Assembly (NCBI RefSeq): GCF_004335015.1
Contig: NZ_RQRU01000001.1
Location: 558,001-622,000, forward strand
Reading direction: 5' to 3'
Length of the DNA stretch: 64,000 nucleotides
Source: Psychrobacter pygoscelis
Lineage (GTDB): Bacteria > Pseudomonadota > Gammaproteobacteria > Pseudomonadales > Moraxellaceae
In this document: positions 1-64,000 of the stretch, in pieces
Layout: every line of letters starts with the position of its first letter
How positions within the stretch are numbered: the first letter of the stretch is position 1
Position numbers and translations under genes: made by a program
The notes under the pieces: generated by a model
Seen by the model: only the letters and a program-made list of their open reading frames with translations
Databases searched by the model: none
Told to the model about the DNA's origin: nothing

Positions 1-1
1 G

Positions 2-1726
2 AAAGCGATTAAAAACGAGCTATCTGATATGCATGATGGGGCATTCGATGCCGAAGATGATATCAGTGAGCTTGAGCATCGACTAAAAGAAGCTGATCTA
101 CCAGAAGATGTGCGCAAAAAGGCAGAGCAAGAATTTAAAAAGCTTAAAATGATGCCGCCAGCCTCCAGCGAGTCATCTGTCGTGCGCAACTATATTGAGT
201 GGATTCTTGATACGCCGTGGAATACTACCACTAAAGTGTCGATTAACCTCGATAAAGCTAAGACCGTACTTGACGAAGACCATTATGGTCTAAAAGATGT
301 TAAAGACCGTATCTTGGAATACTTAGCGGTCCAATCCCGTGTTAAGAAACTTCGCGGTCCTATCTTGTGTCTCGTAGGCCCTCCTGGTGTGGGTAAAACC
401 TCGCTCGGTGAGTCTATCGCCCGCGCAACTGGCCGCAAGTTTGTGCGTATGGCCCTTGGCGGCGTGCGTGATGAAGCCGAGATTCGTGGCCACCGTCGAA
501 CCTACATCGGTGCGATGCCGGGTAAAATCGTTCAGTCATTGGCTAAAGTTGAAGTCAAAAACCCACTATTCTTACTCGATGAGATCGATAAGATGGCGCA
601 AGACTTCCGCGGTGACCCAGCCTCAGCCTTGCTTGAAGTGTTAGATCCATCACAGAATGACACCTTTAACGACCATTATCTCGATATGGACTTAGACTTG
701 TCACAAGTGATGTTTATCTGTACTGCCAATAGCATGGACATCCCGCCAGCGCTGCTTGACCGTATGGAAGTCATCCGCTTGCCGGGCTACACCGAAGAAG
801 AAAAAGTCAATATCGCCCAGAAATACCTAGTGCCTAAAGCCATCAAGCAAAACGGCCTAAAAGAAGGTGAGATTGAGATCGTTGAAGAGGCATTGCATAG
901 TATCGTCCAGCGTTATACTCGCGAAGCTGGCGTTCGAAACCTTGAGCGTGAGGTCAATAAAATCTGCCGAAAGGTCGTTCGTGAGTCGGTAGAGACGCAT
1001 GGCGTTCGCCCACCGAAAAAGGCAGAGCGTGAGCTGGTGACGGTCGATGATAAGAACATCGTTGATTACTTAGGCGTGCACCAATATGACTTCGGTCTAG
1101 CTGAGCAGGAGCCTGAGGTTGGCCGTGTCACTGGTCTAGCTTGGACAAGCGTCGGCGGTGAGCTACTCACCATCGAGACGGTCAAAATGCAAGGTAAAGG
1201 CGAGCTTGTCTTTACAGGCTCTCTTGGTGATGTAATGAAAGAGTCGATCCGCGCTGCCATGAGTGTGGTTCGCGCTCGCGGTGAGCAGTTCGGCATTGAT
1301 TACGAGACCTTTAAGACCACTGATGTCCACGTGCATATGCCAGAGGGCGCTACGCCTAAAGACGGTCCGTCTGCGGGTATTGCCTTAACCACAGCCCTAG
1401 TATCGGCTATGACGGGCATCGCGATTCGCCCTGATATCGCCATGACAGGTGAGGTTACCCTGCGTGGTAAAGTGCTACGCATCGGTGGCCTTAAAGAGAA
1501 GCTCTTGGCAGCCCATCGCGGCGGTATTAAACATGTGTTAATCCCAGAAACCAATGAGCGTGATTTGGAGGAAATTCCAGATAATGTCAAAGAAGGCTTA
1601 AAAATTCAGCCTGTTGCGACAATTGATGAGGTATTAAAAGTGGCCTTGGTAGAGATGCCAACGCCGCTAAAACCCGCTAAGGTTGCAATCGACACTACTA
1701 AATCTAAAAAAGCGCTAAGAAGCTAA
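2..1726 (+). CDS. lon: ATP-dependent protease Lon, 3' part (5' end outside window)
   Basis: Lon is a cytosolic AAA+ serine protease that unfolds and degrades damaged and regulatory proteins. The reading frame is open to the first base, reading KAIKNELSD before the first ATG at 29, so the gene begins upstream and about 574 C-terminal residues are present of the usual 780-820. The AAA+ module is complete: Walker A GPPGVGKT near 380-400, Walker [10 protein letters not shown] near 570-600, and an arginine-rich sensor region. The protease domain has the catalytic serine in GPSAG near 1365 and the lysine of the Ser-Lys dyad in the [15 protein letters not shown] segment near 1470. A terminator follows directly. 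The missing N-terminal domain cannot be judged. Confidence 0.97.
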
Positions 1727-1770
1727 GCTTGGGGTAACCTTTAGCTGATTAACTTAACATTCTAAAATAA

Positions 1771-1806
1771 AAAACCGCTCAATTAAATTGGGCGGTTTTT
1801 TATTTT
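1771..1806 (+). terminator. Rho-independent terminator after lon
   Basis: The arms AACCGCTCAA and TTGGGCGGTT pair with one G-T pair around a short loop and run into a T-rich tract. It lies 45 bases after the lon stop codon. Confidence 0.85.
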
Positions 1807-1877
1807 AGGGTTATAAAATACAATGACAATGGCATATTCATACAGTTAACCAAAAAATAAAAAAACGATATCTAGTG

Positions 1878-2792
1878 TTAATCTCCGCCGCAGCTACTAC
1901 AACTGCTACCACCGTCACCACCGCTGCTATCACTACTACCACATGTGGCGGCGCCATCTTGAGTAATGTCAACCTCAAAGTCCAAATCCATACCATCTGG
2001 TCGTTCACCAATAATGGTCTGATACCAAGCTTGATAACTTTGGCTTAGCTCTTGTAGCAGTGCCCATAGTGTCAATGGCGGCGCTAAACCAGATAGGCTT
2101 CGTCCAATCACGCTATCTATACCGAACAGCCTCGGAACGCGATCACCAGGATAAGCTGGATTAATACCGTGTAGCTGACAGGTGGCTTGATAAGTATACA
2201 TTCGCACGTTTCGTTGCCGATCCAAGAAAGCGTAATCAGGAATATGGTGTAGCGGTTTACCAAAAGCGGCTTGGCAGTATTCTTGGTAGCTTCTGGTATC
2301 TAGGATAAACGCATGCCAAAGCTCATCAACATACTTTGACGGCATACAAAGGGGCTTTTTGGGTTTTAACGCGTGTAATAAAAAGAAATCTCGCAGACCT
2401 TCATTGACCATTGCCCGCTCAGAGACGGATAAATTTAACCTCTTCAGATTCTGACTTTGCCACAGCTTATGCGGAAACGGGGTCGATAAGATAAAGTCGA
2501 GCTTTTGCTTATAGCTTTTTTTATGCTTTATTATTAAGGTGCTTACAGTAACTATCACTAATAACAATATAGCAATCAGCCAAACATTTCCTGCAAACAT
2601 AAACACTAGATAAATGCCTCCTAACAGATAGGGAATAATGCGGCCTAGAGACAGCTTCCCTAAGTCAGTAAACTCTTCTAGATTACGAACACGCTGTGAC
2701 ATAAGCCTTACTTGTGGCTGAGCGCTTAAGCTGGATAGCTGCCCTAAAGTAGTGGAGCGTTTATGCTTAGGATAGGTTAAATCGACGGCCAT
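1878..2792 (-). CDS. Glycine-rich-domain-like membrane protein with Cys-rich tail
   Basis: Function unknown. The central part (about residues 125-200) contains VDELWHAFILDTRSYQEYC followed by a FGKPLHH-type segment, the pattern of the glycine-rich domain-containing protein-like family. Residues about 50-90 form two adjacent hydrophobic segments followed by a lysine-rich stretch, so the protein is probably anchored in the inner membrane. The last 20 residues are almost only Gly, Ser, Asp and Cys, with five cysteines. The start at 2792 has a good ribosome site (AGGAG, 7-base spacing). It stands alone, convergent with lon. Family membership is by motif; the Cys tail suggests metal binding or disulfides, which is inference. 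Confidence 0.7.
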   Translation of the reverse strand: MAVDLTYPKHKRSTTLGQLSSLSAQPQVRLMSQRVRNLEEFTDLGKLSLGRIIPYLLGGIYLVFMFAGNVWLIAILLLVIVTVSTLIIKHKKSYKQKLDFILSTPFPHKLWQSQNLKRLNLSVSERAMVNEGLRDFFLLHALKPKKPLCMPSKYVDELWHAFILDTRSYQEYCQAAFGKPLHHIPDYAFLDRQRNVRMYTYQATCQLHGINPAYPGDRVPRLFGIDSVIGRSLSGLAPPLTLWALLQELSQSYQAWYQTIIGERPDGMDLDFEVDITQDGAATCGSSDSSGGDGGSSCSSCGGD

Positions 2793-2914
2793 TGACCGCT
2801 CCTCATACAGTTAATTCGACTGGCTTTTTATTATTAACTTACAATAATTCTATTCAAATTAGTAAGGTATAGCTCTTCAAATTGAATAGTATGGAAGGAG
2901 AAAGTGACAAATTA

Positions 2915-3184
2915 GTGAATCAAAGCATATCGACACTGAAACATACTTTATTTATTAGTATGTCCGTACACACTTTGATTGGCTGCGGGCCTAAGCGTGA
3001 AGCGGCAGAAGATAAGATTAGAGAGCTAGAGCAGCAAAGCCAAAGTCAGCTAACTCTTACCCTCTACCCTAAGCAGAGTGAGGCGCATAAGCAAGACAAC
3101 GACCTGCCTTATTATCTACTCACACAAAATCTCGAAACTAGTGAGACGTTAATTTGGAAGAATGAAGCACTGAACCGTCGTTAA
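2915..3184 (+). CDS. Small lipoprotein, partial paralogue of the next gene
   Basis: A GTG start at 2915 gives a short protein with an N-terminal hydrophobic segment ending in the lipobox LIGC, then a charged and Gln-rich stretch. The frame also has TTG 2882 and ATG 2891, but AAGGAG at 2895-2900 favours the GTG, although its spacing of 14 bases is long. The C-terminal 45 residues match the end of the META-like protein at 3258: ETSETLIWKNEALNRR here against STGETLVWQNEPLPER there, with a similar beta-strand pattern before. It looks like a truncated copy of one META-like domain fused to a lipoprotein signal. Predicted to sit in a membrane facing the periplasm. No known function; it may be a remnant. 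Confidence 0.55.
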   Translation: MNQSISTLKHTLFISMSVHTLIGCGPKREAAEDKIRELEQQSQSQLTLTLYPKQSEAHKQDNDLPYYLLTQNLETSETLIWKNEALNRR

Positions 3185-3257
3185 TTGCTGCTATGGCGAA
3201 TTGGCTCATTGTCCAAATGGACCTATATTTAAATTGATATAACAAGGGATTGATAAA

Positions 3258-4538
3258 ATGGCTGAATTAAACTTAACCTTATTATTAGGCCGAGCTGAGC
3301 ACTTCAGAATCTTATTTAGTAAAACAACCGCTATCATCGGGCTAGGTATTACTTTAACGAGCTGCCAATCTGTGAAGACTATATCGCTGGATAATGCTAG
3401 TCAGCCTTCTAACCCATCTTCTACTTCTACTATACCGAGCATAGAGTTAGCTATGCCAGCACCGGAAAACTTAAAAACCGATCTGCCAATATGGGCTAGT
3501 GGCTATGACTGGCAATTACAGCGAGTTCTTGACGCCAGTGGCACGGCTATCGACGTAAGCTCACAACCCCCTATAGCGCTTGAAATACAGCCCAGCACTC
3601 TAGATTTTCAGCAGGATTGCGATATTTATAGATTAGACTTTTTACTAGGAGGGCCGCGATTTCCTTATCATACTTCTGTAATTAATAAAAAGCAGCCCGA
3701 GTGTGTGGGCAACAGAGGCATGGATAATAAAGCGGATTTAGACAATGCAGACAACACAGATAGCCGTGAAGACAATAGTCTCAAAGCCTTACTTCCTAAT
3801 TACCCTTATTTCAATTTCAATCTTCAGCTGCTTCCCATCCCGCCATCTTTCAGCAACCCTTCAATAGCCAATACCGATCGCCATGCTGCCAGACAACTGG
3901 CACTGGCTATTGAACACGGTAATACTTTTATCTTTCAAGGACAGCCTAAAGTGCTTGCGGAGCCTAGTGGGTTACCCATAACTAAAGCCATCTTAGAGGA
4001 GTATCAATGGCGACTCGTCAGCGCGGCTAGTAATCACTATGACGAGGACGGTAAGCTGGTTTCAAGAGAGCCCATTGGTGATTTTTATCATCCTGATTTT
4101 CCTGTTACGCTTCGCTTTAAGGGTTATCCAGACAGTCGCCACTGGCAAGAAGCCAGCTTTAACTCCAATTGTAACGAAGTCGGTGGTCCCTATGCTTTAT
4201 TGGAAGATTACACTCTGCTGGTTGGGTTGACACCCCAAACGGTAATGGGTTGTGGCTTAAATGGCAATAGGATAAATGAGCACCTGGCTAAACTAGTGAA
4301 TTACAGTGAAAGCAAGCTGAACTTGAGCCTGCAACTGTCGACTACCAAGCCGACAGATTTTCCACGCTATAACTTACTACAGACCATGTCGACAGGGGAG
4401 ACGCTAGTTTGGCAAAATGAACCGCTGCCAGAACGTAAATCTCCAGTATTAAAGTCTGAAGAATCACCCTCTGCGGCCGAAATAGATTATCTTGAGACCA
4501 CGCAACCTACCACTAATATAGAACTGCCGAATGAATAA
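3258..4538 (+). CDS. Lipoprotein with two META/HslJ-like domains
   Basis: The N-terminus is hydrophobic and ends in LTSC, a lipobox at about residue 36, so an envelope lipoprotein is predicted. After a Ser/Pro-rich linker come two related domains, about residues 75-240 and 240-400. Each opens with a YDWQLQRV or YQWRLVSA strand. The second carries NCNEVGG and TVMGC, the pair of cysteine motifs typical of META (HslJ, DUF306) domains, and ends in LSLQLS plus GETLVWQNEPL. META proteins are linked to outer-membrane or stress functions, but no specific role can be assigned. ATG 3258 is preceded by AAGGG. It is followed by a strong hairpin terminator. Confidence 0.7.
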   Translation: MAELNLTLLLGRAEHFRILFSKTTAIIGLGITLTSCQSVKTISLDNASQPSNPSSTSTIPSIELAMPAPENLKTDLPIWASGYDWQLQRVLDASGTAIDVSSQPPIALEIQPSTLDFQQDCDIYRLDFLLGGPRFPYHTSVINKKQPECVGNRGMDNKADLDNADNTDSREDNSLKALLPNYPYFNFNLQLLPIPPSFSNPSIANTDRHAARQLALAIEHGNTFIFQGQPKVLAEPSGLPITKAILEEYQWRLVSAASNHYDEDGKLVSREPIGDFYHPDFPVTLRFKGYPDSRHWQEASFNSNCNEVGGPYALLEDYTLLVGLTPQTVMGCGLNGNRINEHLAKLVNYSESKLNLSLQLSTTKPTDFPRYNLLQTMSTGETLVWQNEPLPERKSPVLKSEESPSAAEIDYLETTQPTTNIELPNE

Positions 4539-4564
4539 AATCGAGGTGTTAAATTCATGAAGCA

Positions 4565-4596
4565 CAAAAAAGCCAAGCTTCAGCTTGGCTTTTTCG
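4565..4596. terminator. Bidirectional hairpin terminator
   Basis: AAAAAGCCAAGCT and AGCTTGGCTTTTT form a perfect long stem with a two-base loop, with T-runs on both strands. It lies between two convergent genes and can serve both. Confidence 0.88.
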
Positions 4597-4641
4597 CTAT
4601 TAAAGATTAGATTAAACTTCGTCAGTCAAAATCAATATGAA

Positions 4642-5064
4642 TTATTTAATTGTTACTGTCAAATAATATGGCTTCGGTGTATTACCTTGGCGGGCTTGAT
4701 TACGAGGTTGAAGGACACGGATAGTGTGCTCGCCCGTTTTATCTAGGGTCACAGTGCCATTGCTAAGGTCTTCTGAGTTTTCACTGTACAGCATAGGATA
4801 TAGATCGCTACTGCCAACTAGCTTGGCACTCACTTTTTGACCTTTTTTGGCATAGAATTGATATTCGCAGTAGTTGCTACCTTTGACTACACCAGCGCGA
4901 TTAACGTCATAGCTGCCTTTGGCCATTCGTAGCTCTTTAACACCGCAGTCAGCAGTATAATGCAGATTGCCAGTTTGCGACTCAGCCTGAGCTGATGTAG
5001 CGCCTACCGTTATCATGCCAGCAAGAGCCGCCGTTGATGCTAATACTTTGAATACATTTCGCAT
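4642..5064 (-). CDS. pliG: Periplasmic inhibitor of g-type lysozyme
   Basis: A 140-residue secreted protein. Residues 1-27 are a classical signal peptide ending in AQA. The mature part matches E. coli PliG (YcgK) as I remember it: FYAKKGQKV in the middle and IRVLQPRNQARQG near the C-terminus, the two conserved segments of that family, at the usual length. PliG binds goose-type lysozyme and protects peptidoglycan against animal or invertebrate hosts. The start has a good ribosome site (AGGAG, 7-base spacing). It is divergent from sodC, another periplasmic defence protein against host-type attack. A second, different lysozyme-inhibitor-like gene lies at 44017. Confidence 0.85.
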   Translation of the reverse strand: MRNVFKVLASTAALAGMITVGATSAQAESQTGNLHYTADCGVKELRMAKGSYDVNRAGVVKGSNYCEYQFYAKKGQKVSAKLVGSSDLYPMLYSENSEDLSNGTVTLDKTGEHTIRVLQPRNQARQGNTPKPYYLTVTIK

Positions 5065-5433
5065 ATAATTACTCCTAAATAAATCAAACTTAATATTTAA
5101 AGTTTTGTAGTAGTTTGCCCACTTAGCATTGATTTAACAATTCAGTTTAGTAACCTAACCTTAAGCAATTGTTATATATAAATAATATCTATAGAATTTT
5201 TTTTATAGGCTTAGTAGCTCTTAACGGCCTATGCTGCTCGTTTTTATGACTGTTTACCGTTAAATTCTAAAATTTACATATATTAACGCTTTGTTGCGTT
5301 TTAGATGAATAACCCTACTAGCTTGGGCGTTATACTGAATTAATAAACTTAGTTCTAGAGGATAGTTTTGGCTTGGCTTATTAAAAGCTTTAGCATAAGG
5401 CTGTTTTAGTTCATTTACTTTTTGGAGAATTTA
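5065..5433. promoter_or_regulatory. Divergent intergenic region pliG / sodC
   Basis: A 369-bp AT-rich stretch between divergently read pliG and sodC. It must contain both promoters. A TATACT -10-like element is visible near 5330 for sodC, but no operator was recognised and no further coding frame is evident. Confidence 0.4.
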
Positions 5434-5991
5434 ATGAAAAAATTATTATTAGCTTCATCGGTTCTATTTGCTTCTGGTCTTGCCCTAACTGGCTGTCAGA
5501 GCACACAGGGACAATTAAAAACTGGCAACCCATTAAACCAGCCTACCCTTAAATCAGTAGTCACCACGGTAGATGGCAACAATCGTGAAGTGGGTCAACT
5601 GTACTTACGCCCTGTCGATAATGGCGTCCAAGTCTACGGTAAGCTGATGGGTCTTAAGCCAGGAACTACGGTAGCGCTGCACATTCATGAGACTGGCAGC
5701 TGTAATGATATGGGCAAAGCAGCAGGCGCTCATTTTAACCCTACCAATAAGCCTCATGGCAACCCAGATAGCGCAGATAGCCACGCTGGTGACTTACCTA
5801 ACATGACCGCTAACGAGCAAGGTATTGCTACTATTAACTACGTTAAAAAAGATATTTCAGCCTCTATGACCGGTCCAGATAGCGTATACCGTCGTGCCTT
5901 TATCGTTCATGCTGGTGCCGATGACTACACCACTCAGCCATCAGGTGGTTCAGGCACTCGTGTGGCTTGTGGTATTATCGAAAAGAACTAA
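5434..5991 (+). CDS. sodC: Cu,Zn superoxide dismutase, lipoprotein form
   Basis: Converts superoxide to hydrogen peroxide and oxygen in the periplasm. The signal ends in the lipobox LTGC (about residue 22), so the enzyme is probably lipid-anchored. Metal ligands are all visible: HIHETGSC (two copper histidines and the disulfide cysteine), GAHFNP and HGNPDSADSHAGDLPN (bridging His, zinc ligands and Asp), and FIVHAGADDY (last copper His), followed by SGGSGTRVACGII. The length of 185 residues is normal. The ATG at 5434 is chosen over an upstream in-frame TTG because GGAG stands just before it. A T-tailed hairpin follows. Confidence 0.95.
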   Translation: MKKLLLASSVLFASGLALTGCQSTQGQLKTGNPLNQPTLKSVVTTVDGNNREVGQLYLRPVDNGVQVYGKLMGLKPGTTVALHIHETGSCNDMGKAAGAHFNPTNKPHGNPDSADSHAGDLPNMTANEQGIATINYVKKDISASMTGPDSVYRRAFIVHAGADDYTTQPSGGSGTRVACGIIEKN

Positions 5992-6064
5992 TAGTGAAGT
6001 AGATATTACTAGTATTAGACTATAGTAAAAAGCTACAGTTGATTACTTTTAAAAGCATCATTAT

Positions 6065-6096
6065 AAAAAAAGCCCCTAATTTAGGGGCTTTTTTAT
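6065..6096. terminator. Terminator between sodC and topA
   Basis: AAAAGCCCCTAA and TTAGGGGCTTTT form a perfect stem with T-runs on both strands. It serves sodC and possibly topA, which converges on it. Confidence 0.88.
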
Positions 6097-6183
6097 TAAG
6101 AACACTTCTATAGTTAATGATTCATCTCAGCTTAACTGAACAATCTCTAGCCATTAGACTAACTAGCTAGAGATAAAAAAGGA

Positions 6184-8835
6184 TCACTCCTCTACCCATT
6201 CGCCATTGCGCCAGTAAACCCCCCAGCGAGTGGCCTTACCCGTTTTGGAGTTTTCAGAACCAATGTACTGCTCTTTCTTCTTGCGTGACCAACGTAGAAT
6301 CGTAGCATTACCATCGGGGTCTTCATCCGGCCCTTTAAACAGATACTGGAACTTCTCATCCATTTTATCTTTAATAGCGCGCAGTTCGGCCAGCTTTGGT
6401 GCTCGAGTCTCACGCACTTTGGGGAATTTTGATGCCGCTAAGAAAAGCCCTGCCGCCCCTTCACGCAAGATAAAATGATCGTCATGCTTTTGCGATTTAA
6501 GCTCTGGCATGTCGATAGGATCCATTCGCGGCGGCGCAGGTTCACCGTTCTTGAGTACCTTTCGAGTATTGTCACACTTCTCACAAGCAAAGTACGGGCC
6601 AAAACGGCCTGTCTTCAGCGCCATCTGACCATCACACTTATTACAGTCGATGGTTGGGGCATCTGAGCCTGGTACTTCGAACTTACCCTCTTCTAGCAAG
6701 TAGCCATCACAGTCGGGGTTATTACCACAGATATGCAGCTTTAGGCCACCATCGACGATATAGCCATCCATTGCTGTATCGCATTTAGGGCAGCGTTTCT
6801 TCTCCATTAAATCCCGAACTTCTGCGACCTCATCGCTCTCACCTTCATCAAGATTAGCGAAGGCCTCAACGGGCATTAAGTTTTTAGTACCCTTACAGCG
6901 CTCTTTTGGCGGTAAGTTATATCCGGTACAGCCCAAGAACACACCAGTTGAGCCAGTGCGCAGCTGCATGGGGCGCTCGCATAAGTCGCAATGTATGTCG
7001 GGCACATCTGTTGGATCATTGGGGCGCATGCCGTCTTTATCTTTGGCATGCTCAAGCTTGACTTTGAAACCGCCATAGAAATTGTCTAACACATCCTTCC
7101 AGTCTTGCTCGCCCTCAGCCACATGGTCCAGCTTGTCCTCTAACCCTGCGGTAAAGGTATAATCCATCAAATCTGGGAAGCTTTCTGTGAGTCTATCAGT
7201 GACGATATCGCCCATCTTTTCAGCGAACAGTCGCTTGTTCTCAAGCTTAACGTAACCGCGATCCTGAATAGTGGAGATAATCGCCGCATAAGTTGACGGA
7301 CGACCAATGCCTTTCTTCTCAAGCTCTTTGACCAAGCTGGCTTCGGTATAGCGCGCAGGTGGCTTAGTGAAGTGCTGACTGGGATCAAGCTTATCGAGCA
7401 CTAAGGTCTCACCTTGCTTGACGTCTGGTAATAAATTGTCATCATTCTTAGCAGGCGGCATAACTTTGGTATAGCCATCAAAAGTCATTGTACGGCCACG
7501 AGCCTTGAGCTCTACATCACCCGCTTCCACAATAAGCGTTACAGAGAGGTATTTTGCTGGTGGCATCTGACAGGCGACAAACTGACGCCAGATTAGCTCG
7601 TAGAGGCGAATTGCATCGCGCTCCACGCCCTTAAGCTGAGTAGATCTTAGGTCTACATTAGAGGGCCTAATCGCTTCATGCGCTTCTTGCGCATTTTGCT
7701 TATTGCCATAAAAGTTAGGCTTTTCGGGCACGTATTTTGTGCCAAAATTATCTTCAATATGACTTCTAACTTTGGCCAATGCATCACCGGACAAGAATGT
7801 CGAGTCCGTACGCATATAAGTAATGTGACCTGCCTCATAAAGACGCTGCGCTAATATCATGGTCTTTTTGACCGAAAAGCCTAAACGAGTGCTAGCAGCT
7901 TGCTGCAAGGTCGAGGTAATAAATGGCGCACTTGGCCGCGATTGAGTCGGCTTTTCTTCACGGGTTTTGACCACATAATCATTAGACTTAAGCACTGCTA
8001 ATACTTTGTCGGTCTGCTCTTTATTGGCCAGCTTTAAGGTCTTGCCCGCTTGCTTGAGGGCCTCTAAGCGTATGTTGCGCTGTGCATCTTCTCCTTTGCC
8101 AGAAGTCGCATGGGTATCGGCATGGATCTGCCAGTACTCTTCGGGAATAAAGGCACGAATCTCACGCTCACGCTCAACCACAAGCCGTGTAGCGACAGAT
8201 TGAACTCGCCCTGCTGACAGACCACGGGCAATCTTTTGCCACAATAGCGGCGACACCATAAAGCCAACCACGCGATCTAAAAAGCGCCGGGCTTGCTGCG
8301 CATTGACTCTATCAATGTCTAGCTTGCCTGGCTCTTTAAAGGCATTTTGAATAGCAGACTTGGTAATCTCATTAAACACCACACGCTGATACTTACTGTC
8401 GTCACCGCCGATGACTTCACGCAGATGCCAAGCGATAGCTTCCCCTTCCCTATCCATATCCGTCGCCAGATAAATTTTGTCAGCGTCTTTGGCCAGTGAT
8501 TTGAGCTCTTTGATTACCTTGGTCTTATTGGGCAATACCTCATAGACTGCCTGCCAACCATGCTCAGGGTCCACCCCCATACGGCGTACTAGCGCTTGCT
8601 GCGCCTTTTCTTCTTTAGATAAACTTTCGTCTGACTTGGCTGCCGCTTTTGCTTTATTAGACCCGCTTACCGGCAGATCACGAACGTGACCGACACTTGA
8701 GCGAACAATAAAATCATCGCCTAAGTATTTGTTAATTGTTTTTGCCTTAGCTGGTGACTCGACGATGACCAGCGCCTTTCCTTTGGCACTGCTTGACGAG
8801 GATTTTGCAGCTTTTTTTGTTGTGGTTTTAGCCAT
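6184..8835 (-). CDS. topA: DNA topoisomerase I (type IA)
   Basis: Relaxes negative supercoils by single-strand passage. The N-terminal TOPRIM domain shows [20 protein letters not shown] and [17 protein letters not shown], the acidic metal-binding triad. The catalytic tyrosine is in [10 protein letters not shown], around residue 340. The C-terminus from about residue 610 carries three tetra-cysteine zinc ribbons (CDLC...C, CPKC...C, CNKC...C), then a basic tail. The length of about 883 residues is normal. ATG 8835 (MAKTTTKK) is preferred to the TTG at 8859, which has no ribosome site. The N-terminus is unusually Lys/Ser-rich before the TOPRIM fold. Confidence 0.97.
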
Positions 8836-9276
8836 AAAAGACGACACCGTGATGTTCAATTTATTGAAATGAAAGGTAGAATGGGTAAAGACGTTACACT
8901 GCTAACACTTGGGCTGTCAACACTAAAAATCAAGAGCGGCTCGCTATTGCGGTAATATTTATCGCGTAATAGTGATTAAAGGTAGGGCTATAAATTAAAC
9001 AGCCAACGCCGTATCTTAACAAGATTTCTTAAAATAATAGGTTAAATATTAGAAGGACTTGCAATAATAAAGGGTGTGATTGCTTTTTAAAACCCTCGTT
9101 ATCTCGTTAGGCTACTGCCTATGTCATTCTGTACAAAGACAATCGTTAAATATATAACAACAGACTAGAAAAACCTTCGGTGTTGGCTATCGACGCCTGT
9201 TAGGTTAGCAAACTATTTTCTTAGTTATCCAAATTAGGTATTCAAAATTTCTTGATATACCCTTTCACTATCTGTC
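8836..9276. other. Intergenic region upstream of topA
   Basis: A 441-bp AT-rich stretch that must hold the topA promoter. I see no convincing coding frame, hairpin or operator in it. Confidence 0.5.
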
Positions 9277-9840
9277 TTAACTGCGACCAGATTTTTGTAG
9301 CTGCTGTGCCCATTGATTTAGCTTGGTCTTTAATAGCTGTAAATCCGGCTCGACTGAGGCAGTACGATAATGAGGATTGCTCACTGGACGAACATAGGCA
9401 ATGTCTTCCCAATAGAGGATAATACTATTGGCCTGGGTAGTTAAAGCTTTGACAAATGGTTGAATTGCAGGGGGCAGCTCTAGTTCGACTTTATCCAGTC
9501 CATAATGGGGAGCGACTGAGCTTAACGAGACATCTGAGTTGTCTTTAGAAGCTGTATTGACCTGAGAGACAGGGCGCCATTGACCATCGATGACTCGGTA
9601 GCGACTGTGTGGCAACTTGATGCCATCTATCACCAAACCATACTGACCAATCATGCCACGGCCAAACTCACCATCTTTACCAGCTACCCAATCAGGGCAA
9701 GCGACCAGCTTAGGGTTTAGCTCTAATCTGCGAGCGGTCATGCGTAGTGTATCTAAACGCATATCCACCCCACTTGGCTTTAGTGCCATCATACTGCCTA
9801 AGACAAACAATACGATAGCGACGACTATCCACAGTCCCAT
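9277..9840 (-). CDS. Hypothetical single-pass membrane protein
   Basis: A 187-residue protein of unknown function. Residues 3-20 are a hydrophobic anchor; the rest is soluble, with repeated Trp, Tyr and Pro residues and an amphipathic Gln/Lys-rich C-terminal helix. The anchor lacks a cleavage site, so the bulk probably faces the periplasm, though topology is uncertain. It is read in the same direction as the ParA gene, 104 bp downstream of that gene's end, so the two may be cotranscribed. No domain was recognised. Confidence 0.6.
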   Translation of the reverse strand: MGLWIVVAIVLFVLGSMMALKPSGVDMRLDTLRMTARRLELNPKLVACPDWVAGKDGEFGRGMIGQYGLVIDGIKLPHSRYRVIDGQWRPVSQVNTASKDNSDVSLSSVAPHYGLDKVELELPPAIQPFVKALTTQANSIILYWEDIAYVRPVSNPHYRTASVEPDLQLLKTKLNQWAQQLQKSGRS

Positions 9841-9944
9841 TTGGCTTATCTCAAAAAAACGCTGATAATAGCATGAGCTAGCAAAGTTAAGCCAGTAAAT
9901 GAACTGCTATAGCCTTACTTAATGTGCTTTAATCAAGTAGAGGG

Positions 9945-10895
9945 TCACTCATACCACGTTGAGGCTTTTTTTACCGATGATTTTTTTTGATTGGTCTTTT
10001 GCGTAGCTCGTGCCGACTGGACATCCGTATTTGACTGGGTACTAGAGTGCCTTGCTGCCACTGTCCTTGATTTGGAAGTTTTTGAATGGGCAGTTGCGGT
10101 CTTAATGGACTGCGAGGTAGCTTGGACTTTACTGGTAGAGTCGTCATGAGTACTGTCTTTAGTAGCGGTACGCTCCTCTCCCAACAGCCGAGCTAAAGAT
10201 GGCGAGATGGTCGCGTCTTTTAGCGTGTCCTCATAATGACTTGCAACCTTAGGCATAAGCGTATCTAACACTGGTTGCCACTGCACTTGGACATCACGAA
10301 AGCGCTTTTGCGTCTTATCAAAGACTGCCATACCTTGCTCAGCCAATTGCGGATAGAGACTGCGCTCAGTAATCCATGCTAGAGGCTGCTGACCTATATT
10401 TTCAAAAAAGTTCTTTAGGCTCTGGCTCATATTACTCTGCGCCCGAACGCGGTTTGCAAGTAGGTAAATGTCTACCTTACCTTTACGAATTCGCTTGAGA
10501 TCTTGCAGAGACTTTAAAAAGCGCTTGGTGCTATCTGCATCAAACACTGAGGGCAATACTGGGATTAGAATTGCCTCAGCCTCACTAATAAGCGACTGCG
10601 CGCGATCTGCTGAGATAGAGCCTGGTGCATCGATAATCAGCCAATCCTTTTTGCCCAATTTTTTGGCGACCTTCTTGGGCAAATCACCAATATCGTCTTC
10701 CTCTCGCCAATCGACCGCAATGATTGGGGCAGCAGTATCCGGACGACGCTTTAGCCAACTAAGGCTAGACTTCTGCGGGTCGGCATCAGCCAGCGCTACC
10801 GTCTGACCTTGGTTTGCCAGTGCTGACGCTAGAGTTATAGCAACTGAGGTCTTGCCGCAGCCACCTTTTTGATTTGCTATTAGTACGGTTTTCAT
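9945..10895 (-). CDS. Orphan ParA-family ATPase with basic C-terminal tail
   Basis: The N-terminus MKTVLIANQKGGCGKTSVA is a deviant Walker A (KGGxGKT) of ParA/MinD/Soj ATPases. It is followed by ADADPQKSS and the Walker B-like LIIDAPGSI near residues 85-95. Residues about 1-215 form the ATPase. The last 80 residues are low-complexity Ser/Thr/Lys/Gln, a positively charged tail that could bind DNA or polar partners. No ParB and no parS-like sites were seen nearby, so chromosome partition is not the obvious role. Orphan ParA proteins position cargo such as chemosensory arrays or carboxysomes; which applies here cannot be told. Confidence 0.85.
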   Translation of the reverse strand: MKTVLIANQKGGCGKTSVAITLASALANQGQTVALADADPQKSSLSWLKRRPDTAAPIIAVDWREEDDIGDLPKKVAKKLGKKDWLIIDAPGSISADRAQSLISEAEAILIPVLPSVFDADSTKRFLKSLQDLKRIRKGKVDIYLLANRVRAQSNMSQSLKNFFENIGQQPLAWITERSLYPQLAEQGMAVFDKTQKRFRDVQVQWQPVLDTLMPKVASHYEDTLKDATISPSLARLLGEERTATKDSTHDDSTSKVQATSQSIKTATAHSKTSKSRTVAARHSSTQSNTDVQSARATQKTNQKKSSVKKASTWYE

Positions 10896-11483
10896 AAAAA
10901 CTATTCCAATGTCTTAGATATCTACCACTAATCCTATGATTCTATCAGTTTATCTTGATAAATTACGTAGTTATCTTAATTAAATAAATTGACTTTAGGG
11001 CTGTTAAGATAAATTTTATTCTACTTTGACTGGATCATAATTATTAATATCATCTTACACCGGACAGGATTGTAAAAGATAGCGCTCCATAAGCTATTAA
11101 AGGATTTTAACGAAAGCAAACAGCCGATGCGGTTGCTAAGTTGTTATACTGGTTACCCAGACGCTAGTTATTCAATCACTATTTGTTCAGTCGCTAGTTA
11201 TTCAGTTCCTGTTTATGTAGTCACTATTTATATAACCATTACTTATATAGTCACTTACTTATATAGTCACTTACTTATACAGTCACTATAAAGCCGTTAA
11301 TCATTGTAAACCACGCAAAAACGAATGGCTCATAATATAGACGCTATTAGCGCTACCTTAATGATTATAGATCAAGTATACGGCCTTTATCACTTAAGAT
11401 ACTTGACTACCTTTGCAGCGTATTAATAAATAGGATTAACTGCTAATAGTTTATCGCACGAGACGCCGGTCTCTAAGTGCAAT
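10896..11483. other. Intergenic region with tandem repeat
   Basis: A stretch of almost 600 bp between divergent genes, AT-rich and without a coding frame. Its only clear structure is the 15/16-bp tandem array at 11166-11288. Confidence 0.6.
11166..11288 (+). repeat. 15/16-bp degenerate tandem repeat, about 8 units
   Basis: Eight head-to-tail units can be laid out: five of 15 bp (11166, 11181, 11196, 11211, 11226) with pattern RKTTATTCAGTCACT, then three of 16 bp (11241, 11257, 11273). Units 6 and 7 are identical (ACTTATATAGTCACTT). It is not in a coding frame. Confidence 0.8.
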
Positions 11484-11519
11484 ATGAGAAAAAGGTGTGA
11501 TATGAGAAAAAGGTGTGAT
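11484..11519 (+). repeat. 18-bp direct duplication carrying ribosome site and start codon
   Basis: ATGAGAAAAAGGTGTGAT occurs twice in a row (11484-11501, 11502-11519) and the following ATGAGAAAC begins a partial third copy. Each copy supplies AAGG(TG) 5-6 bases before the next ATG. Confidence 0.9.
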
Positions 11520-11993
11520 ATGAGAAACTTAACGATATTATCGGCTCCTTTACTACTGATTGGAAGCCTACTCTTGGCGGGCTGCGCCACCACGCCTAAA
11601 CTAACGCCGCAGCAATGCACTCAAGCCAATTGGCAAGACATTGGTAAAAAAGATGGTATGCAGGGGCGCTCTGGCGCTTACTTTGCTCACTATATTGCCA
11701 CCTGCCCGAATATTACATCCAGCAGTCCTGTTCGCAAGCTTTGGGAGGCTGGTCGACAGTCTGGGCTAGAAAGCTATTGTACAGAGCTAAACGCTTATAA
11801 GCTTGGCCGCGAGGGCTATGACTGGCAGCCGGTGTGCCCACTTGAAGGGATTGAAAAGCTAGAAGACGCTTATTCTGAAGGACGTTATTATTATCAGCGT
11901 CAACGTGATTTAGATTATCTAAGCTCACCCTATCCATGGGGCTACGGCCGCTTTGGCTATACGCCGTGGGGGCCTTGGGGTCATCGCTGGTAA
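11520..11993 (+). CDS. DUF2799 lipoprotein
   Basis: The ATG at 11520 gives MRNLTILSAPLLLIGSLLLAGC, a textbook lipoprotein signal with lipobox LAGC. The mature part has the DUF2799 pattern: WQDIGKKDGMQGR, a central cysteine-bearing repeat with YKLGREGYDWQPVC, and a YSEGRYYYQRQRD helix; it ends in an aromatic Gly/Pro/Trp/Tyr-rich tail. Function is unknown; it should be anchored in an envelope membrane. Two further in-frame ATGs at 11484 and 11502 lie in an 18-bp direct duplication, each repeat carrying AAAGGTG plus ATG. Longer starts would put a basic MRKRCD peptide before the signal, which is unlikely. Confidence 0.85.
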   Translation: MRNLTILSAPLLLIGSLLLAGCATTPKLTPQQCTQANWQDIGKKDGMQGRSGAYFAHYIATCPNITSSSPVRKLWEAGRQSGLESYCTELNAYKLGREGYDWQPVCPLEGIEKLEDAYSEGRYYYQRQRDLDYLSSPYPWGYGRFGYTPWGPWGHRW

Positions 11994-12018
11994 CTTATTT
12001 TAATACGCTAAAGCCCAA

Positions 12019-12055
12019 AAAAGTTGTCAGCCCAAAGGCCGACAACTTTATTTGT
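12019..12055. terminator. Hairpin terminator between convergent genes
   Basis: AAGTTGTCAGCC and GGCCGACAACTT form a 12-bp stem with one mismatch and a CAAA loop, flanked by A and T tracts. It separates the DUF2799 lipoprotein from the TonB receptor. Confidence 0.75.
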
Positions 12056-12075
12056 AACATAGGACTTAACAGTAC

Positions 12076-14157
12076 TTAGAACTGATAGCTCAAAGAGGCT
12101 TTGATATTACGACCCATATCAAAGTCAGTAGCTGTGTCATCACCACTATTTAAGCGAGAGGCATGGTTCGCATAAGTTTCATCAAATAGGTTATAAACGC
12201 CAACCGTTGCTTTTACTCCAGCAAGCTGACGCGGTGTAAAGTTCATATACACATCATGTACGTCGTAACTTGGCTTAGTGTTTTGTTTATTATCTGTGAT
12301 TGATGCCACGTAAGTACTACGCCAGCCTAAGCCAATGCTATCACTTGGTGCATAGTTTAAGTTCACCATGTAACGATCGCCTGAGTCTGCGCCACTACCA
12401 CTCACTGAAGGAATGCTATTACCAGTTTTTTCCCCTTCACTACGAGCGCGCGAATAGCTGAGACCCATACCAAAGTTATTAGTAGTATAGTTGGCTGCTA
12501 GCTCCACCCCTTTGATCTCAAAGTCTTCATCACTATTATACATACCTTGGCACTCACCACCAAAGCTACCGTCATTACAATTAATACCTACTCTTTCTGG
12601 ACGTCTTTTGTTTGGTTTGCGCATAAATAGCTGATAGTTTTCGATATTCGAGTCGAAATATTTTGCACTTAACTGTAGCGCATCGTCAGCCAATGTCACA
12701 CCATGAAGAGTAGTAACCACCCCAACTTCCGAGTTATAGCCTTCTTCTGGCTTTAGGTTCTTATTCACATAAATACCATCGCCATTGCTATTAAAAATCG
12801 CTTGACCTAAGTCAGGACCATTGAACAATTGCGTGTAGCTAGCAAATACCTGAGTACTCGGTGCGATTTCGTAGCTGGCAGCCAAGGCACCAACCACATT
12901 ATCATAAGTTTTGCCGTCAGCAACGAACTTTGGTGACTCATAACGGTCATAACGAACACCTGGCGTTAAGGTCAACTTATCTATCTGCCATTGATCTTCT
13001 AAATAGACAGACGTATTTTGTGCGCTATCGGTCCCTTGGGTCTGATTGTCACGTACCATTTCAGATTCTTTTTTATAGTGCTCAGCCCCTGCAATCAGCC
13101 TGTGGCTACCGACAGCACTATCAATAACACTGGTATTTTGAACCTTAGCACCTGTGGTTTTTACTTTGGCTCGCCATTCATAACCTGGTGATACTTTCGA
13201 ATCGTTATCGCGCGAGATCTCTGTTTGCGTTTGATAAATAGTAGTATCAACATCAATTAGTGCATTCGCTGGGTTGAAGTTGTAATCAGCGGTATAAGTA
13301 TCTCGGCTTACCTTTTGTGGAATTGGCTCATCAGTTCGTGCAGGGAAGTCTGGACGGAATGGGAACGTACCTTCTTTTTCAGTACGACTAAAGCTTGCGC
13401 CAATATGATGATCATTGGCTAGGTGAGCGCCTGCTTTTAATAGGATGTTTTCGCCTTCACTGTCTTCAAAAAGCTCACGACCGCTACCATCTTCGCCAGA
13501 CTCTGTTTTACGCTTGCCATAATAGGCCAATAGATCCACATTATCAGTCGGCGTTCCATAGACAGTGGCAGAAGTTAATAGCTCATCATTGTTACTGCCA
13601 TAACTTGTCTTTAGCTTAGCGCCAAGCTTCTGACCAGGCTTGAGCATGTCTACAGCATCAACAGTCTCAAAAGCAACGCCGCCGCCTAGTGCATCATTAC
13701 CTAGTGTTACTGAGTTATTACCGACGGCTACTTGAGTCTGCTTTAGTAAATCAGGGTCGATGGTCACATCACCCATATGATAGAACAAAGGACCTTCTTG
13801 ACGAGCACCATCGATCGTTACTTTAAGGTTAGTATCGTCAAGTCCACGAACTCGAACGCGCTGATTGATGTTAGATGTCCCGCCTACAGATACCCCAGGC
13901 ACTACTTCTAAAAAGTCGTTCAGGTGTGCAGCTTGCTGAGCTGGCGTATATTCTGCTGTGGTTACCTCACCCTCTTGTACCGATGGGTTTACCGACGAAT
14001 TTGCCGTTACTGTAATGGTCTGCAAAGTAGTCTGCGGCTGTTCTGCAGCGGCGGCAGACTGCGCAAACATAGCTACAGTGATAGCCACACTTAGCGCGCT
14101 CAATCCACGAGCGCCATGGGCAGCAGTGTTACTAGGGAAAGTCTTATTTGAATGCAT
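12076..14157 (-). CDS. TonB-dependent outer-membrane receptor, heme-receptor-like
   Basis: A 693-residue receptor importing an iron source across the outer membrane with TonB-ExbBD energy. The signal peptide ends near residue 38 (AQSAAAAE), followed by a TonB-box-like TITVTA. The plug includes HLNDFLEVVPGVSV, RVRVRGLDD and ITLGNDALGGG-type text (here VTLGNDALGGGVAFETVDA), typical of heme/hemoglobin receptors. The barrel has VNKNLKPEEGYNSEVG, related to the NPNLxPE motif of that class, and ends in LSYQF with the terminal aromatic. A Fur box lies about 115 bp upstream, so iron repression is likely. The substrate (heme or hemoglobin rather than a siderophore) is inference. Confidence 0.85.
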   Translation of the reverse strand: MHSNKTFPSNTAAHGARGLSALSVAITVAMFAQSAAAAEQPQTTLQTITVTANSSVNPSVQEGEVTTAEYTPAQQAAHLNDFLEVVPGVSVGGTSNINQRVRVRGLDDTNLKVTIDGARQEGPLFYHMGDVTIDPDLLKQTQVAVGNNSVTLGNDALGGGVAFETVDAVDMLKPGQKLGAKLKTSYGSNNDELLTSATVYGTPTDNVDLLAYYGKRKTESGEDGSGRELFEDSEGENILLKAGAHLANDHHIGASFSRTEKEGTFPFRPDFPARTDEPIPQKVSRDTYTADYNFNPANALIDVDTTIYQTQTEISRDNDSKVSPGYEWRAKVKTTGAKVQNTSVIDSAVGSHRLIAGAEHYKKESEMVRDNQTQGTDSAQNTSVYLEDQWQIDKLTLTPGVRYDRYESPKFVADGKTYDNVVGALAASYEIAPSTQVFASYTQLFNGPDLGQAIFNSNGDGIYVNKNLKPEEGYNSEVGVVTTLHGVTLADDALQLSAKYFDSNIENYQLFMRKPNKRRPERVGINCNDGSFGGECQGMYNSDEDFEIKGVELAANYTTNNFGMGLSYSRARSEGEKTGNSIPSVSGSGADSGDRYMVNLNYAPSDSIGLGWRSTYVASITDNKQNTKPSYDVHDVYMNFTPRQLAGVKATVGVYNLFDETYANHASRLNSGDDTATDFDMGRNIKASLSYQF

Positions 14158-14271
14158 ATCTACTCACTCTCATCATTCAAGCGGTCGTTACGGCCACAAT
14201 TAGATTGTTGAAAAGTTGGACAAACGCTTAAGTAAATCTAGCCAAGTCCAGTATAAAAATTTAACGCTAAT

Positions 14272-14290
14272 ATTAATGCTAATCGTTATC
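14272..14290. promoter_or_regulatory. Fur box upstream of the heme-type receptor
   Basis: ATTAATGCTAATCGTTATC matches the 19-bp Fur consensus (GATAATGATAATCATTATC) at 15 positions by hand count. It is correctly placed for the minus-strand TonB receptor. Confidence 0.7.
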
Positions 14291-14677
14291 ATTAATTTAT
14301 AGCGGCGTATAATAACCAACTGATTACCAAATAGCAATAATAGAATTACCCAAAAAATTGCATTCTAAAATATCGTTAATCACTATGATTAGTCTGGGTT
14401 TAAGGTACAAAATTGAGAGGTGCTAGTGAACCACTGACGACTGGTTTATGCGCAATTATTTGGCGATATTAGAGCGCTTATATTCAAGCGATTATTTTAG
14501 AATAAATCCCCTAAAAAACTATAAATTTGCCCCCTACAAATTTAAACGGCTATAAATGCTCACGCAGCCGAACCAAAATCAATCAAGACTTTTAATTTTG
14601 CGAGAATTCTGGCGAATTCATAAAGTAAGGTAAAAAAACGTTGCATTATCTTACGGTTTCCCTATAACCTTATATAG

Positions 14678-14693
14678 TTGACCAATTAGTCAG
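14678..14693. promoter_or_regulatory. RutR-type operator upstream of NCS2 permease
   Basis: TTGACCAATTAGTCAG is a near-palindrome matching the RutR site TTGACCA-nn-TGGTCAA with few changes. It shares its flanks (ATAGTTGACCA on the left, GTCAGGTTTT on the right) with a second copy at 19937. It lies about 180 bp before the permease start. A RutR-like regulator is encoded at 16359. Confidence 0.75.
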
Positions 14694-14873
14694 GTTTTAA
14701 TCTGAAGTAAACGTTTAAATCGTGAATAATTGAGCGGTTTTTGTCACTTTTGCCATCGCTGTCAGCGTTAAATGGACTTTTGTACTGATGCCGCCCATTG
14801 GATGATCGCACCTCTTAGTCACCCTAACAGCGCCATCATCGTCAGCAGGATATTATTTTAGGAGATAGCCAGA

Positions 14874-16316
14874 ATGACCCAACCCTCTAATTTGCAGAAG
14901 CAACTGCAAAATGAGCCATCCGCCGAGATGCAAAGTGAATTGCTTTATGGCTTGCACGATCGACCTAACTTTATGAAAGCTCTGTTAGGGGCCGTTCAGC
15001 ACGTCTTAGCCAGTTTTGTCGGTGTTATCACCCCTTCCTTAATTATCGGTGGCGTTTTGGGCCTCGGTGAAGAGATTCCTTACCTTATCAGTATGTCGCT
15101 CATGGTATCTGGGGTAGCAACCTTAATTCAGACGCGTCGTGTCGGTCCGATTGGCTCGGGACTCATGGCACTACAAGGGACTAGTTTTGGCTTTTTGAGT
15201 GCGGTACTGGCAGCAGGGATGGTGGTCAAGGCCAAAGGCGGCGGCCCTGAAGAGATCTTGTCGGTCATCTTTGGCGTGACTTTCTTGGGGGCATTTATTG
15301 AGATTTTCTTGAGCCGCTTTATTACCAAGCTCAAGTCGCTAATGAACCCCATTGTCACTGGCTGCGTCATCGTCACTATCGGTCTCTCACTCACCAAGGT
15401 CGGTTTAACCGATCTGGCAGGCGGCGTCAAAGCTGATGACTTCGGTAGTCTTGAGAACCTTATGCTCGGCGGCGGTGTGTTAGTCATCGTGGTGGCTATT
15501 AGCATTATAAACAATAAAGTGATTCGCTCTAGCGCTATCTTCATTGGGCTAATGCTCGGCTTAATCGCTTCGATATTCATGGGTAAGATCGACTTCTCCC
15601 AAGTGAGCCAAGCCAGCCTATTTACCTTGCCAATCCCATTTAAATATGGCTTTAGCTTTGATCTTCAGGCCTTTATCCCCATTGCCTTTATGTATGTTAT
15701 TACCAGTATTGAGACCTCAGGTGACTTGACAGCGACTTCGATGATCTCGCACGAGCCGATTCAAGGCCCACTGTATGAAAAACGGATTAAAGGTGGCGTA
15801 TTGGGAGATGGTGTTAACTCTATGATCGCCGGTATCTTCAATACCTTTCCCGTTACGACTTATAGCCAAAATAATGGGGTGATTCAAATGACTGGTATTG
15901 CCAGTCGCTACGTTGGCTTTTATGTCGCAGGACTGTTATTTCTTATGGGTATGTTCCCTATTATCGGTGCTATATTCACCCAACTGCCCAAACCTGTGGT
16001 CGGTGGTGTGACGTTATTGATGTTTGCAACGGTCGCGACAGCAGGCATTCGCATCTTATCAACGGTGAATTTTACCCACCGCAACATCTTAATTATTGCC
16101 ACCTCATTAGGTCTGTCAATGGGTATTGCTTTTGTCCCTGACGTACTAGCGCAGACGCCTAAGCTGATCCAGAATATCTTTGGTTCAGCCGTGACGATGG
16201 CAGGTATCGTTGCTATCTTACTCGATACGGTACTGCCCAAAAACTACGGTATCGAGTTCGACACCCCAGACCAGCATCTTGATGATGGTCTATTAGAGCA
16301 AACCTTACATAGATAG
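14874..16316 (+). CDS. NCS2 family purine permease (urate/xanthine type)
   Basis: A 480-residue proton symporter of the nucleobase-ascorbate (NCS2) family in the inner membrane, about 12-14 transmembrane segments. Family motifs are present: QHVLASFVGVITP in the first helix, TSIETSGDLTATS around residue 285, and the signature SQNNGVIQMTGIASRYVG. The length and sequence feel are like E. coli UacT/XanP rather than uracil permeases. Together with PuuD, UraH and UraD nearby, urate (or xanthine) is the likely substrate. AGGAG precedes the ATG. The RutR-type operator upstream suggests control by the adjacent TetR regulator. Confidence 0.88.
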   Translation: MTQPSNLQKQLQNEPSAEMQSELLYGLHDRPNFMKALLGAVQHVLASFVGVITPSLIIGGVLGLGEEIPYLISMSLMVSGVATLIQTRRVGPIGSGLMALQGTSFGFLSAVLAAGMVVKAKGGGPEEILSVIFGVTFLGAFIEIFLSRFITKLKSLMNPIVTGCVIVTIGLSLTKVGLTDLAGGVKADDFGSLENLMLGGGVLVIVVAISIINNKVIRSSAIFIGLMLGLIASIFMGKIDFSQVSQASLFTLPIPFKYGFSFDLQAFIPIAFMYVITSIETSGDLTATSMISHEPIQGPLYEKRIKGGVLGDGVNSMIAGIFNTFPVTTYSQNNGVIQMTGIASRYVGFYVAGLLFLMGMFPIIGAIFTQLPKPVVGGVTLLMFATVATAGIRILSTVNFTHRNILIIATSLGLSMGIAFVPDVLAQTPKLIQNIFGSAVTMAGIVAILLDTVLPKNYGIEFDTPDQHLDDGLLEQTLHR

Positions 16317-16358
16317 TTTGGCTAGACTGTTACGATCGCTCACTTGCGTCAGTCACAA

Positions 16359-16994
16359 TTATAAGCCGCAACCTCTCAGTATAAAGGGCACCAAGAAATT
16401 GGCTGTCCTTTTCTCATCGTGCTCATCATATCGCTCTTTATCCAGTAGCCCGACTATTTCGACCTCAAACTCTGCATAGCGCTGCGTCGTCGTCCAAATC
16501 AATATCAATAAATGAATGGGGTCGTTGATCGCAATCTTACCCTGAGCATACCAAGACTGAATGACTTGCGTCTTCTCCTGCGCCCATGACTTCATAGTGG
16601 TGGCCATAAACTCTTGCAAATGCGGTGCGCCATTAATAATCTCTAATGCAAATAGCTTGTGCCGCGTTGGATGAGCGAAAGCCTGAGCAAGCTTGGTACG
16701 GACGAACTGCTCAATGACCACTTTGGGATCGCTGTCTTCGGTCATGCTAACGAGTCCCTCATTCCACTCTTCAATAATCGTCGTCAATACGGCCTGATAG
16801 AGATTTTTTTTACTTTTGAAATAATAGTGGACGTTAGCTTTGGGCAACCCTGCCCTATCAGCAATGGCTTGCATGGTCGCACCGCGGTAGCCTTGCAGTA
16901 CAAATTCCATCTCAGCTGCGGCCAATATTAGCTGCTCATTGTGCTCACGAATCTCTTGCTGAGAGCGGTGATGGGATAAAGCGCTTTCTGTCAT
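16359..16994 (-). CDS. RutR-like TetR-family regulator of purine catabolism
   Basis: About 211 residues. The N-terminal helix-turn-helix reads GYRGATMQAIADRAGLPKANVHYYFKSKKNLY, typical of TetR proteins and particularly of RutR, with the FKSK hinge. The C-terminal ligand domain matches the RutR (YcdC) pattern: KLFALEIINGAPHL, WAQEKTQVIQSWYAQGKI, DPIHLLILIWTTTQRYAEFE. E. coli RutR senses uracil/thymine and binds TTGACCA-nn-TGGTCAA. Two such sites flank this gene, before the NCS2 permease and before uraD. The ligand here is more likely a purine catabolite (inference). ATG 16994 has AAGTGA ahead; GTG 17006 is an alternative start. Confidence 0.85.
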   Translation of the reverse strand: MTESALSHHRSQQEIREHNEQLILAAAEMEFVLQGYRGATMQAIADRAGLPKANVHYYFKSKKNLYQAVLTTIIEEWNEGLVSMTEDSDPKVVIEQFVRTKLAQAFAHPTRHKLFALEIINGAPHLQEFMATTMKSWAQEKTQVIQSWYAQGKIAINDPIHLLILIWTTTQRYAEFEVEIVGLLDKERYDEHDEKRTANFLVPFILRGCGL

Positions 16995-17426
16995 AGCTGT
17001 GGTCACTTAGAAAGATAGTTAGTAGAAAGATAGTTACTAGAAAAAATAGCCATTATAAAACTTTTGATGAAGCCATCGCTGCATACTTAAAGTCTACTAA
17101 CCTGCAACGACCTTAAAAGTAGCAGATAAATTAATACTACCAAACTTATTGAATATAAGACTTATTTGAGGCTTCAAGCTTAACATCTACGCATTCAACC
17201 CCCTACTAAAAATATATAAAAAGTCCGATATTAGAGCCTTGTCCCTTGCCTTAAACTGCCGATAAGCAACAATCAATCAATTGCTAATACTAATGATAAC
17301 CGTTATTATTTATAAAAAATATTGCTTAATACTTAATTTAATCATACTAATGGTAATAATTTCAGTTACTTAACTTTAATTATCAAATCTTAGCTAATCA
17401 GCTATAAACCTCTTCTAAGGAAGAAT
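16995..17426. other. Divergent intergenic region, regulator / TonB receptor
   Basis: A 432-bp AT-rich stretch. It holds the Fur box at 17289-17307 about 120 bp before the receptor. No RutR-type site was seen here, so autoregulation of the TetR gene through that motif is not supported. Confidence 0.55.
17289..17307. promoter_or_regulatory. Fur box upstream of siderophore receptor
   Basis: ACTAATGATAACCGTTATT matches the 19-bp Fur consensus at about 14 positions, in the promoter region of the plus-strand TonB receptor. It is placed much as the box at 14272. Confidence 0.65.
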
Positions 17427-19742
17427 ATGTCCACAATCTTACAGCGCTCTACCTTATCCCTATTATCTCTTTGTATCTCTCAACAGCTTTATGCAGAAGT
17501 TTCCGACGCACCGCAGACGACCTTAGACCCTATTACCGTCACAGCCTCTGTCAAATCAGGAACAGCGCTAGCACAGAAAATTAGCGAAATGCCTGCCGTT
17601 ACACAAATGATTTATGAAGATGAGATTGCCGCTCAAGCAGTGGGCAATCGCAGTCTCGCTGAGGTCATTGGTCAGTTGGTTCCCAGTATCGGCACAGCAA
17701 GTGGCTCTACGAGTAATTACGGTACTACTATGCGTGGTAGACCCGTGCAGTACTTACTCAATGGCGTGCCATTAAGTGGCTCTAGAGACTTATCACGCCA
17801 GCTTAACAGTATCGATCCGACTCAGCTAGAGCGCATTGAAGTACTTTCAGGCGCTACGAGTATCTACGGGTCTGGCGCCTCTGGCGGCTTGATCAATTTC
17901 GTGACTAAGTCTGTCTCGAATACTGGACTTCATGGCCAGTCTAGAATTGGCGTCAATAGCAATCGCGACTTTAATGATGAGTCTTTTGGCTTTAATGTCG
18001 GTCAGACACTTGGCTTTACTAGCGAAGACAACGTCATTAACGCGCGTCTTGATGTCGATTATGAAGAAAAAGGCGGTAAGTTTGATACTAAGGGTAACCG
18101 CATCAGCCCTGAAGTCTATCAAACCGATCAGCAAGATACCGATACTATTAGCATCAATGCTAATATTGGTTGGAATGTAACAGACAGCCAAAGCATCAAT
18201 CTTGCCGCAACACACTATGACAATAAACAAGACTCAGAGTATGGTGCCGATTATGGTAACAGCTTCTCAGGCTTGCTCGGTGGTGAGCCAAGTTTAAAAG
18301 CTATTAAAGGTTTAAAGCTTGAGACCCAGCCTTATACGACTAAGAATACTGTCAATCTAAACTACCATAATGACGACGTGCTAAATTCTAACCTCAATGT
18401 CACCGGTTACTACCGTGAAGAGTCAGCTCGTTTTTATCCTTTCCCTACTCCTATTGGCTATAACGATCGGGCAAAAGCGCTAATTGCCGAGCTGCCAGCT
18501 GCTACCCAAGCACAACTTGCCCAAACCCCATATGCTTTCTTACAGTCTACTGCTGATATCGAAGTCACTGGCGCGCGCGCTGCGCTGCAGTCTGAGACCA
18601 ATCTTGGGGCTATGCCCACTTTATTTAGTTATGGGGTGGACTTCGAGCATGAGCATGATGAACAATTTCAATATGGTCATGACCAAGCTAAATTCTTTAC
18701 CAGTAATGGCCTAGTAGGGCAGCCAGATGGCAGCAAATTTCGTGGGGGTCCAGATACTGATATTGACAAGTTAGGCGTCTTTATTAATGCTGATGTTGAT
18801 GTTAGCGATCAATGGCACGTTAGCGGCGGCGCTCGCTATCAAAATATTCAAACGGAAACTCAGGCCTTTAAACCACGAACAGAAGCTTTACCTGAGTACT
18901 TTTTAGCAAAGGTCGGTGTAGACTACGATCCTGATGAGATTGCAGCGGGCGAAACTGACCATAGCAAAACCTTATTTAACCTTGGTACCAGTTATAACCT
19001 ATCACCGCAAAATCAGGTGTTTGCTAACTTCTCTCAAGGGTTTAGTCTCTCTGATATTCAGCGAGCCCTTCGTGATGTCCCTGTTGACTTTAAGATTAAC
19101 TCTGACAATGTTGAGCCTATTACCGTCAATAGCTATGAGCTAGGCTGGGCCGGTAATTTTGACAATACCAAAGCCAAACTGGTTGGCTTCTATAACGACT
19201 CCGATAAGACCGTGCGCTTCACCTCAGACTATAAAGTCTTGGTAGTTGATACCGACGAAAAGGTTTATGGCGCTGAGGCTTCACTCTCTCACGATCTAAA
19301 CGATCAGTGGACTTTAGGCTCTACGCTAGCTTATACCCGCGGACAATACAAAGACGTGGACGGTGAGTGGCGCGAGCTAAATGCCGTTCGTCTGACACCG
19401 CTTAAAGGGACTGCCTTTGCCCAGTATAACTTCGACGGCGGTAGCAATATTCGTCTGCAGGCATTGGCTATCGGCGGCACGGACAAAGCTTACGAGGAGA
19501 ATAAAACTAGACCAGCAGCTGCCGTGGCTAAATACCGGCTCAGTGCTCAGCCCGTTAAGGGGTTTTTGATAGCTGATCTAGTAGGGCAAGTCGACCTACC
19601 AATGGGGCATCTTGATTACGGCATCTATAACCTTGCCAATACTCAATATAAAACTGTCTATAACCAAACGACTTATGGCGCTATGAATAGGCTTGATGCA
19701 GAAGGAACCACTTACGCGCTCGGCTATACGGTAGATTATTGA
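17427..19742 (+). CDS. TonB-dependent siderophore receptor, IutA-like
   Basis: A 771-residue outer-membrane receptor. Signal peptide residues 1-23 (end LYA), TonB box DPITVTAS. The plug reads TMRGRPVQYLLNGVPL, DPTQLERIEVLSGATSIYGSGASGGLINFVTK, which is close to hydroxamate/citrate-hydroxamate siderophore receptors such as IutA. The barrel ends in TTYALGYTVDY with the terminal aromatic. A Fur box stands upstream and a strong terminator follows, so it is a self-contained iron module inserted between the purine regulator and uraD. No siderophore synthesis genes are in the window, so uptake of a xenosiderophore is possible (inference). Confidence 0.87.
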   Translation: MSTILQRSTLSLLSLCISQQLYAEVSDAPQTTLDPITVTASVKSGTALAQKISEMPAVTQMIYEDEIAAQAVGNRSLAEVIGQLVPSIGTASGSTSNYGTTMRGRPVQYLLNGVPLSGSRDLSRQLNSIDPTQLERIEVLSGATSIYGSGASGGLINFVTKSVSNTGLHGQSRIGVNSNRDFNDESFGFNVGQTLGFTSEDNVINARLDVDYEEKGGKFDTKGNRISPEVYQTDQQDTDTISINANIGWNVTDSQSINLAATHYDNKQDSEYGADYGNSFSGLLGGEPSLKAIKGLKLETQPYTTKNTVNLNYHNDDVLNSNLNVTGYYREESARFYPFPTPIGYNDRAKALIAELPAATQAQLAQTPYAFLQSTADIEVTGARAALQSETNLGAMPTLFSYGVDFEHEHDEQFQYGHDQAKFFTSNGLVGQPDGSKFRGGPDTDIDKLGVFINADVDVSDQWHVSGGARYQNIQTETQAFKPRTEALPEYFLAKVGVDYDPDEIAAGETDHSKTLFNLGTSYNLSPQNQVFANFSQGFSLSDIQRALRDVPVDFKINSDNVEPITVNSYELGWAGNFDNTKAKLVGFYNDSDKTVRFTSDYKVLVVDTDEKVYGAEASLSHDLNDQWTLGSTLAYTRGQYKDVDGEWRELNAVRLTPLKGTAFAQYNFDGGSNIRLQALAIGGTDKAYEENKTRPAAAVAKYRLSAQPVKGFLIADLVGQVDLPMGHLDYGIYNLANTQYKTVYNQTTYGAMNRLDAEGTTYALGYTVDY

Positions 19743-19861
19743 TACTATGAGCTTAATATGACGCGGCTACAGTACTAGATACCTTAGTTATATTTATTTT
19801 AGTAGGCGTTTTTATCTTTAGTTCAACAGAAATACCAAAGAAGCCCACAAGGAAAGTAACC

Positions 19862-19893
19862 ATCGCCATTATGCTAAGTAATGGCGATTTTTT
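19862..19893 (+). terminator. Terminator after siderophore receptor
   Basis: ATCGCCATTA and TAATGGCGAT form a perfect 10-bp stem with a 7-base loop, directly followed by six T. Confidence 0.92.
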
Positions 19894-19936
19894 ATGGCTC
19901 AAATAATGACTGGTCTAAAATTAATTCATAAAATAG

Positions 19937-19952
19937 TTGACCATTTGGTCAG
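19937..19952. promoter_or_regulatory. RutR-type operator upstream of uraD
   Basis: TTGACCATTTGGTCAG is almost the exact RutR consensus palindrome. It lies about 80 bp before uraD and would control the uraD-uraH-puuD arm. The left flank (ATAG) and right flank (GTTTT) are shared with the site at 14678. Confidence 0.8.
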
Positions 19953-20033
19953 GTTTTTGCAAAATAGCGGCACGAAATATTAACTTTACTGTGTATACTC
20001 GACCCAGAAACTCGTTTTGAAAAGGATTTACTT

Positions 20034-20546
20034 GTGACCCTTAGTCTAACGTCATTCAACCAGCTGCCCGAAGACGCGGCGACCAATGAGCTATTAATGT
20101 GCTGTACTAGCGAGCGTTGGGCCACCATGCTAGTGGAGAAACGTCCTTTTGCCTCGCTTGAGGCTCTAATCACCGCGAGCGATGCTGTCTGGTCAAAGAT
20201 GGGTGAAGCTGACTACTTGCAAGCCTTCGAAGGTCATCCGCAGATCGGTGATGTCTCAACGCTAAAAGAAAAGTATCGCCATACTGCCGGTAGCGCCGCA
20301 CACGAGCAATCTGGTGCCAATGAAGCAGACGATAGTACCCTGCATGCCTTAGCAAAGGGCAATCAGGACTATCTGGAGAAGTTTGGCTTTATTTTTATTG
20401 TCTTCGCCACTGGTAAGTCAGCGCAGCAAATGCTTGACTTACTCAATGCTCGCCTGCCCAATGACCGCGAGCAAGAGCTGGCGAACGCCGCTGCTGAGCA
20501 AAATAAGATTACTCAGCTGCGCCTTAGCAAGCTCATTGAAGCCTAA
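20034..20546 (+). CDS. uraD: OHCU decarboxylase
   Basis: Decarboxylates 2-oxo-4-hydroxy-4-carboxy-5-ureidoimidazoline to S-allantoin, the third step of urate breakdown. 170 residues, the family's usual size. The catalytic block FEGHPQIGD is present around residues 62-70 with the key His and preceding Glu, and FIFIVFATGKSAQQML near residue 120 is the second conserved block. A GTG start at 20034 follows AAAGGA. The operator at 19937 lies in its promoter. First gene of the arm uraD-uraH-puuD. Confidence 0.93.
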   Translation: MTLSLTSFNQLPEDAATNELLMCCTSERWATMLVEKRPFASLEALITASDAVWSKMGEADYLQAFEGHPQIGDVSTLKEKYRHTAGSAAHEQSGANEADDSTLHALAKGNQDYLEKFGFIFIVFATGKSAQQMLDLLNARLPNDREQELANAAAEQNKITQLRLSKLIEA

Positions 20547-20692
20547 CACCTTACTAGGCATTGCTTAACCAGAGATTTATTTAGGCGCTTGCATACTATC
20601 TATTGCTGTTAAGTTTTACCTCAAGCGCCTTTATTTATTCTGCACAGTTACTTCGCCCATTTATTCTGTCTCAGACTCGAAAGGAAGCAGCT

Positions 20693-21073
20693 ATGACCAG
20701 CACTTCGTCAGCCACTTTATCTTCACACATTTTAGATACTCACCTTGGCAAGCCTGCCGCCAATATTGCCGTTACTCTGCGCCGTATTGATGCTAATGAT
20801 TCAGCTCAGCTACTCGCGCATGGCACCACCAATGCCGATGGCCGCGTCACGCCCGATAGTTGGGATTTTAGCCACGCTACTGACGAGCAATCGCATGATC
20901 TCCAACCAGGCCGCTATACCCTTACCTTTGATACCCAAGCTTACTTCGATGCTCAGTCGCTAACGGCTTTTTATCCGCAAGTCATTATCGACTTCGTGAT
21001 AAGTAATACTAGCCACTATCATGTGCCGTTACTACTTAGCGCGCACGGCTATAGCACGTATCGCGGCTCGTAG
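20693..21073 (+). CDS. uraH: 5-hydroxyisourate hydrolase
   Basis: Hydrolyses 5-hydroxyisourate to OHCU, the second step of urate breakdown; a transthyretin-related protein. About 126 residues. It has SSHILDTHLGKPAANI at the N-terminus with the catalytic His, and YHVPLLLSAHGYSTYRGS at the end, including the diagnostic C-terminal YRGS. The ATG at 20693 is chosen over upstream codons because AGGAAG stands just before it. No signal peptide, so cytosolic. Confidence 0.95.
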   Translation: MTSTSSATLSSHILDTHLGKPAANIAVTLRRIDANDSAQLLAHGTTNADGRVTPDSWDFSHATDEQSHDLQPGRYTLTFDTQAYFDAQSLTAFYPQVIIDFVISNTSHYHVPLLLSAHGYSTYRGS

Positions 21074-21139
21074 CTGCTTAAAAGCGACAGCAATTTAATC
21101 TTAAAGTTCGATTCAGTATATTAAAAGGACAGCGGCGGC

Positions 21140-22519
21140 ATGGGTGCATATTTACTCGATTGGTTACAGTTATTTTTTAGATGGTTTCACGTCATTGCGG
21201 GCGTCGCATGGATTGGCGCATCGTTTTACTTTGTCTGGCTTGATTTAAGCCTGCAAAAGCCACCAGAATGGAAAAAAGACAAAGGTATCTCTGGTGACTT
21301 ATGGGCTGTGCATGGCGGCGGCTTTTATGAGATTGCCAAATACAAGCTTGAACCTGAGTCGATGCCGACGACACTGCATTGGTTCAAATGGGAAGCCTAT
21401 ACCACATGGCTAACTGGGATAGCCATGCTAACGGTGGTATATTATTTCAATGCCACCGCCTATCTTATCGACCCAAGCAAGGTGGCCTTTAGCTCTACGA
21501 CTGTCGCTGTAGCAACCAGTCTACTGTTCTTATTCGGCAACTACTTTATCTATGAGGCCATCGTCCGTAGCCGCTTGGGAAAAAATGCGTTAATCTTCAG
21601 TGTATTGATCTTTATTTTGATGGTCGTAGACACTTGGTTGGCCTATCAATTATTTAGTGATCGGGCAGCATACATCCATGTCGGTGCTATCTTAGGTACG
21701 ATTATGGCGGGTAATGTGTTCTTTGGTATTATGCCCGCCCAGCGCGCACTGGTTCAATGTGTTCGCGATGGCGTCAAGCCTGGTAAAGAAGTGGCTGAGC
21801 TGGCGCTAATGGCCAAAAACCGCTCATTGATGAACAACTACTTCACCCTACCGCTTATCTTCATCATGATCAGTAACCACTATCCAATGACCTACTCGCA
21901 TGAGCATGGTTGGTTAGTGTTAGTCTTTATTGGTATTATCACCGCGACCGTGCGTCACTACTTTAACCTTAAACATCGCGGCTTTAAAAGACCTCGTTAT
22001 TTGGTCATTCCTGCCATCCTTACCTTGCTACTCATCATTTGGATGCGCCCAGAACCTGTGAAGTCATTACCAGCGGCACCGGTATCAGCACAAACGGATG
22101 AAGCCACTACTGAGTCTACGCAATCAGTGGCATCACCGACCACCTCGGTCAATCCTCCATCTGTCGTAGACAGCACGAGTGACGGCGCAACCACGGATGC
22201 CAATACCGCTAACGGTGCTACCGTAACGACTGCTACTGCAACGGAAAGTACTCAAGCGGTATCTGCTTCAGCCTCACAAGACGATGCCATCATGACGATT
22301 GTGCACACGCGCTGCTCAACTTGTCACGCAGCGCAGCCAACGCAGGCAGGATTTAACGCACCACCACTAGGTGTGATTTTGCAGACTCCTGAAGATCTCA
22401 ATACCCATAAAGCTAAGATTGCGACTGTGGTACAAAGCCAATATATGCCACTGGCTAATATGACCAAAATGACCGATGAGGAGCGAGCGCAGCTTGTGGC
22501 TTACGTGTCAGGATTGTAA
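21140..22519 (+). CDS. puuD: Membrane urate hydroxylase with C-terminal cytochrome c domain
   Basis: Oxidises urate to 5-hydroxyisourate and passes electrons to the respiratory chain rather than to oxygen directly. Residues 1-315 are membrane-embedded with about eight hydrophobic segments, starting WLQLFFRWFHVIAGVAWIGASFYFVWLD, as in PuuD. A roughly 70-residue Thr/Ser/Ala-rich linker follows. The C-terminal domain has a CSTCH heme c site near residue 390 and a YMPLANMTKMT methionine region. Presence of the cytochrome domain marks the bacterial PuuD type. It replaces the soluble cofactor-free urate oxidase, which was not found in the window. Confidence 0.93.
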   Translation: MGAYLLDWLQLFFRWFHVIAGVAWIGASFYFVWLDLSLQKPPEWKKDKGISGDLWAVHGGGFYEIAKYKLEPESMPTTLHWFKWEAYTTWLTGIAMLTVVYYFNATAYLIDPSKVAFSSTTVAVATSLLFLFGNYFIYEAIVRSRLGKNALIFSVLIFILMVVDTWLAYQLFSDRAAYIHVGAILGTIMAGNVFFGIMPAQRALVQCVRDGVKPGKEVAELALMAKNRSLMNNYFTLPLIFIMISNHYPMTYSHEHGWLVLVFIGIITATVRHYFNLKHRGFKRPRYLVIPAILTLLLIIWMRPEPVKSLPAAPVSAQTDEATTESTQSVASPTTSVNPPSVVDSTSDGATTDANTANGATVTTATATESTQAVSASASQDDAIMTIVHTRCSTCHAAQPTQAGFNAPPLGVILQTPEDLNTHKAKIATVVQSQYMPLANMTKMTDEERAQLVAYVSGL

Positions 22520-22675
22520 ATATTTAGCAGGTAAGCCCTTAGAACCTGTATTCACAACTCCCAGTAAGCTTATAAATTCAATCGAGTTTTAATTAATTTT
22601 TAATTAAACTTAATAATTATTGTATTCTGTTTACTCAATAATATCCTGATACCAATGACTACTAGGAGTAGACAA

Positions 22676-24109
22676 ATGCAAGCTGACCATGAGCTCAACA
22701 TAAACAACACCAACTCTCGGCTTTATAATGACGACCTAGCCCCGCTAGCGTCATCAAAGCGCACTTGGGGTTGGTTTGAGATATTCAACGTTTGGTCCAA
22801 TGACGTTCAAAGTCTATTTGGTTATACGCTAGCGGCCTCGCTGTTTTTAAGTTATGGCTTGAATGGCTGGTGGGTTATGGCGGCCATCATGTTCGCTGGA
22901 CTAATCGTTATGCTCATGGTCAACCTGACGGGACGTCCTAGCGTTAAGTATGGCATCCCCTTCCCAGTGCTTATTAGAGCCAGTATGGGGGTAAATGGCG
23001 CTAATCTGCCTGCCATATTACGCGCTATTATTGGTATCTTTTGGTATGGCGTTCAGACCTACTTTGCCTCGACGGCAGTAACCATCTTGTTGACGCTGAT
23101 ATTTGCTGAGTCAACATCGACCTTTTTGCAGTTATCAGTCACTGCTTGGATGGCATTTATCATCGTTTGGATATTTCAGATTGTGCTATTTTGGGCAGGT
23201 ATTGAGCCCATCAAGCGTTTTTTAAATTGGGCAGGACCCTTAGTCTATATCGTCATGATTGTCATGATGGGCGTGGTTTGGTATCAGTCAGGCTCTGAGC
23301 TCATCCCCGCGATTAGTACAATTTTCTCTGGAAGCAGCACTTATGAAGGCTCTAAAGTCCAAGCCTTTATGGCGATTGTCGGTACTATGGTGGCCTATTT
23401 CGCCGCAATTGTGATTAATTTTGGTGATTTTTCACGCTTTTTACGTAGCGAAAAAGACATGAAATTGGGTAATTTGCTAGGACTGCCATTGAATATGGCT
23501 TTCTTCTCATTTATTGCCCTGATTATCACCGCAGGCACGCTGGTATTATTCGGTGAGCCATTGACCAACCCTTCTGACATTGTTGAGCGTGTGGACGCCT
23601 TACCATTAACGATTGTCTCGGCCTTGACCTTTTTTGCAGCGACTGTGGGCATCAATATGGTGGCAAATTTCATACCACCCGCTTATGATTTGGCCAACCT
23701 ATTTCCAAAGCATATTAGCTTTAGAAAAGGCGGTCTTATTACCGCAGTCATTGCCTTTTTCGTTGGCGCTCTGTGGGTCTCAGTCATTAGCCAAATTGGT
23801 ATCGTGGGCTTTGTTAATGCTGTTGGGGCAATTATCGCGCCATTTTTCGGTATTATCGTGGTAGATTATTATTTAATTAAGCATCAAGATTTAGACATGC
23901 AGGCGTTGTTTGATGACCAGCCTACTGGTGCTTACTATTATCAAAAAGGTTGGAATATTAAAGGTCTAATTGCCTTTGCCATCGCCGCCGTATTCTCGGT
24001 AGCCACGGTACTCGTGCCTATGTTGACCAAGCTTGAAGGCTACGGTTTCTTATTAGGCGCGGCTATTGGTGGTCTGATTTATTGGTTGCTTATGAAAAGT
24101 GAGAGATAA
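22676..24109 (+). CDS. NCS1 family permease, probably allantoin
   Basis: About 477 residues with some 12 transmembrane segments; a cation symporter of the NCS1 (cytosine/purine/allantoin/hydantoin) family. Family features are the N-terminal WFEIFNVWSNDVQSLFGY and the middle FLNWAGPLVYIVMI and VIAFFVGALW segments. Its place directly before allantoinase, allantoicase and ureidoglycolate lyase suggests allantoin import, but purine or cytosine remain possible. ATG 22676 is preferred over 22655 because AGGAG lies 7 bases before it. Confidence 0.85.
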   Translation: MQADHELNINNTNSRLYNDDLAPLASSKRTWGWFEIFNVWSNDVQSLFGYTLAASLFLSYGLNGWWVMAAIMFAGLIVMLMVNLTGRPSVKYGIPFPVLIRASMGVNGANLPAILRAIIGIFWYGVQTYFASTAVTILLTLIFAESTSTFLQLSVTAWMAFIIVWIFQIVLFWAGIEPIKRFLNWAGPLVYIVMIVMMGVVWYQSGSELIPAISTIFSGSSTYEGSKVQAFMAIVGTMVAYFAAIVINFGDFSRFLRSEKDMKLGNLLGLPLNMAFFSFIALIITAGTLVLFGEPLTNPSDIVERVDALPLTIVSALTFFAATVGINMVANFIPPAYDLANLFPKHISFRKGGLITAVIAFFVGALWVSVISQIGIVGFVNAVGAIIAPFFGIIVVDYYLIKHQDLDMQALFDDQPTGAYYYQKGWNIKGLIAFAIAAVFSVATVLVPMLTKLEGYGFLLGAAIGGLIYWLLMKSER

Positions 24110-24213
24110 AGATTTCAAATGAGAATTAGCGAATCAAATGCTGTAACTCGCCTTGATGCCATTAGAATATGGTTAAGGTTGAGCGTTATAATTTAGTTAA
24201 TTAAGGATATTTT

Positions 24214-25206
24214 ATGACAGAACAAAACTTCAAACACGTCACCAGTACCTTTGACACCGACAGCTATCCGCGCGACCTAAAAGGTTACGGTGCCAATCCA
24301 CCTAAGGCCAAGTGGCCGGGCGGTGCAAAAATCGCCGTTCAGTTTGTCCTTAATATTGAAGAAGGTGCAGAAAACAGCGTCATCCATGGTGATGGTCAAT
24401 CTGAGCGATTTTTATCAGATATCTTGGGCACGCCTGAGTTTAACAATCGTCATCAATCCATCGAGTCAGCCTTTGAATATGGCAGCCGTGTCGGGGTTTG
24501 GCGAGTACTTGATACCTTTAAAGAATACGGCTATCCGATCACCACCTTTACTTGCGCCGCAGCTGCCGAAAAGACGCCGCATATTATCGAGCGCGTGTTA
24601 GAAGACGGTCATGAGATTGCCAGCCACGGTCTGCGCTGGATTACTTATCAATACATGTACCGCGAGACCGAGCGCGAGCACATTCGTAGAGCCACTGAAA
24701 TCTTTGAAGAGATGCTCGGTCGTCAGCCCTTAGGCTGGTACACCGGCCGCGATAGCCCCAATACTCGCGAGCTGGTCGTTGAGCAAGGTGGCTATACTTA
24801 TGACTCTGACTCGTATGGCGATGAGCTACCGTATTGGCTTAATGTCAAAACCCAAGAGGGCGAGCAAATTATTCGTAAGCCGCATCTGGTTATCCCTTAC
24901 ACGCTTGAAACCAATGACATGCGCTTTGCTTCAAGCCCCGGCTTTACTAATGCCGAGCCATTTTATCAGTATCTAAAAGATAGCTTCGATACTTTATACG
25001 AAGAAGGCGAACATACGCCCAAGATGCTCACTATCGGTCTGCATTGCCGCATGATAGGCCGAGCTGGCCGTATTGTAGCACTCAAAAAATTCTTGAAATA
25101 TATCAGTGAAAAGCCTGACGTTTGGGTATGCCGCCGTGATGAGATTGCCAAACATTGGTATGAGAACCATCCCGCCACCCCAGACAATACCGCTAATTGG
25201 CTATAG
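24214..25206 (+). CDS. puuE: Allantoinase, polysaccharide-deacetylase type
   Basis: Opens the ring of allantoin to allantoate. It belongs to the metal-independent PuuE type, structurally a polysaccharide deacetylase-like barrel, not the amidohydrolase AllB. 330 residues as usual. Conserved parts seen: NIEEGAENSVIHGDG near residue 50, GSRVGVWRVLDTFKEYG, HEIASHGLRWITYQYM around residue 140, GRDSPNTRELV and a terminal TIGLHCRMIGRAGR. AAGGA precedes the ATG. It is followed by alc and allA in one direction with short gaps, probably one transcript. Confidence 0.95.
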   Translation: MTEQNFKHVTSTFDTDSYPRDLKGYGANPPKAKWPGGAKIAVQFVLNIEEGAENSVIHGDGQSERFLSDILGTPEFNNRHQSIESAFEYGSRVGVWRVLDTFKEYGYPITTFTCAAAAEKTPHIIERVLEDGHEIASHGLRWITYQYMYRETEREHIRRATEIFEEMLGRQPLGWYTGRDSPNTRELVVEQGGYTYDSDSYGDELPYWLNVKTQEGEQIIRKPHLVIPYTLETNDMRFASSPGFTNAEPFYQYLKDSFDTLYEEGEHTPKMLTIGLHCRMIGRAGRIVALKKFLKYISEKPDVWVCRRDEIAKHWYENHPATPDNTANWL

Positions 25207-25287
25207 AGCTGTTTATAGATAGTTAAAATACAGTCAAAGACTTTAACCCGCTATCGAGCAACAACTATTACTAAATAAGGACATAAT

Positions 25288-26364
25288 ATGAGTCATTCAA
25301 TCGGCCAACCAGGTCAAGTTATCCTACCGGACAATCTACCCGAAACCCTGCCAGAATTTGTCAAAAAGACCAACGTCGCTGACAGCCGTCTTGGTGCCAA
25401 AGCGCTGTTTTCAACCGATGACTTTTTTGCACCAAAAGACCGTCTTCTTAAGCCTGAATTGCCTGTCTTTATCGTCGGTGAGTTCGATGACAATGGTAAG
25501 TGGATGGATGGATGGGAGACGCGGCGTAAGCGTCATTTAGGCTATGACTACACCGTTATTCAGCTGGCTCGCCCAACCAAAATCGCCGGTATCGACATTG
25601 ATACCAGTCACTTTACGGGCAATTACCCCTCTTCTGCCAGTATTGATGCACTATATGCCCCAGAGCTTATGCAGCAAAGCGACGCTGAACTGGCCGCCTT
25701 GAATAAAGACTATTGGGATAAAAAAGACTGGCAATCATTGGTCGGAATGACGGCACTAAAAGGCCATTCTCATGAGTTTGTCAGTACAGACTCAAGTGAT
25801 GTTGTGACCCATATCCGTCTGAATATCTATCCTGATGGCGGCGTGGCCCGCTTGCGTGTCTATGGTGACATCCAGCTTGATAGCAGCTCTAGTACAGAGG
25901 AGACTATCGACTTGATCGGCGCTTTAAATGGTGGCCGCGCTATCGCCTGTAACGACGCTCACTTTGGCGCAGTTGAGAACTTATTGCTACCGACCAAAGC
26001 ACCGAATATGGGTGAAGGTTGGGAGACCCGTCGTCGCCGTGAGCCAGGTAATGACTGGTGTATTATTGCCCTAGGTCAAGCTGGCACGGTCGAAGCAATC
26101 GAGATCGATACCGCTTATTTTAAAGGCAACTTCCCTGATAAAGTGTCGATTCAAGCGGTCTATGCGCCGGATACCCCAGATGCAACCTTGGTGACGCAAA
26201 GTATGTTTTGGGATACCCTGCTTGAGCCGCAAGCGCTTAGCGCCGACAATGTGGTGACCTTTAGCGACTTGAAGATTGACAAGCCAATTACCCATATTCG
26301 AGTCAACATCTTCCCTGATGGTGGTATCAGCCGCGTTCGACTATTTGGTAAAGTGGCGCAGTAA
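25288..26364 (+). CDS. alc: Allantoicase
   Basis: Splits allantoate into ureidoglycolate and urea. 358 residues made of two homologous jelly-roll repeats, as in known allantoicases: GWETRRKRHLGYDYTVIQL near residue 75 and GWETRRRREPGNDWCIIAL near residue 248, each followed by IDIDTSHFTGNYP or IEIDTAYFKGNFP and ending in HIRLNIYPDGGVARLRVYG or HIRVNIFPDGGISRVRLFG. It uses the urea-releasing route, not the ammonia-releasing AllC route, which fits the presence of urease at 37-43.6 kb. Confidence 0.95.
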   Translation: MSHSIGQPGQVILPDNLPETLPEFVKKTNVADSRLGAKALFSTDDFFAPKDRLLKPELPVFIVGEFDDNGKWMDGWETRRKRHLGYDYTVIQLARPTKIAGIDIDTSHFTGNYPSSASIDALYAPELMQQSDAELAALNKDYWDKKDWQSLVGMTALKGHSHEFVSTDSSDVVTHIRLNIYPDGGVARLRVYGDIQLDSSSSTEETIDLIGALNGGRAIACNDAHFGAVENLLLPTKAPNMGEGWETRRRREPGNDWCIIALGQAGTVEAIEIDTAYFKGNFPDKVSIQAVYAPDTPDATLVTQSMFWDTLLEPQALSADNVVTFSDLKIDKPITHIRVNIFPDGGISRVRLFGKVAQ

Positions 26365-26400
26365 CAAGTCAGCAAGTAACAATATGACTTTTATTTGTCT

Positions 26401-26428
26401 AAATCTTCCTTTAACCAAAGGAAGATTT
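26401..26428. other. Perfect inverted repeat between alc and allA
   Basis: AAATCTTCCTTT and AAAGGAAGATTT pair perfectly (12 bp) around AACC. No T-run follows directly, so it could be an mRNA stabiliser or partial terminator inside the operon rather than a true end. Confidence 0.7.
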
Positions 26429-26462
26429 GACCCTTTTAATCCCCAAACCAGCAAGGTAGTCT

Positions 26463-26978
26463 ATGACCATTACTCTCACCGCCCAGCCATTAACCAAAGC
26501 AAACTTTGCACCATTTGGCGCGGTCATCGAGCCGTATGATGCAGCCGAACAGACTGAAGATAATTGCTATATCATCAATAATGGCTTTGCTACCCGTCAC
26601 CATGCGATTGCCAAAGCCGCACTCGATGGTGGCGAGGTTGGCTTTAGTATCTTTATGGCCAAACCGCGTGAGATTCCTATTGCCTTGTCGGTGATGGAGT
26701 TTCATCCGCTTGGCTCGCAGGCCTTCTTTTCTATGAATGGCGAAGACTATGTGGTCGTGGTCGCACCAAAAGGCGAGCCACCAAAGTCTGCTGACGACTT
26801 ATCAGTATTTTATGCCAAATCTACCCAAGGCATTCAATACGATGCAGGCGTCTGGCATCATCCACTCTTGGCATTAAATTCTGAAAGTCCATTTTTAGTC
26901 GTTGACCGCATTAACGGTACAGGCAATAATTGCACTGAGGTTGATATTACCGATTGGGGCGTAATGGTTGAGATTTAG
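26463..26978 (+). CDS. allA: Ureidoglycolate lyase
   Basis: Cuts ureidoglycolate to glyoxylate and urea, the last step of this path. 171 residues, a cupin-like fold. Family parts seen: [16 protein letters not shown] at the N-terminus, [16 protein letters not shown] near residue 78 with the metal-region His, and [10 protein letters not shown] near residue 137. AAGG stands before the ATG. A T-tailed hairpin after the stop ends the operon. Confidence 0.95.
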
Positions 26979-26999
26979 CCACTCAAGCTTATATGTTTT

Positions 27000-27032
27000 G
27001 AAAAAAGGCAGCTTAGAGGGCTGTCTTTTTTT
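27000..27032 (+). terminator. Terminator after allA
   Basis: AAAAAAGGCAGC and GGCTGTCTTTTTTT form a hairpin with one G-T pair and a long T-run, 20 bases after the allA stop. Confidence 0.88.
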
Positions 27033-27254
27033 GAGGATCGAAGTAGAGGTTATTCTCCTAGGATGCTTAAGCCCAAGACATTCAACAGCCTATAAGGTTA
27101 AAAAGCTATTCTGAATTTCCTAAGTAGCTTTTTAGTTAGCTTGTAAAGTGGCGGCTCAATCACTGCACTATCAGATGCGCTACTAATCTTTATCATTTTC
27201 AACAGCACTCCCCTTGCTGTGACATGCAAATAACAAAACCAAGGATGGCCATCA

Positions 27255-28217
27255 ATGACCCAAACCATTACCCCCAATCACTCTCTAACTGGTGCACGAA
27301 CTTGGGTCGGCACGATTCAGATTATTACGGCAGCTATCTGCTGGGGAACACTCGGGGTCTTTTCTACTTATCTACACGACTCTGGCTTTACAGGTTGGCA
27401 GATAGCGACTTTACGCATCGTCACAGCAGCCATGTTAATCCTTGTCATGCTGCCCAAACTATGGCCCCAATTGCTTAAACTAACCTTTAGGCAATGGCTA
27501 GGGTTGGGGCTGCAATCGCTCATTGGCGTCCTCGGCATGACAGTATGCTATTTCTTTGCCGTCCTTCATGTCGGCGCTGGTCCTGCCGTGGCCCTACTCT
27601 ATACCGCCCCCATCTTTAGCTTAGTATTCTCACAGTTATTGTTAAACGAGCGAATAACTCGGCAGTCGGCACTGCTAGCGTTAATGGCGGTGATGGGAGT
27701 GGGATTAACGATGGCGGGGAATGGCTCTTGGGCCAATTGGGGTATTGTGCTGGGGCTACTGTCTGGACTTTGTTACTCGCTCTATGGGGTACTCGGAAAG
27801 CGGGCAATGCATCACGCTCACGCCGCGCCGCTGATCTTTTTTACCTCTATTCTGTTTAGCGCTCTACTCTTACTGTTTATTCCAGCGACTTATAGCACTT
27901 ATGCCCAGCTTATCGAGCTTCCTACGCTTAGTATAGGCTATGTATTAGGACTGTCTGTGCTCGGCACTATTGCGCCATTTTGGCTTTATATGAAGGCTTT
28001 AGAAAGGCTTCCCGCCAGCCGTGCCTCGGTATTTACCATATTCGAACCCTTAACGGCTATTGTCTTGGCAATGCTCCTGCTACAGCAGCATTTAGTAGGT
28101 TTGCAATATCTTGGTATCGTGCTAATTTTACTGGCTGCATTGCTAAATGCAGGACTGAACGCTACCACGACTCGGGTGCCTAGATGGCTATCAAGACGCC
28201 GTCACCCAAGCTTATAG
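27255..28217 (+). CDS. DMT superfamily transporter (EamA domains)
   Basis: 320 residues with ten predicted membrane segments in two EamA repeats (about residues 20-150 and 165-300). Typical elements are ICWGTLGVFS in helix 1, AGPAVALLYTAPIFS near residue 105, and SRASVFTIFEPLTAIVLAMLLL in the second repeat, the GxxxP-like drug/metabolite pattern. The substrate is unknown; such proteins export amino acids, purines or other metabolites. It is separated from the purine operon by a terminator and has its own ribosome site (AAGGA). Confidence 0.85.
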   Translation: MTQTITPNHSLTGARTWVGTIQIITAAICWGTLGVFSTYLHDSGFTGWQIATLRIVTAAMLILVMLPKLWPQLLKLTFRQWLGLGLQSLIGVLGMTVCYFFAVLHVGAGPAVALLYTAPIFSLVFSQLLLNERITRQSALLALMAVMGVGLTMAGNGSWANWGIVLGLLSGLCYSLYGVLGKRAMHHAHAAPLIFFTSILFSALLLLFIPATYSTYAQLIELPTLSIGYVLGLSVLGTIAPFWLYMKALERLPASRASVFTIFEPLTAIVLAMLLLQQHLVGLQYLGIVLILLAALLNAGLNATTTRVPRWLSRRRHPSL

Positions 28218-28390
28218 TAGTCTATAAAAGACTACACATAATGTATTTATGGGCGTTAATATTTAGATGGTTAAGGCGCTACATATCTGCAACATAGTGT
28301 CTGCCACATAGCGTCTAGAGGTACTTTACTAGCTCGCTTAAGGCCTTTTTTGAGACTCCTGAAAATTTAACAAAGCCTTCCCCAGTTTTA

Positions 28391-28525
28391 CTATAGTCAA
28401 TCCATTTTAGATTTGCCATAAAGCCGCTGGCATAAATTTGCGCCCGCCTCAGTCATCTCATGACTTCTAGCCAGTGAATTTATACCAGCGAGTCTTTTAC
28501 GGATCAGTTTTAAATAGGCTCAACT
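28391..28525 (+). repeat. Dispersed intergenic repeat, copy A
   Basis: This 135-bp stretch has an inverted counterpart at 59098-59232 with about 83 percent identity by hand alignment over the full length. It opens with CTATAGTCAATCCATTTTAG and closes with TTTTAAATAGGCTCAACT. It is non-coding, upstream of norZ. Confidence 0.8.
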
Positions 28526-28779
28526 ATATATAGTCAATCTACCTAAGGTGTCACACAGATGAGCCTACAGCTACCTTAAGTGAATCATCACTGCGAGCCA
28601 GAATAATATATCTGTCAGTATCTCGCAGCGTACCAGTGTTAGACAGAATTGATTAAAGTCATTTAAGTCTATTAAACGTCATTTTCATTAAGTGAAGACA
28701 ACTTCTAGTGAATGGCACTAATTTACTTCGTTGTCTACTATATCTTTTGCACCGTCGATTATGTTTTATCTCGAAATAT

Positions 28780-28802
28780 AACATTCATTTTAAATGAATG
28801 TT
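28780..28802. promoter_or_regulatory. NsrR-type operator, distal site
   Basis: A perfect 11-1-11 inverted repeat: AACATTCATTT, one T, then its exact complement AAATGAATGTT. The spacing and core resemble the NsrR consensus (AAGATGCATTT, 1, AAATGCATCTT). NsrR is a nitric-oxide-sensing repressor of NO detoxification genes. Confidence 0.65.
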
Positions 28803-28989
28803 ATGATATTATGCCTTCTTAAGAGCTTATCTATTTAATTTGATAGAGATAAAGATGGTCTCTTCTGGCTAACATCTATAGCTACTGTAAAACTGTTCCT
28901 AATTTTAGTGGAACCTATATTCTTATTTTCCTGCCCTGCGATACCTATCAATCATCGTAAATGAAAAATAAGAACTAATTGGGTAAATA

Positions 28990-29012
28990 AACATTCATTT
29001 TATATGTATCTT
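28990..29012. promoter_or_regulatory. NsrR-type operator, norZ-proximal site
   Basis: AACATTCATTT, one T, then ATATGTATCTT: the same left arm as the site at 28780 and a right arm close to the NsrR consensus. It ends about 38 bp before the norZ start and overlaps a 15-bp palindrome GTATCTTTAAGATAC (29006-29020). Confidence 0.65.
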
Positions 29013-29049
29013 TAAGATACTCGCACCTTTCTAGCCATAGGAGCAAGAT

Positions 29050-31314
29050 ATGGGTGACTACAAAAAACATTGGTTCGGCTTAATCGCCATCCTAATCGTA
29101 ACCTTTACATTTTTAGGGTGGGGCGGCGTCGAGATTTATCGAACCACCCCGCCCGTTCCTGATCAGTACGTTGACAGCAGTGGTCAAGTGATCATGACCA
29201 AAGATGACATCTTAGACGGTCAATCTGCTTGGCAGTCAACCGGGGGGCAGCAGTTAGGCTCTGTACTAGGTCATGGCGCCTATCAGGCACCTGACTGGAC
29301 AGCAGACTGGCTACATCGTGAGCTGGTTGCTTGGCTCAATATCACTTCCCAAAATACCTACGGTACTGACATTGACTCACTTGATGAGAGTCAGCAAGCG
29401 GCCTTACAAGCCAAGCTCAAAAAAGAGTACCGTACTAGTACTGTCAATGATAAAGGCCAAGTGGTCTTATCAGACACTCGCATTGCAGCGATGAATGAGA
29501 TTGCACCATACTATGTTAGCTTGTATGGTGACGATCCGGCACTACAAAAATCTCGCGAAAGCTTCGCGATGAAAAACAATACTTTACCCGACTTAACTGC
29601 CAGACATAAGTTAACTAACTTCTTTTTTTGGACCACTTGGATTGCCTCAACTGACCGTCCTGGTACCGAAGTTACTTATACTAACAACTGGCCTCATGAG
29701 CCACTAATTGACAACATCCCTACCGCTGAAAACATCATGTGGTCTATTGCCAGTGTGGTCTTCTTGATCGCTGGTGTGGGCTTCTTAGTCTGGGGCTGGT
29801 CTTTCTTACATAAGCTAGATGACGTCAAGCTTGTCACTCCCGATGTCGATCCATTAACCCGCATCACCCTAACCCCTTCACAAAAAGCACTGGCCAAATA
29901 TGGTCTTTTAGTCATGGCCTTATTTGTATTACAAGTGTTCTTAGGAGGCCTTGTTGCTCATTACACTGTCGAAGGTCAGAACTTCTATGGCCTCCCCATA
30001 GCTGATTACTTCCCCTACTCGCTCGTCCGTACTTGGCATATTCAATCTGCTCTATTCTGGATTGCCGTTGCCTTCTTAATGGCCGGACTGTATTTGACAC
30101 CTATCATCAATGGTGGGAAAGATCCAAAATATCAAAAACTTGGGGTAGATATTCTTTGGGTAGCTCTGATTTTAGTGGTCTTAGGGTCATTTGCTGGTCA
30201 GTATCTCGCTATCGCTCACATCATGCCAGCCAAGCTCAACTTCTGGTTCGGTCATCAAGGCTATGAGTTTGTCGACTTAGGCCGTTTCTGGCAGATCCTC
30301 AAATGGGCAGGCGTTCTCTTCTGGCTTGTATTGATGGCACGCGGCTGGATCAATGGCTTTAAAGCACATGGCGATAAGAACCTTCTTACCATCTTTGTCG
30401 CCTCCGTCATTTGTGTCGGCTTGTTCTATGGCTCTGGTCTATTTTATGGTGAACGCACCCATCTAACCATCATGGAATACTGGCGCTGGTGGGTGGTGCA
30501 CCTATGGGTCGAAGGCTTCTTTGAAGTATTCGCAACTGTGTCTCTTGCCTTTATTTTCTATAATTTAGGCTTGGTCAGTAAGCGTATCGCCACAGCCTCT
30601 TCTATTGCATCTGCAGCGCTATTCTTACTCGGCGGTGTCCCTGGTACCTTCCACCACTTGTACTTCTCAGGTACTACCACGCCTATCATGGCCATTGGTG
30701 CCTCGTTTAGTGCTCTAGAAGTTGTGCCGTTAGTGGTCTTAGGTTACGAAGGTTATGAGCATTGGTCCTTGCAGCGTCAAGCCACATGGATGGAAAAGCT
30801 TAAATGGCCTATCATGTGTTTCGTCGCTGTTGCATTTTGGAACATGCTTGGTGCTGGGGTATTTGGCTTCATGGTTAACCCACCAATCTCCCTATTCTAC
30901 CTACAGGGTCTAAATACCACTGCCGTTCATGCTCACGCTGCCCTGTTTGGCGTCTATGGCTTCTTAGCTATTGGTTTCGTAATCTTAGTACTACGCTATA
31001 TTCGCCCCGACTATGTGTTTGATGATAAGCTCATGAAAACTGGCTTTTGGGCATTAAATTTAGGTCTAGTACTGATGATCGTTACCAGTCTACTACCTAT
31101 TGGTATTTACCAAGCTCATGCCTCACTCACTGAAGGTCTATGGTATGCGCGCAGTGAAGGCTTCATGCAGCAAGACTTCTTGCAGACGCTGCGTTGGGTC
31201 CGTACCTTTGGTGACGTTATCTTAATTATCGGTGCGCTCTGCGTGGCATGGCAAACTGTGAAGCTCGTATTCGCGAAACCTTCACACTCTAACTACAAGC
31301 CTATGAAACGATAA
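29050..31314 (+). CDS. norZ: Quinol-dependent nitric oxide reductase
   Basis: Reduces two NO to N2O at the inner membrane using quinol. 754 residues: an N-terminal helix plus periplasmic domain (about residues 1-230, TTPPVPDQYVDSSGQ, LGHGAYQAPDWTADWLH), then a heme-copper-oxidase-like core of about 12 helices. The fused N-terminal domain defines qNOR rather than cNOR. Core ligands are recognisable in RTWHIQSALFWIAVAF, WRWWVVHLWVEGFFEVFATV, PGTFHHLYFSG and AVHAHAALFGVYG (His residues for hemes b, b3 and FeB, with the Glu). No nitrite reductase is nearby, so NO detoxification is more likely than full denitrification. GGAG precedes the start. Confidence 0.96.
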   Translation: MGDYKKHWFGLIAILIVTFTFLGWGGVEIYRTTPPVPDQYVDSSGQVIMTKDDILDGQSAWQSTGGQQLGSVLGHGAYQAPDWTADWLHRELVAWLNITSQNTYGTDIDSLDESQQAALQAKLKKEYRTSTVNDKGQVVLSDTRIAAMNEIAPYYVSLYGDDPALQKSRESFAMKNNTLPDLTARHKLTNFFFWTTWIASTDRPGTEVTYTNNWPHEPLIDNIPTAENIMWSIASVVFLIAGVGFLVWGWSFLHKLDDVKLVTPDVDPLTRITLTPSQKALAKYGLLVMALFVLQVFLGGLVAHYTVEGQNFYGLPIADYFPYSLVRTWHIQSALFWIAVAFLMAGLYLTPIINGGKDPKYQKLGVDILWVALILVVLGSFAGQYLAIAHIMPAKLNFWFGHQGYEFVDLGRFWQILKWAGVLFWLVLMARGWINGFKAHGDKNLLTIFVASVICVGLFYGSGLFYGERTHLTIMEYWRWWVVHLWVEGFFEVFATVSLAFIFYNLGLVSKRIATASSIASAALFLLGGVPGTFHHLYFSGTTTPIMAIGASFSALEVVPLVVLGYEGYEHWSLQRQATWMEKLKWPIMCFVAVAFWNMLGAGVFGFMVNPPISLFYLQGLNTTAVHAHAALFGVYGFLAIGFVILVLRYIRPDYVFDDKLMKTGFWALNLGLVLMIVTSLLPIGIYQAHASLTEGLWYARSEGFMQQDFLQTLRWVRTFGDVILIIGALCVAWQTVKLVFAKPSHSNYKPMKR

Positions 31315-31687
31315 ATATAGCACTGAATAAGCACAGGTAAGAAATAAAAGCTCTGCTTCGGCAGGGCTTTTTTACTGAGCTATCTTAGATCAGAGTCTGT
31401 TCATTAAAGAAGGCAGCAAGAGTCTATAGTCGGTTTATAAAATCAGTTACGCTACCTCTAGGAAAAACCAAAATTACTAAAATTAGATAGCACGCCAACA
31501 GCAATGACGGTATTAACCATTATATGGCTCAAGATATATCGAATTTGTTGTCACTTAGCTATATAATCTATTCGACATCAATTGACCCTTCGTAAAGCGA
31601 ATGCTGCTTTATCTGTAGTAGGCTCCTCAATCTAATAGAAAAAACTGGCCAAACGCCTTCACAATTTATGATTGAGCATAGAGTATA
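31315..31687. other. Intergenic region norZ / CPBP gene
   Basis: Apart from the norZ terminator this 373-bp AT-rich stretch shows no gene, operator or clear repeat. Confidence 0.5.
31346..31375 (+). terminator. Terminator after norZ
   Basis: AAAGCTCTGC and GCAGGGCTTTTTT with a TTCG tetraloop, followed by T, about 30 bases after the stop. Confidence 0.9.
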
Positions 31688-31696
31688 GTGACCTAT

Positions 31697-32794
31697 ATGA
31701 ATACCAAGTTTCTTAAGCCCAAGCCCTTGCCTAATACTAGTCATAAAAATAAAACGAACCTTCAGTATTACCCATTAATCAACTGGCTTCATTATCATCG
31801 CCGAGCCACCATCCATCCAGTATTGGCGTGTATCCTGACGATGATTTGGTCGGTTATTGGCGGCTTCGCTTATGGGTTCGTCTCTTTTATACCGTTCCCT
31901 AATACTGAGCTTGGTCATGGCTGGCTCTTTTATACCGGGCCTTTGCTGCAATTTCTTGCTCAGTTACTATTATTATGGCTTTGGTGGCGGGGCTGGCTAT
32001 GGCTGCGTTATAAAAAGCAGCACACCACGCTACCAGCGCAAAAAATGAATCATCAAGGCGTACCTCGAAGCTTGAGTGACCACGCCTCAACCAATACTTA
32101 CCTCGACATCCCTCGGATTCACTTTTTTCAACGGATTGGTATCAGCCCACTAGCTAGACGGCCTCATCAGCGTTGGCGCTTATTTTGTCTTGGAGCGGCA
32201 CTGGGAGTGGTGAGCGTAAGTATTCCACTGTGGCTACTACTTTTTGTATATGGCACGGATGCGATAACCTTGAGCGTGAACACCCTCTCAGCATCATGGT
32301 GGCTATTATTAGTATTTAGTCTGGCGCTGTTTTTATTCCAAAGCGGCGTAGAGGAGGTCATTAACCGAGGCTTTTTATTACCTGAGATTGCTAGCCGTTG
32401 GGGCGTTACCGCTGGGGTACTACTGAATTCAGGATTATTTGTCTTATTTCATTTATCCAATCCCGATCTTGGCTGGGTTCCTTTACTCAATATCTTTTTT
32501 GCTGGGGTTTTATTTTCGCTACTTTATCTGCGATTCAATAGTCTGTGGGTGAGTATCGGCTTCCATGGATTATGGAATTGGACTCAAGCCAGCTTTTATG
32601 GCTTTGCAGTCAGTGGTATTACGATGCCTGTAAGTATTCTGCAAGCGGCGGTTAATCCAAACCAACCTGATTGGCTAACCGGTGGTAGTTTTGGCCTAGA
32701 AGGTAGCGTACTGACTTGTTTTGTACTACTGGGAGTTATTGCTTGGCTGATACTCTCTATTAGACGCCGCCGTCAAGCCATAGTTTCTGCTTGA
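31697..32794 (+). CDS. CPBP-family intramembrane metalloprotease
   Basis: About 365 residues with seven or eight membrane segments. The three active-site motifs of CPBP/Abi (Rce1-like) proteases are present in order: VEEVINRGFLLPE (EExxxR), LFVLFHLSN (FxxxH) and GFHGLWNW (HxxxN/W). Members process prenylated or other membrane proteins, or confer bacteriocin self-immunity; the substrate here is unknown. The N-terminal 45 residues are basic and hydrophilic. ATG 31697 is used; GTG 31688 is three codons upstream and neither has a clear ribosome site. It stands alone. Confidence 0.85.
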   Translation: MNTKFLKPKPLPNTSHKNKTNLQYYPLINWLHYHRRATIHPVLACILTMIWSVIGGFAYGFVSFIPFPNTELGHGWLFYTGPLLQFLAQLLLLWLWWRGWLWLRYKKQHTTLPAQKMNHQGVPRSLSDHASTNTYLDIPRIHFFQRIGISPLARRPHQRWRLFCLGAALGVVSVSIPLWLLLFVYGTDAITLSVNTLSASWWLLLVFSLALFLFQSGVEEVINRGFLLPEIASRWGVTAGVLLNSGLFVLFHLSNPDLGWVPLLNIFFAGVLFSLLYLRFNSLWVSIGFHGLWNWTQASFYGFAVSGITMPVSILQAAVNPNQPDWLTGGSFGLEGSVLTCFVLLGVIAWLILSIRRRRQAIVSA

Positions 32795-33218
32795 ATTAAT
32801 CTGGAGTGACTAGTATTGATTGCGAGAGGGACTGATAAAATTAAGTATGACCTTACGCTGCCAAGCTTATAGTCAGTGTAGGACGAATTAGATAGGTGCA
32901 TTGATTATCATCAAGTCCAATAAATTCTGACACTCTGTTAATCCACGGGTATAAATTTACTGGTGAGCAGTCATCGTGTAGCGGAGGCTTTATCAACCCA
33001 TCTCCGCCACTCGTTACCAACTATAAAGTAATCAGTGGTATCAATACACTACGCCCTCCTCTTCACTGACATCTCTCGATGTTAAGCGTTAACCCCGTAA
33101 TCAGTAGTTAAACTAATGTCATGGCTATTGTAGTAAGGCATTAGGCTTGTAAAATTCGTACTACTGTACTAGAATACTGAAACAAACTTACCCTTTACTC
33201 AAGACAAGAATAATCTGT
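32795..33218. other. Intergenic region upstream of trpR
   Basis: A 424-bp stretch. Near 32938-32980 there is text resembling the middle of the dispersed repeat (GGTATAAATT-ACTGG, AGTCAT) on the minus strand, probably a decayed copy. Its end holds the trpR promoter. Confidence 0.45.
33147..33175 (+). promoter_or_regulatory. trpR promoter with trp-operator-like half-sites
   Basis: TTGTAA (33147-33152) and TAGAAT (33170-33175) have a 17-base spacer. Between and overlapping the -10 is CGTACTACTGTACTAG, which contains CTAG and GTAC elements of the TrpR operator. An operator at the -10 would allow autorepression. Confidence 0.5.
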
Positions 33219-33491
33219 ATGACTACTGACCCGTACCAAAGCTTACTTACGCATCTGGCGAGCACGCAAGACAGCGCTGATATTGAAGCATTATTGACCG
33301 CGCTACTGACAGGCAAAGAGCAGCAGGATATCGCCAATCGTATTCGCATCTTTGATTTACTCGAGCAAGGCGTAACCCAGCGTGACATCTCAGAGCAACT
33401 GGGGGTCGGTATTGCCACGGTATCACGCGGTGCCAAGGCCATGCAGCAGCATGATGTCAGCGCTCTACTTGCCACCCATCGGCAAACATAA
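33219..33491 (+). CDS. trpR: Trp operon repressor
   Basis: 90 residues, matching TrpR in size. The core is LLTALLTGKEQQDIANRIRIFDLLEQGVTQRDISEQLGVGIATVSRGAKAM, with the helix-turn-helix QRDISEQLGVGIATVSRG. TrpR binds tryptophan and represses trp genes. It stands 65 bp upstream of trpE and in the same direction, so it probably regulates its own operon. Direct linkage of trpR with trpE is not the E. coli arrangement. Confidence 0.93.
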   Translation: MTTDPYQSLLTHLASTQDSADIEALLTALLTGKEQQDIANRIRIFDLLEQGVTQRDISEQLGVGIATVSRGAKAMQQHDVSALLATHRQT

Positions 33492-33556
33492 TGAGATGAC
33501 GCTATGTCAACGCATTATCTTATAACTTATTAAATTAGCCTTTTTTGGAATACTTT

Positions 33557-34987
33557 ATGACTGCTACTGCCTCACCTTCTACCAAGACCTCTGCCAGACC
33601 TATCCCTATTGCTATCTCAAGTAAACCGCAGCGGATTAAGCTGACGCAAGATATCGACTTTTTTGCATTGTTTAAGCGTATTGAAGCGCAGTTTGATACC
33701 TGCTACCTGCTTGAGTCCTTAGGTGAAGAGAGCCATATCTCGCGCCATCATGCCATTGGCTTTGCGCCAGTGATGACCATTACGGCAACCGATCGGACGA
33801 CGCTAGCCATCACTGATAATAAGACAGGGGAGACGACGCAATATCAAACGGACAACCCCTATCAACTGCTGCGCGAAATCACCCCGCAGCATGTTATCGC
33901 GCGCAATCAAAGCGGCGGTCTGGTCGGCTATCTTGGCTATGACAGCGTCAACTTCTTTGAACCGAGTCTAGACGCGAAGCCAAGCGAAGACTTTGAGCCG
34001 TTTAAGTTTGGTGTCTATCTCGATGGTTTGACGCTAGATAAGATGACGGGGGAGATTTTCTACTTTTATTATCCGACTGAGCAGCAAGACAACCGCGTTG
34101 AGCAAATTAAAGCACTGCTTGATACGCCAGTGCCGACTTATGAAGCGCCTAATGTAGAGTTTCTAGGTGATGGCATGAGTCAAGAAGCCCATGAAGCGGC
34201 GGTCATGCAGGTCAAAGAAGACATCATTGCCGGGCGTATCTTTCAGTGTGAGGTAGGTTTTAAGTCGCGCTATCGTATCAGCGGCGCGCACATGCCTATC
34301 TATGAGAAGCTGCGCTCGGTCAACCCCTCTCCGCATATGTACTTTATGAAGTTCGGTCAGCAGCGCATTATCGGCGCCTCTCCTGAGCTATTATTCCGCT
34401 TGCGCCAAGGGGAGATGGAGACCTACCCGCTCGCAGGAACCGCCAAGCGCGGCGCAAATGAAACTGAGGATCGCAAGCTTGCCCGGGCGTTACTCAATGA
34501 CGCTAAAGAAATCGCCGAACACAATATGCTCGTGGATTTGCATCGTAATGATATCGGCCGCGTGGCACGATTTGGTACAGTAAAGGTGCGCAGTCTGATG
34601 GATATCAAGCGCTACTCGCACGTCCAGCATATCTCTTCAGAAATCGTCGGTATCCTGCATCCTGACCACGATATGTTTAGCGCACTTGCCAGCAACTTCC
34701 CAGCCGGAACGCTCTCTGGCGCGCCCAAAATTGAAGCTATTAAGATTATCAATGAGCTAGAGCCGGATGGTCGCGGCGCTTATGGCGGCGCGCTAGGGTC
34801 TTTTAACTTTAATGGCGACTGTATCTTTGCTATTCCCATTCGCAGCCTATTTATTAATGGTGACAATGCTTACGCGCAGACTTGCGGCGGTAATGTCTAC
34901 GACTCCAATCCTGCCGACGAGTATTTAGAGATTCAGCGTAAGCTGTCAGCGATGAAGGTGGTGCTCAGCAGCTTTATGACTGAATAA
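33557..34987 (+). CDS. trpE: Anthranilate synthase component I
   Basis: Makes anthranilate from chorismate with ammonia or with glutamine through TrpG. About 476 residues. The N-terminal YLLESLGEESHISRHHAIG is the LLES tryptophan feedback region. The chorismate-binding domain shows FQCEVGFKSRY, IIGASPELLFRL, TYPLAGTAKRGANETED, EIAEHNMLVDLHRNDIGRV, FPAGTLSGAPKIEA and ELEPDGRGAYGGALG. Aminodeoxychorismate synthase PabB is the alternative; the LLES motif and the trpR neighbour favour TrpE. ATG 33557 has GGA 8 bases before; an in-frame TTG at 33545 is less likely. Confidence 0.9.
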   Translation: MTATASPSTKTSARPIPIAISSKPQRIKLTQDIDFFALFKRIEAQFDTCYLLESLGEESHISRHHAIGFAPVMTITATDRTTLAITDNKTGETTQYQTDNPYQLLREITPQHVIARNQSGGLVGYLGYDSVNFFEPSLDAKPSEDFEPFKFGVYLDGLTLDKMTGEIFYFYYPTEQQDNRVEQIKALLDTPVPTYEAPNVEFLGDGMSQEAHEAAVMQVKEDIIAGRIFQCEVGFKSRYRISGAHMPIYEKLRSVNPSPHMYFMKFGQQRIIGASPELLFRLRQGEMETYPLAGTAKRGANETEDRKLARALLNDAKEIAEHNMLVDLHRNDIGRVARFGTVKVRSLMDIKRYSHVQHISSEIVGILHPDHDMFSALASNFPAGTLSGAPKIEAIKIINELEPDGRGAYGGALGSFNFNGDCIFAIPIRSLFINGDNAYAQTCGGNVYDSNPADEYLEIQRKLSAMKVVLSSFMTE

Positions 34988-35085
34988 CTGATGCTTAGAC
35001 TAATTTATGCTCAAAGACTGATACCGCGGCCCAGCAATAGACAATATTTTAATAACAAATACGCCAATGTTTATAAGGCAAACCA

Positions 35086-35733
35086 ATGAAAGTATTAATT
35101 ATCGACAATTACGACTCGTTCACCTTTAATCTCTACCAATATGTGGGCGAGATATTACAGACGTTAAGTGACTCTGAAAGCGCTGATGTCATCGTCAAGC
35201 GCAATGACGAGATCAGCTTAGCCGATGTGCAAGCCATGAATCCTGACCGTATTATCATCTCTCCAGGTCCCGGCTCTCCTGATGACCCCGCCTACTTTGG
35301 GGTATGTTCTGAGGTCATTAAGACGCTAGGCAAGACCACACCACTACTGGGTGTCTGCTTAGGCATGCAGGGCATCGCGCATGTATTTGGCGGCAAAGTC
35401 ATTCGCGCAGGCGTACCCATGCATGGCAAGACCTCCCCCATTCGTCATGATGGCAAAGGTGTCTATCAAGGTCTGCCACAAGGCGTGGAAATTATGCGCT
35501 ATCACTCGTTAATGGTGCAGGCGGATAACTTACCAGACTGCTTGACCGTAACCTCGGTCGTCGCTAATGATAAGCATGATGATGCAAGCCTTGAAGAGTT
35601 GGTAAAACAAGGCGAAGAAATTATGGGACTTCGGCACACGGACTACCCGATCCAAGGGGTTCAGTTTCACCCCGAGTCGTTTGCTACTGAGGGGGCCAAA
35701 CGTCTACTAAGTAACTTCCTATTGCAGGTTTAA
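35086..35733 (+). CDS. trpG: Anthranilate synthase component II (glutamine amidotransferase)
   Basis: Releases ammonia from glutamine for TrpE. 215 residues of class I glutamine amidotransferase: IIDNYDSFTFNLYQYVGE, PGPGSPDDP, the nucleophile in GVCLGMQGIAHVFGG (Cys about residue 86), and the His-Glu pair in VQFHPESFATEGAKRLLSNF. Such subunits can also serve PabB. The gene follows trpE by 98 bp, but trpD and trpC do not follow here. AAGG precedes the ATG. Confidence 0.92.
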   Translation: MKVLIIDNYDSFTFNLYQYVGEILQTLSDSESADVIVKRNDEISLADVQAMNPDRIIISPGPGSPDDPAYFGVCSEVIKTLGKTTPLLGVCLGMQGIAHVFGGKVIRAGVPMHGKTSPIRHDGKGVYQGLPQGVEIMRYHSLMVQADNLPDCLTVTSVVANDKHDDASLEELVKQGEEIMGLRHTDYPIQGVQFHPESFATEGAKRLLSNFLLQV

Positions 35734-36297
35734 AGGACTTTAAGGCATGATTTTCAGCTTAGCTGTTTCATTTAAGCAAAGTTAGTTAAAGGAAAGTAAG
35801 ACAAATCTAACTGAGTCCATACTAGCGCCGTACAGCAAGTGATACTTACTAGTTGGAAAATAAAGTCTTCCACAGCGGCAATAAAGCTCTCCTGATTGTA
35901 TGGTATTGATGTTACATTTTGTTTTTTGCAAGTTTAGTATTCTAGCTACTTAAGACCTTCACACTTGGCTAGATTTAGGATACTACCGATTTATCCGGCT
36001 TGCTCTACCCTTTGATAAAGTAGTGATGTCTCGTAGCTATCTTATATAACGAGACAGGTAATATATAACAAGACAGATAACATATAACGGGATAGATAAT
36101 ATGTTGCAGAAGACAACCAGACTATTGTAGATGCTATAGTCACTAGTAGGCTTGACCCTATAGTCAAGGGACAGTAAAACGACTTTAGATTATAACTATG
36201 CGACTGGTTAATAAAACTGATACGTACCTGGGCCGGTCATCTGCCTTTGTCCGTCTCTTATTTGCCTGACTAGAACTTACTATGGAGAACACTATTT
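35734..36297. other. Intergenic region with 19-bp repeats
   Basis: A 564-bp stretch without genes. It contains a 19-bp tandem repeat at 36043-36099 (next entry) and, near 36163-36235, text weakly resembling the dispersed repeat (TTTAGATT, CGACTGG, AATAAA, GTCATCTG in the same order). Confidence 0.55.
36043..36118 (+). repeat. 19-bp tandem repeat, three clear units plus one decayed
   Basis: Units at 36043, 36062 and 36081 follow the pattern TATATAACRAGACAGRTAA with few changes; a fourth at 36100 is degenerate. Confidence 0.8.
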
Positions 36298-36930
36298 ATG
36301 GAAAATACTATGCTGTGCAAATCAATCCTTAAGCGGGCTTCACGCTCCAACCTTGTTGCCCCGTCCACCCTTATCAAGCTAGCCATGCCAGCATGTTTAG
36401 TGGCGGCATTATTAACTTTAACAGGCTGTAATACGCTAATGACAACGCCTCAACCTCAGCAGCAATCCAATACTTCTATGAAAAATCAGCTGACAACCCC
36501 TAATAACACGAACTCAGTGCCAACTTCCGATGCTACTTCTACTGCCAACAATAGCATGACTGATCACCTCAGCCCTTATGATTTTGCGACTACCAGCAGC
36601 CGCGTTCAAGCAGTAATAGAGCAATCACCAGCCAATCTCTTTGCTACCGTACCTCATAGTAAGGGCGCACAAAAAGTCGGCATGACGCTAAACCCGACTA
36701 CCTTGTTTATCTTTGGCAACCCTAAAGTCGGCACACCTGTACTTCAAGCCAATCAGAAACTGGCGATGGAATTACCGATAAAGATTTTGGTTTGGGAGGA
36801 TGACCAAGGAGTGGTCCATGTCAGCCAACAAGATTTTGTCAAGTTGGCCCACGACTATAATGTAGACTCTCAAAAGCTTGCACCGCTAGATAAAGCGGTC
36901 AAAACTATCATTCAAGCTGCCTTAAAGTAG
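36298..36930 (+). CDS. DUF302 lipoprotein
   Basis: 210 residues. The N-terminus is long and basic, followed by a hydrophobic core ending in lipobox LTGC near residue 42. A Gln/Asn/Thr-rich linker leads to a DUF302 domain (about residues 95-205): VPHSKGAQKVGMTLNPTTLFIFGNPKVGTPVLQAN, ELPIKILVWEDDQGVVHVS. DUF302 proteins have no established reaction. It is predicted to be anchored in an envelope membrane. GGAG is about 10 bases before ATG 36298; ATG 36310 is an alternative start. Confidence 0.82.
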   Translation: MENTMLCKSILKRASRSNLVAPSTLIKLAMPACLVAALLTLTGCNTLMTTPQPQQQSNTSMKNQLTTPNNTNSVPTSDATSTANNSMTDHLSPYDFATTSSRVQAVIEQSPANLFATVPHSKGAQKVGMTLNPTTLFIFGNPKVGTPVLQANQKLAMELPIKILVWEDDQGVVHVSQQDFVKLAHDYNVDSQKLAPLDKAVKTIIQAALK

Positions 36931-36973
36931 CAGCCTAAAATAGCTGAAAGTCTTAACTGCCTTTTAAATAAAA

Positions 36974-37004
36974 ACCAACTAAATTTGCTGTAAATTTAGT
37001 TGGT
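36974..37004 (-). terminator. Terminator of the urease operon
   Basis: ACCAACTAAATTT and AAATTTAGTTGGT form a perfect 13-bp stem with loop GCTGT. On the minus strand it runs into TTTTTATTT, so it ends transcripts from ureG; it may also stop the DUF302 transcript, though the plus strand lacks a good T-run. Confidence 0.8.
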
Positions 37005-37046
37005 AGCTTTCATTAATTACACTTTACTCATCTCTTAGATTAACGC

Positions 37047-37706
37047 CTAACGACGCAGCATACCCTTGTCTTCGATAAACTCGATAATATCGTCAAGGCC
37101 ATCGCCCGATTTCATATTACTAAAGACAAATGGCTTGTCGCCGCGCATCATCTTGGCATCGCGGGCCATAACGTCAAGCGACGCGCCTACAAGCGGTGCA
37201 AGATCAGTCTTATTGATAATGAGTAGGTCAGATTTGGTGATGCCGGGGCCACCTTTACGCGGGATTTTATCCCCTGCTGAGACGTCAATGACATACAAGG
37301 TTAAATCGGATAGCTCAGGACTGAAAGTTGCCGCTAGGTTGTCCCCGCCGGACTCAATAATAATCAGCTCTAATCCTGAAAACTTGGCGTTTAATTCATC
37401 AATGGCGGTCAGATTAATTGAGGCATCTTCGCGAATTGCGGTATGCGGACAGCCGCCGGTCTCAACACCGACGATACGCTCAGGCGGCATGGCATCATTA
37501 CGCGTTAAGAACTCCGAGTCCTCTTTGGTATAAATGTCGTTGGTGACGACGGCCATATTATAGGTATCACGCAGGCGCTGGCATAGCTTGAGCGTAAGCG
37601 CCGTCTTACCTGAACCGACAGGACCACCAATACCAAGGCGTAGTGGTGACAATGCTGGCGTTGCTGACTCATTGGTAGTATTTGGTTTAGCTGTAAATTG
37701 GCTCAT
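37047..37706 (-). CDS. ureG: Urease accessory GTPase
   Basis: Nickel-binding GTPase that drives metallocentre assembly of urease with UreE, UreF and UreD. 219 residues. P-loop [12 protein letters not shown] (about residues 28-39), [13 protein letters not shown], the CPH nickel motif in [32 protein letters not shown], and NKTDLAP. It is the last gene of the operon, followed by the hairpin at 36974. Confidence 0.97.
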
Positions 37707-37759
37707 AAAAGGTCCTTATTCGGTTTAATTTTTAGCTAGATTATTAGATTTAAAAAATT

Positions 37760-38575
37760 TTATGACCGAAACAATCGGCTATATTGCTGCTCGTGTTGGC
37801 AAGACAGCATCGCAAGATTGGGTAGATTACCCGCGTTGGTCAGGCGCGCTATCAGTATCGAGATTTGCGGCTTTTGGACTGGGTTCTCTAGTTCATTCTT
37901 CCGCATAGCATGAGGTTCGTTCAGCCATAGCCCCACCGTCTGCACTACTTCATCAATAAGCGCAGGTAGCTCGCGTTGAAGCTCAGCTTGCAGTTGCCAA
38001 AGGATGCGCTGACCTGCCATCTGACCAAGGGGAACGGTTTTGACAGCCGCAAGTACCATATTCTCCAATTGACCAAAGCCGTAAGCCATTGCAATAGCGT
38101 CGTGGCTCATTTTATTGTGTTGGCAGATATGCGCGAACAGGGGTAAAAACCCTTGCTGACGGATAGACTCCGGCACGGTTAAGTCCAATACCGCCTCGAC
38201 CCAAGCGCCCAGTGCATGCGCCAATTGGCTGGCCTCTAACACGAATTCATGGCTCTCACGGCTCGCCATATAATACGCGGCAAGCTCGTCGGCAAGCTCG
38301 GTCTCATCCCGCGCTAATAGCTCCGCTAACGCTACGATGAGCGGCAATTCAAACCCCATTAAGGCCAATGCTTGATAATCCTGCATCCACGCCAGCATTG
38401 AGACCTCATCAAAAATCAGTCCTGCTTCAATCGCGGCCTCTACCCCTTGCGAATAGGTATAGCTGCCAATCGGCAGATTACTTGAGGCAAACATGAGTAG
38501 CGCGCCAAGCTGATTGCTATTGTTCCCAGTGCTTGAAAGTTCAGCCGCTTTTGGACTGCTAGAGTTTTGGCTCAT
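37760..38575 (-). CDS. ureF: Urease accessory protein UreF
   Basis: Chaperone that couples UreG GTP hydrolysis to nickel insertion, bound to UreD and apo-urease. 271 residues, somewhat longer than usual because of a Ser/Asn-rich N-terminal extension of about 25 residues. The start of the fold LLMFASSNLPIGSYTYSQGVEAAIEAG, the helical core, and the late QMAGQRILWQLQAEL are typical. It lies 53 bp upstream of ureG. Confidence 0.93.
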   Translation of the reverse strand: MSQNSSSPKAAELSSTGNNSNQLGALLMFASSNLPIGSYTYSQGVEAAIEAGLIFDEVSMLAWMQDYQALALMGFELPLIVALAELLARDETELADELAAYYMASRESHEFVLEASQLAHALGAWVEAVLDLTVPESIRQQGFLPLFAHICQHNKMSHDAIAMAYGFGQLENMVLAAVKTVPLGQMAGQRILWQLQAELQRELPALIDEVVQTVGLWLNEPHAMRKNELENPVQKPQISILIARLTNAGNLPNLAMLSCQHEQQYSRLFRS

Positions 38576-38626
38576 TAATAAGGTCTTTTTACTTTAAGTA
38601 AGATGGATTAAATAAACTCTGTTTTA

Positions 38627-38695
38627 CGTAGGCGGTGGCTTTAGCCCAGCTCAGGTTATACCTATGACCCTGCTGGGCAGAACGCATAACCTACG
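38627..38695. repeat. Imperfect inverted repeat between ureE and ureF
   Basis: Two 24-bp arms (38627-38650 and 38672-38695), CGTAGG...GCCCAGC and GCTGGGC...CCTACG, flank a 21-bp centre. The ends match best. It looks like a small palindromic intergenic repeat. Confidence 0.65.
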
Positions 38696-38700
38696 GCTAC

Positions 38701-39270
38701 CTAATGGCTATGACTGTGCGAATGGTCGTCATGGCTGTGTGAATGACTGTGACTATGGCTACCATGCGAATGACCGCCTTGGGCATGACCCGATTGATAA
38801 GCGCCCGTCTCCGGCTCAAAAGGTGCATTAACGTCTTTCACATGCACGCCGAGTCGAACTAACATATCACTAAGCACATGGTCCGGCTCAAAGAACAGTG
38901 CCGAGCGGGTAATCATTAGCGGTACGTGACGATTGCCCAGATGATACGCCGCTTTCATAAGCGCGAAATCATCGCCTTGCGTGCTGACACGGGTCAAGGC
39001 TTGGTCAGCGGCAAGAATTTGCATAAGGTTGCCACTAGTATCAGCAAGCACGCAACCACTCTTTAAGGTTTCGGTACGCGGTAAATCGACACCGATGGTA
39101 ATGCCTGATTGGGTATCAGCTTTAAAGCGCGAGCGCTGACGAGTGTCAAAGTCAAGGCTTAGGTAGTTGCCTGCTTCTTGTTGAACTTTGAGTTGCTGAA
39201 GTTGGTCATCGTTTAATTGCTCAGCGTCTAGGCGCTGGGTAAAGACTGGCATAATGGCATCTTGGATCAT
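38701..39270 (-). CDS. ureE: Urease accessory nickel chaperone UreE
   Basis: Binds nickel and delivers it to UreG. 189 residues: an N-terminal peptide-binding-like domain with RQRSRFKAD and GVDLPRTETLKSGCVL, a metal-binding core with AYHLGNRHVPLMI (the conserved GNRH), and a C-terminal tail very rich in His (HSHGSHSHSHSHSHDD...), at least 14 His in about 30 residues. The tail is longer than in many relatives and suggests high nickel storage capacity (inference). It starts 516 bp downstream of ureBC, an unusually large gap in an operon. Confidence 0.95.
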   Translation of the reverse strand: MIQDAIMPVFTQRLDAEQLNDDQLQQLKVQQEAGNYLSLDFDTRQRSRFKADTQSGITIGVDLPRTETLKSGCVLADTSGNLMQILAADQALTRVSTQGDDFALMKAAYHLGNRHVPLMITRSALFFEPDHVLSDMLVRLGVHVKDVNAPFEPETGAYQSGHAQGGHSHGSHSHSHSHSHDDHSHSHSH

Positions 39271-39786
39271 TGGGATATTCCGTTGTTTGCTGTGCTGCTA
39301 TTTATTTAATGCGGCTGTGCTACATCACTGGGATTAAGTTCATTTGCCCGTGGGTTGCACTTCGTTTCACCCACGCTACGATTCTAGAATTATTACCTCA
39401 AACAGTTTATTTAAAAACCTAATTTAAAAGTCAGTCAAGGCTTAACTTACGTGGTACTTTTTAGCCGCGATAGAAGCGGTATCCTATCAGCCTGGGCGAG
39501 TTGTGCTGACTAGATTTTGAGGTAATATCGAGGCAACAGGAATGCCTCAAATCGTGTCAGCGCCTCGCCTAGACTGGTAGATACAAGCGAATAGCGCGAT
39601 TGGCTCCCCTATATCTATATCTAATAGTATTTTATGCGTTTGCTTGTACTTGGCGTTTCACTAATATTAGAACGCTTATAGATAACATACTGTTTTAGAA
39701 TGCGTTCTATCGCGAAAGACGAGTGCAAGTACTACAATTCGTAGACTAAGCGAGTCTGACAATGATAGAGCGCATTGTAAACGGTA
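39271..39786. other. 516-bp non-coding gap inside the urease operon
   Basis: No coding frame is seen. A 7-bp-stem hairpin CGTGGGT/ACCCACG occurs at 39349-39375. At about 39647-39732 two roughly 31-bp imperfect arms (GTACTTG...AGAACGC and GCGTTCT...CAAGTAC) face each other. These look like inserted small repeats. Confidence 0.6.
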
Positions 39787-42003
39787 TTAAAATAAAAAGT
39801 AGCGCTGGGCCATCGGCAACACACTCGCAGGCTCACAAGTTAGCAGCTGACCATCAGCGCGAACCTCGTAAGTCTCAGGGTTAATGTCCATGTCGGGGCA
39901 GTAGCTATTTAGGCGCATGTCACTTTTGCGGATTTGGCGAATGCTGTGCACGGGTTTGACAATTTTGTTCAGGCCTAGCTCTTCCTTGATGTCGTTTTCA
40001 TGAGCGACCTTCGAGACAAAGGTGATGCAAGTCTCATGCACGGGCCTCGCAAAGCTGCCAAACATGGGGCGATAGTACACGGGCTGCGGCGTGGGGATAG
40101 AGGCGTTAATATCGCCCATCGGCGCGGCAGCGATAAGGCCGCCTTTGATGATGCAGTCGGGTTTGACACCGAAAAACGCCGGCGACCACAACACTAAATC
40201 GGCCCATTTACCCACCTCAACCGAACCGACTAGGTCACTGATGCCGTGAGTGATGGCAGGGTTGATGGTGTATTTGGCGATATAGCGCTTGATGCGAAAG
40301 TTGTCGTTGTCCGTCTCGTAATCCGCGTCAGAAAACTGAATATGCCCCGCATTGGCCTCACTATCTGCGGCGACGTCTGGCGCAAGATGACCGCGTTGGC
40401 TTTTCATCTTATCGGCAGTCTGCCACGTACGAATGATGACTTCACCGACGCGGCCCATGGCTTGCGAATCACTGCTCATCATCGAGATAGCACCGAGGTC
40501 GTGCAGGATATCTTCGGCGGCGATAGTTTCCTGACGGATACGGCTTTCGGCAAAGGCGACGTCCTCGGCGATAGCAGGGCTTAGGTGATGACAGACCATG
40601 AGCATGTCGAGATGCTCGTCGATGGTGTTGATGGTGAATGGTCGGGTCGGGTTGGTCGATGACGGCAAGACATGCGGTACGCCGATGGCCTTGAGAATAT
40701 CAGGGGCATGACCACCTCCCGCACCTTCGGTATGAAAGGTGTGGATACAGCGCTCTTTAAAAGCGCCAAGCGTACTCTCAAGGTAGCCACTCTCATTTAA
40801 GGTGTCGGTGTGGATGGCGACTTGCACGTCGTACTCGTCAGCGACAGTCAAGCAGTTATCAATGGCCTGCGGTGTGGTGCCCCAGTCTTCGTGCAGCTTA
40901 AGACCGACCGCGCCCGCTTTAATTTGCGCGGCAACAGGGTCTGGTAAGCTGACGTTGCCCTTGCCGAGTAGGCCAATATTCATCGGCACATCATCTAAGG
41001 CTTTGAGCATCATTTGGATGTGGTACGCGCCGGGCGTACAGGTGGTGGCGAGCGTACCTTGGGCAGGTCCCGTACCGCCGCCAAACATGGTGGTGACCCC
41101 AGACATGAGCGCCGTCTCGCACTGCTGCGGGGCAATAAAGTGAATGTGGGCATCAATACCGCCTGCGGTCAAGATTTTGCCCTCGCCTGCGATAATTTCA
41201 GTGCCTGCGCCGATATGGATGCTGACATCCGGCTGGATGTCCGCATTACCTGCTTTACCGATGGCGCTAATGCGGCCGTCTTTGATAGCGACGTCGGCTT
41301 TGATGATGCCCGTATAATCGACAATTAGCGCGTTGGTGATCACCGTATCGGCGACTCTAGCGTCTGGCTCTTGACCTTGCCCCATGCCGTCACGGATGAC
41401 CTTGCCACCGCCGAACTTGACCTCCTCGCCGTAAGTGGTAAGGTCTTTTTCGACCTTGAGCCAGAGGCCCGTATCTGCCAAGCGAACTTTATCGCCTGTC
41501 GTTGGGCCAAAATGCTCAGCGTAAATGCGGCGAGATATTGTCTTGGTTGACGGCTGCGTTGATTGCTGGATAGTATCTATAGCCGCCTTGTCTTCTGCGC
41601 TATCTAACGCGCCCATGACGTCACCACGGAAGCCATAAACTTCGCGCTTGCCTGCCAATGCGACCAGCTCAATATCTCGTGATTGACCCGGTTCAAAACG
41701 AATGGCCGTTCCTGAGATGATATTAAGTCTAAAGCCTGTGGCCAATTCGCGGTCGAATTCTAGCGCGCTATTGACCTCAGCAAAGTGATAGTGTGAGCCA
41801 ATCTGAATCGGACGGTCACCAGTGTTGGTGACGGTAAGCCTAATTGTCGGTCGCCCTTGGTTAATAACAATATCGCCATCCGCAATATCGTAGCCACCGA
41901 TGGCTGCTGGTGACTCAAAGTGTGGCTCGGGCTGGTTACTACTGGCTAATGGTTGCTTAGCACTGTTAGAATCAGAACTTTTAGAATTAGGCTCTTGGCT
42001 CAT
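39787..42003 (-). CDS. ureBC: Urease beta-alpha fusion subunit
   Basis: One 738-residue polypeptide containing both UreB and UreC. Residues 1-35 are a Ser/Asn-rich extension; 36-133 is the beta subunit ([34 protein letters not shown]); 134-155 is a linker; from about 156 the alpha subunit begins [19 protein letters not shown]. Nickel ligands of Klebsiella UreC are all conserved with a constant offset of 152: His286, His288, Lys369 (carbamylated), His398, His424, active-site Cys471 and His472, and Asp512. Urease hydrolyses urea to ammonia and carbon dioxide in the cytosol. Separate ureB and ureC genes are the norm in bacteria. No stop or frameshift is visible at the junction. Confidence 0.97.
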
Positions 42004-42162
42004 GGTGGCATCCTTTTTAGGTAATTATTTTTTGATGTTCAACAAGTTAAGTAGAGTCTTGGCCTAGCATTTAAGAGCATATATTTAAAGCATCGCTCAC
42101 CTTACTTTTTAAAAGCAGTGTTTCCCTATTGAAAATAGTTGGATTAATCCTTTCATGACTCT

Positions 42163-42199
42163 CAAAAAAATAGCGCCTTCTCTTTTCTAAAGGGAGGGC
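42163..42199 (-). other. Hairpin plus T-run between ureA and ureBC
   Basis: CCTTCTCTTT and AAAGGGAGGG (42177-42199) can pair around TCT, and on the minus strand the hairpin is followed a few bases later by seven T. It may attenuate transcription between ureA and ureBC or be an inserted repeat. Confidence 0.45.
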
Positions 42200-42213
42200 T
42201 AGGGTGGGATTCA

Positions 42214-42516
42214 CTAGACAATAGGGTCATGAACCGTCACCAGCTTCGTACCATCTGGAAACGTTGCCTCGACCTGAACGTCATGAATCATCTCCGGCAC
42301 ACCGTCCATAACCTCATCTCGGCTCAAGTAAGTATTGCCCTCATTCATAAGCTCGGCCACAGTCTTACCATCACGTGCACCCTCGAGTAGCATCATGCTA
42401 ATATAAGCAACCGCCTCAGGATAGTTCAATTTCACGCCGCGATTTTTGCGGCGCTCTGCGACCATGCCAGCGGTAAAGAGAAGCAGTTTGTCTTTTTCAG
42501 TGGGTATCAGCTGCAT
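42214..42516 (-). CDS. ureA: Urease gamma subunit
   Basis: Structural subunit of urease, exactly 100 residues as usual. Typical [51 protein letters not shown] and a terminal VTVHDPI. It stays separate while beta and alpha are fused. It lies 69 bp downstream of ureD. Confidence 0.97.
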
Positions 42517-42585
42517 GCGGTATCCTTTAAATTTATTCTTGAATGAGTTTGAATGAATTGCGCCAAAAAATATTACTCCAAGCGC

Positions 42586-43593
42586 TTAAGTATCCCAGAT
42601 TCGCGGTTTATGCTCAGCAAGCTGCCACCACTCTTTACGCAGCACGTGACGTAGTGTAGAGAATGCTGAAAAACAGGCCTGAACGTCATCGCCCAAGTAA
42701 CGAATACAAATCGCCTGCTCGATTTGGGTACAAACTACGGGCAGTGATTGAGTAGCAATCTGCTCCCGTAAAGTAGCAATAGTTTGATTCAGTTTGCTTT
42801 TATGGTCAGAAGCTAAAGTGGCTATCGCCGGAAACGCCCAAAACGTCCCGACCACATGCTGACCTGCCATCGCCAGTGGCGAGGTAAACCAACGCGAACC
42901 TGCGGGGTGATCGCTGTTCTCGTACACAATAAGTTTGCCATTACGGCGAATGGTTAGCTCATTACGGTACTGACCGCAGGCAAACACTTCATCATAAGCT
43001 TGCCGACCAAAGACCACAATATCCCAAGTGAGCAAGCTGCTGCTATTCGCTAAGTCAAACTGTGCCTTCGCTTGCATATTGGCATGGTTAAAGACAATGC
43101 TCTCTTGGGGTAGCCATTCAAGGCGCGCGCCCTCTGCCACTTCGGCTTTTACATACTGGCTAGCAAAGTTAGTATCTATAACGGTATTGTCATTTTTCCT
43201 AGCTTCAATGAAATCTAAGTCGTGCGATTCGCTGCTATCCCGTACCTTGCCATACCATTTCCCCGCACCCGGCGTCGTCAGCACTGCATGGCTGTTAGGG
43301 GCGAGATAGCAGTCAATATCGAGCCTGTCGCCTGCCGCAATACCTGCGGGTGGATATAGAATAATGGCATGACAGATACCCGCTTGATGGGCAGTATTTT
43401 TAATGGCAGGTTCAGGATAGAGCGCCCGCTGCACTTGCAGAGCGCCGCAGTGCTGACGTTTGACCAGTCGCGTCTTATACGCTAAGACATCGAAGCCAAG
43501 ATTGAGCGTTGAATGCCAGCCAGCGACTGCAAAGTCCGCGACTTTATCGTCTTTTGAGGTGGGTAAGGGTAAATCACTCACCAAAAAGGCCAT
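42586..43593 (-). CDS. ureD: Urease accessory protein UreD
   Basis: Binds apo-urease first and recruits UreF and UreG. 335 residues, somewhat longer than the usual 270-300 owing to an N-terminal extension of about 35 residues. Family parts: HCGALQVQRALYPE, ILYPPAGIAAGDRLDIDC, AVLTTPGAGKWYG (T-P-G-A-x-K), LEWLPQESIVFNHA and SPLAMAGQHVVGTFW. It is the first gene of the operon, so the promoter should lie in 43594-44016. Confidence 0.94.
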   Translation of the reverse strand: MAFLVSDLPLPTSKDDKVADFAVAGWHSTLNLGFDVLAYKTRLVKRQHCGALQVQRALYPEPAIKNTAHQAGICHAIILYPPAGIAAGDRLDIDCYLAPNSHAVLTTPGAGKWYGKVRDSSESHDLDFIEARKNDNTVIDTNFASQYVKAEVAEGARLEWLPQESIVFNHANMQAKAQFDLANSSSLLTWDIVVFGRQAYDEVFACGQYRNELTIRRNGKLIVYENSDHPAGSRWFTSPLAMAGQHVVGTFWAFPAIATLASDHKSKLNQTIATLREQIATQSLPVVCTQIEQAICIRYLGDDVQACFSAFSTLRHVLRKEWWQLAEHKPRIWDT

Positions 43594-44016
43594 GGGGTAT
43601 CTCTTATTAGAAATGGAATTTGTCGTGTTGTTTAGAGTATAAAGTGTTCAGTGGTTTATTTAAATCGTTAAGGTATTTTTTTATTATAGTTTATTTAATG
43701 TTAAGTTGCTTATAGCCGCCTCAAGTTAATATAGCCACTGCCAGTAATACATTTATAGCATCAAACCTATCTTATTGTCGTCTCTTTTATTTTCGTCTGA
43801 CTGTATTGATATTAGGGTTGATAATACAAATTTTATGCCGCCTTTTGCAGTAGGTATGGCGTGAAATAACCTCTTATAAGCCTTAGCATGACACTACTTA
43901 CGGCGAGAGGAATGACAAGACAGAGAAAGTCTATTTAATAATATTTATCCAGCATTAAACAAAACTTAACTAACTGTGCTATATTTTAATGCATTAAAAT
44001 AAATTCTAGGCCTCTT
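43594..44016. other. Divergent intergenic region ureD / LprI-like gene
   Basis: A 423-bp AT-rich stretch with promoters for the urease operon and the LprI-like gene. I saw no RutR-type, Fur or NtrC-type site. Confidence 0.45.
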
Positions 44017-44745
44017 ATGAGCACTCCTTTTAGCATAGTTCCATTTGGTGACTCACAGTCAAGGCAAACAATATTGACGATTTTATGGTTGTTACTACCC
44101 AGTATCAGTATGGCTGTCACCCCTGATAGGTCACACTATATCTTAGGAATGAACATTCAAGGTCAACGCCTAAACTTATATAGCGGCTGCACTAAAGATG
44201 ATGATGCTCAAAGTGTCACCTGCTCAGACATGTCACTGGTAGCCAGCGATTTGGCCTATTGGCCCTTTGCTATAGGAAAAAGCCATCACAGAGTAAAACC
44301 TCCACTTGACGTAAAAGCTTATCCTGCCATGACCAATTTTAAAGGTTATAAGTTTGCAGACAAGCACATTAGTGGTTTTATCGATACAAGCAATAATACG
44401 ATAAAAATTATGGATAAAGTCACTCGAAATAAGGTCGAGCTGTCGTATAAAACAGTCGAGGACTATCTACCACTTATCGGGCAAAGTACACGCATCGATA
44501 GCCAGTACGCTACCTCTGATGCGCAGCTTAACAATAGCTATCAAGCGACCAAAAAGGAAGTGGCACAACTGTACGGATATGAATCGGCGACAGACTTAAA
44601 ACAAGATCAAATTGCGTGGCTCATCAGGCGCTCTACCATTTGCGGCGCAGATAGATACTACCGGCCACGCTCTCAGGCTGAAAAAGTGTGCTTTATTCAG
44701 CAAAACGATGCTCGAATCATTGAATATTATTTGTGGATTGATTGA
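44017..44745 (+). CDS. Secreted LprI-like (DUF1311) protein
   Basis: 242 residues. A hydrophobic stretch (about residues 20-33, ending in SMA) serves as signal peptide. The C-terminal part DAQLNNSYQATKKEVAQLYG, DLKQDQIAWLIRRSTIC is the LprI (DUF1311) pattern of a small helical domain with conserved QxxWL and Cys; LprI of Mycobacterium inhibits lysozyme. The N-terminal 150 residues are not recognised; six Cys in all suggest disulfides in the periplasm. The role as a lysozyme inhibitor is only by family analogy. It stands alone. Confidence 0.68.
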   Translation: MSTPFSIVPFGDSQSRQTILTILWLLLPSISMAVTPDRSHYILGMNIQGQRLNLYSGCTKDDDAQSVTCSDMSLVASDLAYWPFAIGKSHHRVKPPLDVKAYPAMTNFKGYKFADKHISGFIDTSNNTIKIMDKVTRNKVELSYKTVEDYLPLIGQSTRIDSQYATSDAQLNNSYQATKKEVAQLYGYESATDLKQDQIAWLIRRSTICGADRYYRPRSQAEKVCFIQQNDARIIEYYLWID

Positions 44746-44784
44746 TTAGGGGCTACCTACCCTATTATGTTGAGGCGATATTTA

Positions 44785-45528
44785 TTACTGCTTAATACGC
44801 TGCAAAAATGCCTGCGTGCGCGGATGCTCGGAGGTCTCAAATAGCTGCTCAGGTGGTCCTGCTTCGACCACATACCCCCCCTCCATAAGCACAATCTGAT
44901 CGGCCACATTACGAGCAAAGTTAATCTCGTGGGTCACCACGACCATCGTCCAGCCTTCCGCGGCCAACTCCTGCATGGTCAGGAGCACATCTTGTACCAG
45001 CTCAGGATCAAGCGCAGAGGTCGGCTCATCGAATAATAGCAAGTCAGGCTCTATCGCTAGTGCGCGCGCGATGCCTACTCGCTGCTGCTGCCCCCCTGAT
45101 AATTGAAACGGATATAAGTCAGCCTTATCCGACAAGCCGACTTTCTCTAGTAATGACAAGGCTTGTTGTCGCACTTCTGCTTTGTTTCTGCCTTGACCGA
45201 TCACTGGCCCAAGCATTAGATTCTCAAGAGCAGTCTTATGCGGAAATAGATTATAAGATTGAAAGACCATACCCGACTTGTGCTGTAAGGCCGTCAGCTC
45301 ACGCTTAGTAGGCGCTGAGCCAAAATCGACGCGTAGGCTACCATCATCAAACTCAATAACCCCTTGATCAGGAGTCTCTAGAGTATTAAGACAGCGTAAA
45401 AATGTCGTCTTACCAGACCCAGAAGGCCCTAGGATTACGGTGACGCTACCTTTTTGAATATATAAGTCGATGCCTTTAAGTACCTCATTGTCACCAAAGG
45501 CTTTATGGATATTGGTCACTTGAATCAT
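44785..45528 (-). CDS. tcyN: Amino-acid ABC transporter ATP-binding protein, cystine type
   Basis: 247 residues with all ATPase motifs: Walker A GPSGSGKTT, Q-loop VFQSYNLFPHKTALEN, signature LSGGQQQRVGIARAL, Walker B LLLFDEPTSALDPEL and switch His in VVVTHEINFAR. It belongs to the polar amino acid uptake group (GlnQ/TcyN). It is the last gene of the substrate-binding/permease/ATPase set. The cystine assignment rests on the binding protein upstream. Confidence 0.8.
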   Translation of the reverse strand: MIQVTNIHKAFGDNEVLKGIDLYIQKGSVTVILGPSGSGKTTFLRCLNTLETPDQGVIEFDDGSLRVDFGSAPTKRELTALQHKSGMVFQSYNLFPHKTALENLMLGPVIGQGRNKAEVRQQALSLLEKVGLSDKADLYPFQLSGGQQQRVGIARALAIEPDLLLFDEPTSALDPELVQDVLLTMQELAAEGWTMVVVTHEINFARNVADQIVLMEGGYVVEAGPPEQLFETSEHPRTQAFLQRIKQ

Positions 45529-45637
45529 GGCTTTCCTATCATTATCTATACGCTTACTGTCTTCTCGTTCAAAGTAAAACTCAAGCTATTGACGACTTAA
45601 ATATTAATGACTAACTGCTCAAAACTGGCGGGGTCAG

Positions 45638-46375
45638 CTATCGGGCCACATAGCGATCAAGACGCGCCTCTAAGCGCCCTTGCAAACTACTCAATATCAG
45701 GCATATCGCCCAATATATCAAGGCAGCCTCGGTATAGACCAGCATAAACTCATAGTTACGCGCAGTGATAATCTGCGCTTGCTTGAATAGCTCTGTAACT
45801 AAGATTAGAGAAGCCAGTGACGTGTCCTTAACCAAACTAATAAAAGTATTAGATAGCGGCGGTACTGAGACGCGAAGAGCTTGCGGCAAGATGATATGGC
45901 GAAAAGTCTTAAGATAACTAAGACCAACTGTAGCACCTGCCTCCCACTGTCCTTTGGGGATCGACAGGATAGAGGCACGCACTGTCTCTGACGCATAGGC
46001 ACCAATATTGAGCGAAAATGCAATAATAGCGGACGGAATAGGCTCTAGCCTGACGCCAATACTGGGCAGACCATAGAATATAATGAACAGCTGCACCAGC
46101 ATAGGTGTACCGCGAATCGCTGAAACATAAATCCGCGCTAATCGATACAGTATCTTATGCCACCATGAGGCTCGCGGAACAATGCGGATGAGTGCAACTG
46201 TCAAAGCGATACCTAAACCAATAGCGAATGAAATCAGCGCTAATGGAATAGAATAAAGCAAGGCACCTTTTAGCATCGGCCAAAAAGAGGTGATGACGAT
46301 TTGTGCTCGCGCTTCTGACATAAATGGCAGTATGGCGAGCAATTGAGACAGCCAAGACATCATCGATACCATCAT
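45638..46375 (-). CDS. tcyL: Amino-acid ABC transporter permease, cystine type
   Basis: 245 residues with about five membrane segments. Family signature: [19 protein letters not shown] and the EAA loop [47 protein letters not shown]. Its ATG at 46375 overlaps the stop of the binding protein by 4 bp (ATGA), so translation is coupled. Confidence 0.85.
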
Positions 46376-47208
46376 TGTTGACTGATGTCCTCCCCAAAAA
46401 ACTCCTCACTTAATCGAGTTAGCGTACCATCATCATGAAGCTCTTGCATCGCTGTGTTGAGCTTAGCCACTACTTCGTCGTCACCTTTACGCAGCACTAG
46501 ACCTGACCCAGTCTTCTCATCTGCAGGCGCGACCAGCTTAATCTCAAGACCGCTGTCAGGGAACTTTTTAAGATAATCGAGTACCGCCAATTGATCATTT
46601 AGCGTAAAGTCCGCACGGCCCTGCTTAACCAACTCAATCGCTTGTGCCATACCCTCTACAGGAACAACCGTAGCCTGATACTTTTCAGCAAGCTCGCCAT
46701 AGTTACTGCTAAGCGACTGAGCAGATTTTAGACCTTTTAGCGACTCCCAAGCGTTAAAACGACTGTCAGACTCTGGCGCTAATACCACAGCACCGGACCA
46801 GCTATAAGCGTCCGCCTTATCATATTTGGCTTTACGCTCAGGCGTGGTCAAGCTCACCTGATTGGCCACCATGTCAAAACGCTTAGAGTCTAGGCCTGCC
46901 AGCATCGCATCCCACTGGGTCTCCTTAAAATCAACACTGACGCCAAGCTTGTCAGCGACTGCCCTTGTGACTTCGACGTCATAGCCAGTTAGCTCGCCTT
47001 GCTCATTATGATACGTAAATGGAGGATACGTACCTTCAGTGCCAACATTGATCGTACCACCATTATTGATACGCGTAAGTAGATCAGAGCTTGTCTCTGT
47101 ACTGCTTCCAGTCTCAGCATTATCAGTAGTTGGCGATTGGTTGCAAGCTACCAATAATACAGCACTAGAAGCTACGGCAGCTAAGCTTGACAGGGTTCGA
47201 CGGGTCAT
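46372..47208 (-). CDS. tcyJ: Amino-acid ABC transporter substrate-binding lipoprotein, cystine type
   Basis: 278 residues with lipobox LVAC near residue 22. The mature fold is a family 3 solute-binding protein: [77 protein letters not shown]. This corresponds closely to E. coli TcyJ (FliY), including the run WDGMLASLDSKRID and NQVT, so cystine or a similar sulfur amino acid is likely. It stands at the head of the three-gene operon. AAGGA precedes the ATG. metE, also sulfur metabolism, lies 1 kb upstream. Confidence 0.83.
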
Positions 47209-47461
47209 AATCAGTCCTTACTTGATTTATTGTATTACATGTCGCTACATCTCTTTGACGTATGACAAAGTGGGTCAAAATTATAATCATTTCTCAAAAA
47301 AACGCGGGGCGTTAGTGTATTGATTATACTTGAAACTGTTAAATGAAGATTGCGCCTATAGTAATCTAGAATGCTCATAAATACCGTACAGCCTTAGTGA
47401 ACGTTCGTATTGTTCCCTTAATCAACTCCTTTTTACATCTCGTTATTAACGGCTACCGCAT

Positions 47462-47956
47462 CTAACAACTGTCAGACTTAACAAAAAAACCCCAGCAGTG
47501 CTGAGGTAACTTACGATAGATAGCGCTTAATACTAAGTTTGAGCTGCTGTTCATCCAAGCATTCCCTTCGCCGCTAAAGACAGTCTGACCCGTCAAGCTG
47601 TCATTAACGGCGGTTCCTTCTATATGCTCGCCAAATTCCTTATCGCCATTGCCCAGCTGCTTCATGATAGAGTCATGATTAATAAGACCACGGTCACTGA
47701 TAGTAGTATTATTACCATGACCCAATCATTCACCTAACAAGCTGACCGACTCTACATTATCAGCTGCTACCAGCCTAATACCATCTTTATCGATAAAGAA
47801 TAAGGTGTCGTCCTGCATCTAGAAGTCATCCCAGTCCTTGCCCCACCCTGCCACACGGACTTCATCATGACCTAATTAATTAAGGTATTGAGCATAAATT
47901 AGATTGCAGGTTGATCGTTCACTAGAAAACTTTGGTTTATTAAATTTATCTATCAC
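47462..47956 (-). pseudogene. Decayed gene of unknown function, three in-frame stops
   Basis: On the minus strand a perfect ribosome site AAAGGAGGTG (AGGAGG at 47961-47966) precedes a GTG at 47956, and an ATA at 47953 that could be a mutated ATG with better spacing. The following frame reads IDKFNKPKFSSERSTC..., then TAA at 47876-47878, LGHDEVRVAGWGKDWDDF, TAG at 47819-47821, MQDDTLFFIDKDGIRLVAAD, TGA at 47726-47728, then LGHGNNTTISDRGLINH to about 47520. The frame stays constant through all three stops and amino acid composition is protein-like, so a once-functional gene of about 150 codons has decayed. The family was not recognised. Confidence 0.7.
47476..47513 (-). terminator. Terminator at the 3' end of the decayed gene
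   Basis: On the minus strand CCTCAGC and GCTGGGG pair around ACT and are followed by seven T. It falls inside the last part of the open frame, implying the original stop lay before it and has been lost. Confidence 0.75.
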
Positions 47957-48122
47957 TACACCTCCTTTAGCAATCGCAGTTTTTCAAGCTCTAATGGCGT
48001 CTCCTGCTAGACAAGTCTATGCTGCTTAAATATCAACTCCCTATCAGGCTTATTACTACTCTTATATTACAGCCGATTCATTGTTATCAATAAATTAAGC
48101 AATGGCTACTGCCTAGCATACA

Positions 48123-48154
48123 AAAAACCCTTCCAAAATAATTTGAAAGGGTTC
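48123..48154 (-). terminator. Terminator after metE
   Basis: On the minus strand AACCCTTTCAAA and TTTGGAAGGGTT pair and are followed by TTTTTT. It lies about 80 bases after the metE stop. Confidence 0.82.
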
Positions 48155-48231
48155 TGTTAAATGATAAAAGCTGTTAAAAGATTTAAGTGGTTAAGCTAAT
48201 TCTAACCGTATACCTAAGCTCCATGAGTCAT

Positions 48232-50553
48232 CTAGGCGGCGTACTTATTACGAACCACTTTGGTCATCTCAACCATGTTGCTTAGCTGCTCGCGAACCTC
48301 TTCCCAGTTACGAGTCTTTAGACCACAGTCAGGGTTAATCCATAGACGCTCGACAGGAATGTACTTTTGCGCCTCATCGATGACGACCTGCATGGCTTCA
48401 CTATCTGGAGCTCGTGGGCTGTGGATGTCATAGACACCTGGTCCGATCGCGTTTCTATAACCATCTGCGCCATCATTATCATCACCTTTTTTGAAGGCAT
48501 CCAATAACTGAAGTCCAGAGCGCGCTGTCTCGATAGTAATCACATCAGCGTCCATGTTTTGAATGTGATGCAAGCAATCATGGAAGCTTGAATAACACAT
48601 GTGCGTATGAATCTGCGTGTCTTGCTTAGCACTGTTGGCTGAGTGCTTAAACGAGGCCACAGCTTGCTCCCAATAATGAGGCTGCTCAGCAGCTTTCAGC
48701 GGTAAGCCCTCTCTAAAGGCTGGCTCATCAATCTGAATAATACTGATACCAGCGTCCTGTAAATCGCTCACTTCTTGATTGATCGCTTCCGCAATCTGCA
48801 ATCGTAGGATATCACGCGTCGCCGTATCACTTGGTGCAAATGACCAGTTCAAGATAGTAACTGGACCTGTTAGCATCCCTTTCATTGGCTTGTCAGTCAG
48901 GCTTTGCGCGTATTTGATCCATTCTACAGTCATGGCATTAGGGCGGCTAATGTCACCAACGACGATCGGTGGACGCACACAGCGCGTACCATAACTTTGC
49001 ACCCAACCTTGGCTGCTTAGCCAGAAGCCATCAAGGTACTGAGCGAAGTATTCGACCATGTCAGTACGCTCAGCTTCACCGTGAACTAGTACATCAAGAC
49101 CTAATGCCTCTTGATCGGTGACGCATTGGCGAATCTCTTGCTCGATGACGGCTTGATAATCGGCATCTGATAGCGAGCCATCTTTCCACTGCTTACGAGC
49201 GCGGCGGATTTCAGGCGTTTGTGGGAATGAGCCGATAGTCGTCGTAGGCAGTAGTGGCAGATTAAGCTTTTCTTGCTGCTTGGCATAGCGCTCAGCGAAC
49301 TCGCCATCACGAACTTTTGCATCGCCACTTAGCGGGGTCAGCTCAATCTTCGTCGCCGCTGAGTCAGCACTAGCCTCACCACTGGCAATCTTGGCACAAG
49401 TAGCGACTTCTTTAAGTTTTTGCTTGGCAAAGGCCAGCTTACCTTGTAGCTCTTCAGGCACAGTCTCTGATGCGATATCGACTGGCAAATGTAGTAGTGA
49501 TGAGCCAGTACCTACCCATAATCTTGAGCCTTCTAGCGTTTTTTTGCTGTTTAAACGCTCATTGGCGTCTTGCAAAATCTGCTGGGCTTGAGCTAGATCT
49601 GTGGTCCAGACGCTACGACCATCGACAATACCGACTGATAGTAGCTTGTGTGTTGGCAGATGATCAATCACTTGAGTGACGTACTGTTTTGGTCTATCAG
49701 AGCGCGTAACATCGATGTGTAAACCGCTGACTGGTAAGTTACAAGCGATATTGCAGTTATTACCTAGTGTGCCAAAATAGCTAGCAACGATCAGCTCAGG
49801 CGGTGTCTTTTGTAGACCATTGTAGGCGCGCTCAAATGCTTGCTGCCAAGTGCTATCTAAGTCTAGCGCTAAGATAGGCTCATCGACTTGTACCCAATCT
49901 ACGCCTCGCTCACCTAGCTCATTGAGTAATTTGGCATAGACAGGAAGTAACTTAACTAGATGTGTAAGCTTGTCCTCAGCTTCACTACTTGCTAGGTAGA
50001 GGAAGCTTACTGGGCCAACGATGACGACTTTTATTGGGGTATTTTCTTTACCGTTTTTTGCCAAGATGGCTTTGGTGTCATCAACTTGCTTGAAGATTTG
50101 GCTAAAATCAGTATTAGAGAAGTCTTCATCCGCTGCTAGCTCAGGTACTAGATAGTGATAGTTGGTATCGAACCATTTGGTCATTTGCCAAGCGGCGGTA
50201 TCTTCAAACTGACCTGTATGGTCGCGACCACGGGCAAAGTAAAACTGACGATCGAAAATCTCAAGTGTCTCAGCACCTTTAAAACGCGGTGGGCAAACAC
50301 CAAAGGCGACTGCTTGGCTAAGAACTAAGTCATAATGGGCGAAATCACCAGTGGTGATAATATCTAGATTAGCATCAATCTGGTCTTGGATATTGGTGTC
50401 AAACACCGCTTGAATAGCTGCTTGAGCAGTGGCTTTATCTTGCTTGCCTTTCCAGTAACGCTCTAAGGCAAACTTAGTTTGGCGCTTATCACCGATTCTA
50501 GGGTAGCCTAGGATATGGCTAGGAATCTGGGAAGTTTGATTTGCTGTAGTCAT
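48232..50553 (-). CDS. metE: Cobalamin-independent methionine synthase
   Basis: Transfers methyl from methyltetrahydropteroyl-triglutamate to homocysteine. About 773 residues with both barrels: N-terminal ILGYPRIGDKRQTKFALERYWKGK and C-terminal TTTIGSFPQTPEIRRARKQWKDGSLSDADY, LVHGEAERTDMVEYFAQ, and zinc ligands in HMCYSSF (His, Cys), the Glu of TIETARSG, and the late NPDCGLKTRNW (Cys). ATG 50553 is chosen because GGAG lies 6 bases before; ATG 50565 lies upstream of that site. Confidence 0.97.
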   Translation of the reverse strand: MTTANQTSQIPSHILGYPRIGDKRQTKFALERYWKGKQDKATAQAAIQAVFDTNIQDQIDANLDIITTGDFAHYDLVLSQAVAFGVCPPRFKGAETLEIFDRQFYFARGRDHTGQFEDTAAWQMTKWFDTNYHYLVPELAADEDFSNTDFSQIFKQVDDTKAILAKNGKENTPIKVVIVGPVSFLYLASSEAEDKLTHLVKLLPVYAKLLNELGERGVDWVQVDEPILALDLDSTWQQAFERAYNGLQKTPPELIVASYFGTLGNNCNIACNLPVSGLHIDVTRSDRPKQYVTQVIDHLPTHKLLSVGIVDGRSVWTTDLAQAQQILQDANERLNSKKTLEGSRLWVGTGSSLLHLPVDIASETVPEELQGKLAFAKQKLKEVATCAKIASGEASADSAATKIELTPLSGDAKVRDGEFAERYAKQQEKLNLPLLPTTTIGSFPQTPEIRRARKQWKDGSLSDADYQAVIEQEIRQCVTDQEALGLDVLVHGEAERTDMVEYFAQYLDGFWLSSQGWVQSYGTRCVRPPIVVGDISRPNAMTVEWIKYAQSLTDKPMKGMLTGPVTILNWSFAPSDTATRDILRLQIAEAINQEVSDLQDAGISIIQIDEPAFREGLPLKAAEQPHYWEQAVASFKHSANSAKQDTQIHTHMCYSSFHDCLHHIQNMDADVITIETARSGLQLLDAFKKGDDNDGADGYRNAIGPGVYDIHSPRAPDSEAMQVVIDEAQKYIPVERLWINPDCGLKTRNWEEVREQLSNMVEMTKVVRNKYAA

Positions 50554-51010
50554 CATTAACTCCATTAGTTATATTCAATTTAAATTATTTATCATGAATA
50601 ATTTTGATGAAGCAATAATAGCTTAAATTTATAATGAATAAAAATCATCTTTTTCATTTTAAGATGAATAATACTTAACAAACTTAAAGCTTCTATTATG
50701 TAGCCGTTAATACAACCCAACACAGCCAGTCAGCTAGCCGCGTTATACTATAGTGCATTCAATACAAAATAACGCCGCGATACTGGGATGAATACTTTGT
50801 AGTCTTTGGCAAGTGCAAGTACAGCAAGCCAGAAAGACTTACAGCAATATCGCGCTTAACCTTATTTATATCTTTTTTATTTTCGAGCGACTACGTAATT
50901 TACATTAGCTGCTTTTATTTATACCAGCTTATTGCCTTGCCTTACTTAACGCATCACATTTGACAAAGTAGTTATTCCTATGACTTAGGACTCAATTAGA
51001 ACTTAATGCC
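50554..51010. promoter_or_regulatory. metE upstream region
   Basis: A 457-bp divergent stretch. ATGAATA occurs three times at 50594, 50634 and 50664, each followed by A, and TGAAAAAGATGA lies on the minus strand near 50647-50658; these resemble MetR half-sites (TGAA...TTCA) only loosely. Near 50757-50860 a longer non-coding segment includes AAGTGCAAGTACAGCAAGCC, which recalls GTGCAAGTAC at 39723. No S-adenosylmethionine riboswitch fold was recognised. Confidence 0.35.
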
Positions 51011-51919
51011 ATGCCTCATCTTACTAGCAATCTGGGAAAAAACACTGCAAATGCTGACCACTCCAAAAGTCTTAGCACGGCAACGTCTCTTACTGGGGTA
51101 CAGTGCCCTATGGCCAATGACAATAACGACAACAATGACAATGGAGCTGGCACTATAAACAGTACCGATAGCATAACTAATATGGCCAATGGTAAGGCAG
51201 CAATGACCACTATGCCCACAGTGACTCAGATGGCGCTACGTCAATGTGGGCGGGTTGTACTGATCGCTAATAACCCCTCTATTACCACCGCCACTTTGGA
51301 TGAATTACTACGCCCGACAGACTTGATAGTATTGTTTAATCACTTTATTCATGCCAATTATTTTGCAACCAGTCCTACGGCATGCGCCTTACCTAAGCTC
51401 CTGTTTTTTCGTCAGATTGGCGATAGCAAACTGCATTTTGGCATGCCGCCACGGCACAATAACCTCCCAGCTATTGAAACGATGGTAGATAATGCTTCCA
51501 TAGGGTTTTTATTTAGCAATACCGACTATCAGTTCCCCGACTTACAAGACGATCCTAGTCCCGATGACGACCCTATCGATGACAGTGTCCAGTTGACTAT
51601 TACAGCGCCTTTAAAAGCAATGTTAAATGATAGCGCTTACAGTCGGGCTATTCGCGAGGCGCATCAAGTCGTTGCCGATTATCCCCATTTTGAAGATATT
51701 CATTCTTCTGCCCCCTCCTCTGGCTTCTTTATTTACCGAGTGATGATGGGTATTCGTCATTATCTTGCAGCGCACTACCAACATAACTTAGAGATCATCA
51801 TGGTCGGCTTTAATCATGATCATAAGACCGATTATTTTTGGCATGGGCACAACTGGATATTCGAGCGTGAGGAGCTGGCTCGCCCGCCAGACGGGGTTAC
51901 GGTTATTCGTCAGTATTAG
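51011..51919 (+). CDS. Uncharacterised protein, possible glycosyltransferase
   Basis: 302 residues; no firm family. The first 75 residues are low-complexity, with an Asn/Asp run (NDNNDNNDNG) and Thr/Ser. The folded part begins RVVLIANNPSITTATLDELL, then TDLIVLFNHF, and ends SSGFFIYRVMMGIRHYLA, LEIIMVGFNHDHKTDYFWHGHNWIFERE. The order of an N-terminal nucleotide-site-like strand, a mid NxF and a late SG-helix-GF pattern recalls bacterial sialyltransferase-type (GT42-like) proteins, but this is a weak resemblance. Location beside four glycosyltransferases supports a glycan role. The start is uncertain (weak ribosome site); ATG 51110 is possible. An 'orphan GT' is the best reading. Confidence 0.45.
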   Translation: MPHLTSNLGKNTANADHSKSLSTATSLTGVQCPMANDNNDNNDNGAGTINSTDSITNMANGKAAMTTMPTVTQMALRQCGRVVLIANNPSITTATLDELLRPTDLIVLFNHFIHANYFATSPTACALPKLLFFRQIGDSKLHFGMPPRHNNLPAIETMVDNASIGFLFSNTDYQFPDLQDDPSPDDDPIDDSVQLTITAPLKAMLNDSAYSRAIREAHQVVADYPHFEDIHSSAPSSGFFIYRVMMGIRHYLAAHYQHNLEIIMVGFNHDHKTDYFWHGHNWIFEREELARPPDGVTVIRQY

Positions 51920-52007
51920 TGTCTATTTGATGTTCAATAGAAGCTAATAAATGACTACCAAATTAGCCGAAGTAAAATTTAGAGATTTTAAGTCACTTTA
52001 AAACGGC

Positions 52008-52046
52008 AAAAGTCCCATTACTCACTAAAGTAATCGGGCTTTTTTG
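52008..52046. terminator. Terminator between convergent genes
   Basis: AAAGTCCCATTACT and AGTAATCGGGCTTT pair with one mismatch and a G-T pair, with a T-run on the plus side and A-rich flank on the other. It separates the 51011 gene from the minus-strand cluster. Confidence 0.75.
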
Positions 52047-52103
52047 CTATAACGTACTGTACTGTGTGGCATTACTGCTAGATAACGTTAGGGAGGGACA
52101 AAG

Positions 52104-53099
52104 CTACCCAAAAGGCGCATTAGGATAATAAGCCTCTGCCACCTCTTTAGCTGAAGGCAAGCGGGTAATAATGATCGGGGTATCTTGTGTAGCCTCCCAG
52201 TCGATCAGCCCCATATCAGCAAACTGTGCCAACCAGCCACTCATAGGCCAGTGCTGCCATTTATCATAAAAGCGATTGGCATTAATCACGATACTGGACA
52301 AGTGGTTGAGCGGCGGACGATAGACGCTGTGCTGCTGATGATAGACCACATCAGCGCTCAGATAGAAGTCGACATTGAGCGCGCGGGCCATAAAAGCAAA
52401 GTCTGTATCTTCTGCCCCATAGCCGATATAATGGGTATCAAAGCCACCGAGCTTTTTAAATAGGGTCTTGGTGATAGCAAAGCTTAGACTCCAAAATGCC
52501 CCATAATCTTGCGTTCGCTTCATGACAGGGTCTTGCTCAGATAGGTTGTAACGATAAGGGTTTAATACTGACAAATCATCAAGCTTAGGTGACATCGCTT
52601 GCGCATCAGCCAGTTGCCTGCCTTCCTCCTCAGTTAGCGGCCGAGTCAAATAGCGCGGTTGCGCCATTAGTAAGGCATGCGGATAGTCATTCAGCTTGGT
52701 CAGCAGCCCTTCTATAGAGTCATACGCGACAATACAGTCAACGTCTAAAAATATCAGCGACTCAAAGCTGGCGCTATTAGCCCCAACATTGCGATTGCGG
52801 CCGATATCAAACCCTATCTTTGGCGCTAAACTGTCTGCTGCATCTTTGGCTCCTTGCTCGGATTGGTAACCAATCGTCGTCGGCACCTGAATAATATTTA
52901 GCCCAAAACTATCCAAGCGTGACTGCTGTGCATCATCGTTTACGATAATAACCTCAGCGGGTCGGACGCTACCTGCTGCAAGGCTTGCCAGCAAATTGTA
53001 CAAGTGCCGATTCCGCCCATAGCACGTGGTAATAACACTAACTGCAGCTACAGACGAAGGCGCTAATATAGAAGGTGACGCATTTACGGAGGTAGGCAT
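52104..53099 (-). CDS. Glycosyltransferase, GT2 with galactosyltransferase-like C-terminus
   Basis: 331 residues. N-terminal GT-A fold: VSVITTCYGRNRHLYNLLASLAAGSVRPAEVIIVNDD, then the DxD motif in SLIFLDVDCIVA near residue 135. C-terminal part has GGFDTHYIGYGAEDTDFAFMARAL, the glyco_transf_7C pattern (G-x-EDxDxxxR). Such enzymes add a single hexose or HexNAc from a nucleotide sugar in the cytosol. It is the last gene of the minus-strand cluster. Donor and acceptor cannot be read from sequence. The first 15 residues are disordered, so the true start may be a little later. Confidence 0.8.
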   Translation of the reverse strand: MPTSVNASPSILAPSSVAAVSVITTCYGRNRHLYNLLASLAAGSVRPAEVIIVNDDAQQSRLDSFGLNIIQVPTTIGYQSEQGAKDAADSLAPKIGFDIGRNRNVGANSASFESLIFLDVDCIVAYDSIEGLLTKLNDYPHALLMAQPRYLTRPLTEEEGRQLADAQAMSPKLDDLSVLNPYRYNLSEQDPVMKRTQDYGAFWSLSFAITKTLFKKLGGFDTHYIGYGAEDTDFAFMARALNVDFYLSADVVYHQQHSVYRPPLNHLSSIVINANRFYDKWQHWPMSGWLAQFADMGLIDWEATQDTPIIITRLPSAKEVAEAYYPNAPFG

Positions 53100-53221
53100 A
53101 ACCTAATCGTTTCCAGTTAACTTAAAGATGCTTTAATGAAAAGATGCTTGAAAGTATAAGTAGCTTGAAGTTGAAAAAGCTGGCTTAAAGCAAGTATGAA
53201 TGATGGCCATTGGCATATGAC

Positions 53222-54628
53222 TTATTGAGTAACTGGTCGTTCTGGGCTGAGCCTAAGCCTAGGCAATAGCCAAGCATAAAACCAAATTCTAACATTGTCT
53301 GCTTTGGCTAAACTGCTGATAAATTCATCACTGATGCTCTGGTTAAGCTGAGCTTGTAGCTTAGCACTAGGTATCGCTAGTCTCTTCAAAGCCAACGTAT
53401 CTGTATTGGTAGTTGGATTAGTAGCAGTATTAGTGGTTAGCACTGTCTTGTCAGCAGACGCTATCGTCGTTGCTGGTGCAGTACTACAGCGGTCACTATT
53501 AAAATGAGTTAATAAGTCCTCAAAGCTTATTGCTCGGCCACAAGCAATTAACCCCTCTGCCATCATCTCTTGCTCACGGTGCGGGCGCGTGTCTGGAATA
53601 ACCACTAATGGCGTGGTAACTTGACACGCTTCGCTAATAGCGTTTAACCCACAAGACATCACCAGCAAGTCACTGAGCTGTAAGTAAGGCATAACCTCAT
53701 CTACTTGAACAGCAATATCGACAAACCCTTTTACCGCTGACGCTATAGGACCAAGGGAGATAATAAAGGCACCGGGCATAATTTGTCTTAACAAAGCTAA
53801 CTGAGCATCAATCTGAGCATGACCGCCAAAGCCCTTTATTACCGTGACAATTGGAGCGCGGTGCTTCAGCTTCTTGATTAAAGTTGAATTAACCTCGCTA
53901 TCGTTACTGAAATCGGCAGCATGACTGATTCTATCATCACTACTATCGACCAGATCGCTATTATTAAGCGCTAACTTATGTCTAGATGACGACAGAAAAT
54001 GCAGGCTAATTTGCTTAATAAGGTCTTCTTTCGTCCTCTTAGACTTTGACACTAATGGGTCCGCCACAAAGCCAAGATAAAGGGTCTTTTGCTTAATCCA
54101 AGTGGGAGTGCTAGGTGCTTCTAGACATTCTGGATAAGCAGCGAGCAAGCCAAGCGCACCTTGAAAGGCATTACGGTGTGGCATATCGTCTCGCTCACCT
54201 GGCAAGCGCACGTATAGATAGGGAATACTGGCAGCACGGCATAGCAGTGCCACTTCGACAGAAAGATCAATAATCATTAACTTAATCTGCCGCGTTGCAA
54301 TTTGCTCCAGTAACGTCAGACTTCGCGACTGGATATCAACATTACCCACAGGAGAGTAATGCATACTGCTTGGCTGCCAATACTCGCCTACCCTTCCCGG
54401 TAATACCTCATCAGAACGCTCATCTTCTGGCGGTAGCCGGACCACTTGATCGCCAGCGAGGTGCGAAAAGGAATAATCCTCCTTCGTCGTACTGGTAAAG
54501 ACGGTCAAAACATCATCATTATTGTCATTGTTATCATTGCCGTCTAGAGCCACTAGCCAAGCAGCGAACTTATCAGCTTGCCGACAATGTCCTGAACCAT
54601 GATGATGTGCATAATAGCCGATTCGCAT
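53222..54628 (-). CDS. GT-B glycosyltransferase, MurG/GT28-like
   Basis: 468 residues. The start MRIGYYAHHHGSGHCRQADKFAAWL is a GxGH-type N-terminal motif of GT28/MurG-like enzymes. The C-terminal half has PIVTVIKGFGGHAQIDAQLALL, GAFIISLGP, SDLLVMSCGLNAISEACQVTTPLVVIPDTRPHREQEMMAEGL, the donor-binding region with the Gly-x-N and the PHREQ loop. An Asn/Asp-rich insert (GNDNNDNNDD) sits near residue 30, and a Ser/Thr-rich insert near residues 360-400 looks disordered. Its start is 9 bp after the stop of the GT4 gene, so they are cotranscribed. Confidence 0.78.
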   Translation of the reverse strand: MRIGYYAHHHGSGHCRQADKFAAWLVALDGNDNNDNNDDVLTVFTSTTKEDYSFSHLAGDQVVRLPPEDERSDEVLPGRVGEYWQPSSMHYSPVGNVDIQSRSLTLLEQIATRQIKLMIIDLSVEVALLCRAASIPYLYVRLPGERDDMPHRNAFQGALGLLAAYPECLEAPSTPTWIKQKTLYLGFVADPLVSKSKRTKEDLIKQISLHFLSSSRHKLALNNSDLVDSSDDRISHAADFSNDSEVNSTLIKKLKHRAPIVTVIKGFGGHAQIDAQLALLRQIMPGAFIISLGPIASAVKGFVDIAVQVDEVMPYLQLSDLLVMSCGLNAISEACQVTTPLVVIPDTRPHREQEMMAEGLIACGRAISFEDLLTHFNSDRCSTAPATTIASADKTVLTTNTATNPTTNTDTLALKRLAIPSAKLQAQLNQSISDEFISSLAKADNVRIWFYAWLLPRLRLSPERPVTQ

Positions 54629-54637
54629 AAATGATGC

Positions 54638-55906
54638 CTAAACAGCCTGCATTTGACTGCTATTCTCAGCCCTAACTAGTGGCATTGTTGCCAAGGCTGT
54701 TGATGCTCCTAGCTCATGATAATCTGAACCATCCTGACTAAGAGTACGCTGATACAAGCTAAGGTATCCAGATACCATAGCCTCTACTGAGCAGAATCTC
54801 TCAGCGCGCCTGCGACATGCCGCTCTTGATAGATGGCCAACTTGCTCAAATGCAGCGATAAACTCATCCCTAGCAAGCTTGGGGACGATAATACCGACGT
54901 CGTCTGAGAGTATCTCGCGCCCTGCTCCAACATCAAAGGCGATCACCGGCGTTCCGCAAGCAAGGCTCTCGGCCAGTGTCAAACCATAAGGCTCATCCCA
55001 GGTACTGGTAAACAACATAGCGGTCGATCTGGTCAGCTGCTCATTGATTTGCACCTTACTTAAATGTCCCACATACGTCAGTAGGCCGCGACCACCTGCC
55101 TCGGTGGCATCTTCTGCTAGTAAGGGCGCCACTTCCGCATCAAAATACTCTTGATTACTTCTTGGCCCTGCAATGATCAGCCGCTTATTCGCGGCCAAAC
55201 AATACTGCATCGCAAGGTGCGTCCCCTTCTCTGGGCAAATACGACCAAACCAAAAATAACACTCGTCCTCTATAGGCATAGTATTGGCACTAAAGGAAGC
55301 CACATCTACGCCATTATTCACGACGATAGAAGATACAAACTCTTGGTATAACCGCTGCTGAAAGCGGCTAATACTCGTAAACTGCGTGTTAGTCCCATAT
55401 TGTAGCGTCAACAAGGCAATTCGCAGATGGGCAAAGATAGGCGTGTGAAAGGTCGTTATCATCCGCTTACCTAACGCTTGACCACTCAGCATCGGGACAT
55501 GATGTAAGCTATGGTTATGAACAATATCAAAGCGCTGCCCCTGCCCTTTAGCGCCGCTATCGATACCAGTCCCCTCGATAATCTCACGCATGACATCTTG
55601 ATAGATATGATATTGAAATAGCTCATCACGGCTCATGCCCAAGGAGACGTGTTCGTTTGGGTAGATTTGTGCCTCAAAGCTTTCTCGCGACATCAAAGGG
55701 CGCAGGCGAGCGTTGGTTTGGCTGGCTTCGTGTGCGAATAATGTCACCTCATGACCACGCTCAGTGAGCGCATCGCATAACAGCTGAGTGATCATCTCTA
55801 AACCGCCAGCATAAGGCTCAGCGATGGGATAAAGCGAATGTGCAATAATAGCAATGCGAAGTGGTCTATCAAGCATAGAGGACTGGGTATTTTGATTCTT
55901 CTTCAT
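54638..55906 (-). CDS. GT4-family glycosyltransferase
   Basis: 422 residues with a GT-B fold. N-terminal domain: RIAIIAHSLYPIAEPYAGGLEMITQLLCDALTERGHEVTLFA, FDIVHNHSLHHVPM, ITTFHTPIFAH. C-terminal domain: CYFWFGRICPEKGTHLAMQ, LTYVGHLSKVQINEQLTRSTAMLFTSTWDEPYGLTLAESLACGTPVIAFDVGAGREIL, containing the EPYGLTLAE (EX7E) motif and a retaining-type active site. Adds a sugar to a lipid or saccharide acceptor. The second gene of the minus-strand cluster. A tail of about 30 residues after the fold is low-complexity. Confidence 0.85.
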   Translation of the reverse strand: MKKNQNTQSSMLDRPLRIAIIAHSLYPIAEPYAGGLEMITQLLCDALTERGHEVTLFAHEASQTNARLRPLMSRESFEAQIYPNEHVSLGMSRDELFQYHIYQDVMREIIEGTGIDSGAKGQGQRFDIVHNHSLHHVPMLSGQALGKRMITTFHTPIFAHLRIALLTLQYGTNTQFTSISRFQQRLYQEFVSSIVVNNGVDVASFSANTMPIEDECYFWFGRICPEKGTHLAMQYCLAANKRLIIAGPRSNQEYFDAEVAPLLAEDATEAGGRGLLTYVGHLSKVQINEQLTRSTAMLFTSTWDEPYGLTLAESLACGTPVIAFDVGAGREILSDDVGIIVPKLARDEFIAAFEQVGHLSRAACRRRAERFCSVEAMVSGYLSLYQRTLSQDGSDYHELGASTALATMPLVRAENSSQMQAV

Positions 55907-56188
55907 AACTCTCTGTCTGTTTCTGTGGTCTTATGATTAGCGGGATTCGTAGAAGGCGTTTATGCAGCGTCATATACTGACTTAGACCTAGTTCCGAATT
56001 ATTCTAGCTTGCGGCGCAGCTCCTAAGAGATCACGCCAGAGGTTTCACAACCTCCTCTAGCTTCACTCGGATAGTGTTTAGAAGGCCTGTATAGACAAAC
56101 GCCATCTAGACAAAACACCAGTAGTGGATAAAAACCAACAGCATCAATGTCGCTCAATGCCGCTTGTTGTTTGTTTGAAGCAGTGTAT
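55907..56188. other. Gap between GT2 synthase and GT4 genes
   Basis: A 282-bp stretch with no coding frame; it could contain an internal promoter. Nothing specific was recognised. Confidence 0.4.
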
Positions 56189-58240
56189 TTAGGCAACCTT
56201 TGGATCAGAGCCTAATCGAGAGCCTTTAGAGTTATACTGAGGGTTAGCGTTATCAGGTATCGCTTGAGCACAAAAAGCAGAATTAGCTTGGCTGGTAGAC
56301 TGTTGGTGCATCACCTCCGAGTCGCTAACTGCTACCTTAGCGCTTGACCCTACAAAATTTGCGATGATAACCCAACCCGCCATCAGCTTAATCATCAATA
56401 AGCTAAGCGCGCACACCAGTAACGCTAAAGAGTGCCGTCTCACTAAAATTGCCGTCAAGACATTCAGCACAATTAATAGCTTAGGCGTTACCCAAATATT
56501 AGTCATAATAGACTTTAACCGTGATTGTGATGTCCCGTGCTTCGGTGTACAAATAAAGGGTTTTTGCTGTCCCCAAAGTACAGGTAGCCAAGACAATGCA
56601 CCATGCTCCCAAAAATTTAAATGCACAAGCCACATTCGTAACCTAGCATCTAAAGGCTTAATAGCGGACTTGGAGCGAATAGTAGTATGTGCTGACCTGC
56701 CCGGTGGTGAGCTTTTTCTATTGCTTTCTACTTCACCATCACCATCTTGCTTTCTACTAAAGCACTTATTAATAATGTTTACTAACCGTTTCGGCGCAAG
56801 TTTTGCTGCTGTACTCGCTAGCGTTTTTATTAGGCTTGTACGAATACTTCTATTTGTTGCAGGAGGCGCAGCTGACTGAGCGCCAGTGTTACGTTCGGGT
56901 TGCTGACTCAATGGCTCAGCAACTAATGGCCGAGTATCTCTTAAATACGCTACCAATCGCCGAGTTAAATAAAGAGCATAAGCAAGATAGCAGACGGTCA
57001 GTACTGTCAATACATGGGGAATAGCTTTGGGCTGGTTGCTTAGTTTGGCGATGGCCAGAGTAATTAATGCGGCCGAATGTAATCCTATAAATGGACCAGT
57101 GAAGTTCACCCAAGCGGTCAACTGTGATAAATGCGCCCTAATATGCGCCACTTTAGTAGCGAAGCTTAGAGCTAAAGGAGCCTGCACATCTGAGACCCCC
57201 TGATTGCAATCATATTGAGCAACGATTGACGTCTTTAACTGAGATTGAGAGAAGAAATGCGTACGAGAATGAGAGGAGCGGCGCAGATAAAGAGCCAGTA
57301 CTTGCATATTGCCGTAGATCCAGCGCTGACGCTGACAGATAAGGTCACTCATGGTCTGAGGCAACAACCCTGTTGCAATTACTTCAGGGATGAATTGGCT
57401 ACGCGCCCCTTGCCGATGCATCAGAATACCCATTTGCGCATCTTCAGTGATCGAGGCCCCTGACCATCCTCCAAGTTGCTCTAACATATCCTTTTTAATG
57501 ACCGCAAACGTACCCGTTGATAACGCATAGTAACGATTCAACCCGCGACTAATATGATAAGTAAAATAGTGGTTTAACTCGCTATGAATGTCTGGCTTAT
57601 CAGTATCTCGATAATACTGCGGAAACTGCAATAAGGCATGATTAGGATTCTGCTTTATCGCCTCAATGATCCGTCGCCGCGCTGTAGGTAGCGCTTGATA
57701 GTCGCTATCAACGACCACGATATACTCACAAGTAGTGTCGGTCATTTTTAGCGCAAGATTTAAAGCCCCAGCCTTAAACCCTGGAATACGATCCTGATGA
57801 ATAAAACGCACTCGGAGCGACTTATCAAGTCCCTCACAATACGCTTGTAGTGGCTCATAAAGTGCTTTGTCATTATGATTATTATCGACGACAATGATCT
57901 CATCACTAGCACTTTTTATCATCAATAACGCAGCTATCGTCTCTAGCACCATATCGGTAGGCTCAGCCCGAGTCATAATATGAAAGCTAATACCCACTTG
58001 CTGCTCAGTCTTTTTTTGCAGACGCTTTAATACATAAGGCACGCTAAACGACGCTAAATTCCAAGCGGCAACTTTGTAGATCCTATTTTGATTACTATTA
58101 TTTGCACCATCGTAATAATACTCTATAGCTTCGTAGAACAGGTTATTATTATTTATAAAATCAATAAGATAAGGAACAAATATTAAGATACTCGTAGGCA
58201 TGGAGTAATGAAGATCGTTGTTCGAGATAAAAGCAGTCAT
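56189..58240 (-). CDS. Membrane GT2 synthase, cellulose-synthase-like
   Basis: About 683 residues. The cytosolic GT-A domain has all processive GT2 signatures: EIIVVDNNHND, YIVVVDSDYQA (DxD), SGASITEDAQMGILM (TED) and ICQRQRWIYGNMQ (QxxRW). At least one N-terminal (residues 14-32) and several C-terminal hydrophobic segments anchor it; the C-terminal text PFICTPKHG corresponds to the FxxTPK motif of glucan/mannan synthases. A Lys/Arg-rich loop separates the two C-terminal membrane pairs. No PilZ domain or bcsB partner is seen, so it is not a standard cellulose synthase. ATG 58240 follows GAGG; 58252 lacks a site. Confidence 0.8.
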   Translation of the reverse strand: MTAFISNNDLHYSMPTSILIFVPYLIDFINNNNLFYEAIEYYYDGANNSNQNRIYKVAAWNLASFSVPYVLKRLQKKTEQQVGISFHIMTRAEPTDMVLETIAALLMIKSASDEIIVVDNNHNDKALYEPLQAYCEGLDKSLRVRFIHQDRIPGFKAGALNLALKMTDTTCEYIVVVDSDYQALPTARRRIIEAIKQNPNHALLQFPQYYRDTDKPDIHSELNHYFTYHISRGLNRYYALSTGTFAVIKKDMLEQLGGWSGASITEDAQMGILMHRQGARSQFIPEVIATGLLPQTMSDLICQRQRWIYGNMQVLALYLRRSSHSRTHFFSQSQLKTSIVAQYDCNQGVSDVQAPLALSFATKVAHIRAHLSQLTAWVNFTGPFIGLHSAALITLAIAKLSNQPKAIPHVLTVLTVCYLAYALYLTRRLVAYLRDTRPLVAEPLSQQPERNTGAQSAAPPATNRSIRTSLIKTLASTAAKLAPKRLVNIINKCFSRKQDGDGEVESNRKSSPPGRSAHTTIRSKSAIKPLDARLRMWLVHLNFWEHGALSWLPVLWGQQKPFICTPKHGTSQSRLKSIMTNIWVTPKLLIVLNVLTAILVRRHSLALLVCALSLLMIKLMAGWVIIANFVGSSAKVAVSDSEVMHQQSTSQANSAFCAQAIPDNANPQYNSKGSRLGSDPKVA

Positions 58241-58403
58241 GCCAAACCTCATTAAATAACATTATAAATTTAAGTAAATCAACAATCTATTTAACCTTAA
58301 AACCCATGGTAAAAAATATAATTATTAATCTAAGAGTCTATATTAGCTGTATAGTCATTGGTCAATGATATAGTCAATAAAAAATATAGTAGCTACGCAT
58401 TAG

Positions 58404-58439
58404 ATTTGTCGTGATATGAATATTTGTCGTGATATGAAT
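58404..58439 (+). repeat. 18-bp perfect tandem duplication
   Basis: ATTTGTCGTGATATGAAT occurs twice back to back at 58404 and 58422. Confidence 0.9.
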
Positions 58440-59097
58440 GTAGATAAATAGCAAATAAAATCTATACCGAAAAACAAGCGTCTGAGATTTTAAGACTGGC
58501 AACTTCTTTATTGGCTCATTATAGTTGTGTCTAAATAAAAAAGAGTAAGCGGTATTAGAGTTGTAATATTTTATATATAATGTCGTGAAAAATCATGATC
58601 TCTGGTATCTAGAAATATTCAAAGCATAGAGTGAAACGAAGAGCTGTATAATTAGACTTTGGATTAAAACAAACTTATTCAATCCCTTAAATCAAATATT
58701 TAATATTAATTATTATTTCTATGGTTTCTAACGTACAAATTTTCTTTATACATTATAGTAATTGTATTCTTAATTTTAATACATCATTAAAATGTATCTA
58801 TGGGTTGTATTATGTTATCGTTGGTAAATTTTGCATCCCAAATTTTAAAATAATATTCCAGTATGCTTAATCAAATAAATTAAATGAGATATTAACCTTA
58901 TTATATATTTTTAATTACAAAATAAATTTCTTTACAATCTTATATACTTATACAGTCAGAAGGACAGCAAAAGAAGTAAGAATAACTTTAAACATAACAC
59001 AGACATTCCTTTTTTTAGCCTACTGCAAGCATACTCGATAGAACCTATAAATAACCTGCCCCAGTATCACTGTGCTATTTTTAGATTGCATTCACCA

Positions 59098-59232
59098 TAG
59101 TTAATCCTATTTAAAACTACTACATAAAAGAGTGGCTGATATAAATTTATTGGCTATAGTCGTGAGATGACTGAGACGGGCGTACATTTATTCCAGCGAC
59201 TTTGTATCAAATCTAAAATGGATTGACTATAT
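59098..59232 (-). repeat. Dispersed intergenic repeat, copy B
   Basis: On the minus strand this reads ATATAGTCAATCCATTTTAG at its start and TTTTAAATAGGATTAACT at its end, matching copy A (28391-28525) along its whole length at about 83 percent, in the opposite orientation. Confidence 0.8.
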
Positions 59233-59491
59233 ATTATTAGATGAAAATACGGATACGCTTGAGAACGCATTAATTTATGCTGATGGTTTTACGTTAGCTT
59301 TAGGGCGGATTATAGGTTGCTAGAGGTAGCCGTACGATAGCTGAGTACTAGCGCAAGAGGCGCTCAGCTATCATCGAGAGGGGGTTTGAGGTTTTGAATG
59401 CAGATAAGATAGCATTAATACTCTAACTCGTGGCTTAAGAGCTTATATCTAAGACCTGATATGACAACAAAGTCTGACTATATTATGCTTG

Positions 59492-60409
59492 TTAGGCAAG
59501 CGTTGCTGAATTTAAAGATGATACAGCGGTGTGAATATCATTACCACGCTGCTGCAAAACTTGGTCTAGGTTCAAAACAGGGCTGGCATTATCCGTCTCA
59601 GCTAAGTTAAAAGGCGCTAACTCACTATGCAAAGCGACGACATCGCCCATTATAAGTAGGGCGGGAGTGGGCAACTGAGCCTTGGATTGTTTGGCAGCGA
59701 TATCTTTTAGCGTACCAATAAGAATTTGCTGCGTGGGTAGACTGGCATGACTGATAATGGCAAATGGAGTTTCAGCATCACGTCCCGCCGCTATTAAGCC
59801 CTTAGTCATCGCCTCTAAGCGGTGCAGTCCCATATAAAAGACAACCGTCTGTGTTGGATCGAGTAGCTCACTGTAGTCATTGTTTGGTACACCTGCCTTT
59901 TTACAAGCGGTGACAAACTTGACTGACTGTGCATGATCACGATGTGTCAGTGGAATACCTGTACGACTTGCAGCTGCACTAGCGGCGGTAATACCGGGGA
60001 TAGACTCAAAGCGAATGCCATGACGCACCACTTCTTGTAGCTCCTCACCACCACGTCCAAAGATAAAGGGGTCACCACCTTTTAAGCGCACCACGCATTT
60101 ACCGGCTAGAGCATGTTTAACCAATAGCTCATTGATGCCTTCTTGTGGTACGGCATGATTGTTTCGGCGCTTACCGACAAATATTTTTTCAGCGCTCATC
60201 GCACACATATCTAAGATATCTTCTGACACCAGACTGTCATAGAGCACCACCTCGGCTCGCTGCATGACACGAAGCGCCTTTAGAGTCAGCAATTCTGGGT
60301 CGCCTGATCCAGCACCGACCAAATGCACAGTACCGACAGCGCCAGTATGCAGCGTATCCGTTCGAGTTGAAGTCGTAGAGTCAGGAAGAATATTTGATAG
60401 TGTGGTCAT
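59492..60409 (-). CDS. cobA: Uroporphyrinogen-III C-methyltransferase
   Basis: Methylates uroporphyrinogen III to precorrin-2, the branch to siroheme and cobalamin. 305 residues; the first 25 are low-complexity. The SUMT fold shows VHLVGAGSGDPELLTLKALR, VVLYDSLVS, RLKGGDPFIFGRGGEE, ESIPGITAASAAASRTGIPLTHRDHAQSV, and FYMGLHRLE. It follows nasA by 142 bp, so it probably supplies siroheme for nitrite reductase. GGAG is about 9 bases before the ATG. The single-domain form lacks the CysG dehydrogenase/chelatase half. Confidence 0.95.
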   Translation of the reverse strand: MTTLSNILPDSTTSTRTDTLHTGAVGTVHLVGAGSGDPELLTLKALRVMQRAEVVLYDSLVSEDILDMCAMSAEKIFVGKRRNNHAVPQEGINELLVKHALAGKCVVRLKGGDPFIFGRGGEELQEVVRHGIRFESIPGITAASAAASRTGIPLTHRDHAQSVKFVTACKKAGVPNNDYSELLDPTQTVVFYMGLHRLEAMTKGLIAAGRDAETPFAIISHASLPTQQILIGTLKDIAAKQSKAQLPTPALLIMGDVVALHSELAPFNLAETDNASPVLNLDQVLQQRGNDIHTAVSSLNSATLA

Positions 60410-60551
60410 GGCTGTTAGCTCCGAGCTTGTAGGGCAATCTTGCTAAGTACGGCCAAAGATGAAGAGTCATCTTACGAGGCACACTTAACAGCTTGCTAAT
60501 GTACTACAAGGTGCAAACAACATGCCACCTACTCATCATCCCCCTTTTTGA

Positions 60552-63500
60552 CTAAGCATATTCCGCAATTAACTCGTTAATTTGACCGACGCACGAACCG
60601 CAATTGGTCCCTGCTTGGCACTGCTTGCCTATCGCCTCTGCGCTATGGCAGTTATGCTCGGTAATGGCCTTGATAATAATATTCTCCCCGACCGACATAC
60701 AAGAGCAAACCAGTGGCCCCGGATCGATATAACCACTGACAGGTCGTCCCGCCAATAGCCACTTAACTGATGGCACTTGGCTCATGTCAGTAAAGCAGCT
60801 GTCTAGCCAATACGGGCTTGGCAGCTGCTGATGGGTTGGCGCTATGAAGATGGCTAGCATTAGGGTCTTATTATCGGTACTGCTAGTACTATTATTAGCT
60901 TCCATATCTACGGTGTTTTGGAGCGTTTGAGGTGACTCAATTGGCGCGGTTTCTATTGGCCCACAGTCTTGCGTAGCGATAAAGCGCAGCTGACCTTGCG
61001 ACTCATTGACCATAAAGGCTGTAGATAACGGCGGAGCGTCTATTTCTTCCGATTTAATAATGGCAGCCGCATTAGCAGTTTTAGAATTAATTTTAGTATG
61101 CTTTATACTGCCTGAGCGCTCTGAGGATAAGGCTTCCAACCACTGCTGCCAAAATTCAGGCTCAAGCCAAGCGCTACTAACCTCAGCTAATGGACTGGCG
61201 ATATTAAATAAGACGCTGTCCTTTTGTCGAATTAGACTCCACGTTAACCCAGGCAGGCTAACTTGATCCGAACCGCTGTGAGTATCATTCTCGTCACTGA
61301 GCTTGACTAATAAAGTGCGTAAATGCACCACCATGGCGTCTTGCCAGTCTGGATGCACCAGAATTTTACCTACTGACTGCATGCGAGCTGGCGTAACACG
61401 AATGGCAGAGTTCTTAAGTTCAGGTTGGCTAGAATGAGGATCGACAACGGTAGGAATAACAGAACCAACACGGGCCAGACTGGCAAACGCGTCACTCCAG
61501 TGCATTGGCATAAACGCATCACCAACTCGCATGGTGTCACTGACGTCCACTTGCGCCATAATGTGACTGGCACTAGTGTTAGTTTGCAGTAACTCTTCAC
61601 CTTCTATAGTGTCATATCTAGGGTCAATCTGCACGAAGTCTTGATCACTGACGCCCAATTGCTTCGCGTCTGTAGGATGCAAGGTCAGCGTCGGCATAGA
61701 CTGTTGTTGATTCAGCTGCGGCGCCAATCCCGTCCGTGTCATGGTATGCCACTGATCCCGCAGCCTACCCGTAATAAGACGCAGATTGACAATAGCCTTA
61801 GTACTTTGCGCTTGTGTAGACGAGCTTTCAACCTTCTCGCGACTCTTTAAAGAGCTGTTTTTTGTTTTAGCTTGATGAAAATTGGGCGTACTGGCATTGT
61901 CGGGCGGGGTTATTGAAATAAACTGTGCTTTCGTGGTCGTACACGATTCATCAATTATATTAATGCGTGACCCACCCCATTGAAATGGCGGCAGGGCATC
62001 GTAGTCGACTGCGTTTAACAGTAGCTTTTCCTCACGATCTACAGTGCGATTGCCGGTAAAATCAGCCAGATCTTTAGCTAGGTTTAAATAGCGTGGGATA
62101 CCTTGCTCACTACCAATTGCTTGGTCAGTTGACTCCTTATGATTCTGCCAAGCTGTTAGCGCCACATGCTCATTAAAGATCTCACTAGGGTGACTATAAT
62201 CGAAGCCATCTAACCCCATTCGTTGAGCCACTTGCGAGAGAATCCACCAGTCAGGTTTGGCCTCGCCTGCAGGTGCTAATAGTGCTCGCTGTCTTGAAAT
62301 ACGCCGCTCTGAGTTGGTCACTGTTCCGGACTTCTCGCCCCAACCTTGGGCAGGGAGCACTATATCAGCACAGTCCACAGTATCGCTGTCTTTGGAGCAG
62401 TCTGAGACGATCACTAAATCGCACTCGCTTAGTGCGCGGCGAAACTTATCCGCTTCAGGTAGGCTAACTACTGGGTTGGTTGCCATGATCCAGATGGCTT
62501 TGATCCGGCCATCCAAGATGGCATCAGCGGCATCACAGGCTTTGACCCCATGTTCAGCGTTAATCACTTGCGGTGCTTGCCAAAAGTCAGCTACTGCCTG
62601 CCGATGCTCCGTATTATCTAAGTCCAGATGAGCTGCGAGCAAATTGGCAAGAGCGCCGACCTCTCTGCCTCCCATGGCATTGGGCTGACCCGTTAAGGAG
62701 AACGGGCTGGCCCCTACTTTTCCAACTCGTCCGGTTAGCAGGTGGGTATTGGTAATGGCGTTGACTTTATCAGTACCACTGCTTGATTGGTTAACCCCCA
62801 TACTAAAGGCAGTGACGGTCTTAGGGTTCGCTGCTACCAATTCGTAAAACTGACGAATTATCTCCGCGTCTACTTGGCAAGCTTTAGCAACTGCCTCGAT
62901 TGACCAATCCTTGGCAGCAGTTAGCGCCGCCTCTAAACCTTGACAATGCTTGGCGTAGTCAGTATCACGGCAACCTCGCTGCTCTAGATAATTCAGCAAA
63001 CCATTGTAGAGATGAGTATCGGTACCTGCCGCGATGGGCAAATGAAGGTCGGCGAATTCGCAAGAGCCCGTACGCCTAGGGTCGATCACCACCAGCTTAA
63101 TATCTGGATTGGTCTGCTTGGCCTTTAAAAAACGCCCAAACAATATAGGATGACACCACGCCATATTGGAGCCAACCAATACCAACAGCTCACAAGCTTC
63201 TAAATCTTCGTAATTGCCGGGTACTAGGTCTGCACCGAAAGCACGCTTATGCCCTGCCACCGCTGATGACATACATAGCCGTGAGTTTGAGTCGATATTA
63301 TTATTGCCGATGAAGCCTTTGATGAATTTATTGGCGACATAATAGTCTTCGGTCAGCAGCTGACCTGACACATAGAACATCACACTATTACGGCCATGCT
63401 CCATAATCGTATCGTTTAAGCGCGTGGCAATGTCATCGAGGACCACGTCCCAATCCGCAGGTGTAGTCGCCGATTTAACAGGGTTAATTTGGGATTGCGT

Positions 63501-63875
63501 GGCTGGTAAATTAGAATCAATCGGGGTGTGCCCACGTATTTTTTTATAATAGTAGCTTTGATTGTAATAAGGTTGAGTAATTCGGCGCTCAACGCCTAAT
63601 GTCTCTGCTAGGGCGCTACCCTTAGAGCACAGCTTGCCAAAGTTGGCCGGATGATCGGGGTCACCTTTCACACTCACGCCACCAGAATTTTGATCGACAG
63701 TAGCTAATACGCCGCAGCCGACACCACAATAAGGGCAGGTGGTACGAATGGTTTTGACGTTTGTTTTTTGGGCCATACCTTCTTTATCAGATAGCGCTAA
63801 AGTATCAGAAAGGGTTACCGTAGCGATACTTTGAGCTTTGATCTCGGGTGTTTCTTGTTCAATAACACAGTTCAT
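60552..63875 (-). CDS. nasA: Assimilatory nitrate reductase, large subunit
   Basis: Reduces nitrate to nitrite in the cytosol with a molybdopterin guanine dinucleotide cofactor. 1107 residues. The [4Fe-4S] motif TTCPYCGVGCGV is near residue 45-55, with the fourth Cys in GKLCSKGSALAET. Molybdenum-pterin regions: NNIDSNSRLCMSSAVAGHKRAFGAD, LVGSNMAWCHPILFGR, VVIDPRRTGSCEFAD, MATNPVVSLPEADK. The C-terminus has a BFD-type [2Fe-2S] domain: LVCSCMSVGENII, GTNCGSCVGQINEL (four Cys), as in NasA of gammaproteobacteria. The first 40 residues are an extension before the Fe-S site; the strong AGGAGG before ATG 63875 supports that start. Upstream is a probable nirD. Confidence 0.95.
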   Translation of the reverse strand: MNCVIEQETPEIKAQSIATVTLSDTLALSDKEGMAQKTNVKTIRTTCPYCGVGCGVLATVDQNSGGVSVKGDPDHPANFGKLCSKGSALAETLGVERRITQPYYNQSYYYKKIRGHTPIDSNLPATQSQINPVKSATTPADWDVVLDDIATRLNDTIMEHGRNSVMFYVSGQLLTEDYYVANKFIKGFIGNNNIDSNSRLCMSSAVAGHKRAFGADLVPGNYEDLEACELLVLVGSNMAWCHPILFGRFLKAKQTNPDIKLVVIDPRRTGSCEFADLHLPIAAGTDTHLYNGLLNYLEQRGCRDTDYAKHCQGLEAALTAAKDWSIEAVAKACQVDAEIIRQFYELVAANPKTVTAFSMGVNQSSSGTDKVNAITNTHLLTGRVGKVGASPFSLTGQPNAMGGREVGALANLLAAHLDLDNTEHRQAVADFWQAPQVINAEHGVKACDAADAILDGRIKAIWIMATNPVVSLPEADKFRRALSECDLVIVSDCSKDSDTVDCADIVLPAQGWGEKSGTVTNSERRISRQRALLAPAGEAKPDWWILSQVAQRMGLDGFDYSHPSEIFNEHVALTAWQNHKESTDQAIGSEQGIPRYLNLAKDLADFTGNRTVDREEKLLLNAVDYDALPPFQWGGSRINIIDESCTTTKAQFISITPPDNASTPNFHQAKTKNSSLKSREKVESSSTQAQSTKAIVNLRLITGRLRDQWHTMTRTGLAPQLNQQQSMPTLTLHPTDAKQLGVSDQDFVQIDPRYDTIEGEELLQTNTSASHIMAQVDVSDTMRVGDAFMPMHWSDAFASLARVGSVIPTVVDPHSSQPELKNSAIRVTPARMQSVGKILVHPDWQDAMVVHLRTLLVKLSDENDTHSGSDQVSLPGLTWSLIRQKDSVLFNIASPLAEVSSAWLEPEFWQQWLEALSSERSGSIKHTKINSKTANAAAIIKSEEIDAPPLSTAFMVNESQGQLRFIATQDCGPIETAPIESPQTLQNTVDMEANNSTSSTDNKTLMLAIFIAPTHQQLPSPYWLDSCFTDMSQVPSVKWLLAGRPVSGYIDPGPLVCSCMSVGENIIIKAITEHNCHSAEAIGKQCQAGTNCGSCVGQINELIAEYA

Positions 63876-63877
63876 AG

Positions 63878-64000
63878 TTATACTACCTCCTTTAGTTGCT
63901 CAGAGCTCGCCTCATCTGCTGAGTCTGTCACTGCCAAGGTATTATTGTTCTTTGCTACTGAATCGCTCTCTGCTTGTTTGGGCATGACTAAAGCCACATC
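63878..64000 (-). CDS. Partial CDS, probable end of nitrite reductase small subunit
   Basis: 41 codons on the minus strand, open to the window edge, reading DVALVMPKQAESDSV... to EQLKEVV and TAA at 63878-63880. The stop is 2 bp before the ATG of nasA, and nasA's ribosome site lies inside this gene, so the two are translationally coupled. By position, upstream of nasA, it is probably the C-terminal tail of NirD; the sequence itself is low-complexity and does not prove it. Confidence 0.5.
   Translation of the reverse strand, partial: DVALVMPKQAESDSVAKNNNTLAVTDSADEASSEQLKEVV

Follow-up and report, generated by a model that had tools for sequence, protein, structure and literature searches.

Organization of the glycosyltransferase cassette

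The window, by which we mean the whole 64,000-nucleotide stretch of Psychrobacter pygoscelis DNA that was analysed, contains four glycosyltransferase (GT) genes on the minus strand and a fifth gene that converges on them from the plus strand. The proposed head of this cassette is a membrane GT2 of glucan-synthase-like type (GT2m; 56189..58252, 687 aa; Pfam PF13632 and PF00535). It is followed by three genes referred to below as the core, which encode a GT4 (54638..55906, 422 aa; PF00534 and PF13439), a GT28-like GT-B enzyme (53222..54628, 468 aa) and a GT2/GT7C-type enzyme (52104..53099, 331 aa; PF10111 and PF02709). The convergent gene (51011..51919) codes for an orphan protein of 302 aa, GTx. 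All five open reading frames (ORFs) were found as placed in the original prediction, and the Pfam scan, which at this locus covered the five cassette genes, agrees with its GT2/GT7C, GT4 and membrane GT2 classes. The predicted location of the cluster is likewise right, although the first ATG of GT2m (58252) lies 12 bases beyond its stated end at 58240.

The presumed promoter side upstream of GT2m (58253..59491) contains no ORF that reaches 90 aa, and the GC content of positions 58001-60000 is 0.347. Promoter and terminator scans yielded counts no higher than in shuffled sequences, and no match to Rfam was obtained at gathering thresholds. According to gene names assigned by eye, the cassette is flanked by metE and by a cobA/nitrate-reductase pair. 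Inspection by eye of the ORFs between 46 and 64 kb revealed no Wzx/Wzy flippase, polysaccharide ABC exporter or polymerase, in line with the earlier statement that capsule machinery is missing from the cluster, and no lipooligosaccharide (LOS) genes adjoining the cassette.

Distribution and decay within the genus

All four GT genes were matched in 23 of 36 Psychrobacter genomes, and the complete set in none of the remaining 13; GT2m itself follows the same pattern (23/23 cassette genomes, 0/13 others). Gene order and strand are constant in 23 neighbour loci from 22 genomes. The same order and strand are retained in one stretch of plasmid sequence, in which only part of the membrane GT2 is visible. 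Among the cassette matches is plasmid NZ_CP012709.1 of P. urativorans R310.10B, with at least the GT4, GT28-like and GT7C genes. Since the four-gene matches recur in so many genomes with their order kept, the arrangement is not due to chance. The orphan gene adjoins the cassette in 19 of the 36 genomes and was not seen in four of the 23 cassette genomes, in one of which (G014) a contig end lies close by. Co-occurrence thus supports the original view that these genes form a real unit.

The cassette is nevertheless decaying in several genomes, so that the pathway looks dispensable: the orphan gene is split into two ORFs in G009 and G010, GT2m is fragmented in the latter, one of two GT28 copies is interrupted in G034, and stops occur within the GT4 matches of G014 and G028. 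The GT4 and GT28-like genes form a single ORF in G002. The gap between GT2m and GT4 varies from 16 to 282 bases across the genus loci, that of the window being the widest (a gap of 505 bases at L163 was left out because GT2m is broken there).

The membrane glycosyltransferase

The D, DxD, TED and QxxRW signatures previously ascribed to the membrane GT2 are present as DNN, DSD, TED and QRQRW. A further motif, PFICTPK, which was absent from the earlier list, occupies the position of the cellulose synthase gating loop, FxVTxK. Four hydrophobic segments lie C-terminal to QxxRW, and in most GT2m members no hydrophobic segment precedes the GT domain. The nearest relatives found are GH17-GT2-type proteins, with scores of up to 192.9 bits (profile A6); the best cellulose synthase chain reached 67.9 bits, the two values coming from separate searches. 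Eleven of the 27 relatives found were inspected, two with Pfam and nine by motif and length. The two Pfam-scanned proteins carry PF00332 (GH17) at 27.8 and 33.1 bits, the cut-off being 28.2, while neither GH17 (PF00332) nor PilZ was detected by Pfam in the 687-aa GT2m.

Against the BcsA family of NCBIfam (TIGR03030) GT2m scored 84.5 bits (cut-off 699.1), and bcsB was not seen by eye among the 46-64 kb ORFs. Cellulose is ruled out by the family score together with the lack of PilZ and of a visible bcsB, as had been anticipated. Osmoregulated periplasmic glucans of the OpgG type were also considered and rejected, MdoG being matched in 0/36 genus genomes; its absence leaves room for GT2m without proving a role for it. 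The suggested defined short glycan or glycolipid is one possibility among others, because the closest relatives found for GT2m belong to the GH17-GT2 glucan synthases, whose gating-loop signature resembles its own.

The three-enzyme core inside and outside the genus

The window copy of the GT28-like protein gave no Pfam match at E ≤ 1. Its AlphaFold2 model (pLDDT 77.9) resembles YjiC (Z 20.9) and MurG (Z 19.7). The nearest solved relative of the GT4 is the glucosylsucrose synthase TeGSS (7FG9; 116.8 bits), and the GT7C is 32-34% identical to cassette members in Rhodococcus, Sulfitobacter, Paracoccus and Croceicoccus. In trees of each of the three core genes the genus forms one long, well supported branch, and on account of long-branch warnings no donor lineage is claimed. 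One Methylobacterium copy with a stop in its translation was omitted from the GT7C tree. Alignment A2, in which row L042:9111-9969 is out of frame, served only for viewing conserved columns.

Relatives of the GT28-like protein are encoded in at least 561 stretches of other genomes, a figure confirmed for this protein alone; the 80 best loci, nearly all of them named as alphaproteobacteria, were analysed for the whole cassette. The three-enzyme core is present in these 80 loci, and also in Rhodococcus, with few exceptions: GT7C and GT28 make up one ORF in two loci (L100 and L123), and GT4 was not found in two. With its core shared in this way, the cassette is not a lone system, which tells against its earlier description as an undescribed one; the part that stands is that the searches made turned up no matching named polysaccharide locus. 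The neighbour of the core in the 80 loci is a head that resembles sucrose-phosphate synthase, mostly with a phosphatase domain. A sulfotransferase accompanies the two in 38 loci, a pyruvyltransferase in 18, neither in 24 and both in none. If the loci were independent, which they are not, the probability of such zero overlap by chance would be 1e-6. Gene lists for these loci were derived from the longest ORFs, with rough start sites, and the counts exclude neighbour clustering, which held many shadow ORFs.

No sucrose-phosphate synthase or phosphatase head was found in the window locus by ORF inspection or Pfam, and none of the five window genes has a sulfo- or pyruvyltransferase Pfam match. 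The genus-wide search for the head was made with the phosphatase model PF05116; it gave at most 37.5 bits over part of the model, compared with 206.5 bits in Croceicoccus. These genus matches exceed the Pfam cut-off of 20.3 bits, but the model also gave matches in 11 of 14 control genomes. The locus belongs with the sucrose-headed cassettes by its core and differs from them in head and cap.

An apparent link to the general stress response in Sphingomonas

The Sphingomonas form of the core is apparently in print, so that the term 'undescribed' would not apply to it. In the accessible part of PMC6599016, genes #3505-3509 of Sphingomonas melonis Fr1 are EcfG-dependent, apparently strongly so, with no product assigned there, and #3505 is classed as a putative indirect EcfG target. 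The printed 24-25-mers of #3506-3509 were found in S. aquatilis (L112) with 1, 2, 1 and 0 mismatches. Their distances from the start codons of the GT28, GT7C, GT4 and pyruvyltransferase genes that follow them are exactly those in print, and five other motifs of that table, used as controls, had no match at up to four mismatches. Placed through motifs in this near relative rather than in S. melonis itself, #3506, #3507 and #3508 appear to be the GT28-like, GT7C and GT4 genes of the core.

A strict EcfG-like motif, with a spacer of 16-18 (17-20 in PMC6599016), precedes the head gene at 8 of the 80 loci scanned, where the upstream stretch of L089 was truncated, and occurs in 59 of 8886 background windows; with so few head genes carrying it, direct EcfG control is not general. 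As judged from these motifs, the core appears to be stress-induced in one relative, S. melonis, and this alphaproteobacterial evidence says nothing direct about Psychrobacter.

The convergent orphan protein

The orphan had been credited with a faint sialyltransferase-like pattern. It has no Pfam or NCBIfam match at E ≤ 1, no sialyltransferase Pfam model matches the 18 members at E ≤ 10, and a search of PDB chains gave nothing relevant at E ≤ 5. VIA-align comparison of its AlphaFold2 model (pLDDT 73.5) retrieved ST3Gal1 (Z 8.9), ST8SiaIII (8.4), ST6Gal1 (7.4) and CstII (6.1), although according to the VIA-align notes Z values of 7 to 8 are common even without a clear match. Sialyltransferases account for four of the top five entries, and the sixth row has a Z of 4.8. 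Foldseek found no PDB match to the model at E ≤ 0.001. In the viral fold library an uncharacterised mimivirid protein was hit at E 3.4e-5, while two further entries, one named as GT29 and the other a sialyltransferase of a poxvirus, stood at E 0.1; these matches are not taken as proof. All 18 unbroken members aligned share an HNWxFE sequence near the C-terminus, an HX4E pattern that we take to be sialylmotif VS. Structure prediction has thus given the earlier suspicion a fold match of moderate strength, and the orphan is predicted from its model to be a GT29/GT42-like transferase, which might add an acidic-sugar cap.

A search of 273 further gammaproteobacterial genomes detected no orphan, nor did searches of plasmids (E limit 0.01) and phages (E limit 0.1) or a profile search among the ORFs of loci L041-L126. 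NeuB (PF03102) is absent from the genome of P. pygoscelis and is present in 5/19 orphan-positive versus 5/17 orphan-negative genomes of the genus. CMP-sialic acid was rejected as the donor, NeuB being missing from the genome itself and unlinked to the orphan elsewhere. A weak match to a CTP-transferase, at G000:C22, lies within an apparent surface-polysaccharide locus.

A proposed head-swapped pathway and its alternatives

Our best reading is that the locus is the Psychrobacter version of a modular glycan pathway. The module itself can be seen in the genomes, and its product would be an acid-capped, stress-protective oligosaccharide of glucan type or an envelope glycolipid, made by a stress-glycan pathway whose head has been exchanged; we give this interpretation a probability of roughly 40%. 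In the sucrose-headed loci the head would make a primer, the core would lengthen it by a short, fixed run of sugars, and the cap would confer negative charge. In Psychrobacter the role of head would fall to GT2m, a membrane enzyme of the kind found in NdvB-like beta-glucan synthases but devoid of GH17 and PilZ, and that of cap to the convergent orphan with its predicted sialyltransferase-like fold. GT2m would most likely make a short beta-glucan-type chain or a glycolipid head at the inner membrane, which the core may extend or branch, and the orphan could then cap the chain with an acidic sugar, presumably from CMP-Kdo. The acidic cap is proposed for the cassette by analogy, and the 24 of 80 loci with neither sulfo- nor pyruvyltransferase nearby, as well as the four cassette genomes in which no orphan was seen, count against it. 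Moreover, cellulose-type synthases extrude the chain during synthesis, so that cytosolic core enzymes would hardly be able to act on a chain made by GT2m.

That last difficulty would not arise if GT2m were non-processive and acted on a membrane lipid, like HpnI or a glucosylceramide-type GT2, with the core and the orphan building a fixed, membrane-retained head group, for a lipid-linked acceptor could be reached by cytosolic enzymes. A set of four separate GTs, beside which inspection by eye revealed neither polymerase nor exporter, would suit such a pathway, as would about four C-terminal hydrophobic segments in GT2m with none before the GT domain in most members, and a weak match to HpnI (16.6 bits, cut-off 310). 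We consider it somewhat unlikely, because glucan synthases, which have a gating loop, came out closest to GT2m and because the core stands beside a soluble-looking head in 80 loci, where a lipid acceptor seems unnecessary. The genes might, very improbably, serve the LOS outer core or a surface polysaccharide: GT2, GT4 and GT7C enzymes are common in such loci, and CstII, which the predicted orphan fold resembles, caps LOS. The LOS of P. arcticus is glucose-rich, according to the available part of PMC4515632. However, 13 of the 36 genus genomes lack the set, inspection by eye revealed no LOS gene beside it, and the sucrose-phosphate synthase-like head of its relatives is foreign to LOS.

It is also conceivable, if unlikely, that head and core are mere neighbours serving the same stress response, GT2m making and exporting a linear beta-glucan and the core trio, perhaps with the orphan, a separate soluble oligosaccharide. 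The variable GT2m-GT4 gap, at its widest in the window, fits such independence, as does the pairing of the core with another head elsewhere, and the available portion of PMC10237404 describes GH17-GT2 proteins without partners of this kind. Against it speak the strict co-occurrence of GT2m with the cassette across the genus and the single strand shared by the four genes in every neighbour locus.

Should the head-swapped pathway be correct, exchange of one enzyme would re-wire a cytosolic stress-sugar pathway to the cell membrane. An anonymous GT set in nearly all of the 80 loci acquires a shared identity and a class of product that can be tested for, and the orphan points to a compact bacterial family whose predicted fold is sialyltransferase-like, the genome itself lacking NeuB. 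A bolder generalization, which we regard as rather unlikely in its full extent, would be that acid-capped stress oligosaccharides form an undescribed class of wide distribution, built by one three-enzyme core with interchangeable heads (sucrose in alphaproteobacteria, a chain made by a glucan synthase in Psychrobacter) and interchangeable caps. The cap would be sulfate, pyruvate or an acidic sugar, the last transferred by a new family of bacterial proteins with a sialyltransferase fold that may use CMP-Kdo. In the open-licence literature, as far as its texts were accessible, no product, substrate or phenotype is described for any member of the cassette.

Comparison with known systems

The GH17-GT2 cyclic beta-(1,3)-glucan synthases (NdvB/'Orphan'; PMC10237404, available part) share with GT2m the GT2 domain, the DNN/DSD/ED/QRxRW signatures and the lack of PilZ. 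Their gating loop reads FFRTPK, versus PFICTPK in GT2m, which is without GH17, that is, without the cyclising part, and has about 85 residues ahead of its GT domain. The S. melonis set, to judge from the accessible part of PMC6599016 and the gene order in S. aquatilis, differs from the window in its head, #3505, presumably sucrose-phosphate synthase-like, and in the pyruvyltransferase after the core, neither of which was found in the window.

To the GT29/GT42 sialyltransferases ST3Gal1 and CstII the orphan shows a moderate resemblance in predicted fold (Z 6.1-8.9), and it has in common with them HX4E near the C-terminus, N-N-P/Q-S/A and P-S/T-S-G; it differs in the absence of a sequence-level match and of NeuB from its genome. 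A precedent, likened to the orphan by role and not by sequence comparison, is the plant rhamnogalacturonan-II (RG-II) Kdo transferase RCKT1/MGP2, a GT29 enzyme proposed to use CMP-Kdo in the part of PMC11288761 available.

The core GT4 can be set beside TeGSS (tll1591, PDB 7FG9; PMC9909042, available part), with residue correspondence resting on a numbering offset taken from the alignment. R179 (R222 here), K184 and W254 are retained, whereas the acceptor-rim residues R117/T119/N122 are replaced by P/F/L. The GT4 was rejected as a glucosylsucrose synthase because the catalytic Tyr18 is replaced by Ala33, although Arg179 is kept. In its setting TeGSS is closer to the core: T. elongatus has a gene for sucrose-phosphate synthase in the vicinity of tll1591, just as a gene of this kind accompanies the core in 80 loci elsewhere.

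Organization and conservation of the cassette

The genome of P. pygoscelis (3.41 Mb, 36 contigs) contains five open reading frames (ORFs) where the original prediction had placed five genes. The minus strand carries four of them, namely membrane GT2 (GT2m; 56189–58252), GT4 (54638–55906), GT28-like (53222–54628) and GT7C (52104–53099), in that order, and the fifth, encoding an orphan protein (GTx; 51011–51919, plus strand), converges on these. Pfam assigns families to GT2m, GT4 and GT7C and gives no family name to the GT28-like protein or GTx. In its AlphaFold2 model the GT28-like protein clearly adopts a GT-B fold, resembling YjiC (Z 20.9) and MurG (Z 19.7). Elsewhere in the window, a 738-aa ORF without internal stop (39787–42003, minus strand) was judged by eye to be an in-frame urease beta–alpha subunit fusion; the GC content around it is raised (0.545 at 40–42 kb).

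Each protein was searched against one set of 57 genomes, of which 36, P. pygoscelis included, belong to the genus. Co-occurrence of the genes, suggested as a check in the original prediction, is evident within the genus: all four glycosyltransferase genes were matched in 23 of the 36 genomes, and GTx, present in 19, adjoins the cassette every time. The set is missing from the other 13 genomes, one of which (G025) carries a GT7C remnant with a stop. Strand and order of the four genes are kept in all 23 neighbour loci fetched from 22 genomes. In 11 of these 23 loci the GT4 and GT28 genes share a single base, and in one genome (G002) they form one ORF. The flanks differ among the genus loci, with some flanking genes recurring. 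The cassette is a unit.

A plasmid stretch of P. urativorans holds GT4, GT28-like, GT7C and part of GT2m; GTx is absent from it. Some cassette copies in the genus are not whole: GTx is broken into two ORFs in G009 (locus L162) and G010 (L163), GT2m is fragmented in the latter, and the GT4 matches of G014 and G028 contain a stop. G034 has two cassette copies, and the GT28-like gene of one (L178, contig 25, 7635–8483) appeared by eye to be split by a transposase-like ORF.

Distribution of the core outside the genus

The core, comprising GT4, GT28-like and GT7C, is not confined to this genus. A tblastn search with the GT28-like protein over plasmids retrieved 37 records, and the trio occurs together in the annotated neighbourhoods of Rhodococcus, Sulfitobacter, Croceicoccus and Paracoccus, as well as among the ORFs of Methylobacterium. 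Scanning one genome per species yielded at least 561 stretches with a confirmed GT28-like relative, a number that counts such relatives rather than cassettes, the cassette having been examined only in the best 80 of them. These best 80 of at least 561 loci contain GT28 (80), GT4 (78) and GT7C as a separate ORF (78; in L100 and L123 GT7C and GT28 lie within one ORF), and a head ORF resembling sucrose-phosphate synthase is present in 80 of 80. The Croceicoccus head matches PF05116 with 206.5 bits and TIGR02472 with 355.5 bits, the latter under that model's cut-off of 576. Genes that might add an acidic group are found near many of the same 80 loci: a sulfotransferase in 38 and a pyruvyltransferase in 18, never the two together; 24 loci have neither.

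Several records are unusual. L110 is labelled Arthrobacter and its cassette looks Sphingomonas-like; the head ORFs of L082, L088 and L115 (477–481 aa) are too short for synthase and phosphatase domains together; and the cassette of Asaia platycodi (L118) is seemingly broken, with the head gene and GT7C in several short ORFs.

Among 369 gammaproteobacterial genomes searched, a full-length GT28-like match was obtained in two, P. pygoscelis and G226; the remaining 184 genomes with a match gave at most 64.4 bits. GTx was found in none of 273 other gammaproteobacterial genomes searched. The G226 locus (L180, 3795–10364) combines the full-length GT28-like gene with GT7C on the opposite strand, a different GT2 and a GT4 that falls on another branch, and resembles the Methylobacterium form (L042).

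GT2m as the proposed replacement for the sucrose-type head

No sucrose-phosphate synthase head adjoins the cassette in the window, as judged from ORFs and Pfam. PF05116 matches in the genus reach at most 37.5 bits, above the Pfam cut-off of 20.3 bits, and cover part of the model; since the same search was positive in 11 of 14 control genomes, we read them as general HAD phosphatases. The gene standing at this place is GT2m.

GT2m keeps the motifs DNN, DSD, TED and QRQRW, has PFICTPK at the place of the gating loop and about four hydrophobic segments at its C-terminus; Pfam detects neither GH17 nor PilZ in it. No GT2m-like match was found in the 13 genus genomes lacking the cassette, and OpgG was found in none of the 36. 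In 27 other gammaproteobacterial genomes, proteins from open frames of 817–960 aa scored 160–193 bits with the GT2m profile; in a separate search with the same profile, the best cellulose synthase chain reached 67.9 bits. All 11 relatives inspected, of the 27, carry an F-x-R-T-P-K loop, and both of the two put through Pfam have GT2 and GH17, the GH17 of one falling just below cut-off. The inspected relatives look like the 'Orphan'/NdvB proteins, which have been proposed as makers of cyclic beta-(1,3)-glucan (PMC10237404).

A possible sialyltransferase-like fold for GTx

Neither Pfam nor the PDB yielded a sequence relative of GTx. The original prediction had noted a faint sialyltransferase-like pattern and called for structure prediction. 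In the resulting model (pLDDT 73.5; at least 90 for 119 of the 302 residues) sialyltransferases occupy four of the top five rows (Z 6.1–8.9), in a comparison where models without a clear match usually give Z of 7 to 8. ST3Gal1 (Z 8.9, 183 residues, 4.3 Å) is followed by ST8SiaIII (8.4), an archaeal HPPK (7.5), ST6Gal1 (7.4) and CstII (6.1), the next row being at 4.8; Foldseek alone gave no PDB match at E ≤ 0.001. It is because four of the top five rows are sialyltransferases that we favour a sialyltransferase-like predicted fold, a match of moderate strength. Near the C-terminus, all 18 aligned members share HX4E, which we take to be sialylmotif VS, preceded by N-N-P/Q-S/A and P-S/T-S-G motifs.

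Sialic acid is an unlikely donor, because NeuB was not found in the P. pygoscelis genome and is unlinked to GTx (5 of 19 genus genomes with GTx vs 5 of 17 without). A protein of PF02348, to which KdsB and NeuA belong, is encoded in 35 of the 36 genus genomes, and CMP-Kdo would be the obvious candidate donor for this putative transferase. There is a published proposal that a GT29 protein of plants transfers Kdo (PMC11288761).

Interpretation and relation to described systems

We consider it very probable (roughly 90%) that these genes form a conserved pathway whose core is common with an alphaproteobacterial cassette, the genus form differing in its head and carrying an orphan in addition. More tentative, at somewhat under even odds, is our proposal that it makes an acidic, glucan-type envelope oligosaccharide or glycolipid. 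Competing explanations are that the route leads purely to a glycolipid, that two pathways operate independently, or that the genes serve LOS or a surface polysaccharide.

A study of Sphingomonas melonis Fr1 places #3506, #3507, #3508 and #3509 among the genes most dependent on the general stress sigma factor EcfG (PMC6599016). Their annotation there is limited to glycosyltransferase and 'Exopolysaccharide biosynthesis protein', and each gene is listed with a short motif and its distance. The same study used a lacZ fusion to test the upstream region of #3505, a putative indirect target of EcfG. We searched the fetched loci for the printed motifs, and their placement rests on S. aquatilis (L112), a near relative of S. 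melonis. The four motifs of #3506–3509 occur in L112 with 1, 2, 1 and 0 mismatches; counted from them, the distances given in the paper end exactly at the start codons of GT28-like, GT7C, GT4 (GTG) and the pyruvyltransferase. Five control motifs of other genes in the same table had no match at ≤4 mismatches in the loci; some of the four also match at 4–5 mismatches, chiefly at the corresponding position of other Sphingomonas cassettes. As these positions fit the core genes, the core appears to be already in print as a stress-dependent operon, its products and head being unnamed in the accessible part of that study (PMC6599016). By gene order, #3505 would be the sucrose-phosphate synthase-like gene. 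A strict EcfG-like motif precedes the head gene in 8 of the best 80 of at least 561 loci, vs 59 of 8886 background windows.

The closest solved relative of the core GT4 is TeGSS, an enzyme that glucosylates sucrose; in T. elongatus its gene is close to one for sucrose-phosphate synthase. With residue numbers shifted by 3, as the alignment suggests, the core GT4 shares Arg179, Lys184 and Trp254 with TeGSS, whereas the catalytic Tyr18 and the acceptor-rim residues are not kept. The core GT4 thus works in a setting similar to that of TeGSS, but may be a different enzyme.
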